From contig NZ_KB235958.1 of the NCBI RefSeq assembly GCF_000332355.1, positions 868,797-932,796 on the forward strand: a stretch of 64,000 nt of DNA. Direction: 5' to 3'. A program made the translations under genes and the position numbers. The stretch's first letter is position 1; every line of letters begins with the position of its first letter. Of the stretch, positions 1 through 64,000 are shown one piece after another. The notes under the pieces were generated by a model. That model saw only the letters and a list, made by a program, of their open reading frames with translations. It was not told the DNA's origin and ran no database searches. This stretch comes from Baaleninema simplex PCC 7105. GTDB taxonomy: Bacteria > Cyanobacteriota > Cyanobacteriia > Cyanobacteriales > Geitlerinemataceae.

Positions 1-229
1 CGGCCACGGTCAGGAAGTTGCAGCCTTCGATGTAGGACGAGGCTAAGCCGTGGGTGTACCAGGAGGTTACGAAGGTGGTGCCGGTCAGCCATGCCCCGAT
101 TGCCAGGTAGGCGGTGGGGAACAGCAGGATGCCGGACCAGCCGACGAAAACGAATCGATCGCGCTTGAGCCAGTCGTCGAGGACGTCGAACCATCCTCGC
201 TCTGGCACGCGATTGACTGCAATAGTCAT
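1..229 (-). CDS. psbD: Photosystem II D2 protein, N-terminal part (cut by window start)
   Basis: The minus strand reads [20 protein letters not shown] and continues through a first membrane segment into the [10 protein letters not shown] stretch typical of D2. D2 pairs with D1 (PsbA) in the thylakoid to hold the photosystem II primary donor, pheophytin and quinone. Only the first 76 codons lie in the window; the rest, probably overlapped by psbC as is usual in cyanobacteria, lies to the left. The ATG at 229 is preceded by a CGGAG ribosome binding site. Identification is by direct recognition of a nearly invariant sequence, so the call is firm even though the gene is partial. Confidence 0.97.
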
Positions 230-415
230 CGTGTGAATCTCCGAATAATAGCTTCAGATCGGGTAAATCGGGTTTTTTAACGTTACCCTTTGGCAGCCGC
301 TCGCTAGAAATTAAGCGGGTTGCCAATCTATGTGTTTACGTTTCTTTACTATTCTACTCATTTTTTTGAGAAGATCCACACTTTCATGGCAGCGATCGCC
401 TCAAAGTAAGCTCTG
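230..415 (-). promoter_or_regulatory. psbD leader and upstream region
   Basis: This AT-rich stretch lies directly upstream of psbD on the minus strand and must hold its ribosome binding site (CGGAG, about 9 bases before the ATG) and probably its promoter. I could not single out a convincing -35/-10 pair, so this marks a region, not a mapped promoter. Confidence 0.4.
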
Positions 416-502
416 ATGGGCGATCGCCAATTTGACGGAGTCTTGGGAGCGATCGGGGGGCATCGTTCCAGTTACCAAAAATTTGGGTCTAAAGCCTCGC
501 CC

Positions 503-727
503 CCTTCGACTTGGCTCACTTCGACAAGCTCACTTCGACAAGCTCAGTGCAAGCAGTGCGAGCAGGGCAAGCCTTCGACTTGGCTCACTTCGACAAGCTC
601 ACTTCGACAAGCTCACTTCGACAAGCTCACTTCGACAAGCTCACTTCGACAAGCTCACTTCGACAAGCTCAGTGCAAGCAGTGCAAGCAGTGCAAGCAGT
701 GCAAGCAGTGCGAGCAGGGCAAGCCTT
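503..727. repeat. Compound tandem array of 14-base and 9-base units
   Basis: Two unequal blocks share one architecture. Block A has two copies of ACTTCGACAAGCTC (518-545), then AGTGCAAGC, AGTGCGAGC and AGGGCAAGC (546-572). Block B has six copies of the same 14-mer (587-670), then four AGTGCAAGC (671-706), one AGTGCGAGC and one AGGGCAAGC (707-724). Both blocks begin after CTTCGACTTGGCTC. Block B therefore looks like an expanded copy of block A. The array has no stop codons in several frames, which creates spurious open frames; I do not call a gene here. Confidence 0.9.
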
Positions 728-872
728 GCAGGGCGACTTGGCTATGATGTCAGAGAACTGGAACGGTATTTAACCAGTCTAAAAACCGAGCCTCTAATCG
801 AGGCATCCGAACCTTGAAAACTAGAGTTAGCGGGTTCTGTTCGGGAAAGCTCGAACAGGTAAAAGCTCTAAG

Positions 873-1147
873 CAACACGGACATCTCACAGTGGCAAACT
901 CGTTTCGCCACCCGTGTCCTCAAGTACAGAGAGTCAATTTTTCAGTAGATTATCAGGTACGGTAGATTATCAGGTACGGTAGGGCATACCGAAACCTCCT
1001 CTGTAATGGGGAAAACGTCTGGGGAGATAAACCCCTCTGGTACTTATTGGCAACAATGGGTAGTAAGGGTTGTCGCCGAACCAGAAATCTAGAACCGTGA
1101 GGTCTGGAGAATCCCCACGCCTTCAGGCTGGGGAGTATGTCAAACTG
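873..1147 (+). mobile_element. Relic right end of an IS200/IS605-type (TnpB) element
   Basis: The stretch begins with a 48-base hairpin block (873-920) that recurs with 45 of 48 identities at 62504-62551. About 220 bases later it ends in GAATCCCCACGCCTTCAGGC then TGGGGAGTATGTCAAA. This matches in form the right-end hairpin plus GATGTCAA terminus of the complete tnpB element at 29221-30600. No tnpB reading frame survives between the two landmarks. It may be a dead element end or a leftover guide-RNA (omega RNA) segment; the sequence alone cannot decide. Confidence 0.6.
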
Positions 1148-1183
1148 AGAAGGTCGAGCTACTAGGCTACGTTTCTTCATTTC

Positions 1184-1456
1184 ATGTACACGATCGATCT
1201 GATTCTGAAATACACGCCCGTTCCCCTGTCCGTCCAGCGCAAAAGCGAAGAGGACGCTCGCGAACTGTACCAGCAGTTTCGGGAGGCGATGAACTCCGGC
1301 GAACCCAAGGTGATGGAGTTCATCAGCGAAGACAAATCGGACAAAGCCAAAACCATCTGTATCGTCACCAGCGAGTTAATTGCCGTACAGATGTCTCAAA
1401 AAGGTGCGGCCTCTGACGGACGCCAACCGGGATTCTTCATCGCCAGCGAAGCGTAA
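1184..1456 (+). CDS. UPF0367 family protein
   Basis: A 90-residue protein starting MYTIDLILKYTPVPLSVQRK and ending in a G-R-Q-P-G-F-F segment, matching the short cyanobacterial UPF0367 family in length, start and end. The function is unknown; no signal peptide or membrane segment is seen, so it should be cytosolic. Its stop codon overlaps the ATG of the following ABC ATPase (TAATG at 1454-1458), which implies translational coupling and perhaps a shared role. Confidence 0.9.
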   Translation: MYTIDLILKYTPVPLSVQRKSEEDARELYQQFREAMNSGEPKVMEFISEDKSDKAKTICIVTSELIAVQMSQKGAASDGRQPGFFIASEA

Positions 1457-2136
1457 TGGCCCGCGATCGATCCCAGACCGATCCCGCCGTTGTCGTGCGG
1501 GATTTGTCGTTTCAATGGGCTGACGGCACCTCTGTCTTGAAGGACTGTTCCTTAGAGGTGCCGTCTGGGGAGTTTTGGATGCTCCTGGGAACCAACGGAA
1601 GCGGCAAATCGACCCTGTTGCGAATTTTGGCGGGTTTACTCCCGGTGCAGTCGGGAGAGGTTCGCGTACGCGGACGGGTCGGATTCGTGTTTCAAAATCC
1701 CGATCACCAACTGGTCATGCCAACGGTGGGGGCAGACGTCGCGTTCGGACTCGTTGAAGAGCGGCTTCGGGTCGATCGAGTGCGCCAGCGGGTCGCCGAG
1801 GCGTTGTCGGTGGTGAATTTAGATGGGTTGCAGCAACGGCCGATTTACGCCCTCAGCGGCGGGCAAAAACAGCGGGTGGCGATCGCTGGTGCGATCGCCC
1901 GTCATTGCGATATTCTCCTGCTCGACGAGCCGACGGCACTTCTCGATCCCGACAGTCAACTCGATTTGGTCGAGCGAGTCAAACAACTGGTCGAACAGCG
2001 TCAGATGACGGCGTTGTGGGTCACGCACCGCCTCGACGAACTCGATTACTGTGACGGTGCAATTTTACTCGAAGGGGGAAAAGTCGTCGATCGCGGCGAT
2101 CCCCAACGGCTCAAACACCGTTTTGTCAACGCTTGA
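1456..2136 (+). CDS. ABC transporter ATPase, ECF/CbiO type
   Basis: A 226-residue nucleotide-binding subunit. Walker A is GTNGSGKST (about residues 45-53), the signature is LSGGQKQRVAIAGA, and Walker B is DILLLDEPTALLD, followed by an H-loop (VTHRLDEL). The residues needed for ATP hydrolysis are all present. The short, single-domain form resembles energy-coupling-factor ATPases used for cobalt, nickel, biotin or other vitamins, but no membrane or substrate-binding partner lies beside it, so the substrate cannot be named. It overlaps the UPF0367 stop codon by one base. Confidence 0.85.
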   Translation: MARDRSQTDPAVVVRDLSFQWADGTSVLKDCSLEVPSGEFWMLLGTNGSGKSTLLRILAGLLPVQSGEVRVRGRVGFVFQNPDHQLVMPTVGADVAFGLVEERLRVDRVRQRVAEALSVVNLDGLQQRPIYALSGGQKQRVAIAGAIARHCDILLLDEPTALLDPDSQLDLVERVKQLVEQRQMTALWVTHRLDELDYCDGAILLEGGKVVDRGDPQRLKHRFVNA

Positions 2137-2258
2137 CCGCCAGGATGACGATTTTCGATGACACGGGAGCGGTGCGATAAAACTTTACAATAGTCGAGCG
2201 GGACGACTATAACAAAGTATCCCACTGTGGCAATCGAGCAATTGTAGAGTTTGAATCC

Positions 2259-2807
2259 ATGTCACCCACCTCCCCTTTCGTCACCTTATTTGTAGACGGC
2301 TATAACATCATCGGTATCTGGGCGCAGTTACGCCAAATCCGAAATCGAGACGGGTTAGAACCCGCTCGTCGCACCTTAGTCGAGGTGTTAGTCAACTACA
2401 GCGCCTATAAAGGCTTTGAAACTTGCATTGTCTTCGATTCTCAATATCGCAACTCTCGAGGGCATCGCGAAACCGTCTCTGGTAATCTCTGCATTCACTA
2501 TACGGATTTCGACCAAACCGCCGATACCTTCATCGAAAAAAACTGCGCGGTACGCCAGCGCCAAGTTCACCCCCTCGGACATCGAACCATCGTCGCCACT
2601 TCCGATCGCGCTCAACAGTTAACGGTGGTGGGCTACGGTGCTGAGTGGATGTCTGCCGAACAGCTCGATCGCGAGGTGAGAGCGACAACCCAGCGTGTCA
2701 GACAACGACAGCGGACTTCGACAACGCGATCGAGCCGCCGGTTTCTCTCGAGTCGCCTCGATCCCGTGGCGCAACAACGACTGTCACAACTGAGACGAGG
2801 ATTCTGA
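2259..2807 (+). CDS. NYN domain RNase-like protein (YacP family)
   Basis: The 182-residue protein starts with VTLFVDGYNIIG-type sequence (FVDGYNIIG, residues 11-19), the acidic-Asn motif of NYN/PIN-like nucleases. Further acidic residues follow in FDSQYRN and DQTADTFIEK, and TSDRAQQ gives the last active-site Asp. This is the YacP/Rae1-like arrangement, and the Bacillus member is a ribosome-associated RNase. An RNA-cleaving role is inferred from the family. The C-terminus is basic and Arg/Gln-rich, which would suit RNA binding. The gene stands alone and is followed by a clear terminator. Confidence 0.85.
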   Translation: MSPTSPFVTLFVDGYNIIGIWAQLRQIRNRDGLEPARRTLVEVLVNYSAYKGFETCIVFDSQYRNSRGHRETVSGNLCIHYTDFDQTADTFIEKNCAVRQRQVHPLGHRTIVATSDRAQQLTVVGYGAEWMSAEQLDREVRATTQRVRQRQRTSTTRSSRRFLSSRLDPVAQQRLSQLRRGF

Positions 2808-2838
2808 AACCCCCACCGATACGGGGGTTTAGCTGTTT
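2806..2838 (+). terminator. Rho-independent terminator after the NYN gene
   Basis: AAACCCCC is separated by a short loop from its complement GGGGGTTT, followed by AGCTGTTTTT. The stem starts at the stop codon of the NYN gene. Confidence 0.8.
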
Positions 2839-2897
2839 TTGTCGAACAAGTCGTTCCCTAAATTTCAAAATTTCTCAAAAAATTTTCCCAAACCCCC

Positions 2898-2927
2898 TTG
2901 CCAAATCCAAACGAGTTTGGTTAATAT
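2898..2927 (+). promoter_or_regulatory. Probable promoter of tRNA-Asn
   Basis: TTGCCA (2898-2903) and TAATAT (2922-2927) are 18 bases apart and sit 25 bases before the tRNA. The spacer holds a short palindrome, CCAAACGAGTTTGG. Confidence 0.6.
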
Positions 2928-2951
2928 AGATCCTGCGTCAAGCAAAGGCAT

Positions 2952-3023
<72 letters not shown>

Positions 3024-3028
3024 TCTAA

Positions 3029-3062
3029 AAAGAAGAGGTAGGCGATCGCCTGCCTCTTTTTT
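3029..3062 (+). terminator. Terminator after tRNA-Asn
   Basis: AAGAGGTAGGCGATCGCCTG then CCTCTTTTTT forms a long stem capped by a HIP1 octamer (GCGATCGC), then runs into T residues. Confidence 0.8.
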
Positions 3063-3224
3063 ATGTTTGATGGGGGGAGACGGCATCGAGACTTCTGCAA
3101 CGCCCGCAAAACGGCATAATACTGAAGAGAAGACCGAGTCGTGCGGGTTGCTTTAACCGAGCCAACCAACCGACCAACCGAACCGACAGACCGATCTCGC
3201 GTTTTTGTGAGGTATTGAATCGAT

Positions 3225-4046
3225 ATGGGATATTCCCTAGAAGTCTACGACCACAACTTTGAAGAAGAAGTTCTCGAAAAATCGCGCCAAACGCCAGTTA
3301 TCGTGGATTTTTACGCGACTTGGTGCGGTCCGTGTCAAATGCTCGCGCCCATTTTAAAACAGGTGGCGCAGGAGTATGATTGTGTTGTTGCGAAAGTCAA
3401 CACGGACGAAAACCCCTACATTCCCCAAGCTTACGGCGTACAAGGAATTCCCGACGTCAAAATTTTCCGAGACGGTGAAGTTATCGATGGCTTTGTCGGC
3501 GTTCTTCCCGAACCCGAACTGCGAAATCTGTTAGCGAAATGTCAGATTCGCTCCGATCTCGACGATCGCATGGATGCAGTCAAGCAGGCGATGGATTCGG
3601 GCGATTCCGAGGCGGCGGAATCTCAACTTCTGGCGTTGTGCGAGGCTTACCCCGATCGCCCGCAACTGTTTCTCGATGCGGCGAAGTTTTACGTCGCGAT
3701 CGGTGAATTCGAGAAAGCCGAGGCGCGACTGGCTGAGGTTCCCGCCAGCGATCGCCAATACGCCCCCCAAGTCGAAGCGGTTCGTGCGTTAATTACTTTT
3801 AAACGTCAGTGCGATCGCCCCGTTGGAGAGAGCGAACTCGATCGCGAATTCTCCCGTGCTTGCTGTCTGACGGTCTCTGGTAACTACAAAGAAGCCCTCG
3901 AAACCTTTATCGACCTCGTCGGACGCGATCGCGGCTACCAAAACGACGGCGCTCGCAAAGCAGCGATCGCCATTTTCAACCTACTCGGAAACGACCACCC
4001 CTTAACCCAAGAATATCGCCGACAGTTGACGATGGCCTTGTATTAA
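3225..4046 (+). CDS. Thioredoxin-TPR co-chaperone, CnoX (YbbN) like
   Basis: A 273-residue protein with an N-terminal thioredoxin fold (residues 1-105) carrying an intact WCGPC active site at about 34-38. The C-terminal half is an all-helical region with TPR-like repeats. This is the CnoX/YbbN layout, a chaperedoxin that holds unfolding proteins under oxidative (hypochlorous) stress and passes them to GroEL. Escherichia coli CnoX has lost the first active-site Cys, whereas this one keeps both, so it could also be a thiol reductant. No signal peptide is seen, so it should be cytosolic. It is a single gene with no co-directional partner close by. Confidence 0.85.
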   Translation: MGYSLEVYDHNFEEEVLEKSRQTPVIVDFYATWCGPCQMLAPILKQVAQEYDCVVAKVNTDENPYIPQAYGVQGIPDVKIFRDGEVIDGFVGVLPEPELRNLLAKCQIRSDLDDRMDAVKQAMDSGDSEAAESQLLALCEAYPDRPQLFLDAAKFYVAIGEFEKAEARLAEVPASDRQYAPQVEAVRALITFKRQCDRPVGESELDREFSRACCLTVSGNYKEALETFIDLVGRDRGYQNDGARKAAIAIFNLLGNDHPLTQEYRRQLTMALY

Positions 4047-4152
4047 GAAAATTCTGACACGGGGTAGGTGGGGGCGACAACAGCGTACCTAACCTACTCC
4101 CGTTCGAGGTAGTTATGCACAGTAATGATGACGAGCGCGGATTGAAGCAATA

Positions 4153-4272
4153 TATAGCAACCCTAAATTAGTTGTGTAACAAAATTGGGAACCGTGAATC
4201 GGGAACAGGGAACGGTGAATCGGATTTTTTTCTAGTGTTTTAATTGTTGACGACTCATTTAGGACTGCTATA
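4153..4272. mobile_element. MITE-like inverted-repeat element, 120 bp
   Basis: The ends are TATAGCAACCCTAAAT and ATTTAGGACTGCTATA, which match as inverted repeats at 14 of 16 positions and begin and end in TA. The inside has no gene and holds heptamer-like repeats (TGAATCG twice, with GGAAC variants). The structure is that of a non-autonomous element mobilised by an IS630/Tc1-type transposase; the family assignment is inference. Confidence 0.65.
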
Positions 4273-4418
4273 GTAATGTCCGAAGTCGCAAATCGCGGCC
4301 ACGTGATTTTCAAACTTTTTAGAAAACGATAAAATTTTACACACAAGTCGAGCTACAGGCTGACGAAGAGTATTGTTAAATATTTCAATTTAAAAAAAAG
4401 AATTGCTAATTGAATTAT

Positions 4419-4457
4419 AAAAAAAAGAACCCTGGCATTTTTAAAATACCAGGATTC
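4419..4457 (-). terminator. Terminator of the UbiB-family kinase gene
   Basis: Read on the minus strand, GAATCCTGGTATTTT pairs with AAAATGCCAGGGTTC and is followed by eight T residues, 70 bases after the kinase stop codon. Confidence 0.85.
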
Positions 4458-4528
4458 TCAATGCTTAATTTTGTTAAGTTCGAGGTCACACCGACTCAGA
4501 TCGGGAAAATCAGGACGGCCTTAAACCA

Positions 4529-6556
4529 TTAAGCCGATCGCGCCGGAGGTAACGCTCGTTTGTTGGAATAACGAACGGGAGCATTGCGTTTCGGCTCGTC
4601 TGCCAGGAAGACGCTGCGAATCAAGCGTGCAGCCGCCCGCTGAGCCAAATTTCCTACGATTTCCTGTCCCATCTGTTGCGTTTCCGGTTTAGCTAGCAAG
4701 CCGGGAACCAAGCGCACCAATTGCATAGGATCGAAACCGGGGGTATCTTGCAGGATTTCCCAAATCCGTTTGACCCGTTCGAGGTCTTCGCTCTCGCTCT
4801 GGCTCATCTTCACCGATCGCGTGGGACGGCTACCGTTGCGAGACAAATTCAACCATTCCCGTAACGCCGCGTTCGTGTTCTGTACCGCATCTTGGGACAG
4901 CAAATCGACGTTTTTCACCACTTCGTCCACGAGGCGATCGCGAATAAACTCGCCCCGTTCGGAAAACAGAAAGTCTAACGCCTGGTTCAACGCATTAGCC
5001 AAGTCGTAATCATCGCTGTCTTTGGCGTTTTTCAGCAGGTTTTCCAAACGGTTCCAGCGGAACTGTCCTTCCTTAAACAGCAACTCTCGCAGCGACGATC
5101 GCAACTCCGGCGACGAATCGGTCAGCAGCCGTTTCGCCACGTAAGGATACGCCTTACTCAACACCTTAAAATTCGGATCGACGTTAATCGCAATCCCTTC
5201 GAGGGTGACGAGCGATCGAATAATCAGCGCGTAATAGGCCGGAACCCGAAACGGATACTCGTACATCAACGCCGATAACTGGTCGGTAATGCTCTTAAAG
5301 TTTAACTCCGCCACACTAGCACCCAAGGCGTTGTTAAACACCGACGACAATGCTGGAACGATGGGTCTCAAATCCGTATCTGGCGTTAAAAACTCCAGTT
5401 TGACGTAATCCTGCGCCAACCCTTCAAAATCTCGGTTGACCAAGTGAACCACCGCTTCGATGAGGCCGTAACGCTGGTACTTTTTCACTTCGCTCATCAT
5501 CCCGAAATCGAGATAGGCCAAGCGTCCGTCCGGCATAGCCAGCAGGTTTCCGGGGTGGGGGTCGGCGTGGAAAAAGCCGTGTTCGAGAAGCTGTCGCAGC
5601 GAGCATTGTACGCCCACTTCGATGATGTGTCGGGCGTCGATATTTTGTTCGCGAATCGCTTCGAGGTTGGTGAGTTTCGTTCCCGTAATCCACTCCATCG
5701 TCAACACGCGACGGCGGGTGTATTCTTCGTAAATGCAGGGAACGTAAATGCCTTTAATGTGACCGTACAGCGACGCGAAGCGTTCGGCGTTGCGAGCTTC
5801 GTGGCTATAGTCCATTTCCTCGAAAATGCGACTGGCGAACTCGTCCATGATGGCGACGAGGTCGCTGCGAAGACGCTTGATGCTCTTCTGCGCGATTTGC
5901 GCCAGGGTTCGCAGTAGATAGATATCGAGGGCGACGCGTTCGAGCAAGTCGGGACGCTGAACTTTCACCGCCACGGTTTCGCCGCTTTTGAGTTTCCCTT
6001 TGTACACCTGTCCCAGCGACGCCGCTGCTACGGGACGTTCGGAGAGTTCGGCGTAAATTTTGTCAGGGGGTGCGCCGAGTTCTTCTTCGATGAAGCGATA
6101 GGCGACTTTGTTGGGAAACGGCGGAAGTTGGTCTTGTAACTTACCTAGCTCGTCGAGATAGAGCGGCGGGACTAAGTCGGGGCGCGTGGACAGAGCTTGT
6201 CCGATTTTGATGTACGCCGGCCCCAAATCGGTGAGAATTTCCCGCAATCGGATAGCTCGGCGGGCTTCGTGTTTGGCAACGTTACCCGTTCGGCGATCCC
6301 ACCACAGATTTAGGAAGAACAGCAGAAACGGCCAGACGATTTCTAAGAACCGACCCCAGACGCGGAACGGCCGCTTGCGATAGCGGGCCGAAACCATCTC
6401 GGGGTCGTAGCGTAGGGCTTTGTTATCGTCGTCGAAATCGTCGTTTCCTTCGAGCGGTACGAGAAATTCTTCTTCGAGAGGTGGCTCGACCCTATTGTTT
6501 GGGGAGCGATCGCCTTCGATCGCGCGTTTGGGCGGTGTTACGGTTCTAGCATCCAT
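4529..6556 (-). CDS. ABC1/UbiB (AarF) family atypical protein kinase
   Basis: About 675 residues from the ATG at 6556 (MDARTVTPPKRAIEG). An in-frame start 15 codons upstream is possible, but the extension looks unlike a protein N-terminus. The KxGQ signature is present in YIKIGQALSTRPDLVPP, the Ala-rich nucleotide loop in AAASLGQVYKG, followed by the VAVKVQRP lysine, the DPHPGN catalytic loop and LDFGMM. UbiB-family proteins are ATPases or kinases needed for quinone and prenyl-lipid metabolism; in cyanobacteria and plastids they act at membranes on plastoquinone and tocopherol. The last 200 residues lie beyond the kinase core and have no clear domain. A strong terminator follows. Confidence 0.9.
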   Translation of the reverse strand: MDARTVTPPKRAIEGDRSPNNRVEPPLEEEFLVPLEGNDDFDDDNKALRYDPEMVSARYRKRPFRVWGRFLEIVWPFLLFFLNLWWDRRTGNVAKHEARRAIRLREILTDLGPAYIKIGQALSTRPDLVPPLYLDELGKLQDQLPPFPNKVAYRFIEEELGAPPDKIYAELSERPVAAASLGQVYKGKLKSGETVAVKVQRPDLLERVALDIYLLRTLAQIAQKSIKRLRSDLVAIMDEFASRIFEEMDYSHEARNAERFASLYGHIKGIYVPCIYEEYTRRRVLTMEWITGTKLTNLEAIREQNIDARHIIEVGVQCSLRQLLEHGFFHADPHPGNLLAMPDGRLAYLDFGMMSEVKKYQRYGLIEAVVHLVNRDFEGLAQDYVKLEFLTPDTDLRPIVPALSSVFNNALGASVAELNFKSITDQLSALMYEYPFRVPAYYALIIRSLVTLEGIAINVDPNFKVLSKAYPYVAKRLLTDSSPELRSSLRELLFKEGQFRWNRLENLLKNAKDSDDYDLANALNQALDFLFSERGEFIRDRLVDEVVKNVDLLSQDAVQNTNAALREWLNLSRNGSRPTRSVKMSQSESEDLERVKRIWEILQDTPGFDPMQLVRLVPGLLAKPETQQMGQEIVGNLAQRAAARLIRSVFLADEPKRNAPVRYSNKRALPPARSA

Positions 6557-6640
6557 AAAAAATCTGCTACCGATGTGAGATCGCTTAATACATTGTAACA
6601 ATTCTCACCATCACGTCGAAAGTGCGATCGCCCGTTTCCC

Positions 6641-7549
6641 CTATTTGACTTTCGCCTTGTGATGGTGGAAGCGAATCCCCAAAAATACGTCGTAGACGAA
6701 GCTGAAGAAGTTTTTACCGCCCTGAAAAATTCCCAGAGACTGATCGGCACCTTTTTCGTCGAGGAGCGACTTCGTGGCGTAGTAAGCCCCTTGATAGCCG
6801 TACCAGGGAATTGACGGCCAGAGATGGTGAATGAGGTGGTAGTTCTGCCCCAAAATCAGCACGTTGAGGATGCGACTGGGATAGACTCGGGCGTTTTTCC
6901 AGCGATCGCGTTCTTTGAAGGGACGGTGGGGGAGATAGTCGAAAAACAAACCCAGCGCCAATCCCACCACCAGCGCCGCCGAAAACCAATAATTTAAAAT
7001 GTAGCCGACAAAACCGTAGTAAATCCCCAATCCAACTACGGTAAACAGGAAAGTCCGACTGAGAAACCATTCGAGGAGTTCGTATTTCCGCCAGAGCCGA
7101 CGTTTGAAGAAAAAGATTTCGTGATAGAAAAACCGCGCCGCAATCATCCATAACGGCCCGCCGGTCGATACAAAATGATCCGGATCGTTTTCCGGATCGT
7201 TGACGTTGGCGTGGTGTTGCATGTGGACTCGCGTAAAGACTGGAAACGCGAAGCCGAGCATGAGGGCGCTGCTGTGACCGAGAACGGCGTTGGCCACTTT
7301 ATTCTTGTGGGCGACGTTGTGGGAGGCGTCGTGAATCACAGTTCCCGCCATGTGTAAGGCGGTAACGTTCATCAGAAAACAGATAAAGCCCGGAAAGTTC
7401 CAAATCCAGTAGCCGAGGACTGACAACACGACTAACCCCGTGGCGCCCAGCATTAACAGGACTGTGGGATTGATTAACGCTTCGGGGGGTCCTAGAAATT
7501 CCTTGGGAACCGTCGTGACAGGCTTCGGCTCTGAAGCGATCGCAGTCAT
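6641..7549 (-). CDS. crtR: Beta-carotene hydroxylase, CrtR type
   Basis: A 302-residue di-iron membrane enzyme of the fatty-acid-desaturase superfamily, which adds hydroxyls to beta-ionone rings to make zeaxanthin and related xanthophylls. The three histidine clusters are HDASHN (from residue 73), HMQHH (109-113) and NYHLIHHLWPSIPW near residue 240. Hydrophobic segments flank them. Length and motif order match cyanobacterial CrtR; the non-heme-iron plant BCH type has a different pattern. It sits next to the UbiB-type kinase on the same strand, with about 85 bases between. Confidence 0.9.
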   Translation of the reverse strand: MTAIASEPKPVTTVPKEFLGPPEALINPTVLLMLGATGLVVLSVLGYWIWNFPGFICFLMNVTALHMAGTVIHDASHNVAHKNKVANAVLGHSSALMLGFAFPVFTRVHMQHHANVNDPENDPDHFVSTGGPLWMIAARFFYHEIFFFKRRLWRKYELLEWFLSRTFLFTVVGLGIYYGFVGYILNYWFSAALVVGLALGLFFDYLPHRPFKERDRWKNARVYPSRILNVLILGQNYHLIHHLWPSIPWYGYQGAYYATKSLLDEKGADQSLGIFQGGKNFFSFVYDVFLGIRFHHHKAKVK

Positions 7550-7760
7550 ATGCTCTTTATTTATAGATGATGGCGGATTATTAACTTTCCGATGGTAGCA
7601 GGGAAAGATGAAGTTTTGTCAAGCACGGTACAGTTTGAGGCGATCGCGCGGGGGTTTTGGCAACTTTTTGCGGAGAAATGCGTCTGGACGTAACGAGCGG
7701 TCTCGCGAACCCTCTCGTTGCGTCGGGGTCGTCCGCCATGCTGTTACGACTCGATGGGCT

Positions 7761-8522
7761 ATGTTTAAATCTATTTTTCGATCGATCGGTCCGAAAACGT
7801 CTCTTACACTCGCAGTGGCGGTTCTTTTAGGAACGATGGGAACGGCGATCGCGCAAATTCCCGAACTTCCCCCCTCCTCAGAACCGTCGGAGTCCGAACC
7901 CACACCAGACTCTTCTGAATCCAGTTCGCCTCGCTTTACCTGCGAAGGTATTAACAACCAGTACACGGTGATGTACTATCCCGAAAGTCAACCGGGTCAG
8001 GGGTACGCCTGGGCGTCGCCGACGCAACTCGGGGGCGGGTGGACGCCGCAGCGTCGCTGTGAGGAAATTAGCCGCCGCTTGGAGTCGTACCGTCCCGATG
8101 GGTTGTTGGAGTTGGGAACGGCGGTCGAAAACGGTTACGATATCGTGTGCGTGACCACACAAGCCAATTCCGCCTGTCGTATCGTGTTGACAGTTCCTCC
8201 CGGTCAAAATCCCCGACAAACTCGGGATTTGGTGTTTGAAAATATCGTTTTGGCCGATGCGGGAACCTCTACCGATGCGGTGATGGCGCTGACGGGAGAA
8301 GGTCGGGAAATTCGCGAAATTGAAGAGTTGTTGGGTATCGATTTACCGGGCGGACTTTCAGGCGATCGAGCGCCTCAAAGTTCGGCTTGGGTAAACTTAC
8401 GACCGTTCCTCGATCCCGCCGATGGCGGAACTGGGGCGCAGTTAACGGAGTCTAATGTCAATAATTCTCCCGCATCGTCTTCTCCGAAAAATCCCCGCCT
8501 CAATCCAGAAAATTTCCGTTAG
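7761..8522 (+). CDS. COP23 domain secreted protein
   Basis: 253 residues from the ATG at 7761. The open frame extends 51 codons upstream, but that part is Arg-rich, whereas MFKSIFRSIGPKTSLTLAVA followed by ALA-type residues up to TAIAQ is a clean signal peptide. The mature part starts with a Pro/Ser/Glu-rich linker, then FTCEGINNQYTVMYY and three more Cys in a COP23 domain (about residues 55-180). COP23 is named after a circadian-oscillating, membrane-associated cyanobacterial protein; its biochemical role is unknown. The C-terminal tail is Ser/Asn/Pro-rich. Confidence 0.8.
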   Translation: MFKSIFRSIGPKTSLTLAVAVLLGTMGTAIAQIPELPPSSEPSESEPTPDSSESSSPRFTCEGINNQYTVMYYPESQPGQGYAWASPTQLGGGWTPQRRCEEISRRLESYRPDGLLELGTAVENGYDIVCVTTQANSACRIVLTVPPGQNPRQTRDLVFENIVLADAGTSTDAVMALTGEGREIREIEELLGIDLPGGLSGDRAPQSSAWVNLRPFLDPADGGTGAQLTESNVNNSPASSSPKNPRLNPENFR

Positions 8523-8536
8523 GAATACAGAGATTT

Positions 8537-8650
8537 CATACGGAATCCGGGCCGAAAACAGGGGTTTCTCCGACCCCTGCATCCCCCCAACCCCCCTTCC
8601 CAAGGGGGGCTAAGGGGGGATGTGTCTCTGTGGTGAGACGTTTTGAACCC
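8537..8650. repeat. Dispersed G/C-tract repeat, copy 1
   Basis: The unit has CATACGGAATCCG at one end, paired C-tracts and G-tracts in the middle (CCCCCCTTCCCAAGGGGGG), then TCTCTGTGGTGAGACG. Related sequence occurs at 20413-20546 and, inverted, at 56541-56684. No gene is present. Confidence 0.6.
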
Positions 8651-8660
8651 AGCTTAAGCG

Positions 8661-8697
8661 AAAAAAGCCCGAGCGGTGAGTTTACCGTTCGGGCTTT
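8661..8697 (-). terminator. Terminator of the DUF4278 gene
   Basis: On the minus strand AAAGCCCGAACGGT pairs with ACCGCTCGGGCTTT and is followed by six T residues. Confidence 0.85.
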
Positions 8698-8749
8698 ATG
8701 GTGCTAGACCTAGATCTGACTAGGAGTTGTCGTTACGAAATCCGTTGGC

Positions 8750-9226
8750 TTAGCTGACGGCGACTGCACTGGGGCCGTAGGTGGCGCGATCGCCCGCATC
8801 GACGAAGCGATGGAACTGACGCCAGTATTCATCCACGTCGACGGTTACGCCGACTTCAGAGGCCAAGCGATTCAACATGGTTTGCTGGCGTTGGCGCGTG
8901 GCCACTTCGCCTTTGAGCATGAGTTCGCGCATCCGTTGTTGCAGAGATACCGTCACTTCGGGTTCTGGTGCAACGTCGGCCGCTAGGGGAGCCGGAACGG
9001 TTTCCGGTCGTACCGCCGGTTGTTGTTCGGTTTCAGCAGTTTCGCCGTTGGTGTGATAGGCGACGCCGCGATATTTGAGGTCGAGGGTCGGTTGCAAGAC
9101 CAAGGGTTTCTTGGGATTGCGGAATCGCACGTCAATTCCCCGGTAGGTTCCAACGAGATCGCTCGATGCCGTTTCCACTTCGGGGGGAGTGTAATCGTAG
9201 GGGATACCGCGATAGCAGAGTTTCAT
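8750..9226 (-). CDS. DUF4278 domain protein
   Basis: 158 residues from the ATG at 9226, chosen because GGAGG lies 9 bases upstream; an in-frame ATG five codons earlier sits on top of that site. The N-terminus has DUF4278-type repeats, each with a YRG core: LCYRGIPYDYTPP (residues 2-14), GTYRGIDVRFRNP and LKYRGVAYHT. A Glu/Pro/Ala-rich linker leads to a helical C-terminus with many Arg/Gln. The function of DUF4278 is unknown; it is almost confined to cyanobacteria. No membrane segment or signal peptide is seen. Confidence 0.8.
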   Translation of the reverse strand: MKLCYRGIPYDYTPPEVETASSDLVGTYRGIDVRFRNPKKPLVLQPTLDLKYRGVAYHTNGETAETEQQPAVRPETVPAPLAADVAPEPEVTVSLQQRMRELMLKGEVATRQRQQTMLNRLASEVGVTVDVDEYWRQFHRFVDAGDRATYGPSAVAVS

Positions 9227-9441
9227 GGTTTTCGCCTCCATTATGTGTCGTTGCTGTGTATCGGGTTCGATAGAGGCGCGTTCCTTCAGGATCTCTCCCT
9301 ACTTCCGTCCTCTTGTCCGTTGGCTCTTTACAACTCGAGCCGTTTGGTGCGAAGAGGATGAACGATTGGTTTTCTGTCTGTGTTTATTATTACAGTTAAC
9401 CACTTGAGCTGTCAATTTGATGTCAGGGATACATAACAAGA

Positions 9442-9459
9442 CACCCGCGCGAGCGGGTG
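9442..9459 (-). terminator. GC-rich hairpin, possible terminator
   Basis: CACCCGC-GCGA-GCGGGTG. On the minus strand it is followed by TCTTGTTAT, a weak T-tract. It lies 120 bases after the 40-residue protein gene and before the DUF4278 gene, so it could separate the two. Confidence 0.4.
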
Positions 9460-9582
9460 CGAACGATCGGTCTTGAAAACGGGGTGCGATCGCAAGTTCG
9501 GAAACAGCGTCGTTTGTCTGTTGTTGTCCGAACTGAGTGCGATCGCCGTTATTTCAAGCTAAATCCGTTAAAACTAAGAGAT

Positions 9583-9705
9583 TTAGTGAGCCGATCCGTT
9601 TCCGTGGTAGTTATCGGTATCGTAAAATCCGTTCCGCGTTCCGAAAAACAAGCACAAAATCACGAAAACCGGGGTTATCGCCAGCAGTGCAGTTTTAATG
9701 TCCAT
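9583..9705 (-). CDS. Small single-span membrane protein, 40 residues
   Basis: The minus strand encodes MDIKTALLAITPVFVILCLF then FGTRNGFYDTDNYHGNGSAH and a TAA stop. AAGGAG lies six bases before the ATG. Residues 5-22 form one hydrophobic helix; the rest is a soluble tail rich in Tyr, Asp, Asn, Gly and ending in His. The length and shape are those of small thylakoid subunits of photosynthetic complexes, and the composition is far from random. I do not recognise the family with certainty and give no name. It is short enough to be missed by usual length cut-offs. An inverted repeat just upstream may control it. Confidence 0.7.
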   Translation of the reverse strand: MDIKTALLAITPVFVILCLFFGTRNGFYDTDNYHGNGSAH

Positions 9706-9726
9706 AACAACTCCTTTGAGTACGGT

Positions 9727-9743
9727 ATGAGTGCATCACTCAT
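9727..9743 (-). promoter_or_regulatory. Inverted repeat, possible operator
   Basis: ATGAGTG-CAT-CACTCAT is a perfect 7-base inverted repeat 22 bases upstream of the start codon of the 40-residue membrane protein. The position suits a repressor site or a 5' UTR hairpin. Confidence 0.4.
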
Positions 9744-9813
9744 ATTATGTGAGATGGGGGTACGATCGAGATGAGGGGATGATGAGTCACCGGGGCAGTG
9801 CGTGACGCGGTCA

Positions 9814-9909
9814 TATAGCGCTTGCCAATTGGGTTAGGACAGTCAGATCTGGTTGTGTGTGAGTTTTCAGTCTTGAAAAAATGTCCTGGTTTATTTGGCG
9901 GCTGCTATA
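9814..9909. mobile_element. MITE-like repeat, copy 1
   Basis: Starts TATAGCGCTTGCCAATTGGG then TTAGGACA and ends TGTCCTGG...GCTATA, so the ends are inverted repeats starting in TA. A related copy lies 60 bases downstream at 9970-10047. No gene inside. Confidence 0.6.
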
Positions 9910-9969
9910 CAAAGTTGGTCTGACTTCACCCATATTTTTTGCGTCATACACCCTTGTCTGTTGGCGGTG

Positions 9970-10047
9970 TATAGCGCTCGCCAATTGAGTTAGGACAGTT
10001 AGCTCTAACTGTGTATGACTTCTAGACTTAAAAATGTCCTAGCTATA
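9970..10047. mobile_element. MITE-like repeat, copy 2
   Basis: Starts TATAGCGCTCGCCAATTGAG then TTAGGACA and ends TGTCCTAGCTATA. It is in the same orientation as copy 1 and shares most of its first 34 bases. Together with copy 1 it fills the gap between the 40-residue gene and the phytyltransferase. Confidence 0.6.
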
Positions 10048-10152
10048 CATTGTCGGTGCGTTACGATTTATGGGTCTCACGTTCGACACCCGATTTTTCA
10101 AGTCACGCACCCTACGGGGACTCTAAATTTGGTAATTTTGAGAAGATCGACC

Positions 10153-11070
10153 TTACAAAAGACAAGCAATGGGAAACATGATGTATTCGAGGAAAAAGAG
10201 TTTCCAGATAAATTGGTAAAACTGAGCGATCGCACCTCGATCCTCTAAATCCAAATCCCGACGACGCCACCACAACAACACTAACACCGCCAAATGCATC
10301 GTCACGACGAGCGTTCCGTTAGCGTTGGGAAGCCACAACAACCCACCCACCGCCATCGCCACATCGCACAACGAAATTACGACGAGAGCGAGGCGAGATA
10401 CCGCAGACGCCCCCAGGCGAATCGTCAGCGTCGAAATGTTGTAGCGTTTGTCGCCTTCAAAATCGGGAATATCTTTAAAAATGGCGATCGCAAAAGTAAA
10501 ACCCAATACGAACAGCGTCAACGCCCAAACTTCCGGGGAAACAGGAAATCCATCGTTGAAGTGGAGAAAAAGCCCCAAATTCACCACGACACCGCGCACG
10601 GTAAAAATACAAAACGACGCCCAAAACGGAAACCGTTTCAACCGCAGCGGCGGAAGCGAGTACGCCGTTCCCAAGGCGAGACTGACGGCGACGGTGGCGA
10701 ACAGCCAAATCCCCTGAGTTGCAGCGATCGCGATCGCGGCGATTCCCGTGACGCCGACAATCCATCTTCCTTGAAGCGAGGAAAATTCCCCCGACGCCAG
10801 GGGAAGATGGGGTTTGTTGACGCGATCGATCTCGATGTCTTCGAGTTGGTTCAAACCGACGATGTAGACGTTTCCGCACAAACACGCCAACCACGCCACC
10901 AGCGGAGGAAGTAAACTAGCTGCGGTGAATTCGCCGACGCCAACTGCAAGAGCGAACAGTCCCCAAACGCTCAACGTCGTACCGACGATGGTATGGGGAC
11001 GACTAAACTTCCAAAACGCATAAAGGAGCGATCGAGTTTTTTGCCATTGGGCGATCGGTGTAGAATTCAT
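10153..11070 (-). CDS. Homogentisate phytyltransferase (UbiA family)
   Basis: 305 residues from the ATG at 11070 (MNSTPIAQWQKT). It joins homogentisate to phytyl diphosphate with loss of CO2, the committed step of tocopherol synthesis, in the membrane. The first Asp-rich motif is NQLEDIEIDRVNKPHLPLAS (from about residue 90) and the second is KDIPDFEGDKRYNISTLTIR. About eight hydrophobic helices surround them. The exact form of the first motif is typical of the cyanobacterial HPT/VTE2 group and not of chlorophyll synthase or 4-hydroxybenzoate transferases. It is the last of three minus-strand genes beginning with a tocopherol-type methyltransferase, which supports the call. Confidence 0.9.
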   Translation of the reverse strand: MNSTPIAQWQKTRSLLYAFWKFSRPHTIVGTTLSVWGLFALAVGVGEFTAASLLPPLVAWLACLCGNVYIVGLNQLEDIEIDRVNKPHLPLASGEFSSLQGRWIVGVTGIAAIAIAATQGIWLFATVAVSLALGTAYSLPPLRLKRFPFWASFCIFTVRGVVVNLGLFLHFNDGFPVSPEVWALTLFVLGFTFAIAIFKDIPDFEGDKRYNISTLTIRLGASAVSRLALVVISLCDVAMAVGGLLWLPNANGTLVVTMHLAVLVLLWWRRRDLDLEDRGAIAQFYQFIWKLFFLEYIMFPIACLL

Positions 11071-11126
11071 GCAACTGTCGCGAATATGGGTTTCAAGGGC
11101 GATCGAAACCTCGTTAAACACGGGAG

Positions 11127-11825
11127 CTATTTCAGTTCCACGACAATGGGTAAACTCTCGCAAGGATAGGACTCTGCCAGAATCGAACCCTCTTCGTCGC
11201 AGGCTCCGTTACTGGGATCGTAAACTAACTTCTCGATTTCGGCGGTTTCTGGCACTTCAAAGGCGATTTCTCCAGCTTTGCGATCGCCGACAGCCACGGG
11301 TTCTAAATCGGTATCCAAGACGGACGCCGCCTGTAAATCCTGTCTGTAGTAATTTCCCTCTGCATCGACTAACTGCATTTCCTGAAAGGTGACGATGTAG
11401 TCGCGATCGCCGTTGTTTTCAATTTCGACCATTACCGCTAACCACGTCGTCCCATCGGCGGGTTGCTCGAACATTCCCTCTCCGGTAAACTCTCGCATTC
11501 CGGTAATGGACACGACACCGTCGATCCCTAGAGTATCGCGGTATTCGATGGGGGTGTTGAGGGCGTAAACCGTTCCCGAATCGATGTCGGGAGGAGCGGA
11601 ATCGGCGATCGCTTCTGAGGCGGTTTCTCCCGTCGTGACAGCAGCTTCTTCAGCAACTTCTTCGACCGTATCTCCCGCAGTGTCGTCAGGGGATTCTACC
11701 GCGTCTCTCGAAGGTGAAACTCCCTCGTCTGGGGCGTTTTCACCGTTCGACCCACATCCGACTGTCAGTAGGAGTAGGGCAGTTACGACACTTCCGCGAA
11801 CGATGAGTTTGTATAGGGCAAACAT
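11127..11825 (-). CDS. DUF4352 lipoprotein
   Basis: 232 residues from the ATG at 11825, taken because MFALYKLIVRG then a hydrophobic run ending LTVGC is a classical lipoprotein signal; the acylated Cys is near residue 24. The longer open frame upstream only translates the heptamer repeat array. A low-complexity Glu/Ala/Thr linker is followed by a beta-rich DUF4352 domain (about 95-225; TTWLAVMVEIENNGD core). Such domains are found on extracytoplasmic lipoproteins of unknown function. It lies between two tocopherol genes, 56 and about 100 bases from each, so may share their transcript without sharing their pathway. Confidence 0.8.
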   Translation of the reverse strand: MFALYKLIVRGSVVTALLLLTVGCGSNGENAPDEGVSPSRDAVESPDDTAGDTVEEVAEEAAVTTGETASEAIADSAPPDIDSGTVYALNTPIEYRDTLGIDGVVSITGMREFTGEGMFEQPADGTTWLAVMVEIENNGDRDYIVTFQEMQLVDAEGNYYRQDLQAASVLDTDLEPVAVGDRKAGEIAFEVPETAEIEKLVYDPSNGACDEEGSILAESYPCESLPIVVELK

Positions 11826-11831
11826 ATCTTT

Positions 11832-11880
11832 AACAGTGAACAGCGAACAGTGAACAGCGAACAGCGAACAGCGAACAGCG
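11832..11880. repeat. Heptamer tandem array (STRR type)
   Basis: Seven consecutive AACAGYG heptamers (G, G, with C or T at position six), then a degenerate AACAATT. Short tandem heptamers of this sort are a known feature of cyanobacterial genomes. Here it forms the leader of the lipoprotein gene, which has no visible ribosome binding site. Confidence 0.8.
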
Positions 11881-11924
11881 AACAATTAGCAGTAAGTAGT
11901 TGACAGTTTTCTCCTCATCTCTTT

Positions 11925-12797
11925 CTAAGCGACGGGTTTTGTCGCACAGAGGACGCCGTAGCGAATTAGCCCCCGTTGGTAGCCGTCGCGCATCAAGCCG
12001 ATCGCTAACGCCCCGCGCAAGGTTTCCCATCCCGATCGCAGGATACCTAAAACGACCGCCGGATCGAATGCAGAATTGAGAACGTCGTTCCAAAACGGGG
12101 CGACAGCTCGAGACCAATCCTCGGTTTGCAGGTTTTGAAATCCCACGCGATCGGCGATTTCGGCATATTCAGGCAGAGAAATCACGTAAGGCAAGTGGTA
12201 AATTTGGTAAATTTCAGATAAATGCTGGATTTCTGAGGCGGTGAGTCGTCCGTCGGGTTCCGAGATCGGGCGATGACACCAAGTCGCGAGGACGAAAGTA
12301 CCGCCCGGTTTGAGGAGGCGATAACACTCTTCGATAAATTGGGTTTTGTCGGGCATATGTTCGCCGCTTTCGAGAGACCACACCCAATCGAAGCTGTTGT
12401 CGGTGAAGGGAACGTTGAGGGCGTCGGCGACGAGAAAGCCCAAAGAGCTGCTTCGTCCGGCTTCTGCGGCGCGTTCGGTAGCCCGTTGGACTTGGACGGG
12501 GCTGAGGGTGATTCCCGTGGCTTTCGTGCCGTATTTGCGCGATAGGTACAGACTACTGCCGCCGACGCCACATCCAACATCGAGAACTTGGGTGTTGGGG
12601 GAGAGGGGGGTTGCGTTCCCACAAGCTTCGACCCACTGTAGGAGTCGTTCGAGAAGGTCGATTTGGGCTTGTTGGCGATCGCGATCGGCGCGATCGCCGT
12701 AGTAGCCGTGGTGTAGGTGTTCGCCCCAAACCTGTTCCCAGAGTTCGGTCGAGCTGTCGTAGAAGGTTTGAATTTGACGGTTGAGGGTCGAAGTCAT
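11925..12797 (-). CDS. Gamma-tocopherol methyltransferase-like SAM methyltransferase
   Basis: 290 residues. The SAM-binding motif I is VLDVGCGVGGSSLYLSRKYG (about residues 70-89), followed by an acidic VADA and a post-motif typical of class I enzymes. The N-terminal FYDSSTELWEQVWGEHLHHG is the signature stretch of gamma-tocopherol and related prenylquinol methyltransferases. The expected role is methylation of gamma- to alpha-tocopherol. The close relative that methylates MPBQ is usually anchored by a C-terminal membrane helix, which is not seen here. Clustering with homogentisate phytyltransferase on the same strand supports a tocopherol role. Confidence 0.85.
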   Translation of the reverse strand: MTSTLNRQIQTFYDSSTELWEQVWGEHLHHGYYGDRADRDRQQAQIDLLERLLQWVEACGNATPLSPNTQVLDVGCGVGGSSLYLSRKYGTKATGITLSPVQVQRATERAAEAGRSSSLGFLVADALNVPFTDNSFDWVWSLESGEHMPDKTQFIEECYRLLKPGGTFVLATWCHRPISEPDGRLTASEIQHLSEIYQIYHLPYVISLPEYAEIADRVGFQNLQTEDWSRAVAPFWNDVLNSAFDPAVVLGILRSGWETLRGALAIGLMRDGYQRGLIRYGVLCATKPVA

Positions 12798-12873
12798 AGT
12801 TCGATCTTCGGTTGCGCGACGTTTCTAGTGTGGCATTTGCAGCCAGTTCTCGAACCGGCGATGGCGATTCGCC

Positions 12874-12900
12874 AAAAAAATACCCTCCTTTGCAGGAGGG
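12874..12900 (-). terminator. Terminator of the secreted Cys-rich protein gene
   Basis: On the minus strand CCCTCC-TGCAAA-GGAGGG is followed by TATTTTTTT, about 55 bases after the stop codon. Confidence 0.85.
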
Positions 12901-12953
12901 CGATTCGGAGAGTAAGAGCTTTAACACTCGGTCGGTCTTTGGATTGAGAGATC

Positions 12954-13559
12954 CTAATTTACGGCGATGCTGTCGCTGAGATTTCCCGGCATTGCGAAAA
13001 CACCTAACCCTTCAGTTTCCGAACACGCGTAAACCCCTTCACCGGGAAGGGCAGTAAATCCGGGGCAGTTCCCCCAAGTGCAAGCCGTCGCCGCCATATA
13101 AGCGTCGTAATCTTTATCGCGCAAGCATTTTGCCCAGGCTTCGGGATCGGTTCCCGAGGACGCACATTTGAGCGTGTTTCCCAATCCGATCGCTTTTAAG
13201 CCACAGTTGGCTTCGACACTACAGCCGTCTTTGGAAAAGACCATACCACCCGTTGGCGGACTGTTCGGATCGACAGACGTTCCGGCGTATAGATTATCCA
13301 TCCGGCTCGGATCTTGTAGGAGCGTGGTCTTTTTCTGATTGAAATCGCTAACCTCGGGGGCTAATCGATACGACAGGTTCGTCAGGAAGTTCGTTTGCAT
13401 GGTGTCGAGGCTAACTTCCCCATCGACAATCATTTGGAGGTCGTGGTCGCTCTCAGTTCCGAAAATGGGTAGCGCCTTCGCGGGGGTAGCGGCAACGCCA
13501 CCGAGGAATAACAGCGCGGTTGAGGTTAGGGCAGCGAGTTGCTTTTTCGCGATCGACAT
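12954..13559 (-). CDS. Secreted Cys-rich protein of unknown function
   Basis: 201 residues from the ATG at 13559 (MSIAKKQLAALTSTALLFLG, ending in an ATPAKA-type signal-peptidase site). The open frame runs 29 codons further upstream without a plausible N-terminus. The mature part has seven Cys, mostly in the second half in patterns such as CSVEANC, CASS, CLRD, CTWGNC and CSET, so disulfide bonds in the periplasm are likely. I recognise no family. It is a single gene with its own terminator. Confidence 0.7.
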   Translation of the reverse strand: MSIAKKQLAALTSTALLFLGGVAATPAKALPIFGTESDHDLQMIVDGEVSLDTMQTNFLTNLSYRLAPEVSDFNQKKTTLLQDPSRMDNLYAGTSVDPNSPPTGGMVFSKDGCSVEANCGLKAIGLGNTLKCASSGTDPEAWAKCLRDKDYDAYMAATACTWGNCPGFTALPGEGVYACSETEGLGVFAMPGNLSDSIAVN

Positions 13560-13958
13560 GGTTCGAGTTTGTGTGTTTGTACTTATGTTTTGTTGGGCTG
13601 ATAGCACATTTTTGCGTGTTTTTTCGGAAGTCCGGAGTGCTGACAACCTGAAGAGTTCTTGCTATGAATAAAGCAAAAAATACAATAACTAATTTAATGG
13701 TATCCGAGGCAAACTAAAGCGTCAATTCAATTTTGTGTAAAGAGATCGTGAAGCCAGAAAGTGAATTTATGCAGGTTTTGTAAAGACGATAAATTGACGT
13801 TGGCGGATAGTTCGGGCGACGATGGAACTATCCTAAAGTCGGGGCGGACTCGATTGAGGTTCTTCTCTAGTCAGTTATTTCCCATCTTTTGGGAGTTTGA
13901 GGAGAGAGGAACGGCGCGATCGATAATTTAACTCAAGTTGCCATAAGTCAATACATGG
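13560..13958. other. Intergenic region, 400 bp
   Basis: Separates two divergent genes (secreted Cys-rich protein and HpsJ) and so must hold both promoters. It is AT-rich near 13660-13760. I see no gene, repeat or clear RNA structure. Confidence 0.5.
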
Positions 13959-14786
13959 ATGTCTCTGATGAAGGTACAAGAGCGTAAAAAAACACTAGCT
14001 CAAGCAGCTCGGGCGTTAAAACTGGCCGGTACGACGGCGATCGTTATATCGCTACTTAACTACCTGTTGTTACTGTTTCCCTTAAATCTGGGTGAGGTGA
14101 CCTGGTGGCTGAACTTCACATCGCAAATCGTCGAACAGGGTATCGTGCCGTTAATCGGAATCGGTTTGATTTTTGCTGGGATCGGCTTCGAGACGCTGGT
14201 GGGACGAGTTAAGGAAACTGATAAATGGGTCAAATCGACGAAAACCTTAGCGTTTCGTTTGTCGGCCGTTCTGGCGGCAATTTTCGCGATCGCCATTCCG
14301 GTTCACGCTTTAGCGACAGTCGCGGCGAGTCGTCAAGCCATGGAAACCATCGACGAGAAAGCCACCGCCAGTCTCGAACAAATCGACGTGCAGCTTCAGC
14401 AGCAAAAGCAACTGTATTTGAGACTGTTAGAGGAGTCGCCCGATGCGGAAACGATGGTTCGGGAGTTAGTGGGGGACGAACCGCTATCGGAAGAGGAATT
14501 AGCCCAGTTAGAGGAGTTTCGCGAGAACCCGGAGGCTTTAGACCGACAAATTCAGGCCATCCGCACGAGCCTAGTCGAACGGGTTCAACGGCGGAGCAAG
14601 GAGTCCAAGGAAGCCTCGAAACTGGGAGTTTGGAAGTCTATCGCCCGGTTGGGCTTTACGAGTCTGCTGTTAGCTGCCTGTTACTTTAACGTGGCGTGGA
14701 TCGGTTTGAAAGGCTCCAAACGACCGAAGAAGGGGACTCGTCGCCCTCAGCCCACTCAGGAACCAGACGAGACGTTTACACCCTAA
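13959..14786 (+). CDS. hpsJ: HpsJ family membrane protein
   Basis: 275 residues with four membrane segments: about 24-43, 62-82, 96-124 and 225-245. Between the third and fourth lies a charged, probably coiled-coil region rich in Gln, Glu and Leu (residues 130-220). The C-terminus is basic. This matches the HpsJ family, linked by genetics in filamentous cyanobacteria to hormogonium polysaccharide secretion and gliding. The other hps genes are not nearby. Two in-frame ATGs three codons apart make the exact start slightly uncertain. Confidence 0.75.
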   Translation: MSLMKVQERKKTLAQAARALKLAGTTAIVISLLNYLLLLFPLNLGEVTWWLNFTSQIVEQGIVPLIGIGLIFAGIGFETLVGRVKETDKWVKSTKTLAFRLSAVLAAIFAIAIPVHALATVAASRQAMETIDEKATASLEQIDVQLQQQKQLYLRLLEESPDAETMVRELVGDEPLSEEELAQLEEFRENPEALDRQIQAIRTSLVERVQRRSKESKEASKLGVWKSIARLGFTSLLLAACYFNVAWIGLKGSKRPKKGTRRPQPTQEPDETFTP

Positions 14787-14862
14787 TTACGAAGATCGGA
14801 GGCTTGGGTTGGGGGGCGATCGCCGTTTCTGAAGAAATTTAGCTTTTTTTCCGAAAAGGGGG

Positions 14863-14890
14863 TTGCCATTTCAAATGACTGTGCTAAGAT
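14863..14890 (+). promoter_or_regulatory. Probable promoter of the tRNA-Tyr/tRNA-Thr pair
   Basis: TTGCCA (14863-14868) and TAAGAT (14885-14890) are 16 bases apart and lie 47 bases before tRNA-Tyr. The same TTGCCA hexamer heads the tRNA-Asn promoter. Confidence 0.55.
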
Positions 14891-14937
14891 ATAAATCTGT
14901 GACACGCAAGCGGTCGTCACAAAAATTGAAGAGCTGA

Positions 14938-15019
14938 GGGTCGGTGCCCGAGTGGTTAATGGGGGCGGACTGTAAATCCGCTGGCTACGCCTACGCTGGT
15001 TCGAATCCAGCCCGGCCCA
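14938..15019 (+). tRNA. tRNA-Tyr (GTA)
   Basis: An 82-base tRNA with a long variable arm. The acceptor GGGTCGG pairs with CCGGCCC (15012-15018), discriminator A. The anticodon loop CTGTAAA has GTA at 14972-14974. The T arm is GCTGG-TTCGAAT-CCAGC. Confidence 0.97.
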
Positions 15020-15027
15020 TCTTCAGC

Positions 15028-15099
15028 GCCCGTGTAGCTCAGCGGTAGAGCACACCCTTGGTAAGGGTGAGGTCACGAGTTCAAGTCTCGTCACGGGCT
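15028..15099 (+). tRNA. tRNA-Thr (GGT)
   Basis: A 72-base tRNA, 8 bases after tRNA-Tyr and likely co-transcribed. The acceptor GCCCGTG pairs with CACGGGC (15092-15098), discriminator T. The anticodon GGT is at 15060-15062 in loop TTGGTAA. A T-tract follows directly (15099-15105) and may end transcription. Confidence 0.97.
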
Positions 15100-15146
15100 T
15101 TTTTTAGTGTCGATTCAGATGTCAGTTGACAGATTATTTGTTCTCT

Positions 15147-15764
15147 CTATTCTCCCCACACCCGAGACAAATTCAAGACAAAACCCGGTAAAACATCCTC
15201 ACCGGATAACTCAGCCGGATTTGACAAGACTTCTACCTCTAAACCCACTCGATAAACTTCCACCGTTCGGGTTTGAGGATCGATTAACCAACCCAGCTTA
15301 GCCCCATTCTCCACATACTCTTGCATTTTTGCTTGCAGTGACTTCAGTGTATCCGAGTGCGAACGGAGTTCCACGACGAAATCCGGGCAAATATTGGCAA
15401 ACGTTCCTTTCTGCTCGTCCGTCAGGGCATCCCAACGTTCTTGACTAATCCAACCCGCATCGGGAGAGCGAATGGCACCATTGGGTAACGTGAATCCCGT
15501 CGAACACTCAAAGGCTTCCCCAATAGCGCCATTGTCGTCATACCAGCGATATAACTGTCCGATAATGCTAAAGTTACGTTTTCCAGTTTCCCAACCCGTC
15601 GGCGGATTCACGATAAGTTCTCCTTGTGCAGTTCGTTCGAGTTGTAGGTCTCGGTTACTGGCGGCGAGAGCGGCAAACTGCTCGGGAGTGACGTACAGCT
15701 TTAGATTTCTGGGGAACTCAAGCGATAGGGTTGAGGATTCGAGTTGTGTTGGAATTTGTACCAT
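15147..15764 (-). CDS. Uma2 family (DUF820) putative endonuclease
   Basis: 205 residues with the PD-(D/E)XK-like layout of Uma2: SPDAGWISQERW, then NICPDFVVELRSHSDTLKSL containing the acidic pair and ExR motif, then MQEYVENGAKLGWLIDP. Uma2 proteins are abundant in cyanobacteria, often in many copies and near mobile DNA; nuclease activity is predicted from the fold and is not proven for most members. It is divergent from the next Uma2 gene, with 65 bases between. Confidence 0.85.
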   Translation of the reverse strand: MVQIPTQLESSTLSLEFPRNLKLYVTPEQFAALAASNRDLQLERTAQGELIVNPPTGWETGKRNFSIIGQLYRWYDDNGAIGEAFECSTGFTLPNGAIRSPDAGWISQERWDALTDEQKGTFANICPDFVVELRSHSDTLKSLQAKMQEYVENGAKLGWLIDPQTRTVEVYRVGLEVEVLSNPAELSGEDVLPGFVLNLSRVWGE

Positions 15765-15829
15765 TGTGACCGGCTCGATCGCAATCTGATTACAATTTAG
15801 ATTAGCACTGACCTAAAACTGAGTGACTC

Positions 15830-16507
15830 ATGGTTGAAGTCTCCCGCGACCTGGAAACGCTCTACCCTGATTTTGATGGGAAACCGATGGCTGACAATAC
15901 AGAACAGTATGAATGGATTGTCCGCTTGGTTACAAATCTCAAGTATTTATTAAAAGACAAAGTTGCATTTGTCGCTGGAGATTTACTCTGGTATCCCGTG
16001 GAAGTTGAAGAACTCCCAGCACCTCGCCAAGCCCCGGATGTCATGGTTGCCTTGGGTCGTCCGGCGGGATATCGAGGCAGCTATAAGCAATGGCAGGAAG
16101 ATAATATTGCCCCGCAAGTCGTCTTTGAAATTCTCTCACCAAGTAATACTCGCCGGGAGATGGCCGAAAAGCAGAAGTTTTATGAAGACTACGGGGTTTT
16201 GGAGGCATACTATTACGATCTGCAACGCTCTGATTTTTGGGGGTTTGTGCGGGAACGATCAGACGATATTTTTACGCTGATTACGGCTTTATATTTACCT
16301 TGGACATCGCCATTGTTGCAGATTCGATTTGAACGGCTTGAGGATGGATTGAGGATCTTCCATCCCAATGGTGAGCAGTTTGCGGAACCGGAAGCGAGTT
16401 TATTGGAACGCGATGAGGCACGGCGCGATCGCGATCGGACTCAGGCTCAGCTCGAACAAGCGTTAGCAAAGCTTCGGGAGTTGGGCATTGACCCGGATAC
16501 ACTTTAG
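15830..16507 (+). CDS. Uma2 family (DUF820) putative endonuclease
   Basis: 225 residues. The core reads APDVMVALGRP, then APQVVFEILSPSNTRREMAE and KFYEDYGVLEAYYYDL, the same motif order as the divergent neighbour but with low overall similarity. The last 45 residues are a charged helix (DEARRDRDRTQAQLEQALAK) probably forming a coiled coil, a common Uma2 appendage. Function is inferred only from the family. Confidence 0.85.
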   Translation: MVEVSRDLETLYPDFDGKPMADNTEQYEWIVRLVTNLKYLLKDKVAFVAGDLLWYPVEVEELPAPRQAPDVMVALGRPAGYRGSYKQWQEDNIAPQVVFEILSPSNTRREMAEKQKFYEDYGVLEAYYYDLQRSDFWGFVRERSDDIFTLITALYLPWTSPLLQIRFERLEDGLRIFHPNGEQFAEPEASLLERDEARRDRDRTQAQLEQALAKLRELGIDPDTL

Positions 16508-16692
16508 GAGGATGCGATCGCACGGGAACTTCAGTTGAGGAATGGGTACGGTGCAAGGTCTTGTGGGAGGCTAACACTACCGCGAAGTGTCTCAGGACGA
16601 GGGGAGTAGTGCTGTACTGTAATGATGTCGATCGAATTTTTTTCAGTGTAAAAGATTAAGACTCAAGATAACCTTACAATTCATTGCCACCT

Positions 16693-17304
16693 ATGAAAGA
16701 TCTAAAAAAATACCACAGCACGAATATTCAAGTTTACGAATCAAGAGCTAAAGCATGGGATTGTCAGCGATCCAAGATCTTCTTAGAGAAGTTTTGGATC
16801 GATAGAGTCATAATGCATTTGAAGCCAGGCTCAGATGTCCTCGACCTTGGATGTGGCGCAGGAATTCCAATATCGGAATACATAATCTCAAAAGGATTTT
16901 CATTGGTAGGTGTAGATGCCGCTCGATCGATGATTGATATATGCCAAGAAAGATTCCCTGATTCCCAATGGCTACAAATGGATATACGCAATCTCGAGCT
17001 GAATAAGAAGTTTAATGCAATTCTTAGCTGGGATGCCTTCTTTCACTTGTCCCAGGATGAGCAGCGTAAAGTCCTTGTCGATATTGCAAAGTACATTCAA
17101 CCGGGCGGCGTTTTGCTACTCACTATAGGCGATAGAGAAGGTGAGGTTCTTGGGGCTGTGGATGGGGAAATAGTTTATCATTCAAGCTTGAGTGAGAATG
17201 AATATCGGCAAATACTGGAAGCGCTAGGATTTGTATCCATTCATTTTGTTTTTCGAGATCCAGAGTGCGGCGATCGCTCTATTGTTTTTGCAATTAAGTC
17301 ATAA
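16693..17304 (+). CDS. Class I SAM-dependent methyltransferase
   Basis: 203 residues from the ATG at 16693. Motif I is VLDLGCGAGIPISEYIISKG (about 48-67), followed by VGVDAARSMID, a LQMDIRNL acidic loop and an ILSWDAFFHL post-motif. The substrate cannot be named. The gene is clearly more AT-rich than its neighbours and almost lacks the HIP1 octamer, which suggests recent acquisition. No partner gene is adjacent. Confidence 0.8.
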   Translation: MKDLKKYHSTNIQVYESRAKAWDCQRSKIFLEKFWIDRVIMHLKPGSDVLDLGCGAGIPISEYIISKGFSLVGVDAARSMIDICQERFPDSQWLQMDIRNLELNKKFNAILSWDAFFHLSQDEQRKVLVDIAKYIQPGGVLLLTIGDREGEVLGAVDGEIVYHSSLSENEYRQILEALGFVSIHFVFRDPECGDRSIVFAIKS

Positions 17305-17750
17305 ACTTAGAGATAACGAAGCGTTGCACTGGAGCGATTCTCCAGATTTGCCAATAAATTCGACCGTTGGAGATCGAGCCTCGTACAGTTTGCAATACCA
17401 GAAAAGACATATTTCTTTTCATAACAACCACCAATTCACAATGAAATGCAACACTGAGGGGTTTCATTTTTGAATTGGTGGATTATCGTTAGCTTTCCAC
17501 GTACGCAGCGCGTTCGGACAGACATAAAGCAAATCTTCTCAGGAGTCGTCTATTTGAACTGCTTTGAGAGAACTTCATTAAGAGCCTGCCTCAACTTCTC
17601 GCGTTCTTTTGCTTGACGTAACTACTCTGAATATTTTACTATAGCTCTCTCTATACAGTCTGAAGCGTGAAAACCGAGTAGCTTATAAGTGTGCTAGAGC
17701 GTTGTGCAGCTCTCTCCACACTCGTGCAGTCTCAATTTTTTCAAAAAGTT
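17305..17750. other. AT-rich intergenic region with a long stem-loop
   Basis: No gene is supported. At 17428-17481 there is an inverted repeat: CCACCAATTC-ACA-ATGAAA on the left pairs with TTTCAT-TTTT-GAATTGGTGG on the right, 16 base pairs with a small internal bulge and a 15-base loop. It has no T-tract, so it is more likely a mobile-element remnant or RNA structure than a terminator. Confidence 0.6.
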
Positions 17751-19016
17751 ATGGGCAGAACACCTCCTAATGTATCTACGATAAAAGTTTTGGGACGACC
17801 TGCAGAACAAGGTCGATGGTTGTTGATTCCTTTGGGAATGACTATCTTACTGTGCTTGGGAACGGTCTATTCCTGGAGCATTTTTAGAATCCCGTTAGAA
17901 AACGAGCTGGGCATTACTGCGACTCAAAGCATTTTGCCATTTACCGTTGCTCTAGTTTTCTATGCAGCAACCATGCCAATTGCAGGCTTTTACATTCCTC
18001 GAGTTGGAACCCGCGTGACAACAGCAATTGGTGGGATTGTCGTTGGCTTAGGCTATATCCTTTCAAGCCTTACCAATCAGGTTGGAGGCTTAATTCTAAC
18101 CTATGGCGTGGTTTCTGGTGTCGGGATCGGTATTGTGTATGGTGTCCCTCTGATGGTTGCCTCGCGCTGGTTTCCTGAGAAAAAAGGATTAGCGGTAGGG
18201 TTGACGGTTCTGGGCTTTGGCCTTTCGCCTTTTATTACTGCGCCCCTTGCCAATCGACTCATCAGCTCCTACACCGTTCGCCCCACTTTGCGAATTCTCG
18301 GGATTGCTTTTATAGCAATTATTTTCGTCATTGCCTTGACAATGAAGTTACCGCCAAAAGATTGGCAGCCTCAGCGAAATTTTGAAAAATCTCAACAGAT
18401 TTTGCCCATCACTTATCCTACCAATCTATTTAAGAGTCAATCGTTTTATGGATTATGGTTTTGTTATGCGATCGCCACGTTTGTCGGTTTGAGCGCGATT
18501 GGAATTTCGAGTCCAGTCGGGCAGGAAATTATCGAAATTAATCCAACTACGGCTGCTCGGAGTGTCTCGTTATTTGCCGTGTTTAATGGAGTCAGTCGCC
18601 CGTTGTTTGGATGGTTGACCGATCGCTTCAAACCTCAACAGGTCGCCATCTTTTCCTATGTGCTGATCTTGATTGCTTGTATTGTGGCGAGCGATGCTAA
18701 AACGGGGCAGCTCGCTAACTATCTCTTCGCGTTTAGCCTGTTTTGGTTCTGCCTTGGGGGATGGCTCGCTATGGCTCCGACCATGACATTACACTTCTTT
18801 AATCCTGACGATTATGCCCAAAACTACGGCATTATCTTTACCGCTTATGGTGTGGGCGCTTTGATTGGTACGTTAGCGACGGGTCGCATCCGCGATTTGT
18901 TTGGCACCTACAACTACGTGTTTTATCTAATGGCATTTTTGGCGATCGTTGGCATTGTTGTCTGTAGCCTATTCCTCAAAGGCGTAAGTAGGTCAGTGGA
19001 CTCGGTGGAAAATTAA
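17751..19016 (+). CDS. MFS carrier, OFA (oxalate/formate antiporter) family
   Basis: 421 residues from the ATG at 17751; a GTG 20 codons upstream is also in frame. Twelve hydrophobic segments are visible. The first helix has GTVYSWSIFRIPLENELGIT, the hallmark stretch of the OFA family, and the loop after helix 8 has FNGVSRPLFGWLTDRF. Family members exchange monocarboxylates such as oxalate, formate, lactate or pyruvate. The true substrate is unknown. Codon use is more AT-rich than core genes here, in keeping with the adjacent methyltransferase. A terminator follows. Confidence 0.85.
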   Translation: MGRTPPNVSTIKVLGRPAEQGRWLLIPLGMTILLCLGTVYSWSIFRIPLENELGITATQSILPFTVALVFYAATMPIAGFYIPRVGTRVTTAIGGIVVGLGYILSSLTNQVGGLILTYGVVSGVGIGIVYGVPLMVASRWFPEKKGLAVGLTVLGFGLSPFITAPLANRLISSYTVRPTLRILGIAFIAIIFVIALTMKLPPKDWQPQRNFEKSQQILPITYPTNLFKSQSFYGLWFCYAIATFVGLSAIGISSPVGQEIIEINPTTAARSVSLFAVFNGVSRPLFGWLTDRFKPQQVAIFSYVLILIACIVASDAKTGQLANYLFAFSLFWFCLGGWLAMAPTMTLHFFNPDDYAQNYGIIFTAYGVGALIGTLATGRIRDLFGTYNYVFYLMAFLAIVGIVVCSLFLKGVSRSVDSVEN

Positions 19017-19043
19017 AACGTCAAGCGGTACGCGACGGTTTGA

Positions 19044-19075
19044 GAAACCCGGTATCTCGGAGATACTGGGTTTTT
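19044..19075 (+). terminator. Terminator of the OFA carrier gene
   Basis: AAACCCGGTATCTC-GG-AGATACTGGGTTTTT: a 13-14 base-pair stem with a T-tract, 28 bases after the stop. Confidence 0.85.
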
Positions 19076-19118
19076 GAGTCTCAGCTAAAATGAGATTGTC
19101 GCCGCGAGAGACAAGTTT

Positions 19119-19751
19119 ATGGTTCGCGCTCTTACTCAATCCGTCACGTTCGATGAGTTTATCGCGTGGTATCCGAACGCGGGCGATCGCTACGAACTTC
19201 ACGACGGAATTGTGATTGAAATGCCCAAGCCGACGGGAACCCATTCCAACGTCACCGGATTTCTGATGGAGGAATTGATTCTGGCGATCGTCGAGATGGG
19301 AAAACGAGGGATTTGGACGATTCCGAGAGAATCGATCGTGCGATCGAGTCACGGACAGTCGGGTTACGAACCCGATATTATTGTCCTCGATCGCGAGGCG
19401 CTCGATCGCGAATCTCGCTGGAAGAACGAATCGATTATCGAAAACGCTCAGTCCGTCAAGCTCGTTGTGGAAGTCGTCAGTACGAACTGGCGAGACGATT
19501 ATTTTAAAAAACGGGCAGATTACGAGGAATTAGGAATTCGTGAATATTGGATTGTCGATTATGCGGCGTTGGGCGGACGAAATGTTATTGGCACGTCCAA
19601 AGAACCGACGTTATCGGTTTATGAACTCGTCGAGGGAGAATATCGAGTCAGTCAATTTCGAGGCAGAGAGCCAATTGTCTCTCCGACGTTTCCTGTTTTC
19701 GATCGCACCGTTGAGATATCCTTCGATCGCACCAGTAACGGCAACAGGTAA
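19119..19751 (+). CDS. Uma2 family (DUF820) putative endonuclease
   Basis: 210 residues. The core has YEPDIIVLDREAL, then VKLVVEVVSTNWRDDYFKKR with the acidic and Lys residues, and DYEELGIREYWIVDYAALGG, matching the best-known Uma2 consensus. It is the third DUF820 gene within 5 kb after the tRNA pair. Nuclease function is a family prediction. Confidence 0.88.
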   Translation: MVRALTQSVTFDEFIAWYPNAGDRYELHDGIVIEMPKPTGTHSNVTGFLMEELILAIVEMGKRGIWTIPRESIVRSSHGQSGYEPDIIVLDREALDRESRWKNESIIENAQSVKLVVEVVSTNWRDDYFKKRADYEELGIREYWIVDYAALGGRNVIGTSKEPTLSVYELVEGEYRVSQFRGREPIVSPTFPVFDRTVEISFDRTSNGNR

Positions 19752-19803
19752 TTGATATCTCTCCCGCTCTCTTTCTTGTAGTCGATCGCTCCCCCAATTT
19801 TCT

Positions 19804-20358
19804 ATGATCCCACCTCAACTATGCCATCTCCTCGTCGGCATTCCCGGTAGCGGAAAAACCACCTTTGCCCGCCAGTGGATCGAACACGATCCTCGCTATC
19901 GCCTTATCTCCACCGATGCCATTCGCCAGCGACTCTATGACGACGCCGCCATTCAAGGAGATTGGAACGACATCGAAGTGGAAGTTCTCCGCCAACTCCG
20001 CCAAGCCTCCCGAGACGATCGCCCCGTTATCTACGACGCCACCAATGTCAAACCCCAATGGCGGTTGGGATTTCTGCAAAACCTACACTCGATCGATCCG
20101 CCACCGCCTTGGAACTGGATGGCTTGGGTGTTCGCGGTTTCTCCCGCCACCTGCAAACAACGCAACGCCAACCGACACCGTGTCGTTCCCAACGAGATTA
20201 TCGACGAGATGGCTGAGGCGATCGATCGGTTTCCGCCAACTCCCGATGAAGGCTTTGTGGCAGTGAGCGAAGTTCCCTTAACTGACGATGGAAATTTCGA
20301 TTTTTCTGCCGTTTTTGAGATAGTCGAAAAATGCGATCGATCGAGTTGCCAGAAATAG
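19804..20358 (+). CDS. AAA_33-type P-loop kinase
   Basis: 184 residues. Walker A is LVGIPGSGKTTFARQW at about residues 11-26. ISTDAIRQRLYDD is the sensor stretch after the first strand and DDRPVIYDATN carries the second-strand Asp, as in polynucleotide kinase-like and zeta-toxin-like P-loop kinases. Phosphorylation of a small molecule or RNA end is plausible; the substrate is unknown. No antitoxin-like partner is adjacent. Confidence 0.75.
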   Translation: MIPPQLCHLLVGIPGSGKTTFARQWIEHDPRYRLISTDAIRQRLYDDAAIQGDWNDIEVEVLRQLRQASRDDRPVIYDATNVKPQWRLGFLQNLHSIDPPPPWNWMAWVFAVSPATCKQRNANRHRVVPNEIIDEMAEAIDRFPPTPDEGFVAVSEVPLTDDGNFDFSAVFEIVEKCDRSSCQK

Positions 20359-20412
20359 AGTTTTCGAGCTATTCCAAAATTACCCTGCAAGAAATCGCTA
20401 AAATTTTTACAG

Positions 20413-20546
20413 GGGTGCATCTCATACGGAATCCGAATCTCAAACAGCGTTTTTTTTCAAACCCTACACCCCCCTCTCTGTATCCTCTGTGCCTCTGTGG
20501 TGAAAACTTATTAAAACCCATAAATTTACATTTTTGAGATGCACCC
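20413..20546. mobile_element. MITE-like element with 12-base terminal repeats
   Basis: GGGTGCATCTCA (20413-20424) and its exact complement TGAGATGCACCC (20535-20546) bound a 134-base non-coding segment. Inside are ATACGGAATCCG and CTCTGTGGTGAAAAC, shared with the repeats at 8537-8650 and 56541-56684. Confidence 0.7.
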
Positions 20547-20746
20547 TCTTTACAGAGTAAGAGTTTTCGCTAAACTGTATAAAAAATCAAATCGCTTGCA
20601 TTCCTTTCCCTATCAAAGCTACAAGCATCTACCCTACATACCCAGATTGAGCGGAGCCACTCACGGCGAAGCCCCACTCGATCGGCTCTTGTTCCTCTCA
20701 CCGCTAAGCCGGAAGGCTGTAGCGGAAGTCTCCCAAGGAGAAAACG

Positions 20747-23701
20747 ATGATTTCCGTTTGGGCGAGCGTTCCCATCCTATTACTAGCGAGTTTCCTCATC
20801 GGCGGATTGCCCCTAATTCGTTGGATCGTTCTCGCTCTGGGCCGCAAAGACTTGCGAGAGTTGGGAACCGGAAACGTTAGCGTGTCGGCGGCGTTCTACC
20901 ACGGCGGACGTTGGCTGGGAATTTTAGCCGTTCTCTCCGAAGCCGGAAAAGGCATTGCAGCGGTACTGCTGGCCCGATCGCTCGTTCCCGACGCCCCTAT
21001 CTGGGAGTTAGTAGCGTTGCTCGTCTTAGTCCTCGGACGCTATACCCTAGGACAAGGGGCGGGAACCACCAATGTCGTCTGGGGGGTATTCGCTCACGAC
21101 TGGCGTGTAGCCGTATTGGTCGCCCTCATCAGTGGTTTGAGTTTTACCGTCGTGCGAGAACGCCAAGCCGGTCGTAACCTGGTTTTAGTGCTGCTTCCCG
21201 CCGTAATGTGGATGCTGTACCCCCACGCAGCCGCTCGAGTGGTGGCGGCTGGCGCGCTCAGTGCAGCTCTCTATTGGACGTATCGATCGATGCCTGACGA
21301 TTTAGATTTATCCCCCTCTGGCGGACGACCGGAAACCCGCAAGCTATTCCGCTTTTTCCGCGCCGATCGCGCCCTAGTCACGCTCGATCGCCCCCTAGAC
21401 GCCCGAAACGTCGGGGCGAAAGCTGCCACGCTTTCCCAACTGCGACGGTGGGGCTATCCCGTCCCGATGGGGTGGGTGTTAAAACCGGGAGACGACCCCG
21501 AAATCTTGCTCGAATCGCTTCACCCGTCTCAAGAAAATCCGCTGGTGGTGCGATCGTCGGCGTTGGGGGAAGATACAGAACGCGCCTCCGCCGCCGGACA
21601 GTACGAGAGCGTCGCCAACGTGACCGACCGTCAAAGACTCTTCGAGGCGATCGAGCGCTGCTTGGCCTCGGTGTCCGTCCCCTCCGCCGTTCGATATCGC
21701 CAAGAACGGGGGATCGAAGACAGCGACATGGCCGTTCTCGTCCAGCAACAAATCCGAGGGGTCTTTTCCGGGGTCGCCTTCAGTCGCGATCCGATTTTAC
21801 GGTGTGGCGATGCCGTCGCCATCGAAGCGCTACCGGGTGCCGCCTCCCAAGTCGTCTCGGGACAACTGACGCCAGAACGCTATCGAGTGTTCGTTCCCGA
21901 CGAGTACGCGTCTCTCGACTGGAACGATGAAGAAACCGGAAAATGCCCAGAGTTGGTCGTCGATGGCGAACCGGGAGACGTTCCCCAAGCGATGTTACGT
22001 CGCGTCGCGGTGTTAGTTCGTCAGTTAGAACGTCGCTTTCAGCAGGTTCCCCAAGACGTCGAATGGAGTTTTGACGGACAGCATCTGTGGCTGTTGCAGT
22101 CCCGTCCGATTCCGACGCTGCTGCCAATTTGGACGCGCAAAATTGCCGCCGAAGTGATTCCCGGCTGCATTCGTCCCCTGACGTGGTCGATCAACCGTCC
22201 GCTGACCTGCGGCGTGTGGGGTGACATTTTTTCCATCGTGTTGGGATCTCGCGCCGAAGGGTTAGCCTTTCACGAAACGGCTACGCTGCACGACTCCCAC
22301 GCCTATTTCAATGCCTCTCTGTTGGGGGAAATTTTCCACCGCATGGGGCTTCCTCCCGAAAGTTTAGAATTTTTGACGCTGGGAACCTCTACGAGCAAAC
22401 CGCCCCTGTTTTCGACGCTGCGTAACCTGCCGGGATTGTTACGGTTGTTAGGCCGTCAACGTCGGTTGGGGAAGGATTTCGATCGCGACGATCGCGAGAC
22501 CTTCGCGCCACTACTAGCGCAGTTGGACACCTCGCCAGTTTTGCCCTGGGGAGACTGCGAGATCGCCTCTGCCCCGTCACCGTCACAACTGTTAGATCGG
22601 ATCGAGCGCATTTTAGAGGGGTTAGAACGGGCGACGTATTACAACATTCTCGCGCCCCTCGGATTTGCCGCACAAAAGGCGGTGCTTAAAGTGGACGACG
22701 ACGCCTTAGACACGACGCGAGTTCCTGAAGTTGCCGCATTGCGGGCGTTGCAGGAACTGGCCGCTTCCGCCCGATTGCTGTTGCCAGAATTTCGTGCCGA
22801 TCGCCCGACATCGACGCGTGTAGACACTTCCTCGCTGTTCGCGCGTTTGGCGGAAACTACCGACGGGAACAGCATTCTCGAGGCGTTCGATCGCTTTCTC
22901 GATCGCTTCGGCTATCTCAGCGAAGTGGGAACCGATATCTCAGTTCCCACCTGGCGCGAAGACCCCCACCCGGTACGAGAACTGTTCGCCAAATCCATCG
23001 CCGACCCGACATCGCCGCCCTCGAAACCGACGTCGTCTCAGCGGGGGCAACAGTGGGTTCAACAGTCTCTAGAGTTAAAAGGACGAGTCGCCGAGGTCTA
23101 CAGTTGCCTGTTGGCACAGTTGCGGTGGAGTTTTGTCGCCTTGGAACGCCTTTGGTTAGACGCGGGATTGTTAGCCGAACCGGGAGATATCTTCTTTTTG
23201 GTCTTTCGCGAAGTTCGTACCCTCGTCACGGGGGAAAATCCCGATCTGGCCGAGTTCGTCCCGGCATTGGTGGCGCAGCGACGGGCGAAGTTCGAGCGCG
23301 ATCGCCAGTTACCCCGCGTGCCGAGGGTTACCTACGGAACACCTGCCATGACCCTGTTAGCCACGGAAGACCGTCCGGCGCGATCGCGCTTGCGTGGGAT
23401 CGGTGCCAGTGCGGGTCAAGTGGAAGGTTATGTCAAAGTCGTTCGCAATTTAGCCGCCGCCTCGAAGATCGATCGCCAAACGATTTTGGTGGTGCCTTAC
23501 ACCGACGCGGGATGGATGCCGTTGTTGGCGCAAGCGGGGGGATTGATTGCCGAAGTGGGGGGGCGTCTGTCTCACGGGGCGATCGTTGCTCGCGAGTACG
23601 GCATTCCGGCCGTGATGGACGTGGCCGAAGCGACGCGGGAACTCCGAGACGGCCAGCACGTCCGCTTAGATGGAGAAGTCGGCCTCGTTGAAATTTTGTA
23701 G
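20747..23701 (+). CDS. Fusion: PlsY-like acyltransferase domain plus PEP-synthase-like domains
   Basis: 984 residues; AAGGAG lies just before the ATG. Residues 1-180 are a multi-span membrane domain like glycerol-3-phosphate acyltransferase PlsY, but the family's GSGN and GGKG-type motifs are altered here to LGTGNVSVSA and LGQGAGTTN. Residues 215-460 are a pyruvate/PEP-binding ATP-grasp domain (VVRSSALGEDTERASAAGQY; VEWSFDG; LLQSRPIPT). A long middle section follows, then a C-terminal phospho-histidine swivelling domain (GGRLSHGAIVAREYGIPAVM, catalytic His in LSHG). The soluble part resembles PEP synthase and rifampin phosphotransferase. The substrate is unknown; a membrane-tethered phosphotransfer enzyme is the safest reading. 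Confidence 0.8.
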   Translation: MISVWASVPILLLASFLIGGLPLIRWIVLALGRKDLRELGTGNVSVSAAFYHGGRWLGILAVLSEAGKGIAAVLLARSLVPDAPIWELVALLVLVLGRYTLGQGAGTTNVVWGVFAHDWRVAVLVALISGLSFTVVRERQAGRNLVLVLLPAVMWMLYPHAAARVVAAGALSAALYWTYRSMPDDLDLSPSGGRPETRKLFRFFRADRALVTLDRPLDARNVGAKAATLSQLRRWGYPVPMGWVLKPGDDPEILLESLHPSQENPLVVRSSALGEDTERASAAGQYESVANVTDRQRLFEAIERCLASVSVPSAVRYRQERGIEDSDMAVLVQQQIRGVFSGVAFSRDPILRCGDAVAIEALPGAASQVVSGQLTPERYRVFVPDEYASLDWNDEETGKCPELVVDGEPGDVPQAMLRRVAVLVRQLERRFQQVPQDVEWSFDGQHLWLLQSRPIPTLLPIWTRKIAAEVIPGCIRPLTWSINRPLTCGVWGDIFSIVLGSRAEGLAFHETATLHDSHAYFNASLLGEIFHRMGLPPESLEFLTLGTSTSKPPLFSTLRNLPGLLRLLGRQRRLGKDFDRDDRETFAPLLAQLDTSPVLPWGDCEIASAPSPSQLLDRIERILEGLERATYYNILAPLGFAAQKAVLKVDDDALDTTRVPEVAALRALQELAASARLLLPEFRADRPTSTRVDTSSLFARLAETTDGNSILEAFDRFLDRFGYLSEVGTDISVPTWREDPHPVRELFAKSIADPTSPPSKPTSSQRGQQWVQQSLELKGRVAEVYSCLLAQLRWSFVALERLWLDAGLLAEPGDIFFLVFREVRTLVTGENPDLAEFVPALVAQRRAKFERDRQLPRVPRVTYGTPAMTLLATEDRPARSRLRGIGASAGQVEGYVKVVRNLAAASKIDRQTILVVPYTDAGWMPLLAQAGGLIAEVGGRLSHGAIVAREYGIPAVMDVAEATRELRDGQHVRLDGEVGLVEIL

Positions 23702-23789
23702 CGGAACTTTGGAATCGATCTCAGACTGTTTGCGAGATCGAAAGTCGAGCGACGTTCGGGTCGCAATTGTCAATTACCAACAGTCTAAA

Positions 23790-24755
23790 ATGGTTCTTCC
23801 AAACTTTTTAATTGTCGGCGCGGGAAAAGCCGGAACGAGTAATTTGATGGCGCGACTCGCCGAACATCCCGAAATTTACATCGTTTATAACGAACCGTCA
23901 TTTTTTGCCCTAGAAGGACAATCTCTCGATTTTAAAGGGCCTCCCGGTGCTGATGTTTTAATTAATAAAAACGGCGTCACGACCCTAGACGCGTATCGAT
24001 CGCTTTTTGAGGGGGGAAAAGACCATCTCGCGCGAGGAGAATCGTCTCCGTTGTATCTTTACAGTCCCGAAGCTCCCCAACGCATCAAACACTATATCCC
24101 CGACGTGAAAATTATCGCTATCTTGCGCGATCCCGTCGAACGGGCATTTTCGGCGTATATGCATACGTTCAGTCGAGGTCGCGAACCGATTACTGATTTT
24201 AAAGCAGCGCTCGAGGCCGAACCCTCTCGTATTCGAGACCGCTGGAACTGGATCTATCATTACCAAGCGTTGGGGTTTTATTACGCGCAGATCGAGCGAT
24301 ATTTTAAGTTGTTCGATCGCGATCGCGTTAAAGTTTATTTAAATGAAGATATGGCCGGGAATCCCGATCGATTTTTTGCCGATGTTTTCCGCTTCCTCGA
24401 AGTCGACGATCGCGTCTCGGTCGATACGTCCAAACGAGCGCTCGTCGGCCGAGTTCCCAAAAATAAAACCGTTCACCAACTCGCCAACAAACTCGCCGCT
24501 CTCGAGGTTCCCAGTCCGCTTCGTAAGTTAGTTAAATCTGTTGCGGGTGAAGGGTTGCGGGTTCGCGTGGCCTCGAAATTACGTCGAGCCAATCTCGTTG
24601 ATAAACGCCAACTTTCTCCCAACCAACAGCAAAAGTTTCTCACTGACGAGGTCAAATCTCAGCTAAGGCAAACTTACCGAGACGATATTTTAAAACTTCA
24701 AGACCTCATCGATCGCGACCTGTCGCACTGGTTGCGAGAAGACTCACAACGTTAG
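23790..24755 (+). CDS. Sulfotransferase family protein
   Basis: 321 residues from the ATG at 23790 (MVLPNFLIVGAGKAGTSNLM). The N-terminal GAGKAGTSN loop binds the 5'-phosphosulfate end of PAPS, and LRDPVERAFSAYMHTFSRGR carries the 3'-phosphate-binding Arg and Ser. It would transfer sulfate from PAPS to a carbohydrate or other acceptor; bacterial relatives act on exopolysaccharides, glycolipids or Nod factors. The acceptor is unknown. It starts 89 bases after the PlsY/PEPS fusion on the same strand. Confidence 0.85.
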   Translation: MVLPNFLIVGAGKAGTSNLMARLAEHPEIYIVYNEPSFFALEGQSLDFKGPPGADVLINKNGVTTLDAYRSLFEGGKDHLARGESSPLYLYSPEAPQRIKHYIPDVKIIAILRDPVERAFSAYMHTFSRGREPITDFKAALEAEPSRIRDRWNWIYHYQALGFYYAQIERYFKLFDRDRVKVYLNEDMAGNPDRFFADVFRFLEVDDRVSVDTSKRALVGRVPKNKTVHQLANKLAALEVPSPLRKLVKSVAGEGLRVRVASKLRRANLVDKRQLSPNQQQKFLTDEVKSQLRQTYRDDILKLQDLIDRDLSHWLREDSQR

Positions 24756-25117
24756 TTCGGCTGTGATAGGCAGTTTAACCGTCAAGGGCGGTAACGGTCA
24801 GTCTCTGTCTCGGATTCTTTTCGATGCGATGTCAAAACGCGATCGAGATTCGTGAAACCCGTCGATCGATCGGGTCGGGATGCCGACCGAGCCGGATCGA
24901 CGACCTCATACAAACCATCGAAAAAGAGATAAAATATAAGTATATAAACAACACAAAAATAGAGACGACATTTTTATAAATTCTTCACGATCTCCCCTCA
25001 AATTCGTATCAGTTCGTGACGTTTTTTGGAAATCACAACATTTCTCCGACCGCCTTTTGCCAGAGTCGATAGGATAGAAACAGAACGACCCGTTGACGAG
25101 TCCCCCAGGAGGAACCG
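24756..25117. other. Intergenic region, 360 bp
   Basis: No gene is supported. The section 24925-24990 is AT-rich and probably holds the promoter of the small secreted protein downstream. No repeat is seen. Confidence 0.4.
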
Positions 25118-25441
25118 ATGTCTCAGCCAATTTTCGTTTTCGCCCTGACTGCGATCGGATCGCTAACGCTAATAGGCCGTGTTGCGGCCCAACAACCGCA
25201 AGCGATCGAACTCGACGACACCATCAGTACCCGCGTCGAAGACCTCTATCTCGACGAAATTTCCACGACCCCCGATCGCGGTCAGTCGACCTACCCCGAA
25301 CTGAGAGAAGATGTAGGCTATCGGGGCGTTATCTTCGAACCCGTCACCATCGAACTCAACAACCCCGAAAACTTACCTCAAGATCAAAGCAGTCAGTTTA
25401 ACTTGCGAGTTCCGCTGACCAACGAAGGAAACGGCGATTAA
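25118..25441 (+). CDS. Small secreted protein of unknown function
   Basis: 107 residues. AGGAGG lies seven bases before the ATG. Residues 1-24 (MSQPIFVFALTAIGSLTLIG, then a VAAQ cut site) form a signal peptide. The mature part is acidic, with many Asp, Glu, Thr and Asn, no Cys and no membrane segment. I recognise no family. It is convergent with the aldolase gene. Confidence 0.65.
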   Translation: MSQPIFVFALTAIGSLTLIGRVAAQQPQAIELDDTISTRVEDLYLDEISTTPDRGQSTYPELREDVGYRGVIFEPVTIELNNPENLPQDQSSQFNLRVPLTNEGNGD

Positions 25442-25483
25442 CCCAACCGATCTAACCCAACCCGTCGATCTCGCGTCGCCGAT

Positions 25484-26134
25484 CTAACCGTTCGCCCCGA
25501 GATTCGATCGCAGTCGAGACGCCAAACCCGCGATCCCCTGCCAGTCTTCAGACTCGACGAGAGAACGGGGGAAGAGACTGCTGGAAATTCCCACCGCGAT
25601 CGCTCCCGCATCTACCAGCGATCGCGCGTTATCCAGCGTCACCCCTCCCGTCGGGACGAACGGCACGAAATCGAGGGGACTCTTCAGACTGCGAATATAA
25701 CTGGCTCCCCCCACTGCCTGCACGGGAAACACTTTAACCGCCGCCGCTCCCGCCGTCCAAGCCGTAAGAATTTCCGTCGGCGACAACGCCCCCGGCACCA
25801 TCGGAACGCCAGCCTCGATCGCAATCCGAACCGCCTCGACATCCGTATGGGGACAAAACAGAAACTGCGATCGCGCGGCGATGGCCTCGCGCACCTGCCT
25901 GGCATTCACCAACGTTCCCGCCCCGATCTGACAGTGTGGAAACTCGTCCCGCAACCGCCGCACCAACTCCGCCGGGCGATCGCCGTTCCAGCCTACCTCC
26001 ACGAATTCCATCCCCGCCTCGACAACGGCTCGAGCCATACCGTATCCCATCGCCAACGTCGGCGATCGAACTACAGCGATCGCGCGTTGCTGTTTCAAGC
26101 GATCGAGCCAATCGGGATAACGAACTCCGAACAA
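25484..26134 (-). CDS. eda: KDPG/KHG aldolase (Entner-Doudoroff type)
   Basis: 216 residues, probably from a TTG at 26134 with GAGG upstream. It cleaves 2-keto-3-deoxy-6-phosphogluconate to pyruvate and glyceraldehyde 3-phosphate, and in many bacteria also handles 4-hydroxy-2-oxoglutarate. The catalytic Glu is in FVEVGWNGDRP, the Schiff-base Lys in AAVKVFPVQAVGG, and the phosphate site in PFVPTGGVTLDNA. No Entner-Doudoroff dehydratase is adjacent. A 6-phosphogluconolactonase gene lies 32 kb away at 57665. Confidence 0.9.
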   Translation of the reverse strand: MFGVRYPDWLDRLKQQRAIAVVRSPTLAMGYGMARAVVEAGMEFVEVGWNGDRPAELVRRLRDEFPHCQIGAGTLVNARQVREAIAARSQFLFCPHTDVEAVRIAIEAGVPMVPGALSPTEILTAWTAGAAAVKVFPVQAVGGASYIRSLKSPLDFVPFVPTGGVTLDNARSLVDAGAIAVGISSSLFPRSLVESEDWQGIAGLASRLRSNLGANG

Positions 26135-26219
26135 CTTTCAACCTCGACGATGATGTAAGGGAAAAACGACCGGACGAGGAGATGATGCGAACTCCCCCCA
26201 TCTCCGTCACTCCAGAGAC

Positions 26220-26250
26220 AAAAAAACGGGTTCTCACAGGAGAAACCCGG
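26220..26250 (-). terminator. Terminator of the TIR-WD40 gene
   Basis: On the minus strand CCGGGTTTCTC-CTGT-GAGAACCCG is followed by seven T residues, 43 bases after the stop codon. Confidence 0.85.
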
Positions 26251-26292
26251 ATGCCTCCGACTATTATCGCAAACGAGCTGACGGCAAGCCTC

Positions 26293-29187
26293 TTAAATCC
26301 CCATGCAAATCGCTTTTTGAGTTTCGCTCAACGTCGGATTCGTAGTCAGATAATCCGAAAGCCAATCGCACCCCTCCTCTAACAAGCGATCGATCGAGAC
26401 GCCAGCCGACTCGTTCTCCATTTGCTCGAGAGATTCCACATCCCACAAAATAATCGTCTTATCGGCACTACCAGAGGCTAGCTTTTGCCCGTCGGGGCTG
26501 AAACTGACCGCACGGACCCAGTTATTGTGAGCGGCGAGAGTCTTCAGTAACGTCCCGTCCGTATCCCACAGGCGAACCGTATTGTCTTTTCCCGCCGAAG
26601 CAATAATTTGACTGTCTTGACTGAAGGTAACGTCCCAAACCCAATCCGTATGGTCTTCTAAAATCGCGTGAGGCGTCGTCTCGATCCGACCGTCGTTCCA
26701 ATTCCACACGCGCGCCGTATTATCGCCCCCCGCCGTCACCAGAAACCGACCGTTCGGACTGAAATACAACGCGTTAATCCAAGCCTCGTGAGCTTGTAGT
26801 TCTCGAACTAACTCACCGTCGAGCGTCCAAACCTTGAGTTTGCCCTCGCCACCGACCGAAACGAAATAAGACCCATCTGGAGAAAAGCTCACGTCGGTCA
26901 CTTCCGGTTCGTGAATCCCCTCGAGCGTTTGCAGCAACGTGCCATCGCCAATCTGCCAAAGCCGAACCGAACCGTCGGAACTGGCCGACGCCACCAATCG
27001 ACCATCGGGGGAAATACTGAGGTTTTTGACCGTCGAGGTGTGACCGACAAAGCGACGAACGGGGACTGCGTTATCGAAGTTCAGAACCTCGTCCAAATTC
27101 CACAGTTGCAGGGAATTATCGTAACTGGCCGTAATCGTAAACTGACCGTCGGGGGTAAAGTTGACGTTTCGCAACCCCGCCTCGTACTCGATGCTACGCA
27201 ACAATTGCGCCCCGTCTCGCTTCCAAATCTTTAAAGTATTATCAGTTCCCACCGACGCGATCAGGTTATCGGGACTGAAGCGCACGCCTTTGATACCAGA
27301 ACGGTGTCCCTGTAGGATCTCGACCACCGCCCCTTCAACGCTTCGCAAGCGAACGGTCGTATCGTCACTTCCCGAAACGATGGTATTGCCGTCAGGGGCA
27401 AAGGACACGCTCCGTACGCTGGCATCGTGACCGACAAAGGTTTTCAACAAAATGCCGCTGACGCTCCAGAGTTTGACCGTGTTGTCGTCGCTCCCGGTGA
27501 CTAAAGCTTTCCCGTTGGGAGAAAAGGACACGCTCCGTACCCAGTTCGTATGGGCCCGCAGTTGACGCAGGGCTTTCCCTTCTAAATTCCAGACGATCGC
27601 CGTATTGTCGGAACTCGCTGTCGCGATGGTATTGCCGTCGGGAGAAAAATCGACGTCCCACACTTTATCCCGATGTCCTTGAAACACCCGTTCGGGTTGA
27701 GGGGCGTTTTCCGTCACCTCTGCATCGTCGGCATCCGTTACCACTTCGATCGCCACCTCGGTTCCGCTGGCGTCCGCACCGGCCGCCGTTTCCTCCTCGG
27801 TTTCGGGATTGAGAACCGTCGCGATCGCCCACAATTTCACGTTAAGGTCGTGACTGGTGGTCGCAAAAGTTTTACTGTCGGGGCTGACATCGAGATCGTT
27901 GACTTCGCTGTCGTGGGCGGTAAACGTCGTTAACAACTCTCCCTCTGGCGTCCACAACCGCACGCGTCCGTCGTCGTCACCCGTGATGACGAGTTCGCCG
28001 TCGGGAGTCACGCGAATCGCCCGCACTCGCGCCCCGTGGTCGAGGGTTTGCAATAGCGAACCGTCTTCGACGTTCCACAGTTTTGCCGTTTCGTCTTTCG
28101 AGGCGGAGGCGACGATTTTACTGTCCGGGGAAAAGGCCACGCGGCGAACGTGGTCGTCGTGTCGGAACACGTGTAACGCTTCCCCGTTGCGTTTCCAAAC
28201 CCGCACGGTGTCGTCGTCGCTGGCCGAGGCGAGGAGTTCGCCGTTAGGCGAAAAAACGACGCGGTTGATTTGGTCTTCGTGGCCGTCGAGGCGGTTGCGT
28301 TCTTGTACGTCGTAAACCGCTTGGCGGAGAACCTCCGTGGTGGTCGCGACGAGGTCGGGGGGAAAGTCGTAGTTGAGTTGGAGGTGTCGGGCGGCGTGAA
28401 CGGCGTGTTGTAGGGCTTCGAGGCCGTCGTCGGTGAGCCGTCGGGCTTCTGAGAGGGCAGCGAGGGCGCGAACGCTCTGTTCTTGGGCGCGATTTCGTTC
28501 TCCCACCGCCACGGCGCGTTCTTTGACGGCGACGATCGCCAGGAGGCTGGTGGCGACCAATCCCACGGCAACCCCTCCGAGGATCGTTTTCTGACGTTTG
28601 CTTTGTTGTTGTTCGCTGGCGATGACGTATTGAGTTTGCAAGGGGGTCGGTTCGGGTTGTTTGTCCCCCCTTTGACTCAGCCACGCCGCAGCATTTTTGA
28701 GGTCGTTACCCCGGAGGGTGAAGCTAGCATCGCGGTCTTTGCTGTCCCATTCGATCGCTCGCTTGAGCAGTCGCGTGTGAGCGCGGACGTACTCGAGATC
28801 GGTGTCGATCGTCGAGAGGAGTTTGGGAAACGTGGCGTCGAAATCGTCAGTTTCGCGGAAGAAAATCCAGTTGAGTTTGGCCAGTTCCGGGTGAACCTCG
28901 TCGTAGGAGACTTCTTGGCAGACGATCGGAATCAGGCGTTTGTGGTGGGCGATCGCGTGTTCGACTTCCTCGCGGCAGACTTGGGAGGCGACGGAGTCGG
29001 GACTTAGGACGAAGACGAAATTATCGGCCGCTTCGATACCCCGATAGATTTCTTGTCGCCAGTCGGCGTTGAGGGGAATGTCTTCCCAATCGACCCAAAT
29101 CTCCCGTTTGTGTTCGCAGAACGCTTGGTGCAGGCGCTGAACGAACGCTTTGTTTCGGCGACAGTAGGAAATAAAAACGTCTGTCAT
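26293..29187 (-). CDS. TIR domain, membrane helix and 14 WD40 repeats
   Basis: 964 residues. Residues 1-125 are a TIR domain (MTDVFISYCRRNKAFV, WVDWEDIPL, FVFVLSPDSVASQVCREEVE); the Glu pair at 73-74 is where NADase TIR domains carry the catalytic Glu. A single membrane helix follows at about 201-221, then a helical linker, then 14 WD40 repeats, enough for two seven-bladed propellers. Blades 4 and 5 are split by an acidic insert. There is no NACHT or AP-ATPase domain, unlike many cyanobacterial TIR-WD40 proteins. The tail GCDWLSDYLTTNP recurs in such regulators. A stress, death or phage-defence signal is possible but only inferred. Confidence 0.88.
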   Translation of the reverse strand: MTDVFISYCRRNKAFVQRLHQAFCEHKREIWVDWEDIPLNADWRQEIYRGIEAADNFVFVLSPDSVASQVCREEVEHAIAHHKRLIPIVCQEVSYDEVHPELAKLNWIFFRETDDFDATFPKLLSTIDTDLEYVRAHTRLLKRAIEWDSKDRDASFTLRGNDLKNAAAWLSQRGDKQPEPTPLQTQYVIASEQQQSKRQKTILGGVAVGLVATSLLAIVAVKERAVAVGERNRAQEQSVRALAALSEARRLTDDGLEALQHAVHAARHLQLNYDFPPDLVATTTEVLRQAVYDVQERNRLDGHEDQINRVVFSPNGELLASASDDDTVRVWKRNGEALHVFRHDDHVRRVAFSPDSKIVASASKDETAKLWNVEDGSLLQTLDHGARVRAIRVTPDGELVITGDDDGRVRLWTPEGELLTTFTAHDSEVNDLDVSPDSKTFATTSHDLNVKLWAIATVLNPETEEETAAGADASGTEVAIEVVTDADDAEVTENAPQPERVFQGHRDKVWDVDFSPDGNTIATASSDNTAIVWNLEGKALRQLRAHTNWVRSVSFSPNGKALVTGSDDNTVKLWSVSGILLKTFVGHDASVRSVSFAPDGNTIVSGSDDTTVRLRSVEGAVVEILQGHRSGIKGVRFSPDNLIASVGTDNTLKIWKRDGAQLLRSIEYEAGLRNVNFTPDGQFTITASYDNSLQLWNLDEVLNFDNAVPVRRFVGHTSTVKNLSISPDGRLVASASSDGSVRLWQIGDGTLLQTLEGIHEPEVTDVSFSPDGSYFVSVGGEGKLKVWTLDGELVRELQAHEAWINALYFSPNGRFLVTAGGDNTARVWNWNDGRIETTPHAILEDHTDWVWDVTFSQDSQIIASAGKDNTVRLWDTDGTLLKTLAAHNNWVRAVSFSPDGQKLASGSADKTIILWDVESLEQMENESAGVSIDRLLEEGCDWLSDYLTTNPTLSETQKAICMGI

Positions 29188-29220
29188 GGCTTCGCTCGAT
29201 GCACGACTGAATGAGATAGG

Positions 29221-30528
29221 TTAGTTGACATCCTCACCGCCCTGGAAGGACGGTGATTCCCAAACCGTTCGGCTGACGCTCACGGCGAAGCCTCGCGATT
29301 TGGGTTCCTGCTTCCTTCCCTTACGGGTTTTTCGCAGTTGCTCTCCGGATCGAGATCCTTCAAGTCTTCGTTCTCTCGGATGCAAGCTCCGAGAGCTGCG
29401 AAGACTGCGTCTTACACTCGCTTCACAGGCTGTAACGGTGTGTCCCACCGCCAAGAGGTTTCGTGCGGCGTTGATGTCCCGGTCGTGAACCGTCCCACAT
29501 TTCGGACAAGTCCACTCTCTGACATCCAACGCCATCGAATCCATTTTGTGTCCGCAACTCGAACACAATTTGCTACTCGGAAACCATTTATCTACCTTGA
29601 CGAGAGTACGCCCGTACCACTGACATTTATAGTCCAGTTGGTTGACGAACTCTCCCCACGCACAATCAGAGATGTGTTTGGCGAGTTTGGGATTTCTCAC
29701 CATCCCTTTAACCGACAAATCTTCCACCGCAATCGTTTGGTTTTCGCGAACGAGGCGGGTTGTCAGTTTGTGCAGGTAGTCGCTCCGAGCGTCTCGAATT
29801 TGTTCGTGAATCTTGGCAACCTTGCGACGCGCCTTCTCTCGATTCCGAGAACCCTTCATCTTGCGAGAGAGAGCTTTCTGGGCGCGTCTCAGGCGTCTGT
29901 AATGTTTCGTCAAATGACGAGGATTCTCCACTTTTTCGCCGTCGCTGGTGATGGCGAGATGGGCGATTCCTACATCGACGCCGATGCTTTTCTCGGACTG
30001 GGGAAGCGGCTTGATGGTATCGTCGTCTAACAAGATAGAGACGTGCCATCGTCCCGAGGGTTCGAGTCGCACCGTGACGGTCGAGGGTTCCGCGCCTTTG
30101 GGGAGTTGACGACTCCATCGGATGTTGAGGGGTTCTTGGCTTTTCGCTAAATACAGAGAACCATCTCGCCAACGAAACGCCGCTTTGGTAAATTCGGCGC
30201 TACCTCCATTCCGTTTCTTTTTAAAACGGGGATACTTGGCTCTTCCGGTGAAAAAGTGGGAATATCCCTTATCGAGGTGACGCAATCCTTGCTGGAGGGG
30301 AACCGCAGAGACTTCTGTGAGAAACTGCAACGCCTCTTCTTGCTTCCACTGCGTCAACATCTTTGAGGTTTCGCGATACCCCACCTTCTCCTGTCGCTCC
30401 TTCCAAGCTTGGGATCTCGCTGCCAACGCCTTGTTGTACACGAGCCGCACGCACCCGAGAGTCCGCCGCAAGAGGGACTCTTGCTCAGGAGTCGGATAGA
30501 AGCGATATCGGAATGCTCGAAGTGTCAT
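29221..30528 (-). CDS. tnpB: RNA-guided nuclease/transposase accessory protein TnpB
   Basis: 435 residues from the ATG at 30528 (MTLRAFRYRFYPTPEQ). The helix-turn-helix-like N-terminus is followed by a split RuvC nuclease: Asp in SIGVDVGIAHLAITSDG, Glu in TIAVEDLSVKGM and Asp in VHDRDINAARNL. A four-Cys zinc finger (CSSCGHKMD and CPKCGT) lies between the last two. All catalytic residues are present, so it should be an active RNA-guided, transposon-associated nuclease. The last residues (PSFQGGEDVN) are encoded by the right-end hairpin itself, so tnpB mRNA and guide RNA would overlap, as known for this family. Confidence 0.92.
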   Translation of the reverse strand: MTLRAFRYRFYPTPEQESLLRRTLGCVRLVYNKALAARSQAWKERQEKVGYRETSKMLTQWKQEEALQFLTEVSAVPLQQGLRHLDKGYSHFFTGRAKYPRFKKKRNGGSAEFTKAAFRWRDGSLYLAKSQEPLNIRWSRQLPKGAEPSTVTVRLEPSGRWHVSILLDDDTIKPLPQSEKSIGVDVGIAHLAITSDGEKVENPRHLTKHYRRLRRAQKALSRKMKGSRNREKARRKVAKIHEQIRDARSDYLHKLTTRLVRENQTIAVEDLSVKGMVRNPKLAKHISDCAWGEFVNQLDYKCQWYGRTLVKVDKWFPSSKLCSSCGHKMDSMALDVREWTCPKCGTVHDRDINAARNLLAVGHTVTACEASVRRSLRSSRSLHPRERRLEGSRSGEQLRKTRKGRKQEPKSRGFAVSVSRTVWESPSFQGGEDVN

Positions 30529-30600
30529 TTGGGAGTTTAAACCCTCTCTGCCCATTTTACGGTCAAGCCGCCCTAGAAGGGCGGGGTTTTAAACCCAAAA
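29221..30600 (-). mobile_element. Complete tnpB-only IS200/IS605 (IS1341-type) element
   Basis: The element reads on the minus strand. Its left end holds a hairpin CCGCCCTTCTAGGGCGG (30568-30584) flanked by TTTAAA-type sequence. Its right end is the hairpin CCGTCCTTCCAGGGCGGTGA then GGATGTCAAC, ending at about 29222, which overlaps the last tnpB codons. There is no tnpA, so it would need a transposase in trans. The outer boundaries are set by the hairpins and are good to about 15 bases. Confidence 0.85.
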
Positions 30601-30751
30601 TTTTTGATAAGTTCAGAAGTTCGACGCGCGACGGCAGGCAAGTGAGAACTGGCGAGAGCGTTCTGCGGCCGTCGAGGGTCTGTCTGTGCGGGTAACTGGG
30701 CGATCGCGGGAAACCGGCCCGCACGTCACCCACCCCGGCGCTCTCACACCC

Positions 30752-31456
30752 CTACTTCGACACGTAATGAATCCAGAGATCGCCATCGCTGCCGCAGACA
30801 TGGCTCATCATGCCGTAGGAATAGGTCAACCCTTCCCCAGTTCGATGGGTATCGTATCCCCATTCGTACCATTCCCCGTACGGATCGTTGACGATCCACC
30901 CTCGTTCGTTATAACCGCGAATCACGATAATGTGACCCGATCGCGTAAACCAACCGTGGGTAATAATCGGATTGCCAGAGGCCAACCATTCTTTGACTTC
31001 TCCCCATTTCGCATCGGGTTGAAAGTCGTCTTTGTACCCGTAAGCTCGCACCAGTTTCGCCAAATCGATGGGGGAGTGACGGGACAAACCATAATCCAAA
31101 CAATACTGATATAGCTCGTCTTCGAGTTGTCGTCCCCCGTCGCCGATCGCCGGATGTCCTAAATAGGTCAAACACATAGCAACGCAGGTCACGTTGCAAG
31201 ACCCGTGGGGATTGTTGACGTTATCGAGTTGGGACAAATAGGGAACGGGTAAATCGACCTGTTCGGCCAGACCCGGCTTGGCGGCTTGCACTTCCACCGG
31301 TTGGGGCGGCGTGCGCCAAATGGTGACGAAATCGGAGTCAGCATCGAGCAGCTCGGGATTGGTTTGCAACAATTCCCGTTCGAGATAAGCCAGCGCCTCG
31401 TCTTGGTGAGACAAACCTTCGTAGTATTTGGCAACGTTTACGAGTGAGATAGTCAT
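30752..31456 (-). CDS. C39-like peptidase with VAKYY-HQ N-terminal module
   Basis: 234 residues from the ATG at 31456. Residues 1-50 form a module (SLVNVAKYYEGLSHQDEAL) ending in IWR, almost the same as that of the next gene upstream. The papain-fold C39-type peptidase covers about 85-234: Gln in YLSQLDN, Cys in GSCNVTC, His in SGHIIVIRGYN and Asp/Asn in WIVNDPYG. There is no signal peptide. It follows its larger paralogue by 71 bases, suggesting tandem duplication and co-transcription. Cleavage of peptides or peptidoglycan cross-bridges is a family-based guess. Confidence 0.8.
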   Translation of the reverse strand: MTISLVNVAKYYEGLSHQDEALAYLERELLQTNPELLDADSDFVTIWRTPPQPVEVQAAKPGLAEQVDLPVPYLSQLDNVNNPHGSCNVTCVAMCLTYLGHPAIGDGGRQLEDELYQYCLDYGLSRHSPIDLAKLVRAYGYKDDFQPDAKWGEVKEWLASGNPIITHGWFTRSGHIIVIRGYNERGWIVNDPYGEWYEWGYDTHRTGEGLTYSYGMMSHVCGSDGDLWIHYVSK

Positions 31457-31527
31457 CGCCCCATCGTCATCAAATAGACAGCACAGATTGGGTCGTACGC
31501 GTTTCGGTTCGTGCGCGTCGGCGATCG

Positions 31528-33255
31528 CTAACCGATCGCCTGTTGGAGATCTTGGACGACCGGCCAGAAGTGATCCCATCCGTTCAAACCGCCGTTGACG
31601 GCGCGTCGCACCCCTTGCCAGTCCCCTTCGAGGGCCCGTTGGTCTACCGATCGCTCCCAAAAATACTCCACGAGAATCTTCGAGGCCACGTCGGGATCGA
31701 GAGCCAGTTCGGGATTGTTTTCGAGATCGACGCCGAGTTTTTCGCCGTAGTGGTGATAGTTAGCACGGCCGGTAATTTGAATAAAACCCCGTCCGTGATA
31801 CCGAACGCCATCGCCGGGATAGATGTTGCCGAGGTCTTCACGACCTTCGTACATCTGAGTAAAGTAATCGTTGCCGCCCCATTCGTTAATGGGTTGGAAT
31901 CCGTTCGTTTCGACTGAGATCGTCGCCAGAGCTGCGATCAAGGTGGGTTTGTTGAGGATTCCTCGTTGTTCTAACCCTCGGATCAGCGGCGGCAGATACG
32001 TTTGCACGTCTTCGAGTTTCGCCCCCATCAGACGAGCCGCCACCTCGAAGGCGATCCACTGACTGACATCGTCGAGTCCCGGTACTTCTTTGGCTTCGAT
32101 GAGTTTCTTGGCGAATTGGGGCGTGATTTGGTCGGTGGGTAAGTCAAAGGCTCGGGCAAAACGTTCGATCGCCGACTTGGTTTTCGGACCGTACAAGCCA
32201 TCGGCTTTGTCGTGCAACACTTTGAGCGCCCGCAGTCGTACTTGAAGTTGTTTGATAAGAGCTTGAGATTTCGCCGCTTTCGTCCAAGATAAGGTTTTAT
32301 GGTCTCGGAGAATATCTTGCAGCTTGAGTTGCGTCGTCTCCGAAGGGGTTGCGGTGGCGATCGAACTGTCCCGACTGCGGGTGACGCTTCCTTTGGGTAA
32401 GGGGGTCGCCTGTCCCGGTTTGCCATCGACGTAGTGAATCCACAGGTCGCCGTCGGGGCCGCACACGTCTCTCAGGTCGGCGTAGCTGTAGACGACGCCC
32501 GCACCGCTGGCATAGGTGTCGTAACCGCTGCGACTCCAATGACCGTAAGGATCGTTGACGATCCAACCGCGATCGTCGTAACCGATAATCGTGACGATGT
32601 GGCCGGAACTGGTAAACCAACCGTGGGTGATGCAGGGTTTACCTTGACGCAACCAGGCTTTTACGTCGTCCCATTTAGCGGCTTCTTGGAAATCGTCGCG
32701 GTAGCCGTACAGTTGTAGCAGTCGGGCTAGGTCGTGGGGAGAGTGGCGGGACAGTCCGCGATCGAGCATGAACTGATAGAGTTCGTCTTCGAGTTGCTGT
32801 CCGCTGCTGTTTTTCGTGGGATGTCCGAAGTACGCCATGCACATGGACACGCAGGTCACGTTACAGGAGCCGTAAGGATTGTTGGTGTTGTCGAGTTGGC
32901 TGAGAAACGGTACGTCGAGTTTGACCGAACCGTCGGGTCTCACATAACTCGGCGGCTCGGAGGTCGAAACGGCCGCCGTCGCTGCGGTGGGTTTGGCGTG
33001 GCTGACGCTGGCGGCGATCCCTTGGCTGAGGGTGGTCATTTGCTGGCCGAGTTGTGCTGGGGAGGCACTGTTGGCAGCCGCAACGGTTGTTTTTTTAGAT
33101 TTCGAGGACTTGCGCCAGATGTTTAGAAATTCTGAGTTATCGGCGAGCAAATCGGGACGAACCGCCGCGATTTGTTCTTGTAATCGTTTGAGGGCTTTAA
33201 TTTGATGGGGCAGGTCTTTATAATATTTGGCGACGTTGACGAGGGAAATGCTCAT
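31528..33255 (-). CDS. C39-like peptidase, peptidoglycan-binding and GH19 lysozyme-like protein
   Basis: 575 residues. Residues 1-50 are the VAKYY-HQ module, followed by an Ala/Ser/Thr linker. A C39-type peptidase follows at about 115-280 (GSCNVTC; SGHIVTIIGYDDRGWIVNDP). A peptidoglycan-binding-1 domain lies at about 330-390 (LHDKADGLYGPKTKSAIERF). A GH19 domain forms the end (about 400-575): catalytic Glu in ATISVETNGF and the YHGRGFIQITGRANY signature. Two kinds of wall hydrolase sit in one chain without a signal peptide, so release by lysis, an injection apparatus or a non-classical route must be considered. Confidence 0.85.
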   Translation of the reverse strand: MSISLVNVAKYYKDLPHQIKALKRLQEQIAAVRPDLLADNSEFLNIWRKSSKSKKTTVAAANSASPAQLGQQMTTLSQGIAASVSHAKPTAATAAVSTSEPPSYVRPDGSVKLDVPFLSQLDNTNNPYGSCNVTCVSMCMAYFGHPTKNSSGQQLEDELYQFMLDRGLSRHSPHDLARLLQLYGYRDDFQEAAKWDDVKAWLRQGKPCITHGWFTSSGHIVTIIGYDDRGWIVNDPYGHWSRSGYDTYASGAGVVYSYADLRDVCGPDGDLWIHYVDGKPGQATPLPKGSVTRSRDSSIATATPSETTQLKLQDILRDHKTLSWTKAAKSQALIKQLQVRLRALKVLHDKADGLYGPKTKSAIERFARAFDLPTDQITPQFAKKLIEAKEVPGLDDVSQWIAFEVAARLMGAKLEDVQTYLPPLIRGLEQRGILNKPTLIAALATISVETNGFQPINEWGGNDYFTQMYEGREDLGNIYPGDGVRYHGRGFIQITGRANYHHYGEKLGVDLENNPELALDPDVASKILVEYFWERSVDQRALEGDWQGVRRAVNGGLNGWDHFWPVVQDLQQAIG

Positions 33256-33579
33256 AGGCTTACCCCTGGCGAAACTGGATTCGATCGATACGTTCTAGCG
33301 TACTCGATTTCAACGGCAGTTGTAACGGCTCGAACGGTCAGCTTTACGTAACGTTTAACATTGGCAGAAACTTCGCGATTCCCGCTCCCGACGCGATCGA
33401 TCTAGCCGAGTGCTTCAAGGAGGCGTTGAATGGGGGGATTTGTTTTTAGAGTGCGATTGGATGAGTCGCGATCGCCTGCAACCCAAATGTTTGTCCGAGC
33501 GGGGGGTCTGCATTATGAGGACGTTTCCCCAAAACTGACGAAAAAACACCTCGCGATGCGTCGGCGTCGTGGCCAGTTC
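33256..33579. other. Intergenic region, 320 bp
   Basis: Lies between the Cache-channel gene and the C39/GH19 gene, both on the minus strand. I see no terminator, repeat or gene; it probably holds the promoter of the C39/GH19 gene. Confidence 0.4.
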
Positions 33580-35757
33580 TTAACAAAACACCAAAGCGGT
33601 AACGAGCAGTTGCAACGTCAACAACACCGGCCAGTACAACAGTTTGGGGATTAAGTTGTTGCGATAGCGCAGGAGAAAGGCATTCGATCGCTTGGCCACC
33701 AACAAACCATCGATGGCCACGAACAAAATCATCACGTACAAGACAAAGTAAAAATACTCAATGTAGAGAATTCCACCAGTCGCCAACGAACTTCTCAAAT
33801 TAATTTGGTCGAGAATCAAAATGAACGTAAACGCGCCAGCAGCGGAAATCACCCCCGACGCGCTAAATCCGAGTTCGTCGTCTTCGATCTTAAAGCGAAT
33901 AATGGTTTGCACGCCGAACAACAACACCGCCACCACGATCGTTCGCATCATTTTCGTGATAAACACGGTCAGGAAATCTCGACGCATCACGACATCGAAA
34001 TACAGTTCGGGGAAGTTTTTCAGTTGCGTTTCGCCCTGGAACCCAAACCCCGTATTGTAACTGTTGAGCTTGTATTGAAAAAAGCTCTGCTCTAAGATCC
34101 ACCCCGGCATCACGAAATTTTCCCCCATTTCGAGACCCGGTAAGGTGGTGGGGGACAAAATATCGTAAGCGGCCAAATCCGGCGTCAACACGACGTTTCC
34201 GGCGAAGTCCTGGTGCCAGATTCGCATCCAAACGTCTTTGCGATCGAACGGATACTTGGAGTAATCGAACGGCTGTCGCAATTTGGCTTCGATATACCAG
34301 CCAATGAGTTCGCCACCGTCAAATTCTTGGCGATAGCTTTCTCGAACGCTCGCTGACGTTGCCTCGGGTAACACGAACCCACGCGAAATCTCGTCGTGAA
34401 CGCCGTCGAGATAACGCTGCCACACATAACCCGTCACGAAGACATCGTTAGCGTCGCTAAATTCCAACGACTGCAAAAATACCCCAGTCGGGACGAATAC
34501 GGGGGGTGTATCTCCGGCAGCTTTAGCGCGTCGCGTTTGCTCGGTGAGAAATTTTTGTAAGCGAGCGGGATTGGCGATTTTGATGCCCATATCGTCGTCG
34601 AGGCTGGTCTGACTCATTTCCAAGCCCCAAATCGCACCGATTCCACCGGCCAAAAAGACGGACACCACGACGACTAAACCCCACAGACGATGAATACGAT
34701 CGCCGTCGGGACGAATCGCCACCACCGAACCGAACACCAAACTCGCCACCACAAACAGCGTCAGCCAAATGAGTTTCCGGTCTAAACTCCTCGTATTCTG
34801 AAACACTTCGTCTCGAAACAAGACGACGGCTAACGACCACTCCGTCGAGGGAATCGGTTCGTAAACGACCCACGCCGACGCACGACCTTTCGGGGTCAGT
34901 TGTATCGCACCCCGTTCGCCGGACAGCATGGCCTCGGCCAGTTTCTCAAACTGAGGTGCGTTCCAGTGTTCGGACAGGTCGAAGATCGACCGTCGTTCTT
35001 TCACGACCGCATCGACGGGATGGTAAACGAACTTTCCCGATTGGGAGACGACGAACCCGTATCCCGTTTTCCCCAACGCCAAAGACTCCATTAAGGTTTT
35101 GAGTTGTTTGAAGTCGTAGTTGGCGTAAACGATACCGTTGGGGTCGGGCGTTGGAGGGCTTGTCTCGGGGGTCGCGAACGGAACGCTATATTCGGCCAGG
35201 AGTTGCTGGAGAACGCGTCCGAGATAGGGATCTGCCCACTGCGCCCCCCCGTTTAGGGGATCGTTGAACCAGGCGATATCGGGTTGGGTGTAGTCGTAAG
35301 TGTCTTCGACGTTGAAGCGTTGGAAGCGCTCTCGGTCGGGGCGATCGGGGTCGGGGACGCGCTTGTAGACGGGAGCGTACAGTCGCGTTTCGGCGTTGTA
35401 ACCGTAGGGTGCGTAAGCGACGCCCACGCTGGAGAGGTTTTCGTTCTTTTCTAACTGCGTCTCGAGGCGATCGTCGAGGTCTTCTTGGCTCAGCCGACCG
35501 GTGTTCAGGTCTTCTGCTAACTCTTCGACGACGGTTTCGAGGGCTTTCAGTTGGCGATCGATTTGTTCGACCGCCCGTTGGGTTTCTGTAACGGCCCTTT
35601 CGGTGGCGGTCTCGATTTTGCGATCGCGTTCGCTCCAGTAGGACACGGCAGTCCCGATCGCACCCAAAATGCTGACCGTTCCGAGAATTCCCACCGTTCG
35701 CACCAGCCATCGGGTTCGGTGGGTCGCACGGGTTGGGGTTATTGGTTCTTCACCCAC
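33580..35757 (-). CDS. Cache domain fused to a pentameric ligand-gated ion channel-like protein
   Basis: 725 residues from a GTG at 35757, with GAGGAG 8-10 bases upstream. A membrane helix (17-40) leads to an extracytoplasmic Cache sensor domain (about 45-315), then two helices (328-348, 358-378). Residues 420-590 form a beta-rich domain with VPTGVFLQSLEFSDANDVFV and KYPFDRKDVWMRIW (near 502), matching the first strand and the PFD loop of Cys-loop/pLGIC ligand-binding domains. Four membrane helices follow (592-725), as in pLGIC M1 to M4. Known bacterial channels such as DeCLIC also carry Cache-type N-terminal domains. Ion flux gated by a small ligand is inferred. Confidence 0.75.
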   Translation of the reverse strand: MGEEPITPTRATHRTRWLVRTVGILGTVSILGAIGTAVSYWSERDRKIETATERAVTETQRAVEQIDRQLKALETVVEELAEDLNTGRLSQEDLDDRLETQLEKNENLSSVGVAYAPYGYNAETRLYAPVYKRVPDPDRPDRERFQRFNVEDTYDYTQPDIAWFNDPLNGGAQWADPYLGRVLQQLLAEYSVPFATPETSPPTPDPNGIVYANYDFKQLKTLMESLALGKTGYGFVVSQSGKFVYHPVDAVVKERRSIFDLSEHWNAPQFEKLAEAMLSGERGAIQLTPKGRASAWVVYEPIPSTEWSLAVVLFRDEVFQNTRSLDRKLIWLTLFVVASLVFGSVVAIRPDGDRIHRLWGLVVVVSVFLAGGIGAIWGLEMSQTSLDDDMGIKIANPARLQKFLTEQTRRAKAAGDTPPVFVPTGVFLQSLEFSDANDVFVTGYVWQRYLDGVHDEISRGFVLPEATSASVRESYRQEFDGGELIGWYIEAKLRQPFDYSKYPFDRKDVWMRIWHQDFAGNVVLTPDLAAYDILSPTTLPGLEMGENFVMPGWILEQSFFQYKLNSYNTGFGFQGETQLKNFPELYFDVVMRRDFLTVFITKMMRTIVVAVLLFGVQTIIRFKIEDDELGFSASGVISAAGAFTFILILDQINLRSSLATGGILYIEYFYFVLYVMILFVAIDGLLVAKRSNAFLLRYRNNLIPKLLYWPVLLTLQLLVTALVFC

Positions 35758-35902
35758 GATCGCTTCTCCTCAATGGTTAGACACACAGGAAGTTTTGACG
35801 GGAGAGTCGGCGATCGAGAACGGCCGCGCGATGGCGTCGCGATCGCCTTCTGTTGCCAGAGTTTCGACGGCATCGGTTCGGGAGCGATCGCACCTCTACG
35901 CA

Positions 35903-35970
35903 GTTAGATAAAACTGTTTAAGGTTAGATAAAATAACTAATTTAAGCAAGATTAGCTACTTTAGTTAGAT
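35903..35970 (-). promoter_or_regulatory. Three GTTAGAT direct repeats upstream of the channel gene
   Basis: GTTAGAT occurs at 35903, 35923 and 35964; the first two are exactly 20 bases apart and extend to GTTAGATAAAA. The set lies in an AT-rich section 146-213 bases upstream of the channel start. Spacing by about two helical turns suits regulator binding. The DUF4231 gene ends at 36018, just beyond. Confidence 0.35.
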
Positions 35971-36017
35971 TCGCTACCCTTGTTTTCGCCGCCTGTTGAG
36001 GGAGGGAGTACGAGGGA

Positions 36018-36878
36018 CTATTCCCAACGAGACGTAATCGGAGCGCCGGGGGGTTTCGACTCGTCGATTTCGAGATTGTCGAGATCGCTGGTGTCCGGTT
36101 CCTCTAGCTGGCGCGGAGCGCGACGGGGCGGACTGGACGTAATCGGAGGTGCCGGGGGCAAATCCGTATCCGTCTCGGAGGCGAAGTCGTCACCATAGCG
36201 GGGAACGGTCGGTTCGGGAGGTGTCGTTGACAGCGATCGATCGAACTCCCGAGGACGAGGCGGCGGTGGCATCGGCGCACCCGGTATCGGTCTCGGAGTC
36301 GGCTGGTATTGAGAGCCGATCGTACTGGCCGTTTCGTAAATCTTTTCTTTCTCTTCCTCCGTTTGTTTGTTCTGCACCACCTCAGTAATCACAGAGACGT
36401 CTTCTTGAATCGCCTGTTCGATACGACCGGCAAAACTACGATAGGCGCTCTCGTGACTGTTCGCGTCCTTATACACGCCACTGAGTTGGAAAAACTGCCA
36501 TCCTTCAGTTTTGAGAGTTTCGGCGGTTTTGCGATACTGCGTCCACTTGTCGCCGTAGTGGAAAAATTCTTCGACGGCGGCGGATATGGCCACCACTTGA
36601 GCTAAACCGAAAGTTCCCCAGAACACGATCGTTCTCACTCGACCTTGTTGGAAGTTCAAACTGACCAGCGCGGGAATGATGACGCCCCCGATAATCGTCA
36701 CCAACCGCAGGCGATAGTATTGTTTCTGACATTGTCCGGCTTTCTTTTCGAGCCAAAGGAGTTGGTCGAGCCAGCGAGACTTGAGAAATTGTTTTTGCTG
36801 GTCGTTGAGGTCGAGTCCGTCGATTAACTCGCCGAACTGTTCTTTAAGATATGCGGTATAGGAGTTTTTTTTGGCCAT
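36018..36878 (-). CDS. DUF4231 (SLATT-like) membrane protein
   Basis: 286 residues. Residues 1-190 match DUF4231: a helix with LKSRWLDQLLWLEKKAGQCQ, then two membrane segments (about 58-75 and 81-105, LVTIIGGVIIPALVSL and TIVFWGTFGLAQVVAISAAV), then FHYGDKWTQYRKTAETLKTE and another long helix. The topology is that of the SLATT group, predicted to form pores in nucleotide-centred conflict systems. The C-terminal 95 residues are Pro/Asp/Arg-rich and probably disordered. It lies between the LSDAT gene and the channel gene, all on the minus strand. Confidence 0.8.
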   Translation of the reverse strand: MAKKNSYTAYLKEQFGELIDGLDLNDQQKQFLKSRWLDQLLWLEKKAGQCQKQYYRLRLVTIIGGVIIPALVSLNFQQGRVRTIVFWGTFGLAQVVAISAAVEEFFHYGDKWTQYRKTAETLKTEGWQFFQLSGVYKDANSHESAYRSFAGRIEQAIQEDVSVITEVVQNKQTEEEKEKIYETASTIGSQYQPTPRPIPGAPMPPPPRPREFDRSLSTTPPEPTVPRYGDDFASETDTDLPPAPPITSSPPRRAPRQLEEPDTSDLDNLEIDESKPPGAPITSRWE

Positions 36879-37108
36879 TGTTGTCTTCTCGAACGATGGA
36901 AGCTCGCGACGTTCCCAATTTTAATCTCGAGCAGAACGATCTCGAGGGATGGCGTTTCGGGTCTGGAGGCAGTGTCAAATGGCTGGCAAACGGCGCTGAG
37001 GGGTCGCAACCCACATAGGTTTTACCCAGAACGGCGCGGCCGGCACGCTCAACAGCAGTATATGGGAATTTGTCGAGGGCGAACAGTGGGGCGATCGGGG
37101 GTGTTGCG

Positions 37109-37855
37109 TTACCCTGACGGCGCAGTTAACAGGTCGCTGACGACGGTTTGCAGGAAGTCGATGTCGTTGTCCAAATCCAAAACTTGCAAGCAGCCAGTGC
37201 GGATGAGGGGTTCGGCGCGATCGTCAGTGGGTTCGCCCCGCAGTCCGGCGGCCAGTTTGTCGGCGGTGCGTCCGCTTCCGGCTAAAACAACGGTGGTGCG
37301 ACGCGCTTTGACGCTGTACGAAACGTCTTGCCAGGTGATTTCGCCGCCGTTGCTGACGAGGGTACACGCGGGGAAACCGTTGGCGATGTAGTCTGCCAGG
37401 TCTGCCAGCCAGGGACTTTCGGCACCCCAGTCCGTACCGGGAACGAGGACGAAGTGGCTGTGGTTGGGTTCGAGGGGGGCGGCGTCGTCGGAAATGGGGG
37501 GCGTTCCGTCGGGGAGAAGAACGGTTCCGATCGCACAGACGCCGATGAGGGGAAAAGTGCCGTCGATATGGGTGCGAGCTTGTCCCATTAGCTGCATGAC
37601 GCCGCAATCGGTACCGCCGTCGAGGGCGATCGCGCTGACTTTTTCTAGGGTGGGAGCGAGAACGTCGTCGAACAAGGTTTTGAGGCGAGCGAAGGCGTCG
37701 GGTTCCATTTTGCTGGCACCGCCGACGAGAACCAGAACGGGACGAGACCGGGACAGTCCGAGGCGATCGAGACTCGTTTGAAAGTCGCTCTGAGACTCTA
37801 GATAGATGCCCGTGGCAGTATTCCCGTTGTGAAAGTGAAAAGAAGTCGGTTCCAC
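37109..37855 (-). CDS. LSDAT (SLOG superfamily, TRPM-like) protein
   Basis: 248 residues, probably from a GTG at 37855 with no clear ribosome binding site. A Rossmann-like fold is seen with VLVLVGGASKMEPDAF (about 40-55) and AIALDGGTDCGVMQLMGQAR (74-93), the LSDAT signature, and LVSNGGEITWQ near residue 166. LSDAT is the prokaryotic relative of the N-terminal ligand-binding region of TRPM channels and is predicted to bind nucleotide-derived ligands such as ADP-ribose. No membrane segment is present. Its neighbours are a SLATT-like and a channel-like protein, a fitting context for a ligand sensor. Confidence 0.8.
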   Translation of the reverse strand: MEPTSFHFHNGNTATGIYLESQSDFQTSLDRLGLSRSRPVLVLVGGASKMEPDAFARLKTLFDDVLAPTLEKVSAIALDGGTDCGVMQLMGQARTHIDGTFPLIGVCAIGTVLLPDGTPPISDDAAPLEPNHSHFVLVPGTDWGAESPWLADLADYIANGFPACTLVSNGGEITWQDVSYSVKARRTTVVLAGSGRTADKLAAGLRGEPTDDRAEPLIRTGCLQVLDLDNDIDFLQTVVSDLLTAPSG

Positions 37856-38118
37856 GATTGAGAAACTAATAAAAACTCGTAATTCGGAAAATCTAGGCTT
37901 TTTTAGTGTAGCGGTCGCGATTTGGATTTGTCGTCTGCTCGATCGCTCCAGTTGGCAAAGTTGAGACCGGGAAACGTCCGATGCCTCGATCGATAGAGTT
38001 TTGTTAACATAAGTTCGTAAACGGTGCTGGTGTGCGCGGGTCTCGAAACAAATCGTGTTTGAGATGCTGACGGTATCGGCGATCGCATCGAAGGTTAGCT
38101 CATCGGAGATCGCGCGGT

Positions 38119-39411
38119 TTGAAAGTTTTTAACGCATTAACCCGATCGCAACGACGAAGTTTGTCCCTGCTCTTTGCGGCTGGGCTGTTTTTTTGGTCGA
38201 GCATGGCCTCACTGCTGCCGACGTTGCCCCTCTACGTCAAGCACGTGGGCGGAACGGAACAACAGATCGGATTCGTTATGGGATCGTTCGCCCTCGGTTT
38301 GGTGCTGTCGCGGCCGACCCTGGGCCGGTGGGCCGACTCCCACAGCCGAACGTTCGTGTTGCGGGTGGGAACGGTGGTCGTGGCGATCGCGCCGTTGGGC
38401 TATCTCCTCGTGTCGTCGATTCCGGGGTTGATGGCGCTGCGGACGTTCCACGGTATCAGTATCGCCGCCTTTACGACAGCATACAGTGCCTTGGTGGCCG
38501 ATCTGTCGCCACCGCAACAACGGGGAGAACTCATCGGTTACATGACCTTGGTTACGCCCTTGGGGGTGGGACTCGGCCCGGCGTTGGGCGGCTTCGTCCA
38601 GGCGGATTTGGGCTATCCGGCGTTGTTTTTAACGACTTCGGCTCTCGGCGTCATCAGCGGACTCTGTGGCTGGCAACTGGCCGAACCCACGTCGTTCGAG
38701 GAAGATAGGGCGGCGCAACCGCCTTTCGAGACCTCGCGATCGCCCTCGGAGGCGACGCCCGAACCCAAGCCAGAAGCAAACTTTTGGCAGTTGTTAGCGA
38801 GTCCTCGGGTGCTGGTTCCGACGGTGGTGATGTCGGTTGTGGGCTTGATTTTCGGGACGCTGACGACGTTCGTTCCGTTGCATATCGAAGCCAGCGCGAT
38901 CGCTCTCAATCCCGGTTGGTTCTACACGGCGACGGCGATCGCGAGTTTCAGTATGCGCCTGGTAGCCGGTCAAGCCTCCGATCGCTTCGGACGGGGACTG
39001 TTTATCAGTAGTGCTTTGGTGTGTTATGCCCTGTCGATGCTGACCCTATCCGTGGCAGACCGCAGCGAGTTATTTTTACTAGCGGGGTTCGTCGAAGGGA
39101 TGGCCGCTGGGGTGTTGATTCCGACGACCATCGCCCTGATGACCGATCGCTCTGCGCCCCAAGAACGGGGACGGGTGTTTTCGCTGTGTGTGGGAGGCTT
39201 CGATTTGGGTATCGCCATCGCCGGGCCGCTGTTGGGATCGATCGCTCAGTATCTCAGCTACGGGGCGTTGTTCGCGATCGCGGCGGGGTTAGCGGTGTTT
39301 GCGTTGGTCGTGTTCGTAACCCGCAACAGTAAGGATTTCCCTCATTCGGTACGGTTTGCCCTAGGACGCGAACGAGATTTATACGCGATCGAAATGCCGA
39401 GTCCCCGTTAA
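38119..39411 (+). CDS. MFS efflux-type transporter
   Basis: 430 residues, starting at a TTG (38119) with GGAG upstream; the protein N-terminus MKVFNALTRSQRRSLSLLFA fits an MFS start. Twelve hydrophobic segments are seen, with the motif A loop GRWADSHSRTFVLRVG after helix 2 and a second form, GQASDRFGRGLFI, after helix 8. A cytosolic loop rich in Pro/Glu separates the halves (about 195-220). It resembles drug or metabolite exporters; the substrate is unknown. It is divergent from the LSDAT gene. Confidence 0.85.
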   Translation: MKVFNALTRSQRRSLSLLFAAGLFFWSSMASLLPTLPLYVKHVGGTEQQIGFVMGSFALGLVLSRPTLGRWADSHSRTFVLRVGTVVVAIAPLGYLLVSSIPGLMALRTFHGISIAAFTTAYSALVADLSPPQQRGELIGYMTLVTPLGVGLGPALGGFVQADLGYPALFLTTSALGVISGLCGWQLAEPTSFEEDRAAQPPFETSRSPSEATPEPKPEANFWQLLASPRVLVPTVVMSVVGLIFGTLTTFVPLHIEASAIALNPGWFYTATAIASFSMRLVAGQASDRFGRGLFISSALVCYALSMLTLSVADRSELFLLAGFVEGMAAGVLIPTTIALMTDRSAPQERGRVFSLCVGGFDLGIAIAGPLLGSIAQYLSYGALFAIAAGLAVFALVVFVTRNSKDFPHSVRFALGRERDLYAIEMPSPR

Positions 39412-39882
39412 CTGCCCTCTGGCGCGATCGCATGGATAAAAAAACAGCCGACGGGTTCGATCCGCGTTTGTACGGGCGGATCTCGTTCGCGTGCGTGTCG
39501 AACCGCACCATACTCAGAGCGCACGCGATCGAACGTATCGCAGCCGCCCGCTCGATCGCGACATTTTCAAGATTGAAACTCACACCGCCAGATCGGACTG
39601 TCCTAACCCGAGCGCACGCCCTCGAACGTACTTCAGCTCGACATCGTATCGAGCGATCGTTTCTCCCAATTTTCGGCGAGTTCGATCGATTCGCTCTATT
39701 CTTCACACGATTTTTTAGAAACAATCCTTGAAATTACTTAGATGAAAATGCGGTATTTAAAAAAAATTTATTGCATATTTTTAAGTAGGTTCTTATCTGA
39801 ATAAGAACTAAAAAATAGATTGTCAAAAAAATAAAAAACCGTATAAAATCAAAATAGCAACTCTGTAAATCTCCCAAAACGT
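39412..39882. other. Intergenic region, 470 bp, with an inverted repeat
   Basis: No gene is supported; short open frames here are chance. The second half is very AT-rich and likely carries the promoter of the multi-PAS kinase. At 39789-39808 GTTCTTAT-CTGA-ATAAGAAC is a perfect 8-base inverted repeat, 75 bases before the kinase gene. Confidence 0.5.
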
Positions 39883-42800
39883 GTGTCACGAGCCTTCGCC
39901 GACTTTTACCTCTTTTATCTATTAAATTGGATGCGAGAGTCCGATCGTACCTCCGTTGAAACGACAGTAGACTGTCTCACCAACGGGGTTGAAAGTGCAT
40001 CGAATTTGGCGAAAATTCATCAAAACATCTTAGAAACTCAACTTCGCGACTGTTCCTCTCCTCAAGAGAGCTTAGATCTCGTCAGTCGAGCCGGACAGTT
40101 TTATCAACTCGTATTACAAGCTTGGGAACGCCGCATCGATCTCGACCGATCGCCGTTTTGGCAACAGCTCGTCGAGGGCTGTAACGAACTCATCTGTTTG
40201 AAAGATCTCGACGATCGCTTGCTCTACATCAACCCCAACCTCGAAACGTTGTTGGGCTACCCCCCCGAAGCCGGTCGAGACTGTTTGAGTCCAGACTCGA
40301 TTCACCCCGACGATCGCGATCGCGTCACCCGCTATTTTGACGCGTGCGCCCGATCGTCCCCAAACAAACGATCTCTCGAGTACCGCTTGCGACACCGCGA
40401 CGGTTCCTGGCGACACGTCGAATCCATCGCTCACGATTTACGAAACGACCCTCACATCGGGCGTATCGTCGTCTGTACCCGAGACCTTCACGATCGCAAA
40501 CAAACCGAACTCGCCCTCGAAGAACAGGTTCGATTCAACACCCTCGTCGCTCGAATTTCAAACTCGTTTCTCAACCTGTCTCCCGACGCTGTCGATGGGG
40601 CGATCGCCACCGCCCTCGAACGCATCGCTCAGTTTTTCGGTCTCCAGATGGCCGGGTTGTTTCAGCTCGAGGACGACAGAACCCCGTCCGACGTTCGCCA
40701 ACGCCAACACCTACAGCGAACCCATTCCTGGGTCGCCGAGGGACTCGAAGCCCAACGCGATCGCGTCTTTCCTCCCACCCTCGACGCAGAAGCCTTTGTC
40801 ACCGGAACGCTCCAAAGCCCCGAACACTGTCCCCCAGACCGCCCGATCGCACGACCGATCTCGATTCCGCTACGCAACAGTAAAATTTTCGGCTGGTTGG
40901 CGTTCGCCAGCATCGACGCATCCGAAGACCGCTTACAGGATCGGAGCGATCGCCTGCAATTCGTCGGAGAAATCCTCTCGAGCCTGCTGCTGCGCTGTCG
41001 TAGCGAACGAAACCTGCAACGAGAGCGGGCGATGTTTCAAGAACTCGCCGACGGGATCGACGCCGTGATGTGGGTGTTCGACCTCAAACACCATCGTAAC
41101 CTCTACGTCAATTCCACCAACTACCAACGCATTTGGGGGCGCTCGATCGCCGGTCTCTACGACGACGCGACGCAATTCTTCCAAACGATCCATCCCGACG
41201 ATCGCCAACAGGTCGAATCCGCGTTGACTTCCGATCGCCTCTCAGAACTCAAAAAGATCGAATATCGCATCCTGCGACCGGACGGCGAAGTTCGCTGGAT
41301 TTGCGCTCGCGGCTTCCCCGTGCGTCACGACAACGGCGAGATCGAGCGCGTTGTCGGAATCGCTGAAGACGTGACCGAACGCCGTCAGATCTGTACCGAC
41401 CTCGAGGCCGTTCGCGAACGCTACCAACTGGCCGTCGAAGGAACCGGAGACGGACTCTGGGATTGGGATATTCCCCAAGATATCGCCCACGTGTCGCCGC
41501 GATATTGGGAGATTTACGGCGAACCCCGACAGGCGTTCCTCGAAAACGCCTATGCTTGGGTCTTCGATCGCGTCCATCCCGACGATCGCGATCGCTTCGC
41601 TCGAGCGGTTCGCGACTGTTGCGATCGCGAACTTCCCTATCACGTCGAATATCGCATCCAACATACCTCGGGTCGGTGGGTTTGGGTACAAAGTCGCGCT
41701 CAAGTCGTTCGCGACGAGAACGGGATTCCCATTCGCATGGTGGGATCGATAACGGATATCAGCGATCGCAAACGAGCCGAAACCGCCCTGCTCGACAGCG
41801 AAGCGCGACTGCAATTCCTCCTCGGCGTCAGTCCGGCGATCCTATACTGCTGCACTCCCCAAGACCCCTACGAAACACGATACATCAGCGAGAACGTGCG
41901 CTTTTATCTCGGGTACGACCCCGAGGAAATCCTCGGCGATCGCCACTTTCACGAGCGTCGCGTTCATCCCGACGATCGCGCCGAGGTGTTCGCCTGTCTC
42001 CCCAATCTGTTTCAACTCGATTTTCACGTCTGCGAATATCGCTTTCGTCACAAAGACGGAACCTATCGCTGGCTCTACGACCGAATGCGCTTAATTCGCG
42101 ACGAGGACGGAAACCCCACTCAAATCGTTGGGAGTTTCATCGACATCACCGATCGCAAAGTCGCCGAACTGGCCTTGCAAAACAGCGAAGAAAAATTTCG
42201 CCAAATTGCCGAAAACAACCGCATCGTCCTGTTTGTCAAATCGGCGGACTCCTCGCAGATCGACTACGTCAACGCCGCTTACGAAACCCTTTGGGGACAG
42301 CCTCGCCAAGACTTATACGACGATCCCCAACAGTGGCTCGAGGCGGTAGTTCCCAGCGATCGCGCGAACGTCCTGCAAGTGATGAACGCCCACTTTACCC
42401 CAGATTCCCCCTCGAACGGAGAATATCGCATCCGACGACCGGACGGCCAACTGCGCTGGATTTATACCTGGACGTTTCCCATCCCCGATGCAGACGGGAA
42501 GTTATATCGAGTTGCGGGATTCGCCGAAGATATCACCGATCGCAAACGGATCGAAGCCAGTCTCGCCCGCAACAACGCCGAACTCGAAACCCGAGTACGC
42601 CTGCGAACCTTAGAACTCGAACGGTTTCAAGAACAGTTGCGCCAACAACAGCGAGATACTCAATCGCTGGTAGACAACTCCCCCGATGTCATCTGTCGTT
42701 TCGATCGCCAGTTGCGCCACGTGTTCGTCAACGCCACGCTGTTAGAGATTTCTGGGTGGCCGCTCGAACGGTTCCTCGGAAAAACGATCGAAGAACTCGG

Positions 42801-44838
42801 CTTTGCTCCCGAAAAGATGTCTTCCTTCGCCGAACACCTCCACCAAGTTCTCGAAACTGGTGAAAGCGTGGAGTTCGAGTGTAACTGGCCGACGAGGAAC
42901 GGCTTGCGAGCCTACGAAACGCGATTGGTTCCCGAATTCGACGAGACGGGAACGCTGAGTACGATTTTGGAACTGTCGTGTGATATCACTGAAAAAAACG
43001 AAACCGAACAGGCGCTACGGGAGCGCGAACACAGCTTGCGCTTAGCCCTCGATATCGCCCACCTCGGCTTGTGGGAAGTGGATTTTCGCACGGGAAGCCT
43101 CGCCTGGTCTCAGCGAACTTGCGATATTTTCGGGACGACCCAGGACTGCGCCCCGACCACAGAGGCACAATTCTATCAGTGGGTTCACCCGGACGACTGC
43201 GATCGCGTGGGTCGAGCGGTCGAGCGTACCCTGCGGGAACACGTGGAATTCGACGAGCAAATGCGAATATTTCACGCCGATGGTACGTTGCGCTGGATTC
43301 ACAGTCTCGGGCGATTCGTTCGCGACGACGATCGCGGCGATCGTCTGTTGGGAATTACGATGGATATCACCGCGCGGAAAACCGCTGAAATTGCCCTCCG
43401 TCAGAGCGAACGCCGTTTTCAATCGCTGGTGGCCAACGTTCCGGGAGCGATTTACCAGTACGTCGTCCGTCAACCTTTCTTGAACGCTGACGGTCGGTTG
43501 AACGACGAACTGACCTATTTATGTGACGACTATCGCACGCTGTTCGAGATCGATCCCGAGGCGGTGTTGCGCGATTCTAGCTTGTTTTGGTCTCTCATCC
43601 ACCCCGACGATCTCGAAGGCTTCACCGCCTCGGTCTGGGAGTCGCTCGAAAACCTGACCCCCTGGCAGTTCGAGTATCGCATCGTCACGCCCACCGGTCG
43701 CCTGCGCTGGATTCATTCGATTTCGAGTCCTCAATTGCAGGATAACGGCGATGTGGTCTGGGACGGGATTTCCTTCGACATTAGCGATCGCAAACTCGCC
43801 CAACAAGCGCTCGAAGACAGTCGCCACTTTATCGAACGTATCGCCGATACCTCCCCGAACGTTCTCTATATTTTCGATCTCGAACAACGGCGCAACGTTT
43901 ACGTCAACCACGCGATCGAACGCTATCTCGGCTATACTCCCAACGAAGTGCAAGCTTTGGGCGATCGCCTCCTCGAAGCCCTCATCCATCCCGACGACCT
44001 CGGGGCGTATTTCGATCGCCTCCAACAGATCGCGGCTACGCCGGACGCGAACGTATTCGATTTCGAGTATCGGTTACAGCATAAAAACGGCCTGTGGCGT
44101 TGGTTTCTCGCCCGAGAAACGCCGTTTCTGCGAGGTTCGGACTCTCGCGTCCGACAGATTATCGGTACCGCCCAGGACATTACCGAACGCAAGCTCGCCG
44201 AATCGCGCCTGCAAAACTCGCTGGCGGAGAAGGAGGTCTTGTTACGAGAAATTCACCACCGGGTCAAAAACAATCTCAACGTCGTCCACAGCTTGCTCAA
44301 TATGCAGGCGCGGCGTGTCGAGGATCCCACGGTTCGCGAGGCGTTGCTCGACAGTCAACGTCGCCTGCAAGCGATGGCCTTGATTCACGAGAAACTCTAT
44401 CGGTCGGAAAGTTTGGCACAGGTCGATTTTGCTGAGTACTTGCAACATCTCGTCACCACGCTATCGCAAGCTTCGACGCTAGACTCACAGAGGATTTCGG
44501 TGGAGATGGAAACCGAACCCATCGAACTCGACATCGACACGGCCGTTCCCTGCGGTTTAATTGTCAACGAACTGCTCGCCAACGCCTTCAAACACGCGTT
44601 TCCAGATGCGCGATCGGGCAGGGTTCGAGTCGAACTTCGTCGGGAGGAGGAACGGCTTTTGAGATTGACGGTTGAAGACGATGGAATCGGCTTACCGGAC
44701 GACGCCCTGTCTCGGACGACGCGATCGCTCGGAATGCGTTTAGTTACCATTCTCGCCGATCAAATTGATGCTGCGCTCGAGATCGATTCCAACACGGGAA
44801 CTCGCTTTCAGTTGCAGTTTCGAGTTCCCTCGCCGTAG
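39883..44838 (+). CDS. Histidine kinase with nine PAS domains and a GAF domain
   Basis: 1651 residues from a GTG at 39883; an ATG at 39931 is an alternative and neither has a clear ribosome binding site. The order is PAS 1 (about 90-205), GAF (210-370), then PAS 2-9 to about 1435, most ending with a D-I-T-D/E-R-K PAC signature. The C-terminus has a HisKA_2 domain with phospho-acceptor His in LREIHHRVKNNLNVVHSLLN and an HATPase domain (NELLANAFKHAF; DDGIGLPDD). HisKA_2 kinases usually act with separate response regulators. No membrane helix is visible, so it should be cytosolic. The REC-kinase at 45580 is the nearest partner. Confidence 0.9.
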   Translation: MSRAFADFYLFYLLNWMRESDRTSVETTVDCLTNGVESASNLAKIHQNILETQLRDCSSPQESLDLVSRAGQFYQLVLQAWERRIDLDRSPFWQQLVEGCNELICLKDLDDRLLYINPNLETLLGYPPEAGRDCLSPDSIHPDDRDRVTRYFDACARSSPNKRSLEYRLRHRDGSWRHVESIAHDLRNDPHIGRIVVCTRDLHDRKQTELALEEQVRFNTLVARISNSFLNLSPDAVDGAIATALERIAQFFGLQMAGLFQLEDDRTPSDVRQRQHLQRTHSWVAEGLEAQRDRVFPPTLDAEAFVTGTLQSPEHCPPDRPIARPISIPLRNSKIFGWLAFASIDASEDRLQDRSDRLQFVGEILSSLLLRCRSERNLQRERAMFQELADGIDAVMWVFDLKHHRNLYVNSTNYQRIWGRSIAGLYDDATQFFQTIHPDDRQQVESALTSDRLSELKKIEYRILRPDGEVRWICARGFPVRHDNGEIERVVGIAEDVTERRQICTDLEAVRERYQLAVEGTGDGLWDWDIPQDIAHVSPRYWEIYGEPRQAFLENAYAWVFDRVHPDDRDRFARAVRDCCDRELPYHVEYRIQHTSGRWVWVQSRAQVVRDENGIPIRMVGSITDISDRKRAETALLDSEARLQFLLGVSPAILYCCTPQDPYETRYISENVRFYLGYDPEEILGDRHFHERRVHPDDRAEVFACLPNLFQLDFHVCEYRFRHKDGTYRWLYDRMRLIRDEDGNPTQIVGSFIDITDRKVAELALQNSEEKFRQIAENNRIVLFVKSADSSQIDYVNAAYETLWGQPRQDLYDDPQQWLEAVVPSDRANVLQVMNAHFTPDSPSNGEYRIRRPDGQLRWIYTWTFPIPDADGKLYRVAGFAEDITDRKRIEASLARNNAELETRVRLRTLELERFQEQLRQQQRDTQSLVDNSPDVICRFDRQLRHVFVNATLLEISGWPLERFLGKTIEELGFAPEKMSSFAEHLHQVLETGESVEFECNWPTRNGLRAYETRLVPEFDETGTLSTILELSCDITEKNETEQALREREHSLRLALDIAHLGLWEVDFRTGSLAWSQRTCDIFGTTQDCAPTTEAQFYQWVHPDDCDRVGRAVERTLREHVEFDEQMRIFHADGTLRWIHSLGRFVRDDDRGDRLLGITMDITARKTAEIALRQSERRFQSLVANVPGAIYQYVVRQPFLNADGRLNDELTYLCDDYRTLFEIDPEAVLRDSSLFWSLIHPDDLEGFTASVWESLENLTPWQFEYRIVTPTGRLRWIHSISSPQLQDNGDVVWDGISFDISDRKLAQQALEDSRHFIERIADTSPNVLYIFDLEQRRNVYVNHAIERYLGYTPNEVQALGDRLLEALIHPDDLGAYFDRLQQIAATPDANVFDFEYRLQHKNGLWRWFLARETPFLRGSDSRVRQIIGTAQDITERKLAESRLQNSLAEKEVLLREIHHRVKNNLNVVHSLLNMQARRVEDPTVREALLDSQRRLQAMALIHEKLYRSESLAQVDFAEYLQHLVTTLSQASTLDSQRISVEMETEPIELDIDTAVPCGLIVNELLANAFKHAFPDARSGRVRVELRREEERLLRLTVEDDGIGLPDDALSRTTRSLGMRLVTILADQIDAALEIDSNTGTRFQLQFRVPSP

Positions 44839-45579
44839 CGTCTCACCCAGCGCGATCGCCGCTTTCAATTGTTCGGTTTCGGCAGTTTTTCCCAAATTTA
44901 CTGTTTTTTGTCTCGCTAACTGTCCTATTTTTATGTCATGCTCGTTCCTCTCCACAAACCCGATCTGTAAAGATGCTACAGAGATCTCGAGAAAAAACGA
45001 CAATCGATCGGCGATTGCCTCTAAAACACGATTATATAATTGATTGACAGTTTATTTTCTGTTTTTTGTCGAAAGTTGTCGCTTTTTAAGGTATGGTAAG
45101 ATTGAGTGGCAAACCGAAAGTTTGAATTCATAAAACTTACCTAACAGTTTCATTTTTCATATCGAACGCGATCGGAGATGAATTGACTTATATTGCACTG
45201 CGATCGCTATGTATACTGGATTTCAGTACATTTCTCAGGAAACGTTCGCCTCTCAAAAATAATCTAGATTCGAGCAACTGACGGACTGTTTGAGACTCCA
45301 AGACTCATTGCTTGAAAAAATAAGACTTTGTTTTTTGTCGATCGCGATCGAAAAAACAAAGTCTTCGAGCGAAAATACCTAAAATATGGGTCTTCTGGGT
45401 CTGTGATGAAAACTGTATCCTAGACCACATAAAATTCAAGCTACAATCGCTGAAACCCTTGGTATTACGTTATCTAGACACAAAAAATCACCATATATCC
45501 CGAAGATTCTAAAATATTCGACAAACCGAACATAAAACTCAATAAAAACAGAAAACCAACATTTTGAGAGATCGAAAAA
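44839..45579. other. AT-rich gap with a 44-base palindrome
   Basis: No gene is supported in 740 bases. At 45323-45366 AAGACTTTGTTTTTT pairs perfectly with AAAAAACAAAGTCTT around a 14-base loop that contains CGATCGCGATCG. The 15 bp stem is the strongest structure in the gap. It could act as a terminator in both directions or an RNA element between the two kinase genes. Repeated TGTTTTTTGTC words occur elsewhere in the gap (44904, 45060). Confidence 0.6.
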
Positions 45580-46677
45580 ATGACGAAATATCAAAAGATA
45601 TTAATTGTTGAAGACGAACTGATTGCCGCCCATAACCTCGCAGAAGATGTCGAATCTCTCGGGTATAGGGTTGTTGGCATTCTCAAAACTGCGGAGGAAG
45701 CCATCGATCGCGTTCGTTGCGATCCGCCAGATTTAGTCTTAATGGATATCAAACTGAAAGGAGATCTCACGGGAATCGAAGCAGCCGAACTCATCCGACA
45801 AACGGGAATTCCCATTATTTTCTTAACAGCGTTTAGCGATAATACTACCCTCGATCGCGTTCTCGAGACAGGAGCGTATGGATATCTAACAAAACCCGCC
45901 AAAATAGAAGATATAAAAACGACGATCGCCATAGCCATAAAAAAACAAATAGAGACTAAAAAAATAGAAGGTTTACTACAAGAACAAACTCAAGTCAACC
46001 AACTTAAATCAATATTTCTATCGACTGTTGCACACGATCTACGCATTCCCCTCACACAAATTTTAGGATCGCTTGAAATTATTCAATATTACGATCGCAA
46101 ACTCGATGAAGCGAAAAAAGCCAAACATTTCGGTCGTATCAAAAACGCGATCGATTCGATGCGAAACCAACTCGAAGAACTACTAACCGTCAATCGTGCC
46201 GAGTCCGGGCGGCTTCCCTTCAATCCTCAACCGACCGATGTATTCGCGTTATTGAACGAGGCGATCGATAACTTTCAACAGAGTACGGACGGGCGAAATC
46301 CCATTTACTTGACATCCGAAGGCGATTGCTCGTCAGTTGCTGTCGATACAACGCTGATCGAACATATTTTGTCTAATTTAATTTCCAACGCCATTAAATA
46401 TTCTCCACCCAACAATCCCATCGAAATTAACCTGCACAGCCACAGCGATCGCCTCGTGGTGACAGTGAGCGATCGCGGCATCGGAATGCCGTCAGACTTC
46501 CTCGACAAACTCTTTCAACCTTTCGAGCGTGCCTCCAACGTCGGTAACGTGAAAGGGGTGGGTGTGGGCTTGTACGTCGTCAAACAAGCCGTCGAACGCC
46601 ACGGCGGAGAAATTTTCGCTCAAAGCGCGATCGGCGAAGGTACGCAGTTTACAGTGATTCTCCCCGTCTCCCGCTAA
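45580..46677 (+). CDS. Hybrid protein: response regulator receiver plus histidine kinase
   Basis: 365 residues. The receiver (1-125) has the acidic pair ED at 11-12, phospho-acceptor Asp56 in LVLMDIKLKG and Lys in YLTKPAKIED. A short coiled linker leads to a HisKA domain with His in STVAHDLRIPLTQILGSLE (about residue 150) and a HATPase domain (ISNAIKYSPPNN; DRGIGMPSDF; GVGLYVVKQ). The receiver lies at the N-terminus, so this is a relay kinase that could receive phosphate from another kinase, most simply the nine-PAS HisKA_2 protein just upstream. Confidence 0.9.
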   Translation: MTKYQKILIVEDELIAAHNLAEDVESLGYRVVGILKTAEEAIDRVRCDPPDLVLMDIKLKGDLTGIEAAELIRQTGIPIIFLTAFSDNTTLDRVLETGAYGYLTKPAKIEDIKTTIAIAIKKQIETKKIEGLLQEQTQVNQLKSIFLSTVAHDLRIPLTQILGSLEIIQYYDRKLDEAKKAKHFGRIKNAIDSMRNQLEELLTVNRAESGRLPFNPQPTDVFALLNEAIDNFQQSTDGRNPIYLTSEGDCSSVAVDTTLIEHILSNLISNAIKYSPPNNPIEINLHSHSDRLVVTVSDRGIGMPSDFLDKLFQPFERASNVGNVKGVGVGLYVVKQAVERHGGEIFAQSAIGEGTQFTVILPVSR

Positions 46678-46775
46678 GAAGATGCCAGAACCTCGCAGAG
46701 CGACGCTTAACGTTTCGGACTCTTTCTCTTAAAATCTGAATAACTGTTCAATTGTTGTTTTCGAGGAAAATTTTG

Positions 46776-48740
46776 ATGAAGACGTCCGCGAAACCCACCA
46801 CAGACTGCTGTAGCTGTCACGGCACAACCGACACCCACCCCGCATCGCATCAGCGCAAAAAACGGCGAGAAATCTGGCTTCTCGCGGGGGTTAGCCTGTG
46901 GTTTGCCGTGGGACTAGCACTCACCGGAAACGAGGTCTTAACGGGAATCTGGACGCCTGCGTGGTTTCTCCCAGCGTATTTCATCGTCGGCTGGGACGTT
47001 TTGAAAACTGCCGGACGCCACATCGTGCGCGGTCGAGCGTTCGACGAAACCTTCTTGATGAGCGTGGCGACCCTCGGAGCGATCGCCATCGACGCCGCCC
47101 CAGAAGCCGTAGGCGTAATGCTGTTTTACCGAATTGGCGAAGCCGTCCAAGAGTTCGCCGTCGATCGCTCTCGAAACTCGATTCGATCGCTCTTAGAAGT
47201 GCGTCCAGACGTCGCTCGTGTCAAAACATCAGAAGGATTTCAATCAGTCTCACCAGAAGTCGTCGAAGTCGGCACCGAAATCTTCATCAAACCCGGCGAA
47301 CGAATTCCCCTCGACGGCGAAGTGTTGTCTGGAAACAGCTATCTCGACACGTCTGCCCTAACTGGGGAGTCCGTACCGCGATCCGTCGAAGCGGGCGATC
47401 GCGTCCTAGCCGGAACCATCAACCAAAGCGGGGCGTTAACCGTGCGCGTCACCCAACCCTTCGGCGAATCCTCCATCGTGCGAATTTTAGAACTCGTCGA
47501 AAACGCCCGCCACCAGAAAGCCCCCACCGAAACCTTTATGAGACGGTTCGCCCGTCGTTACACTCCCTTCGTCGTGGGATTAGCCCTGGCGATCGCGACG
47601 CTTCCGCCGCTGTTTTTACCCGAAGCCACCTTTATCGAATGGGGCTATCGGGCGTTAATTCTGCTCGTCATATCTTGTCCCTGTGGGTTGGTGATTAGCA
47701 TTCCCTTGGGATACTTCGGCGGCGTCGGCGGTGCAGCGAAACAGGGGGTGTTGGTCAAAGGATCGGTATTTCTCGATCGCCTCGCCGAGTTACACACCGT
47801 CGTTTTCGACAAAACCGGAACCCTCACCGAAGGCTCCTTCGAGGTAACGCAGGTGCGGCCTGCCGACGGTTGGAACGCCGAGGAGGTATTGCAATGGGCG
47901 GCGCTGGCAGAATCTCACTCGACCCATCCGATCGCCCGATCCATCTGTCGCGCCGTCTCCGATCGCACTTCTGAGATGACGTTTGAGATGACGTTGAGCG
48001 ACTATCAGGAAATTTCCGGTCGTGGGGTACGCGTGACGGCCGCAGACAGTGAAGGGATCGAAAGAGCGATCGCCGTTGGAAGCGATCGCCTGTTCGAGTC
48101 GGCGAACTTTCCCCCCTTCGCGTCGGCCGGAACGGGCGTGCGCGTGGCGATCGACGGTCGCTATATCGGCGACATCGTCGTGTCCGATCGCCTGCGAGAA
48201 GACGCAGCAGCCACCGTATCGCAGTTAAAACAGTTGGGGGTCGATCGGATGGTGATGTTGACGGGGGACAGGCGATCGGTCGCAGAATCGATCGCCAAAG
48301 CGATCGGCATCGACGACGTGCGAGCCGAACTGCTACCTGAAGATAAAGCCAACGCGCTCGACGAGGTGTTTCGCGACTTAGCCTCGACGGAAACAGGAAC
48401 CGTGGCCTTTGTCGGCGACGGTATCAACGACGCCCCAGCCATTGCCCGAGCGGACGTGGGCGTGGCCATGGGCGGATTGGGGTCGGACGCTGCCATCGAA
48501 ACCGCCGATGTCGTGTTGATGTCCGACGCGCCCTCAAAACTGGTCGATGCCGTGCGTTTCGGCCGTCGCACCCGCCGCATCGTCTGGCAGAACATCGCGA
48601 TCGCTCTGGGGGTCAAAGGTATCGTTATTCTCTTAGGGGCGTTGGGGTTTGCAACCCTCTGGGAAGCCGTCTTTGCCGATGTCGGGGTCGCCTTAATCGC
48701 GATCGCCAACGCCACGCGAGCGTTATACCGTGCAGAGTGA
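46776..48740 (+). CDS. P1B-type heavy-metal ATPase (Zn/Cd/Pb type)
   Basis: 654 residues from the ATG at 46776, with GAGG upstream. It pumps soft metal cations across the membrane using ATP. The transmembrane metal site is SCPCGLVIS, the phosphorylated Asp is in DKTGTLTEG, the nucleotide-site His-Pro is in ESHSTHPIA, and the hinge is GDGINDAPA. The last helix has FADVGVALIA, whose Asp marks the Zn/Cd/Pb group. There is no folded HMA domain; instead a short N-terminal TTDCCSCHGTTDTHPASH tail offers Cys and His ligands. No metal-responsive repressor gene is adjacent. Its stop overlaps the next start. Confidence 0.9.
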   Translation: MKTSAKPTTDCCSCHGTTDTHPASHQRKKRREIWLLAGVSLWFAVGLALTGNEVLTGIWTPAWFLPAYFIVGWDVLKTAGRHIVRGRAFDETFLMSVATLGAIAIDAAPEAVGVMLFYRIGEAVQEFAVDRSRNSIRSLLEVRPDVARVKTSEGFQSVSPEVVEVGTEIFIKPGERIPLDGEVLSGNSYLDTSALTGESVPRSVEAGDRVLAGTINQSGALTVRVTQPFGESSIVRILELVENARHQKAPTETFMRRFARRYTPFVVGLALAIATLPPLFLPEATFIEWGYRALILLVISCPCGLVISIPLGYFGGVGGAAKQGVLVKGSVFLDRLAELHTVVFDKTGTLTEGSFEVTQVRPADGWNAEEVLQWAALAESHSTHPIARSICRAVSDRTSEMTFEMTLSDYQEISGRGVRVTAADSEGIERAIAVGSDRLFESANFPPFASAGTGVRVAIDGRYIGDIVVSDRLREDAAATVSQLKQLGVDRMVMLTGDRRSVAESIAKAIGIDDVRAELLPEDKANALDEVFRDLASTETGTVAFVGDGINDAPAIARADVGVAMGGLGSDAAIETADVVLMSDAPSKLVDAVRFGRRTRRIVWQNIAIALGVKGIVILLGALGFATLWEAVFADVGVALIAIANATRALYRAE

Positions 48741-50152
48741 AGAACGTCCTCACGTCCAAGAAAGCAGCGATCGCTCTCGAGAGATCTGCCCCACCGATCG
48801 CAGAAGTGGCAAAATCGAAATATCGTTCGACGCCAAAGGAAACAGCGGTGAAAGTATCCCCGTCTCGACCCGGAAACGTTTCCGCCCTGCTGTGGTGGAG
48901 TGTTATCGCCACCGTCACTATTTTGACCTCTGCCATTTTGGGGGCGGTTGCAGCCTTAGTGATGCCTGCCTCTTCCTTCGTTCGCTCTCCGTGGCGTCAA
49001 GGGCGACTGTGGGACAATTTCGGGTACGAACTCTCGCGTCCGGTTAACATTCTCGTGTTGGGGGTCGATCGCGACCCGGAAATCGCCGACGATTCCCCCA
49101 ATCTCTTTCGCGGACGTAGCGATACGGTGTTGGTGATGCACTTCGACCCCAACGACGACAGCCTCAATGTCGTCTCTGTTCCTCGAGACACGCAAGTCGA
49201 ACTGCCCGATTATGGAGTTGCCAAACTCAACCAAGCCAACGCCATCGGTGGCGTCGCACTGGCTGAAGCCACGGTTCGAGGCTTGACGAACGACTTGAGC
49301 GTCGATCGCTACGTGCGCGTCAATACAGAAGCTCTCGTCGAACTCGTGGATATGCTGGGAGGCGTCGAGGTGTTCGTTCCCTATCCCATGTCCTATCTCG
49401 ATCGCACGCAGCAACTCGTTATCGATCTCGATCCCGGTTGGCAACTCCTCGACGGCAGACAAGCCCAGCAGTTCAGTCGTTTCCGTCAAGGGCGTTATGG
49501 GGATGTCGGACGAGTCCAGCGACAGCAAATCCTCATTGAAGCGTTGCGCGATCGCCTGACTAACCCCACGGTGATTCCTCGCATTCCGGCGATCGTGCGC
49601 GTGATGCAGAAGTATGTCGATACGAACCTTACGCTCGAGGAAATGGTGGCCTTGGCTGGATTTGGCGTGCAACTCGACCCACAGCAGTTTCGCATGGTTT
49701 TGCTGCCGGGACGTTTCAGTACCGCTACTGAGTCTGATAGCAGTTACTGGCTGATCGATACTGAACAACGCGATCGCATTGTGGCGGAATTTCTCGATCG
49801 CACGCCATCGGATGCTTTTATCGATCGACCGAGTTCTCAAGCGGCTTTTAACGAAACGCCCACTCGACCTCGCATTGCGATTCAAAACGCCAGTGGCGAC
49901 CCTCAAACGGTCGATCTCGTGCGATCGAAATTGCAACAACTCGGGTTTAGTGAGATTTACGTCGCTCCCAACTGGAACGAGGTGCGCCGTCATACGGCAA
50001 TCGTCGTCCAAACGGGCGATCTCGAGGCGGCTCGACGGTTGCAAGGTGCGTTGGGATTCGGAAACATCGAGTCTCTTTCGACTGGCGATCTCGATTCCGA
50101 TCTGACGCTACGGGTCGGTTCCGACGCGCGATCGGCGATCGAACGCTGGTGA
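48737..50152 (+). CDS. LytR-CpsA-Psr (LCP) family protein
   Basis: 471 residues from a GTG at 48737 that overlaps the ATPase stop (GTGA). A cytosolic basic N-terminus is followed by one membrane helix (about 53-75). The extracytoplasmic LCP domain (about 100-330) has NILVLGVDRD, GRSDTVLVMHFDPNDDSLNV and VSVPRDTQVELP, with the Arg and Asp residues that bind polyprenyl diphosphate lipids. A LytR_C domain ends the protein (370-460). LCP enzymes attach glycopolymers to the cell wall. Overlap with a metal pump gene indicates a shared message but no obvious shared task. Confidence 0.9.
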   Translation: MKNVLTSKKAAIALERSAPPIAEVAKSKYRSTPKETAVKVSPSRPGNVSALLWWSVIATVTILTSAILGAVAALVMPASSFVRSPWRQGRLWDNFGYELSRPVNILVLGVDRDPEIADDSPNLFRGRSDTVLVMHFDPNDDSLNVVSVPRDTQVELPDYGVAKLNQANAIGGVALAEATVRGLTNDLSVDRYVRVNTEALVELVDMLGGVEVFVPYPMSYLDRTQQLVIDLDPGWQLLDGRQAQQFSRFRQGRYGDVGRVQRQQILIEALRDRLTNPTVIPRIPAIVRVMQKYVDTNLTLEEMVALAGFGVQLDPQQFRMVLLPGRFSTATESDSSYWLIDTEQRDRIVAEFLDRTPSDAFIDRPSSQAAFNETPTRPRIAIQNASGDPQTVDLVRSKLQQLGFSEIYVAPNWNEVRRHTAIVVQTGDLEAARRLQGALGFGNIESLSTGDLDSDLTLRVGSDARSAIERW

Positions 50153-50509
50153 TGCGTGCATAAGTCGGTTCGACCTCAAAATTAGATCGTTCTCGACTTT
50201 TATTGAATTTCTATTCAATTTTCAGATCGAGACACACCTCTCAACTGCTTCGTAAAAATTGACCCGAGCGCGTCAATTCTTCGAGCAGTTCGTTCTCGCC
50301 AGTAAGAGGTCTCAGCGAAACCGAAAATTCGACTCCACTTTCTACACTTTTGATGACCGACAGTGCGTCTCGAATTCAAGTATGAATTTCCACTGTAAAA
50401 TCACCCTCAATTTCACGTTTAGGGGCGAACAGTTAAAAATTCAAAAGTTCGTCAAAGCCAAAACAAATAGCGATTTAAGACTGCCAAGAAGTCCTGTTTT
50501 CTCAGCAGT
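50153..50509. other. Intergenic region, 357 bp
   Basis: AT-rich stretch between convergent genes (LCP and the 76-residue protein). No convincing gene, repeat or terminator is seen. Confidence 0.4.
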
Positions 50510-50740
50510 CTAGCCAATAACAGATAACTCGTTTTCAACTTTGACTTTGCCCTTGAGGATAGCCCGCAGCAATCGATCGATTGCCCGTCTTTCTTCTTCA
50601 GAGAGCGTATCGTCCAAAATAGCTGCACGTAACCCGTACCGATCGGCAACTGCAATTTTTCCAGTCGTTCGGGCCGACACGAGCATTTCGCCGATCGCTC
50701 CGGGGATGAGCATCGTTCGCTCGATCGTATATTTATGCAT
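50510..50740 (-). CDS. Small conserved-looking protein of unknown function
   Basis: 76 residues from the ATG at 50740 (MHKYTIERTMLIPGAIGEML). The open frame extends 27 codons upstream, but the extension is unlike a protein N-terminus. The sequence has a small beta-like start, then DDTLSEEERRAIDRLLRAIL, a clear amphipathic helix. No Cys, signal peptide or membrane segment. It looks like a plasmid- or toxin-antitoxin-size regulatory protein, but I recognise no family for certain and no partner toxin is adjacent. Confidence 0.6.
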   Translation of the reverse strand: MHKYTIERTMLIPGAIGEMLVSARTTGKIAVADRYGLRAAILDDTLSEEERRAIDRLLRAILKGKVKVENELSVIG

Positions 50741-50968
50741 TCTAAAGTATGACCCGGAGAAGACACTTCTAATTGTGATTAATCGAGTGAAGGATTTCTG
50801 TGATTTACTCCATCTCTCCAACGTGAGTTCGATCGTTAGAAAATTAGATCGACCTTACAACACCACAGCGATCGCGATCGTTGCAGGTTTTGTAATTTTA
50901 GGTTAAGGGTACGATCGCAGAAGAGACGAAAACGAGAGATCGAACAGTCCATCACCTCGTAACGAGAT

Positions 50969-51733
50969 TCACGATACGTTGTCGGTCGAGCGATCGAGTT
51001 GCAAGCGATAGCGGTACAGAGCGACCGGACGACCGTTCGCCCGAAAATAATTCGGGTCTTTCGGAGACAAATAAATCGCGGTCATTTGGTCGGACTCGAT
51101 CCGAGTCGGCGACGCGCGATAGTAAACCGTCGTGGTTTCCACCTCGTTCAGATAGATTTGCGGCCGCGTGCGAAAGACTTGATACGCCACTTCCGTCGCC
51201 ACAAAGCGGTCGGGATTCAGACGTTCGCTGTTTCGGCCTCGCACCACCGAAACTAACTGGCGTTTCGGCGGAATCCGCGTAATTTGGCGGTTGGGGTTGT
51301 CGGGATCGACGCGAACGGACACCTCGCTGTCGGGGCCTAAATACGCGCGAGCGATACTTTCGCCGTTGAAGGTGCGATCGGCGACAATGGGAGCGTCGGA
51401 CTCACCATCAGAATTCAAACCTGACTCAGACGGCGACTGTGGCTGAAAGCGCACCTGAAACTGGAGCGATCGATCCAAATAGCGACGGTTGACCTCGTAT
51501 CCCGGCGTAACGATGTCCGGGGCTAACGGTGCGATCGCTTCGACCAGCGTACTCGTTACGTCCCACGTTCCAGCCATCCACTGCGGATAAATCAAATCCC
51601 CTTTTGCCATACGGACGGGGGGTTTTCCCTGCCAGTTCGGAAACTGTGCCGCGCGATCGCCCAACTCCCCAGCGATCGCCATCGGCATCCACAGCCACCA
51701 GAGGCAAACAATCCAAACAATTCCTCGAAACAC
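50969..51733 (-). CDS. Secreted DUF6816-like protein
   Basis: 254 residues. Residues 1-21 (MFRGIVWIVCLWWLWMPMAI, then AG) form a signal peptide. The mature start has FPNWQGKPPVRMAKGDLIYP and QWMAGTWDVTSTL, a pattern I associate with the cyanobacterial and plastid DUF6816 family. A beta-rich domain follows with EVAYQVFRT and ESDQMTAIYLSPKDP. It would be periplasmic or lumenal; the role is unknown. The family name is from memory and should be treated as probable. Confidence 0.6.
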   Translation of the reverse strand: MFRGIVWIVCLWWLWMPMAIAGELGDRAAQFPNWQGKPPVRMAKGDLIYPQWMAGTWDVTSTLVEAIAPLAPDIVTPGYEVNRRYLDRSLQFQVRFQPQSPSESGLNSDGESDAPIVADRTFNGESIARAYLGPDSEVSVRVDPDNPNRQITRIPPKRQLVSVVRGRNSERLNPDRFVATEVAYQVFRTRPQIYLNEVETTTVYYRASPTRIESDQMTAIYLSPKDPNYFRANGRPVALYRYRLQLDRSTDNVS

Positions 51734-51805
51734 AGTTCAATAATCGATCGTTGACAGTTAACAATTGATAACGAAGCGAGATGAGGCAATTTCCCCATCA
51801 CATCA

Positions 51806-53035
51806 TCACATCACCTCATCGCCATATTGCGCCACGAGGCGATCGAGAAACTCGTCTTGAGCGCGTCGGAACGGGATGACGTAATCTTCGCCGCCATCGA
51901 TCGCTGCGAACCAGACCAAACCGAGATCGCGGGTCGGAATTGCCCCCGCCAGGGCGCTAACGTTCCACAACGTCCCTGTTTTTACGATCGCCCCTTTCGG
52001 AATCCGCCGGTCTTCGAGAGTTCCCCCATCGCGGCCGGAAACGGGAAACACATCGGCAACCGTCCGACCGTCCGCAGCTAACCGACGCTGAATTGCGGCG
52101 AAGAGGGCGCAAGCCGCCCTCGGCGAGATGCGGTTGTTCTGTCCCAACCCCGAACCGTTGACGAGTTGGATTTCTGTCGGGGGAACCCCTGCCAAGCGTG
52201 CGGCCCGACGAGCGACCGTCGCCCCGCCCCCCAACTGAGTCGCCAACGTTTCAGCCATGACGTTGTTACTGTACACGTTCATCTGCTTCAAAAGGGTCAG
52301 CAGCGGTCGAGATCGATGCCGGTATAGCAATCTCCCGACGGACGGGTTGTCGTCTGCCGAGCGGACTTCCCCGAGAATATCTAACTGCGGTTTGGGAAGT
52401 GGTTTGGCAGAGTTCGCCGATAAACGCTTGTAGGCGTTTTCGAGATCCGGCGTCCACTGTCGCGCGTCGAACGCCCGTTCGAGAAGGGTTCCGGCGGCAA
52501 TAGGGTCGTCTTTAAAATTCATCGAGAACGTCGAGCCAACCCTGAGATCCCCCGAGACTCGTTGAATTCCCTGCCGTTGTAACTCGATCGCCACCGCGAT
52601 CGCATCTTCCCACACGAACATCGGATCGCCCCCTCCCGCGATCGCCAGATCGCCATCGAGAGTTCCGTTATTGAGGGTTCCCGTGCCATAAAAAGCCGTC
52701 TCGAAAGTGCGATCGCCGCCCCAAGTTTCCAAAGCGACGAGAGACGTAGCGACCTTCGTAATCGACGCGGCCGGTAGGGGAACCGTACCGCGATGGGATG
52801 CGAGGACGCGAGTTCCCGCTTGGAGCCAAAGTCCCTGATTTTCGGGAGCGAACCCTCGAGACGAGAGACGTCGTACATAGCGATCGACGAGCTGCTGGGC
52901 GGGTGGGTCTGTGTCAGTCGAGAACGCCAGTCCCGGCGCTTCCAACAACGGCGAGAGCGATCGCGGAGGGGGCAGCGTCGTTCCCGTCGTTTCTAACCAG
53001 AGCGCTACCGCTCCCGACGCCACCAAACTCAGCAT
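51806..53035 (-). CDS. dacB: D-alanyl-D-alanine carboxypeptidase/endopeptidase (PBP4, family S13)
   Basis: 409 residues from the ATG at 53035, chosen for GGAGG upstream. It trims peptide cross-links of peptidoglycan outside the cell membrane. The penicillin-binding motifs are SITK (catalytic Ser and Lys, in PLPAASITKVATSLVALETW), SNN in MNVYSNNVMAETLATQLGG, and KTGT in AIVKTGTLWNVSAL. The long insert between SxxK and SxN marks the PBP4/DacB class. A hydrophobic N-terminus (MLSLVASGAVALWL) can act as a signal or anchor. It lies 72 bases after the secreted DUF6816-like gene's start on the same strand. Confidence 0.9.
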   Translation of the reverse strand: MLSLVASGAVALWLETTGTTLPPPRSLSPLLEAPGLAFSTDTDPPAQQLVDRYVRRLSSRGFAPENQGLWLQAGTRVLASHRGTVPLPAASITKVATSLVALETWGGDRTFETAFYGTGTLNNGTLDGDLAIAGGGDPMFVWEDAIAVAIELQRQGIQRVSGDLRVGSTFSMNFKDDPIAAGTLLERAFDARQWTPDLENAYKRLSANSAKPLPKPQLDILGEVRSADDNPSVGRLLYRHRSRPLLTLLKQMNVYSNNVMAETLATQLGGGATVARRAARLAGVPPTEIQLVNGSGLGQNNRISPRAACALFAAIQRRLAADGRTVADVFPVSGRDGGTLEDRRIPKGAIVKTGTLWNVSALAGAIPTRDLGLVWFAAIDGGEDYVIPFRRAQDEFLDRLVAQYGDEVM

Positions 53036-53140
53036 TTTTTCCACCTCCGTCGGATGTGCCAACAGTCGTTTTCAGTCGAGTTTCTCATTGCAGTTGGAGT
53101 GGTCTGGTAAAATTTGGGAGGCTTATACAAGATTCGATCG

Positions 53141-54151
53141 ATGGCATTGAACAGGGCAAGGATTGCAGTAGATGCGATGGGCGGAGACTATGCCCCCGAT
53201 GAAATCGTTTCTGGGGCGCTGCGAGCGCACGACGAACTCGACGTGGACGTTCAGCTCGTCGGCGATCCCGAAACGATCGAAGCATCCCTAGAACGACAAG
53301 GTCTATCTTCCAATATCCAGATTATCCCCGCAGATGGGGTCGTCGAAATGCACGAAGAGGCGTTAACGGGGATTAAGCGCAAGCCCAAAGCATCCGTCAA
53401 CGTTGCCATGGAGTTGGTCAAACAAGGACAAGCCGATGCTGTCGTGTCCGCCGGACATTCCGGTGCGTCGATGGCCTCGGCTCTCTTGCGCCTGGGGCGA
53501 CTCCCCGGCATCGATCGCCCGGCCATCGGTGCGGTGTTTCCCACGATGGACCCCAGCAAATCCGTACTGATTTTAGACGTCGGTGCGATCGTCGATTGCC
53601 GCCCCAAATATCTCGAACAGTTCGCCCTTCTCGGCACGATTTACAGTCAATGCGTCCTCGGACGCCCCGATCCGAAAGTCGGTTTGCTCAATATTGGCGA
53701 AGAAGCCTCCAAAGGCAACGATCTCGCCGTTCGTACGTATCAAATGCTGGCCGACAACCCTCGCATTCCCTTCGTGGGGAACGCCGAAGGTCGCGACATC
53801 CTCTCGGGTAATTTCGACGTCATCGTTTGCGACGGTTTTGTCGGGAACGTTCTGTTGAAATTTGCCGAAGCGATCGGCAACGTGCTGTTGCAATTGTGTC
53901 AAGAAGAGTTGCTGCGGGATCTCGACGATCGCGATCTCTCTCATATCGCTCCCAACCTCAAACGGCTCAAACAGCGCATCGACTACGTCGAACACGGTGG
54001 GGGTTTACTCCTAGGCGTCAACGGAATCTGCGTGATCGGTCACGGTAGCTCTCACGCCATGACGATTTTCAACGCCGTTCGCTTGGCGAAAAACGCAGTA
54101 AACAACCGCGCGATCGAACGCATTCAAGAAAAGCACCTCGTCGAACAGTAA
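53141..54151 (+). CDS. plsX: Phosphate acyltransferase PlsX
   Basis: 336 residues from the ATG at 53141 (MALNRARIAVDAMGGDYAPD). It turns acyl-ACP into acyl-phosphate, the acyl donor for PlsY in phosphatidic acid synthesis. The VDAMGGDYAP start, the VSAGHSGASMASALLRLGR stretch (about 105-123) and VEHGGGLLLGVNGICVIGHG near the end are strongly conserved in PlsX. It heads the cluster plsX-fabH-fabD-plsC, an arrangement that recurs in cyanobacteria and ties fatty-acid supply to membrane lipid synthesis. Confidence 0.95.
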   Translation: MALNRARIAVDAMGGDYAPDEIVSGALRAHDELDVDVQLVGDPETIEASLERQGLSSNIQIIPADGVVEMHEEALTGIKRKPKASVNVAMELVKQGQADAVVSAGHSGASMASALLRLGRLPGIDRPAIGAVFPTMDPSKSVLILDVGAIVDCRPKYLEQFALLGTIYSQCVLGRPDPKVGLLNIGEEASKGNDLAVRTYQMLADNPRIPFVGNAEGRDILSGNFDVIVCDGFVGNVLLKFAEAIGNVLLQLCQEELLRDLDDRDLSHIAPNLKRLKQRIDYVEHGGGLLLGVNGICVIGHGSSHAMTIFNAVRLAKNAVNNRAIERIQEKHLVEQ

Positions 54152-54309
54152 ACGGACTCGACGTGAGGTTTGTCGGAGACTTTGCTCGAAAAAGAACTGG
54201 CACGACGGCCGAGTCTTCGGTTTTGCTGGCAGAACGCAGTTCTTTCTCGCCTAAAGTTCGACCCCGAAGCGAGGACGGTGAGGGATACAACATACAGATC
54301 GAGTAACAG

Positions 54310-55314
54310 ATGACGACATTAGGTATTGCAATTACGGGTAGTGGCGGGTCGACCCCAAACACGAGATTAGATAACGATACGTTAAGCCAGATCGTAGAGA
54401 CCTCGGACGAGTGGATTTCGACGCGCACGGGAATTCGCCAACGGCGTTTGGCCAGTCCAGAGATGTCTCTGTCCGAACTCGCGGCGGCTGCCGCTCAGGA
54501 GGCGTTGGAGATGGCCGGTTTGAGTCCGTCGGAGGTGGATTTGGTCGTCCTCGCGACCTCGACGCCAGACGATCTTTTCGGAAGTGCCAGTCGCGTCCAA
54601 CACCGTATCGGCGCACCGCAAGCGGTCGCCTTCGATTTGACTGCGGCTTGTTCGGGATTCGTATTTGGATTGGTGACGGTCGCGCAGTTTTTGCGGACGG
54701 GGGTTTATCGTAACGCCGTGTTGATCGGTGCCGATATTTTGTCGCGTTGGGTCGATTGGTCGGATCGCCGGACTTGCGTGTTGTTTGGGGACGGTGCGGG
54801 TGCTGTCGTGTTGCAAAGGACTTCACCCGAGGACGATGGACTGTTGGGGTTCGAGTTGCGGAGTAACGGCGCGCAAAACGGTTGTCTGACGCTGGATTAC
54901 AGTCATCGATCGCACGCTCTGGTCGAGAATCTCGAGGTCAGCCAGGGGAACTACAGCCGCATTGCGATGAACGGCCAAGAGATCTATAAGTTTGCGGTGA
55001 AGAAAGTTCCTGAAGCGATCGAAAAAGCCCTGTTCCGAGCGAACTTGACCAATGAAGATCTCGATTGGTTGTTGCTTCACCAGGCGAACCAACGTATCTT
55101 AGATGCCGTGGCCAAGCGGTTGAACGTTCCGAGCGAGAAGGTGATTAGCAATTTGGCTCGCTACGGAAATACGTCGGCTGCGTCGATTCCACTGGCTCTC
55201 GACGAAGCCGTGCGATCGCACCAAATTCAGACCGGCGACACGATCGCCGCCTCGGGATTTGGAGCGGGGTTGACCTGGGGGGCGGCAATTGTGAAATGGG
55301 GTGGAGCGGCTTAG
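54310..55314 (+). CDS. fabH: 3-oxoacyl-ACP synthase III
   Basis: 334 residues. It condenses acetyl-CoA with malonyl-ACP, the first step of fatty-acid synthesis. The triad is Cys114 in TAACSGFVFG, His in LLLHQANQRI and Asn in ARYGNTSAASIPLALDE. The N-terminal TSDEWISTRTGIRQRR is diagnostic for FabH. It starts 158 bases after plsX; the gap has no terminator, so the two may be co-transcribed. Confidence 0.96.
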   Translation: MTTLGIAITGSGGSTPNTRLDNDTLSQIVETSDEWISTRTGIRQRRLASPEMSLSELAAAAAQEALEMAGLSPSEVDLVVLATSTPDDLFGSASRVQHRIGAPQAVAFDLTAACSGFVFGLVTVAQFLRTGVYRNAVLIGADILSRWVDWSDRRTCVLFGDGAGAVVLQRTSPEDDGLLGFELRSNGAQNGCLTLDYSHRSHALVENLEVSQGNYSRIAMNGQEIYKFAVKKVPEAIEKALFRANLTNEDLDWLLLHQANQRILDAVAKRLNVPSEKVISNLARYGNTSAASIPLALDEAVRSHQIQTGDTIAASGFGAGLTWGAAIVKWGGAA

Positions 55315-55481
55315 GGGCTAGCGATCGCGGTTTAACGGGCGTCGCGATCGGGGTTCGTCCCGAATGTTGTAAGATGCTCGACCGGACGAGAGTTCGAGTG
55401 TAGGTTCTGTCGAACGGGTCGGCCAGAGCGAACGGGCTTTCGTCGAGCGAACGTTAATTAGAAAAGTTTGAAGTAGTGACG

Positions 55482-56363
55482 ATGAAAACAGCTTGGGTAT
55501 TTCCAGGGCAAGGGTCTCAAACGACAGGAATGGGGGTCGATTTAGCCGAACTGCCAGTGGCTGCTGAAAAATTCCAGCAAGCTGAGTCGATTTTAGGTTG
55601 GTCGGTACTCGAAAACTGTCGCACGGGCGACAATTTATCGCAAACTCTGTACACCCAACCTTGTTTGTATACGATCGAATGTATTCTCGTGGATTTGTTA
55701 CGGGAGCGGGGAGAACGACCCGACGCCGTCGCCGGTCACAGTTTGGGGGAATACGTGGCGTTGTACGCCGCTGGTGCGATCGATTTCGAGACGGGGTTGA
55801 AGTTGGTCAAACGCCGTGCGGAATTGATGAACGAGGCCGAAGAAGGGTCGATGGTCGCTTTGATGAAGTTCGATCGCGAACAGTTAGACGCGGCGATCGC
55901 AGAAACGGACGGCGTGGTTCTGGCTAACGATAACAGTCCGCTTCAGGTGGTGGTTTCGGGAACTTCCGAGGCGATCGAAACGGTATTATCGAAGGTGAAA
56001 GTCCGCCGCTCGGTTCGTCTCGATGTATCTGGTGCGTTCCACTCGCCGCTGATGGAAAAAGCCGCACGAGCCTTCGATACCGTTCTCGAACCGGTGGGAT
56101 TTTCGGACGCGACGGTTCCTCTGTTGTCGAACGTCGAACCGACCCCCGAAACGCAAGCCGACGCTCTGAAATCTCGCTTACAGCAGCAAATGACGGGGCC
56201 GGTTCGCTGGCGGGAAATTTCCCTCCGTCTTTCTGGTGAGGGGATCGAGCGCGTCGTCGAAGTGGGACCGGGGAAAGTGCTGACGGGATTGATCGGCCGT
56301 ACTTGTACGGATTTAACGTTAGAAAATGTCGGAACGCTCGAACAGTTAAACGATCGAGGCTAA
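55482..56363 (+). CDS. fabD: Malonyl-CoA:ACP transacylase
   Basis: 293 residues from the ATG at 55482; a GTG two codons earlier is possible. It loads malonyl groups onto ACP. The oxyanion loop is FPGQGSQTTGMG (about 7-18), the catalytic Ser is in VAGHSLGEYVAL (Ser87) and the His is in SGAFHSPLMEKAA. Length and motif order are standard for FabD. It lies third in the lipid cluster, 167 bases after fabH. Confidence 0.96.
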   Translation: MKTAWVFPGQGSQTTGMGVDLAELPVAAEKFQQAESILGWSVLENCRTGDNLSQTLYTQPCLYTIECILVDLLRERGERPDAVAGHSLGEYVALYAAGAIDFETGLKLVKRRAELMNEAEEGSMVALMKFDREQLDAAIAETDGVVLANDNSPLQVVVSGTSEAIETVLSKVKVRRSVRLDVSGAFHSPLMEKAARAFDTVLEPVGFSDATVPLLSNVEPTPETQADALKSRLQQQMTGPVRWREISLRLSGEGIERVVEVGPGKVLTGLIGRTCTDLTLENVGTLEQLNDRG

Positions 56364-56540
56364 AGCTTTTTTTTGAGGATTTTGTCGGTTTTAGGGTAGA
56401 AAATCTCCACCCAGTTTACTTTTTTAGATTGAAGCGATCGCTTAAATTTAAGGGTTTTAAATCCTAAATTCTAACGCCTTAATATTTTTTGAGCGTTCGA
56501 TCTACAAAATTCAAGTACTGGTTTAGTTCGATCCGAAAAG

Positions 56541-56684
56541 CCCCTCTATCCCCCCAATCATCCCCCCAACCATCCCCCCAACTCCCCTTTCAAAGGGGGG
56601 CGAAGGGGGGATAGGGGGCTAAGGGGGGATGTGGTGAAGACTTCTTGAAACTCAGCCTTATTGAAAGAAAACGGATTCCGTATA
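56541..56684. repeat. Dispersed G/C-tract repeat, inverted copy
   Basis: C-rich words (ATCCCCCCAA, several times) face G-rich words (AAGGGGGGCGAAGGGGGGAT), so the region can fold on itself. It ends in CGGATTCCGTAT, the complement of the ATACGGAATCCG found at 8538 and 20424. It sits in a 575-base gap between fabD and plsC whose remaining right part is very AT-rich with no gene. Confidence 0.6.
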
Positions 56685-56939
56685 ACTTCGTTAAAAAAGG
56701 CAGAAAAGACCCTAAAGATGGCATTATTTGATTTGAAATTCGTTTGTTTAAAACATCGATTTAAAAAATTAAATATAATTATCCAAAATCGAAAAAAACA
56801 GATCGTTCAAAAAATAAATATTCTTCCAATACAATTGGATCGATCGAGAAAAAACAATTGCATTGATTTTTGTATAAACTGTTAACAGCATTTCGTCAAA
56901 TTTCCTGTCAAACCTATCCATCCAATCCAGCAATCGAAC

Positions 56940-57578
56940 ATGGGTCGAAACCGCGAACCTGGCATTAGTCTCGCCTTGTACCACCTCTTCAAATGGTCGG
57001 TGGTCAGCCCGATGTTGCACGGCTACTTTCGCGGGCGAGTATTCGGCATTGAAAACGTCCCCAAAAGCGGGCCGGTCGTCGTGGCTAGCAACCACGCCAG
57101 TTTCTTCGACCCGCCCATCGTCGCCTGTAGTGTCCGGCGTCCGGTGGCGTTCATGGCCAAAGAAGAACTATTTTCAATTCCCGTCTTCAAACAGGCTATT
57201 CAACTGTACGGCGCGTATCCCGTCAAACGAAAAGCGGTCGATCGCCAAGCCATCCGCCAAGCCCTCGACTATCTCGAAAACGGCTGGGCGACGGGGATAT
57301 TTTTATCGGGAACGCGCACGCGCGACGGAAAAATCCCCCATCCCCAACTCGGGGCTGCCCTCATCGCCGCCAAAGCCCAAGCTCCCGTTCTGCCCGTTTC
57401 TCTTTGGGGAACCCAAGATATCTTTCCGTCGGGATCGAAAATTCCCAGACCCGTTCCCGTCACCGTCCGCATCGGCGAGGCGATCGCCCCTCCAGAAAAC
57501 CGCGATCGCGAGACCTTACAAGCCTTCACCCAAGACTGTGCCGACCGCATCGAACGACTGCACGCTCTCGGACGTTGA
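56940..57578 (+). CDS. plsC: 1-acyl-sn-glycerol-3-phosphate acyltransferase
   Basis: 212 residues. It makes phosphatidic acid from lysophosphatidic acid at the membrane. The HX4D motif is SNHASFFDPPIV (His and Asp about residue 51-56). The second substrate motif is GIFLSGTRTRDG, where Ser replaces the usual Glu of EGTR but Gly-Thr-Arg is kept. A hydrophobic N-terminal stretch and PVLPVSLWGT complete the family pattern. It lies at the end of the plsX-fabH-fabD cluster, though a 575-base gap precedes it, so it may have its own promoter. Confidence 0.92.
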   Translation: MGRNREPGISLALYHLFKWSVVSPMLHGYFRGRVFGIENVPKSGPVVVASNHASFFDPPIVACSVRRPVAFMAKEELFSIPVFKQAIQLYGAYPVKRKAVDRQAIRQALDYLENGWATGIFLSGTRTRDGKIPHPQLGAALIAAKAQAPVLPVSLWGTQDIFPSGSKIPRPVPVTVRIGEAIAPPENRDRETLQAFTQDCADRIERLHALGR

Positions 57579-57664
57579 GGAGGGTCTATTTTCGGGCGCA
57601 GACGAGGGTACTCTACAATCGGGACGAACACGCTCGAACGCCGCCGTTCAAACTAAAAATTCCT

Positions 57665-58405
57665 ATGAGCAAGCACGTCGAAGTTCTTTCAAGCTCGTCG
57701 GCCCTGGTCGATCGCACCTTGCAAATCGTCGTCGAAGAAATCCACCGCGCCCTCGAACAGCGCGATCGCGCGACGGTGGTTCTGTCGGGTGGGAACACTC
57801 CCAAACCCCTTTACGAAGCCCTCGCCCAAGAAGATCTGCCGTGGTCGAAAATTTACGTTTTTTGGGGAGACGAACGTTACGTTCCGGCTGACGATCCCGC
57901 CAGCAACCAGCGTATGGCGCGTCAGACCTGGCTCGATAACGTTCCCATACCTGCCGAAAACGTTCGTCCGATGATGACCGACGGCGACAGCCCCGAAGCC
58001 GACGCTCAGCGGTACGAAGCTCAGCTGCGGGAATTTTTCGGCCTCGAACCCGGTGATTTCCCCGTGTTCGACGTCATGCTGTTGGGCATGGGGGACGACG
58101 GCCACACGGCATCGCTGTTTCCCCAGACCGATGCCCTACAAGTGTGCGATCGCGCCGTAACCGTCGGGAACAAAGACGGACAGCCACGTTTGACCCTAAC
58201 CGTACCCGTGCTGAACTTGTCTCGCTGCGTTATCTTTATGGTAGCGGGCGCGAACAAACAAACAGCGCTGTCCCACGTTTTCGCACCTGACGGCGACGAA
58301 GACGCCTATCCTTCCCGGCTCGTGCAGCCCCTGAACGGGACGTTGTGGTGGCTTCTCGACCCCGAAGCCGGATCGAGTATTTCTGTTACCGATCGCCGAG
58401 GGTAA
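57665..58405 (+). CDS. pgl: 6-phosphogluconolactonase
   Basis: 246 residues from the ATG at 57665 (MSKHVEVLSSSSALVDRTLQ); the open frame extends far upstream only as an overlap with plsC. It hydrolyses 6-phosphogluconolactone in the oxidative pentose phosphate pathway. Family motifs are VVLSGGNTPKPLYEAL, FWGDERYVPADDPASN and LLGMGDDGHTASLFP, which form the sugar-phosphate site. It starts 86 bases after plsC. Confidence 0.95.
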   Translation: MSKHVEVLSSSSALVDRTLQIVVEEIHRALEQRDRATVVLSGGNTPKPLYEALAQEDLPWSKIYVFWGDERYVPADDPASNQRMARQTWLDNVPIPAENVRPMMTDGDSPEADAQRYEAQLREFFGLEPGDFPVFDVMLLGMGDDGHTASLFPQTDALQVCDRAVTVGNKDGQPRLTLTVPVLNLSRCVIFMVAGANKQTALSHVFAPDGDEDAYPSRLVQPLNGTLWWLLDPEAGSSISVTDRRG

Positions 58406-58495
58406 TCCTTTCGGTTGTCGTTCCTCCGACAGTGTGGCTGCAAGCGGAATCTGCGATCGCGCAGCTTTCCTCTCTGTCCCGATCCTCGACACACC

Positions 58496-59092
58496 ATGAT
58501 CGTCTGCCCGAACTGTAACCATCAAAATCCTCAAGGTGCGGCTCAGTGCGAAGCCTGCTATACCCCGCTGCCTCAAGCGGATACCTGTCCCGACTGCGGG
58601 GCGTCGGTGCTAGTGGGGGCAAGCTTTTGCGGCCAGTGTGGAGTGGCTCTGGCTTGCCAAAGTTCGGGCGTCCACGCAGCGGTTCGTCTGACAAACGGTA
58701 ATGCGGCTGCACTGTCGGCAGATACGGTCAACACCTGCATCGATCCCGAGACGCGAATTCAACCGTCTGCGGCTCGACTGATTCACGTCCAGACGGATAC
58801 GGCGATCGCGTTGCCGCCTCATCTCGACGTGGTTCGCATTGGCAAACCGAACGATCGCCTCGCTCCCGACCTCGATGTATCGGGCTTTCCCCATTCTGAA
58901 TTCGTCTCTCGCGTTCACGCCGAAATTCGTCTCGATGCCCAAAGCTATTATATTGAAGATATCGGGAGTTCTAATGGGACTTATATTAACCACTTACCGT
59001 TAGCTCGGGGCAACCGCCACCGCCTACAACCGGGCGATCGCATCGCGCTTGGCAAGGGCGATCTCGTAACGTTCGTGTTTCAACTGGTTTGA
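58496..59092 (+). CDS. Double zinc-ribbon plus FHA domain protein
   Basis: 198 residues from the ATG at 58496. Residues 1-60 hold two four-Cys zinc ribbons (CPNCNHQNPQGAAQCEAC and CPDCGASVLVGASFCGQC). The FHA domain occupies about 100-195: VRIGKPNDRL, FVSRVHAEIRLD and DIGSSNGTYIN, with the Arg, Ser-Arg-x-His and Asn residues that bind phosphothreonine. It probably reads Ser/Thr-kinase signals. It is followed by a second FHA gene and a pilin-like gene, with 72 bases to the next. Confidence 0.88.
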   Translation: MIVCPNCNHQNPQGAAQCEACYTPLPQADTCPDCGASVLVGASFCGQCGVALACQSSGVHAAVRLTNGNAAALSADTVNTCIDPETRIQPSAARLIHVQTDTAIALPPHLDVVRIGKPNDRLAPDLDVSGFPHSEFVSRVHAEIRLDAQSYYIEDIGSSNGTYINHLPLARGNRHRLQPGDRIALGKGDLVTFVFQLV

Positions 59093-59164
59093 ACGATCGA
59101 ACGTGACTCGAATCGCCTCGGATTTTTTGTTTAGGTTGCGTCTATCTCTATCCCTCTGACCCGC

Positions 59165-59614
59165 GTGATTACTCTAACCTTGCTTCACCCCCATCAGCTA
59201 CTTCCGCTCAAACGCTGGACGTTCGATCGCGAAACGGTCGTACGTGTCGGTCGCGCTCCGGACAATCACGTCGTTCTCTACAGTGCGGTCGTCTCGCGAC
59301 ATCATTTAGAACTGCGATACGAAGACCGACATTGGATGATGGTCAATTTGGGAACGAACGGCACTTATCTCGACGATAAATTGATTGCGACGAAGCAGGT
59401 CGAAGACGGCGCGATCGTTCGATTGGCACGCACGGGGCCGAAACTTCAAGTTCACGTGACCGCTCCGCCACCGCTCTCTCCAGCCAAACAACTCTTGCAA
59501 ATCCTCGACAAACCGATGGCAGAAGACGAAGACCCCACGGAAAAGTGCGTCCATCACAAAACCCGCGTTTTGAAAGACAGTCCAGCGAAAGTTCCTCCCG
59601 AAAACAACAAATGA
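59165..59614 (+). CDS. FHA domain protein
   Basis: 149 residues from a GTG at 59165. The FHA domain covers residues 1-95: VVRVGRAPDNHVVL, AVVSRHHLELRYED and NLGTNGTYLDDK, again with all phosphothreonine-binding residues. The tail (110-149) is charged with HHKTRVLKDSP, probably disordered. Its stop overlaps the next ATG (ATGA at 59611-59614), so the pilin-like protein is translationally coupled to it. Confidence 0.88.
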   Translation: MITLTLLHPHQLLPLKRWTFDRETVVRVGRAPDNHVVLYSAVVSRHHLELRYEDRHWMMVNLGTNGTYLDDKLIATKQVEDGAIVRLARTGPKLQVHVTAPPPLSPAKQLLQILDKPMAEDEDPTEKCVHHKTRVLKDSPAKVPPENNK

Positions 59615-60522
59615 TAGGTTCACTGCTGCGATCGCTCCCTCGTGATGGCTTCGGTTCGACTGGCAACGTTTCCTTAGCGGCCGTAGCGAGTCTGGTTTTG
59701 ATAGGAGGTTTGGCAGCGACGGATCGCGCCCGGGCCGCCGTCCCTTCTCCCTCACCGCTCGTTCTCGCCCAAGCGAGCGATCGCAACCTTTCACGAGCTC
59801 TCTGGGGACAGTGGTTCGCACCTGGCGGCTTGGCCGGACAAGATCTAACCTTCGTTTTCACTCCAGACGGCACGCTGCATTTTATCGTGACCCTGCCACG
59901 CGGACGTATGGCCGCTCAGGAATTCAGCTATCGCGTCGCTCCCGGCTCGCCGCTCCATCTCGATCTGACTCTACCCGACGGTTCTGTCGTTCCCACCGTT
60001 GCCGAAGTGACGCCAGAGGGTCGCCTGCGGGTTCAAATCGACGGCACGAATCCCGATCGGCCACGACCGCAACAGTTGAGCGAGACCGCGACAGTCTTCG
60101 ATCGCCTGTCCGATTCGACGGCGTTACCCACCTCCCTCGTCGAAGCTAACACCCTCGACGACCTGTTTACCCTCAGTCGCCGACAGCGCACCTACTATCT
60201 GGAATTTCGCACCTTTGCCGATTCGATCGCGGCGTTGAACGCTGACGTTCCCTCAGAAACTGACGATTACCGTTTCGCCATTGTCTTCGAGGGCGATCGC
60301 TCCGATAGCGTTCGCATCACTGCCACCGCCAAACGTGCCGATCTCCACAGTTTTACCAGCGGCGTGTTTATGGTTCCCAACGAACGCGGGTTAGAAATTT
60401 CGACCATGGCCGTCTGTCGCAGCGACAACCCCACCTCCGAAGCGCCGCCGATGCCGGTCCCGCCGCCGGACAGTTCGGGGGAAGTCACCTGTGCGCCGGG
60501 TTCTCATCGGATTCGCCGTTAA
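59611..60522 (+). CDS. Type IV pilin-like G/H family secreted protein
   Basis: 303 residues from the ATG at 59611, which overlaps the FHA stop codon. A long N-terminal region has a hydrophobic helix (about 19-40) and an Ala-rich cut site (RARAAVPS), so it should be exported. A beta-rich part (about 60-165) contains LWGQWFAPGGL and LTFVFTPDGTLHF. The next part, LSRRQRTYYLEFRTFADSIA then DDYRFAIVFE, matches the C-terminal pilin-like domain of the cyanobacterial G/H family, but the pilin-type N-terminal helix with prepilin cleavage site is absent. Two Cys near the end may form a disulfide. Confidence 0.7.
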   Translation: MIGSLLRSLPRDGFGSTGNVSLAAVASLVLIGGLAATDRARAAVPSPSPLVLAQASDRNLSRALWGQWFAPGGLAGQDLTFVFTPDGTLHFIVTLPRGRMAAQEFSYRVAPGSPLHLDLTLPDGSVVPTVAEVTPEGRLRVQIDGTNPDRPRPQQLSETATVFDRLSDSTALPTSLVEANTLDDLFTLSRRQRTYYLEFRTFADSIAALNADVPSETDDYRFAIVFEGDRSDSVRITATAKRADLHSFTSGVFMVPNERGLEISTMAVCRSDNPTSEAPPMPVPPPDSSGEVTCAPGSHRIRR

Positions 60523-60615
60523 CTCAAAACGTCCCGTTTCGAGTTATCCTCGATCGGGTTTCGATCGATCTAGAAACTCGTTAAACATTTCAGTTCAAGG
60601 AGGACTCGAACGACG

Positions 60616-61698
60616 ATGACTCATGCAGAGCGCCAACCCCGTCGGCTGCTGGTGACGGGTGGAGCGGGATTTATCGGCTCGAACTTTACGCGCTACTGGT
60701 GCGATCGCTACCCCGGCGATCGCGTCGTCGTTCTCGATGCCCTCACCTACGCGGGCAATTTGGCCAATCTCGAAGGGTTAGCCGAAACAGGCAATTTCCG
60801 GTTCGTCCGGGGTGACATTGGCGATCGCGCCCTCGTCGATACCTTATTCGCTGAAGAACAGATCGATACTGTGGCACACTTTGCCGCCGAATCCCACGTC
60901 GATCGCTCCATCCTCGAACCCGACGCCTTCGTTCGAACCAACGTGGTGGGAACTTTTACCCTCCTCGAAGCCTTCCGTCACCACCTCGCCAACCGTTCCG
61001 ACGCGAATCGCTGCCGCTTCCTCCACGTCTCTACAGACGAAGTGTACGGAAGCCTCGCCCCGGACGACCCACCGTTTTCTGAAACGACCCCCTACGCCCC
61101 CAACAGTCCTTACTCGGCCTCGAAAGCGGGCAGCGACCACCTCGCTCGCGCCTATTACCATACCTATAACCTGCCGACCGTCATCACCAACTGCTCGAAC
61201 AATTACGGTCCGTACCACTTTCCCGAAAAGCTGATTCCTCTGATGTGCATCAACATCTTGCTCGGAAAACCGCTTCCGGTATACGGCGACGGGCAGAACG
61301 TTCGCGATTGGCTCTACGTCGGCGATCACTGTCGCGCCCTCGATACGGTCATCCATCGCGGACAACTGGGGGAAACCTATAATATCGGCGGTAATAACGA
61401 AGTGAAAAATATCGATTTGGTGCGGACGATCTGTCGGTTGATGGACGAGATGGCGCCAGATTTACCCGTGAAACCGAGCGAAAATTTGATTACCTTCGTC
61501 AAAGATCGTCCCGGTCACGATCGCCGCTATGCGATCGACTCGACGAAGTTGCAAACCTCGTTAGGTTGGCAACCGTCGGTGACGGTCGAGGAAGGATTGC
61601 GAAAAACCGTACGGTGGTATTTGGACGATGAGGATTGGTGGAAACCCTTGCTGTCTGAGGAATATCAGAGTTACTACGCTCAGGTGTACGGCGAGTAA
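60616..61698 (+). CDS. rfbB: dTDP-glucose 4,6-dehydratase
   Basis: 360 residues; AAGGAGG lies upstream of the ATG. It converts dTDP-glucose to dTDP-4-keto-6-deoxyglucose for rhamnose and other deoxysugars of surface polysaccharides. The NAD-binding loop is [12 protein letters not shown] (13-24), the catalytic Asp-Glu pair is in [10 protein letters not shown], and the Tyr-Lys pair is in [33 protein letters not shown] is also diagnostic. The other rml/rfb genes are not in the window. Confidence 0.95.
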
Positions 61699-61729
61699 CG
61701 CGATTCGACAGACGGCGAGCGATCGTCAA

Positions 61730-62227
61730 TTATCGACGATCGATTTCGGGCGAGACCGATAACCGGTACGTCCATTCGGCGCCGGGTTCCATCGTACCGA
61801 CCCAAATCTCGTAGGTTCCGGCTTCCCAGTTCGTATCGTTGAGGACGGCGTCGGCGCTGTCGTGCCAATCGTCCGCACAGCGTACGGTGTTGTCTCGCGG
61901 ACCGCGGACGATGAGGGTGGTGTCGCGACCGCCGCTGTCGATGGTGATGGAGAGTTCGGGAAAGTCGCGATCGAGAACGAGTTGGTAGTCGGGTAACGAG
62001 TCGCCAAATCCGACACAGAGGTTTCCATGGCGATCGCGATCGGTGACTAAACCCGGTAGCGAGACCGATCCCCCGGTGTAGCCTCGAGACACGACGGACT
62101 CTTCTGAAGAGGGTCTCAAGACGCCGAAAAAGGAGTCGTTGGCCGAAACTGCCAGACGGTTGACGACGGACAGCAGCACGACGATCGCGATGGGGTCGAT
62201 AAGGGGGGCGAGGCGGTCGAAGATCAC
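61730..62227 (-). CDS. Secreted beta-rich protein of unknown function
   Basis: 165 residues. The start (MIFDRLAPLIDPIAIVVLLS) gives a membrane or signal segment. The rest has LPDYQLVLDRDFPELSITID, DTTLIVRGPRDNTVRCADDW and GTYEIWVGTMEPGAEWTYRL, a pattern typical of pre-peptidase-type or Ca-binding beta-sandwich domains appended to cyanobacterial exported proteins. I recognise no exact family. It is convergent with rfbB, 31 bases from its stop. Confidence 0.65.
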   Translation of the reverse strand: MIFDRLAPLIDPIAIVVLLSVVNRLAVSANDSFFGVLRPSSEESVVSRGYTGGSVSLPGLVTDRDRHGNLCVGFGDSLPDYQLVLDRDFPELSITIDSGGRDTTLIVRGPRDNTVRCADDWHDSADAVLNDTNWEAGTYEIWVGTMEPGAEWTYRLSVSPEIDRR

Positions 62228-62503
62228 GAGCTTTAGCGGTTGGCGATCGACCTGGAGATCGACCCAACGCGCGTTCGAGTAGGTCTATCAAGATCCGTCG
62301 CAGTACTCCGCCTATACCGCGAAGCGGTTAGGGGGTGGTGAAGCGGCGGTGAGTTGAGGTGCGTCCCCTGAACAATGCGAGAGCGAGAGAAGGGGATAGC
62401 GCCGAAACGAGCCATCAAATATAATTGATAAGGTGGTAACACGCTGAAAACATACGGATAGCTCATCCAGTAGGCAGCCCAGAAGTAACGGTTAAGACAC
62501 TGG

Positions 62504-62773
62504 CAACACGGACATCTCACGGTGGCGAACTCGGTTCGCCACCCGTGTCCTCCTGTATAGAGCATAATACCCAAAACCAAAAATCAGATCCGTCCGGCTT
62601 GGGGGCACCAAGTGGACGTAAAACAAAAAGCCTGTGGAATCGTTCTGGCGGGGACTTGAAGTTATCTGAGTTCAAGTCTAGTCAAGAGGTTGAGAAGCAG
62701 GAAATCCTTGGTGTGAACCCGGGAATCTCCCTGCATACCCGATAGGGTTGCTGGGAGAGGATGTCAACTACCC
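62504..62773 (+). mobile_element. Second relic right end of an IS200/IS605-type element
   Basis: The region opens with the 48-base hairpin block also found at 873-920; here the stem GGTGGCGAAC-TCG-GTTCGCCACC is fully paired. About 200 bases later it ends GGAATCTCCCTGCATACCCG, then GGGAGAGGATGTCAAC, the same form as the right end of the tnpB element at 29221. The segment between (62590-62730) reads in pieces like a decayed tnpB 3' end, with stops in every frame. Gap 62228-62503 to its left holds no gene that I can support. Confidence 0.6.
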
Positions 62774-62899
62774 GTAGCATACTGGCAGCGGAACGTTTAG
62801 GAAACGGAACGGGGACAATTTTTCGGGCGACACATCGACGCGAGCCTCTCGAGTGGGGTGACGGTCTGTGTCGGCGATCGCGTACAATATCAAGCGTCG

Positions 62900-63091
62900 A
62901 TGGCAGTTCGCCCGTTGAGGAGACAAGCCTTGATAGCGATCGTTTTGACCGTGGTGTTTACGTTCGTCGGATGGATCTTTTTCGTTCTTTCGATCGACGT
63001 GCCGCTCGCACTTTACAACAGTTTGCACTTGCCGCGATGGTTGGTGCTCGCCTTAGTCCTCTCCTTCGTGTCGTGGTGTTTTGGAGACTGA
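62900..63091 (+). CDS. Small membrane protein, two hydrophobic segments
   Basis: 63 residues from the ATG at 62900 (MAVRPLRRQALIAIVLTVVF). Two hydrophobic segments, about 10-30 and 42-58, are joined by a short PLALYNSLHLP loop, and the N-terminus is basic, so it should be an inner-membrane hairpin. I recognise no family. The start 14 codons upstream is also open but lies in AT/GC-mixed non-coding-like sequence. It is convergent with the anti-sigma-type kinase gene. Confidence 0.55.
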   Translation: MAVRPLRRQALIAIVLTVVFTFVGWIFFVLSIDVPLALYNSLHLPRWLVLALVLSFVSWCFGD

Positions 63092-63103
63092 CATCGGGGC
63101 GGA

Positions 63104-63556
63104 TTAAGGTTCGCTCTCGTAGTATTTAAGAATAGACAGACAGTTGCGCTTGTCGTCGAGCCGTTTGTAACTCAGGCGATCGGCAATGCACTGCATCAGT
63201 TTCAAGCCACGTCCGCCCGTGGCGTGTAAGTCCGAGGAGGTCGGCAGATTGTTGAGCTTTCCTTCGAGATCGAAGGGCGGTCCGCTATCGAGAATGCGAA
63301 GTTCGAGATAGGTCGGCGTTTGCTCGAACTCGACCTCGATGGGTAGGTCGTCGTCGCCGCGATCGCGGTGGGCGTGACGTACGGCATTGGTAAATCCTTC
63401 AGCTAACGCCGTTTTACACTGTAGCCAAATTCGTTGGGGAACGGCAGGGGATTCGAGGCGGTCGAACCACTCCAAAACCCGAACTAAGGCGTTAAGATCC
63501 GTGGGGACTCGTAGAGATGCGTGCTGAGATTGGGGTGATTTACTCAAATCTTCCAA
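63104..63556 (-). CDS. Anti-sigma factor-type serine kinase (HATPase)
   Basis: 150 residues if it begins at a TTG at 63556, with AAGGA upstream. The open frame continues to 63643, but that would run into the divergent response regulator gene starting at 63606. The domain is the RsbW/SpoIIAB-type GHKL ATPase: ALAEGFTNAVRHAHRDRGDD (N box), LRILDSGPPFD (G1) and ATGGRGLKLMQCIAD (G2). Such proteins phosphorylate anti-anti-sigma factors or respond to regulators. The divergent response regulator suggests a partner-switching module, continuing beyond the window. Confidence 0.8.
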   Translation of the reverse strand: MEDLSKSPQSQHASLRVPTDLNALVRVLEWFDRLESPAVPQRIWLQCKTALAEGFTNAVRHAHRDRGDDDLPIEVEFEQTPTYLELRILDSGPPFDLEGKLNNLPTSSDLHATGGRGLKLMQCIADRLSYKRLDDKRNCLSILKYYESEP

Positions 63557-63605
63557 CGCAATGACATCCTTGCTTGCAAGTTGACTTGTGCTATGTTTTT
63601 TATCT

Positions 63606-64000
63606 ATGACTCCAATTTTACTGATCGATGACGACTCCACCACGCGATTGGTGTTGAAACGTGCCCTTCAGCGTCAGGGGTACGAAGTCACCGTTGCAAA
63701 CAATGGGGAAGATGGAGTCCGGTTGGCGAGGGAAATCAAACCGGGCTTGATCGTGTGTGACTGGATGATGCCCGTGATGGACGGATTGGAAGTCTGCCGC
63801 CAAGTTAAAGCAACGCCCCATCTTTCGACAACCTTTTTCATTCTACTCACAGCGCGGGGAGCCGTCGAGGATCGCGTCACCGGACTCGATACGGGAGCTG
63901 ACGAGTTTTTAGCCAAACCGATCGAAATCGATGAGTTACAGGCGCGAGTCCGAGCGGGATTGCGGATTCATCAGCTCAGTCAAGACTTGCGAAAGCAAAA
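63606..64000 (+). CDS. Response regulator, N-terminal part (cut by window end)
   Basis: Starts at the ATG at 63606 (MTPILLIDDDSTTRLVLKRA) and runs off the window after 131 codons. The receiver has the DDD acidic triad at 8-10, phospho-acceptor Asp in LIVCDWMMPVMDGLEV (about residue 53) and Lys in FLAKPIEIDEL. After the receiver a helical linker begins (RIHQLSQDLRKQ), which often leads to a PP2C phosphatase (SpoIIE/RsbU) or GGDEF domain. Given the divergent RsbW-type kinase, a PP2C output is the likeliest, but it lies outside the window. Confidence 0.9.
   Translation, partial: MTPILLIDDDSTTRLVLKRALQRQGYEVTVANNGEDGVRLAREIKPGLIVCDWMMPVMDGLEVCRQVKATPHLSTTFFILLTARGAVEDRVTGLDTGADEFLAKPIEIDELQARVRAGLRIHQLSQDLRKQ

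What the first reader, a model, noticed from the sequence alone, without database searches (positions are those of the whole stretch)
33580..37855. Possible membrane signalling system: LSDAT sensor, SLATT-like pore protein and Cache-channel
Three co-directional genes encode an LSDAT/SLOG protein (TRPM-like ligand sensor), a DUF4231 SLATT-like two-helix membrane protein and a Cache-pLGIC-like channel. SLOG and SLATT domains are known from predicted nucleotide-centred conflict systems; combining them with a Cys-loop-type channel is, to my knowledge, not a described system. Gaps of 230-260 bases mean they may not form one operon, so the link rests on order and domain logic.
Basis: partly seen in the sequence, partly recalled or inferred. 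Interest (0 to 1): 0.85.

Follow-up and report, generated by a model that had tools for sequence, protein, structure and literature searches.

The report
TIR–SLOG–SLATT locus with phage-type lysins
A filamentous cyanobacterium carries a gene cluster that looks like a suicide switch: a TIR enzyme thought to make an alarm nucleotide, a TRPM-like sensor, a small membrane-pore protein and phage-type cell-wall-cutting enzymes, with a neurotransmitter-receptor-like channel added; the three genes first noticed are only half of it.

Summary
The three genes are real and correctly named. LSDAT and SLATT/DUF4231 pass their family tests. The third is a dCache domain plus a true pentameric ligand-gated channel module (modelled alone, it matches GLIC at Z 20.7). 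But the trio is not the functional unit. LSDAT–SLATT is a widespread cyanobacterial pair (18 of 29 LSDAT genes have a DUF4231 gene within 2 kb, 0.03 expected) and is fused into one protein in two other phyla. The channel joins it only in one family (9 of 9 channel-bearing genomes) and, independently, in one Microcystis. TIR, LSDAT, SLATT and lysin are tied together across lineages by adjacency and fusions (SLATT–GH19, SLATT–C39–GH19). Best reading: a Thoeris-like TIR signal is received by LSDAT (TRPM-like SLOG), SLATT opens the membrane, lysins cut the wall, giving altruistic lysis; the Cache-pLGIC is an optional module. The association is well supported; defence function, signal identity and channel role are inferred. 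New variant of a known kind.

The parts
37109..37855 (-). LSDAT (TRPM-type SLOG) protein, 248 aa; predicted nucleotide receptor
   Evidence: PF18171 E 1.4e-66, PF18139 7e-9; TRPM2 chains in PDB E 3.7e-5; D79-G-G-T-D, G85, M87, N169-G-G and G193xG-R-xAD invariant in 29 homologues
36018..36878 (-). SLATT/DUF4231 two-TM membrane protein, 286 aa; predicted pore effector; Pro-rich C-terminal tail
   Evidence: PF14015 E 1e-32, SLATT_3 9.5e-10; NF033634 8.5e-33; TM 57-75 and 84-102, basic flanks on both outer sides
33580..35757 (-). dCache + TM hairpin + pentameric ligand-gated ion channel subunit, 725 aa, 7 TM
   Evidence: dCache 1.1e-14, dCache Z 25.5; C-terminal module GLIC Z 20.7, Foldseek E 3.6e-14; 7 TM
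31528..33255 (-). C39-type peptidase + PG-binding + GH19 enzyme, endolysin-like, no signal peptide or TM, 575 aa
   Evidence: Pfam; Synechococcus phage endolysins cover up to 84%; PDB endolysins 9ms7, 4ok7; E449, E458, H219, D235 invariant and C131 87%; no TM
30752..31456 (-). second C39-like protein, 234 aa from the internal ATG at 31456 (the mechanical ORF runs to 31660)
   Evidence: PF13529 5.6e-18; 234-aa homologues in L090, L130 and L142; sequence read
26293..29187 (-). TIR - single TM - WD40 propeller protein, 964 aa; predicted NADase / signal producer and sensor
   Evidence: TIR_2 3.7e-29, WD40; putative catalytic E74 97% conserved; TM 202-220, and a TM between TIR and WD40 in 23 of 23 such proteins
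29221..30555 (-). OrfB/TnpB of an IS605-type element, inserted between the lysin pair and TIR-WD40; not part of the system
   Evidence: PF01385, PF07282; absent at this place in the relative G114/L090
38119..39411 (+). MFS transporter, divergent neighbour of LSDAT conserved in family f1; role in the system unknown
   Evidence: MFS_1 3.9e-56; beside LSDAT in other f1 genomes, including ones without a channel there

Best explanation
The locus is a membrane-based TIR-SLOG-SLATT self-killing (abortive-infection or programmed-lysis) system with its own phage-type lysis enzymes. Proposed steps. (1) TIR-TM-WD40 senses a threat and its TIR domain converts NAD+ to an ADP-ribose-type nucleotide [inferred; domain, putative catalytic Glu and TM shown]. 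(2) The LSDAT protein, the prokaryotic form of the TRPM ADPR-sensing domain, binds that nucleotide [inferred from TRPM2 and ThsA SLOG domains]. (3) LSDAT acts on SLATT, which oligomerises and opens the inner membrane [LSDAT-SLATT linkage and natural fusion shown; pore inferred]. (4) The signal-less C39/PGB/GH19 enzyme and its C39 partner escape to, or act at, the wall and lyse the cell, as endolysins do after a holin opens [enzyme identity, active-site residues and SLATT-lysin fusions shown; timing and action inferred]. (5) The Cache-pLGIC is an accessory: an externally gated ion channel that adds a second input or ion flux. It was recruited in the Geitlerinema/Phormidium family and separately in Microcystis, and is dispensable elsewhere.
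For: LSDAT with DUF4231 within 2 kb: 18/29 vs 0.03 expected, 7 families, also in other orders, and fused in Hymenobacter and Chlorohelix. TIR within 10 kb of LSDAT: 11/29 vs 0.66 expected, 5 families; LSDAT directly beside TIR-WD40 also in L236 and L248. GH19 within 5 kb of TIR: 13/27 vs 0.15 expected. SLATT fused to C39-GH19 (L127) and, in a different SLATT clade, to GH19 (L137/L138). In Hymenobacter the LSDAT-SLATT fusion lies 47 bp from a GH108 + PG-binding gene. The same six genes, same order and strand, lie in G114 with gaps of 72-375 bp. Lysin resembles cyanophage endolysins and lacks a signal peptide. Channel+SLATT+TIR operon in Microcystis is independent by trees. Control: 73 other channel loci carry no TIR, WD40, SLATT or LSDAT. 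Literature: SLOG of ThsA binds cADPR isomers (PMC11204291); TRPM MHR1/2 = LSDAT binds ADPR (PMC13143021); SLATT needed for DRT10 phage defence (PMC12632851) and predicted ADPr-regulated effector in TIR loci (PMC9503650).
Against: No experiment: no expression, NADase, pore or phage data for any member. In the channel-bearing relatives of genus g2 (G009, G038, G080, G097, G145) the lysin/TIR genes lie elsewhere in the genome, so the six need not be one transcript, and the 230-324 bp gaps plus an IS605 insertion weaken an operon claim in the window. In G009 the channel gene is broken while LSDAT and SLATT are intact. WD40-TIR proteins are common in large cyanobacterial genomes. Poisson expectations ignore phylogeny. 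The rest of the window is housekeeping where annotated, not a defence island. SLATT pore formation has not been shown for DUF4231 members here. PADLOC has no lysin or LSDAT/SLATT model match.
Confidence: 0.5

Rival explanations
1. LSDAT-SLATT (with TIR and lysins) is the system, and the Cache-pLGIC is an unrelated neighbour that happened to land beside it in the ancestor of this family: an environmental chemosensory channel with its own job.
For: Outside family f1 the channel family (44 of 391 order genomes; 79 loci across bacteria and archaea) has no SLATT/LSDAT neighbour except Microcystis. Two f1 genomes keep LSDAT-SLATT without any channel (G131, G061), and the G009 channel is interrupted. 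Relatives in f32/f19 pair the channel with a DUF815 AAA protein instead.
Against: All 9 channel-bearing f1 genomes keep it directly after SLATT (one with an IS between) although proteins diverged to ~52% and outer flanks changed. Independent TIR-channel-TPRS-SLATT operon with 22-84 bp gaps in Microcystis.
Confidence: 0.3
2. The lysis module serves normal physiology: programmed death of necridic cells, trichome breakage, heterotroph or predator response, or cell-wall stress, rather than phage defence.
For: The hosts are filamentous cyanobacteria in which trichome fragmentation by cell lysis is known (own knowledge); related conflict systems are enriched in multicellular prokaryotes (PMC7159879); the locus sits among housekeeping genes.
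Against: LSDAT/SLATT/TIR loci are patchy between close species, vary in partners (NB-ARC, TIR repeats, TPR-S, patatin) and occur on plasmids, the pattern of defence genes; LSDAT found in only 27 of 149 genomes.
Confidence: 0.2
3. One reading: LSDAT, SLATT and Cache-pLGIC alone form one signalling unit.
For: Order and strand of the three conserved in 6 genomes of family f1; g2 genomes keep the trio without lysins nearby.
Against: LSDAT-SLATT occurs elsewhere without the channel in many families; TIR and lysin partners are statistically tied to the same core.
Confidence: 0.12
4. The C39/GH19 proteins are leftover prophage endolysins or ordinary wall-remodelling enzymes beside the other genes by chance.
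For: They resemble cyanophage endolysins; the C39-GH19 + C39 pair also exists alone in other genomes (L132-L136).
Against: No phage structural genes found among the annotated neighbours; fused twice independently to SLATT; 13 of 27 GH19 genes lie within 5 kb of a TIR gene; a different lysozyme family (GH108) sits beside LSDAT-SLATT in Bacteroidota.
Confidence: 0.12

Closest known systems
Thoeris (ThsB TIR + ThsA SIR2-SLOG or ThsA TM-macro)
   Same: TIR protein paired with a SLOG-fold nucleotide sensor (SIR2-SLOG type) or with a TM effector clustered by nucleotide (TM-macro type); abortive infection by NAD-derived signal (PMC11204291)
   Different: SLOG is the LSDAT/TRPM kind on its own; effector is SLATT plus lysins; TIR is fused through a TM helix to WD40; no SIR2 or macro gene in the locus
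SLOG/SLATT/SMODS nucleotide-centred conflict systems (Burroughs et al. 2015; follow-up PMC7159879, PMC9503650)
   Same: LSDAT and SLATT families, TIR as signal maker, SLATT as predicted nucleotide-gated pore, STAND/TPR-S/WD40 partners
   Different: Fusion and adjacency of SLATT to endolysin-type lysins and recruitment of a Cache-pLGIC were not found in the papers searched (and others)
DRT10 / DRT9 with SLATT (PMC12632851, PMC12483538)
   Same: A SLATT protein required for, or associated with, phage defence
   Different: Trigger there is a reverse transcriptase product, not TIR/LSDAT
Prokaryotic pLGICs with Cache domains (ART-LGICs; PMC549065) and GLIC
   Same: Cache + LBD + 4TM architecture described in 2004; same fold as GLIC
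   Different: Here with an N-terminal TM and an extra TM hairpin, encoded beside SLATT/LSDAT/TIR
Phage holin-endolysin lysis cassette
   Same: Small two-TM membrane protein next to a signal-less endolysin-type enzyme
   Different: SLATT is not a known holin family, it is chromosomal without phage genes, and it is coupled to TIR/LSDAT
TRPM2 (LSDAT-gated animal channel)
   Same: LSDAT domain next to (and in Hymenobacter/Chlorohelix fused to) a membrane domain predicted to form a pore
   Different: Membrane part is SLATT, not a TRP channel

Membership tests
Pentameric ligand-gated ion channel | beta-sandwich ligand-binding domain followed by four TM helices | tested here: met
   AF2 model of residues 386-725, mean pLDDT 86.8; GLIC Z 20.7 (270 aa, 2.8 A); GABA-A Foldseek E 3.6e-14
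Pentameric ligand-gated ion channel | sequence relation to a known member | tested here: met
   Profile of 57 relatives hits GLIC at E 7.1e-5; YPFD motif aligned, P118-F119-D120 invariant
Pentameric ligand-gated ion channel | pentameric assembly and ligand-gated conduction | not testable with these tools
   needs electrophysiology or cryo-EM
LSDAT_prok (SLOG) | profile match above curated cut-off with SLOG glycine motifs | tested here: met
   PF18171 223.9 bits vs cut-off 25.4; DGGTD..G.M invariant
LSDAT_prok (SLOG) | binds an NAD-derived nucleotide | not testable with these tools
   inferred from TRPM2 and ThsA literature only
SLATT / DUF4231 | profile match and two TM helices | tested here: met
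   PF14015 113 bits vs 24.7; NF033634 113.1 vs 41; TM 57-75, 84-102
SLATT / DUF4231 | membrane pore formation | not testable with these tools
   predicted in the literature (PMC7159879, PMC12632851)
Thoeris | TIR-domain ThsB | tested here: met
   TIR_2 3.7e-29; ThsB models match weakly, E 5e-6
Thoeris | ThsA effector with SIR2-SLOG or TM-macro | tested here: not met
   no SIR2 or macro domain among the locus genes searched with Pfam; so not filed as Thoeris, only Thoeris-like in logic
CBASS | CD-NTase | tested here: not met
   no nucleotidyltransferase hit among the locus genes searched
Endolysin-type lysin | catalytic domain, wall-binding domain, catalytic residues | tested here: met
   C39_2, PG_binding_1, GH19; E449, E458, H219, D235 invariant, C131 87%; phage and PDB endolysin matches
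Phage lysis cassette | recognised holin and phage gene context | tested here: inconclusive
   no holin family hit for SLATT and no phage structural genes among the neighbours annotated, though not every window ORF was scanned

The most novel reading that the evidence does not exclude
Bacteria have turned a phage-style lysis cassette into an immune effector: TIR signalling through a TRPM-type LSDAT sensor opens SLATT as a holin equivalent and releases an endolysin, and a nicotinic-type pLGIC with an outward-facing Cache sensor feeds ion flux or extracellular danger cues into the same decision.
Probability: 0.28. Interest if true: 0.88.

Novelty: new variant of a known kind. Interest (0 to 1): 0.7.

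Why it matters
It would show how the TRPM sensor domain works in bacteria (LSDAT controlling a simple membrane pore), extend TIR/SLOG immunity to a lytic output with endolysin-type enzymes, and give a first testable role for a bacterial Cys-loop-type channel inside a conflict system. The compact six-gene cassette in Geitlerinema BBD 1991-9 (G114/L146), where the genes are close and uninterrupted, makes it directly testable in laboratory strains.

Tried and rejected
Trio as one conserved unit across cyanobacteria: rejected, because outside family f1 the channel was never found beside LSDAT. Prophage or viral origin of the channel: a viral-contig scan found no relative; LSDAT has no phage match. 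PADLOC annotation of the three genes: no meaningful hits; weak ThsB/SAVED-TIR hits only for the TIR. First whole-length AF2 model (pLDDT 72) was dominated by the Cache domain in VIA, so the channel module was refolded alone. Promoter/terminator scan: counts close to shuffles, uninformative. A conserved extra partner of the channel in other families: a DUF815 AAA gene in f32/f19, not pursued. A Microcystis-wide search could not be centred on that locus. Burroughs et al. 2015 was not found in the library, so what it says about LSDAT-SLATT is taken from later papers or memory. Own small HMMs (TIR, WD40, GH19, C39, SLATT, LSDAT) were used for neighbourhood scans; their thresholds are not curated.
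Full report
Observation. LSDAT is PF18171 (E 1.4e-66) and still recognises eukaryotic TRPM LSDAT (7e-9) and TRPM2 chains in the PDB. The second gene is DUF4231/SLATT (1e-32; NCBIfam SLATT_1 8.5e-33) with two predicted TM helices. The third has a dCache domain (1.1e-14) and a C-terminal half unknown to Pfam.

The channel. A first AF2 model of the whole protein gave Cache matches at Z 25.5 and full-length GABA-A/glycine receptor matches for the C-terminal half (E about 2e-10). Refolded alone with 57 relatives from bacteria and archaea (pLDDT 86.8), residues 386-725 match GLIC at Z 20.7 over 270 residues and GABA-A subunits with E 3.6e-14. The profile also hits GLIC by sequence (E 7.1e-5). This is a real pLGIC module. 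Cache-pLGIC fusions have been known since 2004 (PMC549065); the family is broad (Methanosarcina, Nitrospirota, Bacteroidales, Roseobacter group).

Is the trio a unit? In 149 genomes of the order, LSDAT is in 27, DUF4231 in 50, and full-length Cache-pLGIC in about 18. LSDAT has DUF4231 within 2 kb in 18 of 29 cases (0.03 expected; families f1, f5, f14, f20, f29, f32, f33), and also in other orders (L238, L240). In Hymenobacter and Candidatus Chlorohelix plasmids LSDAT and SLATT are one protein. The channel is next to SLATT in all 9 channel-bearing genomes of family f1 and in Microcystis wesenbergii, but in none of the other channel loci examined. LSDAT joins in six of the nine; one more lies at a contig edge. 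Trees place the Microcystis channel with Crocosphaera-type channels (100/99) whose loci lack SLATT, and its SLATT with family f14 (93/87), so that juxtaposition is independent. Within f1, the proteins have drifted to about 52% identity and the outer flanks have changed, while MFS<->LSDAT>SLATT>channel persists.

Directly downstream, on the same strand, lie a C39-PG_binding-GH19 protein (31528-33255), a second C39 protein (30752-31456; true start inferred at 31456) and, behind an IS605-type OrfB, a WD40 protein (26293-29187) that begins with a TIR domain (3.7e-29). In the nearest relative (G114 = Geitlerinema sp. BBD 1991-9, L090/L146) the six genes follow each other in the same order and direction without the transposon, with gaps of 97, 97, 375, 72 and 324 bp. 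In five other f1 genomes (genus g2) the cluster is split: SLATT-channel (with LSDAT in most) in one place, a lysin/TIR cluster in another (verified as the trio lysin-C39-TIR in G009 and G097, L130 and L142; for G038, G080 and G145 from match positions). The trio recurs in G056 of family f2 (L131).

The TIR protein. Every one of 23 TIR-WD40 proteins in these loci has one TM helix between TIR and WD40, and the putative catalytic Glu (E74 here) is 97% conserved. TIR genes lie within 10 kb of LSDAT in 11 of 29 cases (0.66 expected; five families), and directly beside it in other lineages (L236, L248; L245 with a patatin between). Elsewhere the LSDAT loci carry NB-ARC/NACHT and AAA-TPR proteins, TPR-S proteins, patatin, and SLATT_1-DUF4231 double proteins: the partner set of the conflict systems described by Aravind's group (PMC7159879, PMC9503650).

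The lysin. The GH19 domain carries invariant E449/E458 and the C39 domain H219/D235, with C131 in 87%. The whole architecture is mirrored by Synechococcus phage endolysins (84% of the query covered in S-N03), and phage endolysins head the PDB list. There is no signal peptide or TM. Three independent ties to SLATT/LSDAT exist: SLATT-C39-GH19 fusion in G004 (L127), SLATT-GH19 fusion in G042/G084 (L138, L137; a different SLATT clade), and a GH108+PG_binding_3 gene 47 bp before LSDAT-SLATT in Hymenobacter. GH19 within 5 kb of TIR: 13 of 27 against 0.15 expected. As control, 73 other channel loci (up to 10 kb flanks, many shorter) show no TIR, WD40, SLATT or LSDAT and one GH19.

Mechanism. Shown here: families, active-site residues, topology predictions, linkage and fusions. 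Inferred: TIR makes an ADP-ribose-type signal, LSDAT receives it (as SLOG domains do in ThsA, PMC11204291, and MHR1/2 does in TRPM2, PMC13143021), SLATT permeabilises the membrane (SLATT is required in DRT10 defence, PMC12632851), and lysins cut the wall. Positive flanks outside both SLATT helices suggest N-in/C-in, so a fused or separate lysin would sit in the cytoplasm until the membrane is breached, as an endolysin does. The Cache-pLGIC faces outward and would add an extracellular input or ion flux. It is optional: absent in G131 and G061, and interrupted in G009.

Limits. Poisson expectations treat genomes as independent; several families contribute more than one genome, although the ties recur in at least five cyanobacterial families, with LSDAT-SLATT fusions in two further phyla. 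Some match coordinates were entered by hand from the tool tables, and matches beyond the listed rows were not available. No expression or phenotype data were available. The window around the locus is housekeeping where annotated, so a defence role rests on the families and their partners, not on an island. It is not filed as Thoeris (no SIR2/macro ThsA) nor CBASS (no CD-NTase).

Verdict. New variant of a known kind; interest 0.7.

Noticed in passing
L099, L100, L101, L102, L107: In families f32 and f19 the Cache-pLGIC gene lies next to, or one gene from, a DUF815/AAA ATPase gene (23 bp gap in L102), a different recurrent partner of this channel.
   Followed up: no
L095:6490-9881 (G009): The channel gene is split (645 aa plus a separate C-terminal fragment with another ORF between) while SLATT and LSDAT are intact, hinting that the channel is dispensable.
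   Followed up: partly
L091, L147/L271, L099, L100: Cache-pLGIC genes occur as tandem duplicates in several genomes, perhaps hetero-oligomeric subunits.
   Followed up: no
L092:10193-13991 and relatives: In genus g2 a Nudix-like, a phosphoketolase-like and a Uma2 gene follow the channel; the Nudix could act on ADP-ribose-type nucleotides.
   Followed up: no
window 29221-30555: IS605-type OrfB/TnpB inserted between the C39 gene and TIR-WD40; another OrfB sits between SLATT and channel in G038 (L094:8121-8993).
   Followed up: partly
window 38119-39411: Divergent MFS transporter next to LSDAT is conserved across family f1, even where the channel is missing there; a possible functional partner not explained by the model.
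   Followed up: partly
L104:6236-10111, L268:7546-11295 and L218:7091-10894: Channel with a long N-terminal extension (about 1250-1290 aa in all) in Spirulina-type genomes and a euryarchaeote.
   Followed up: no
window 20747-23701: One ORF joins glycerol-3-phosphate acyltransferase, PPDK_N and PEP-utilizer domains, an unusual fusion next to a sulfotransferase gene.
   Followed up: no
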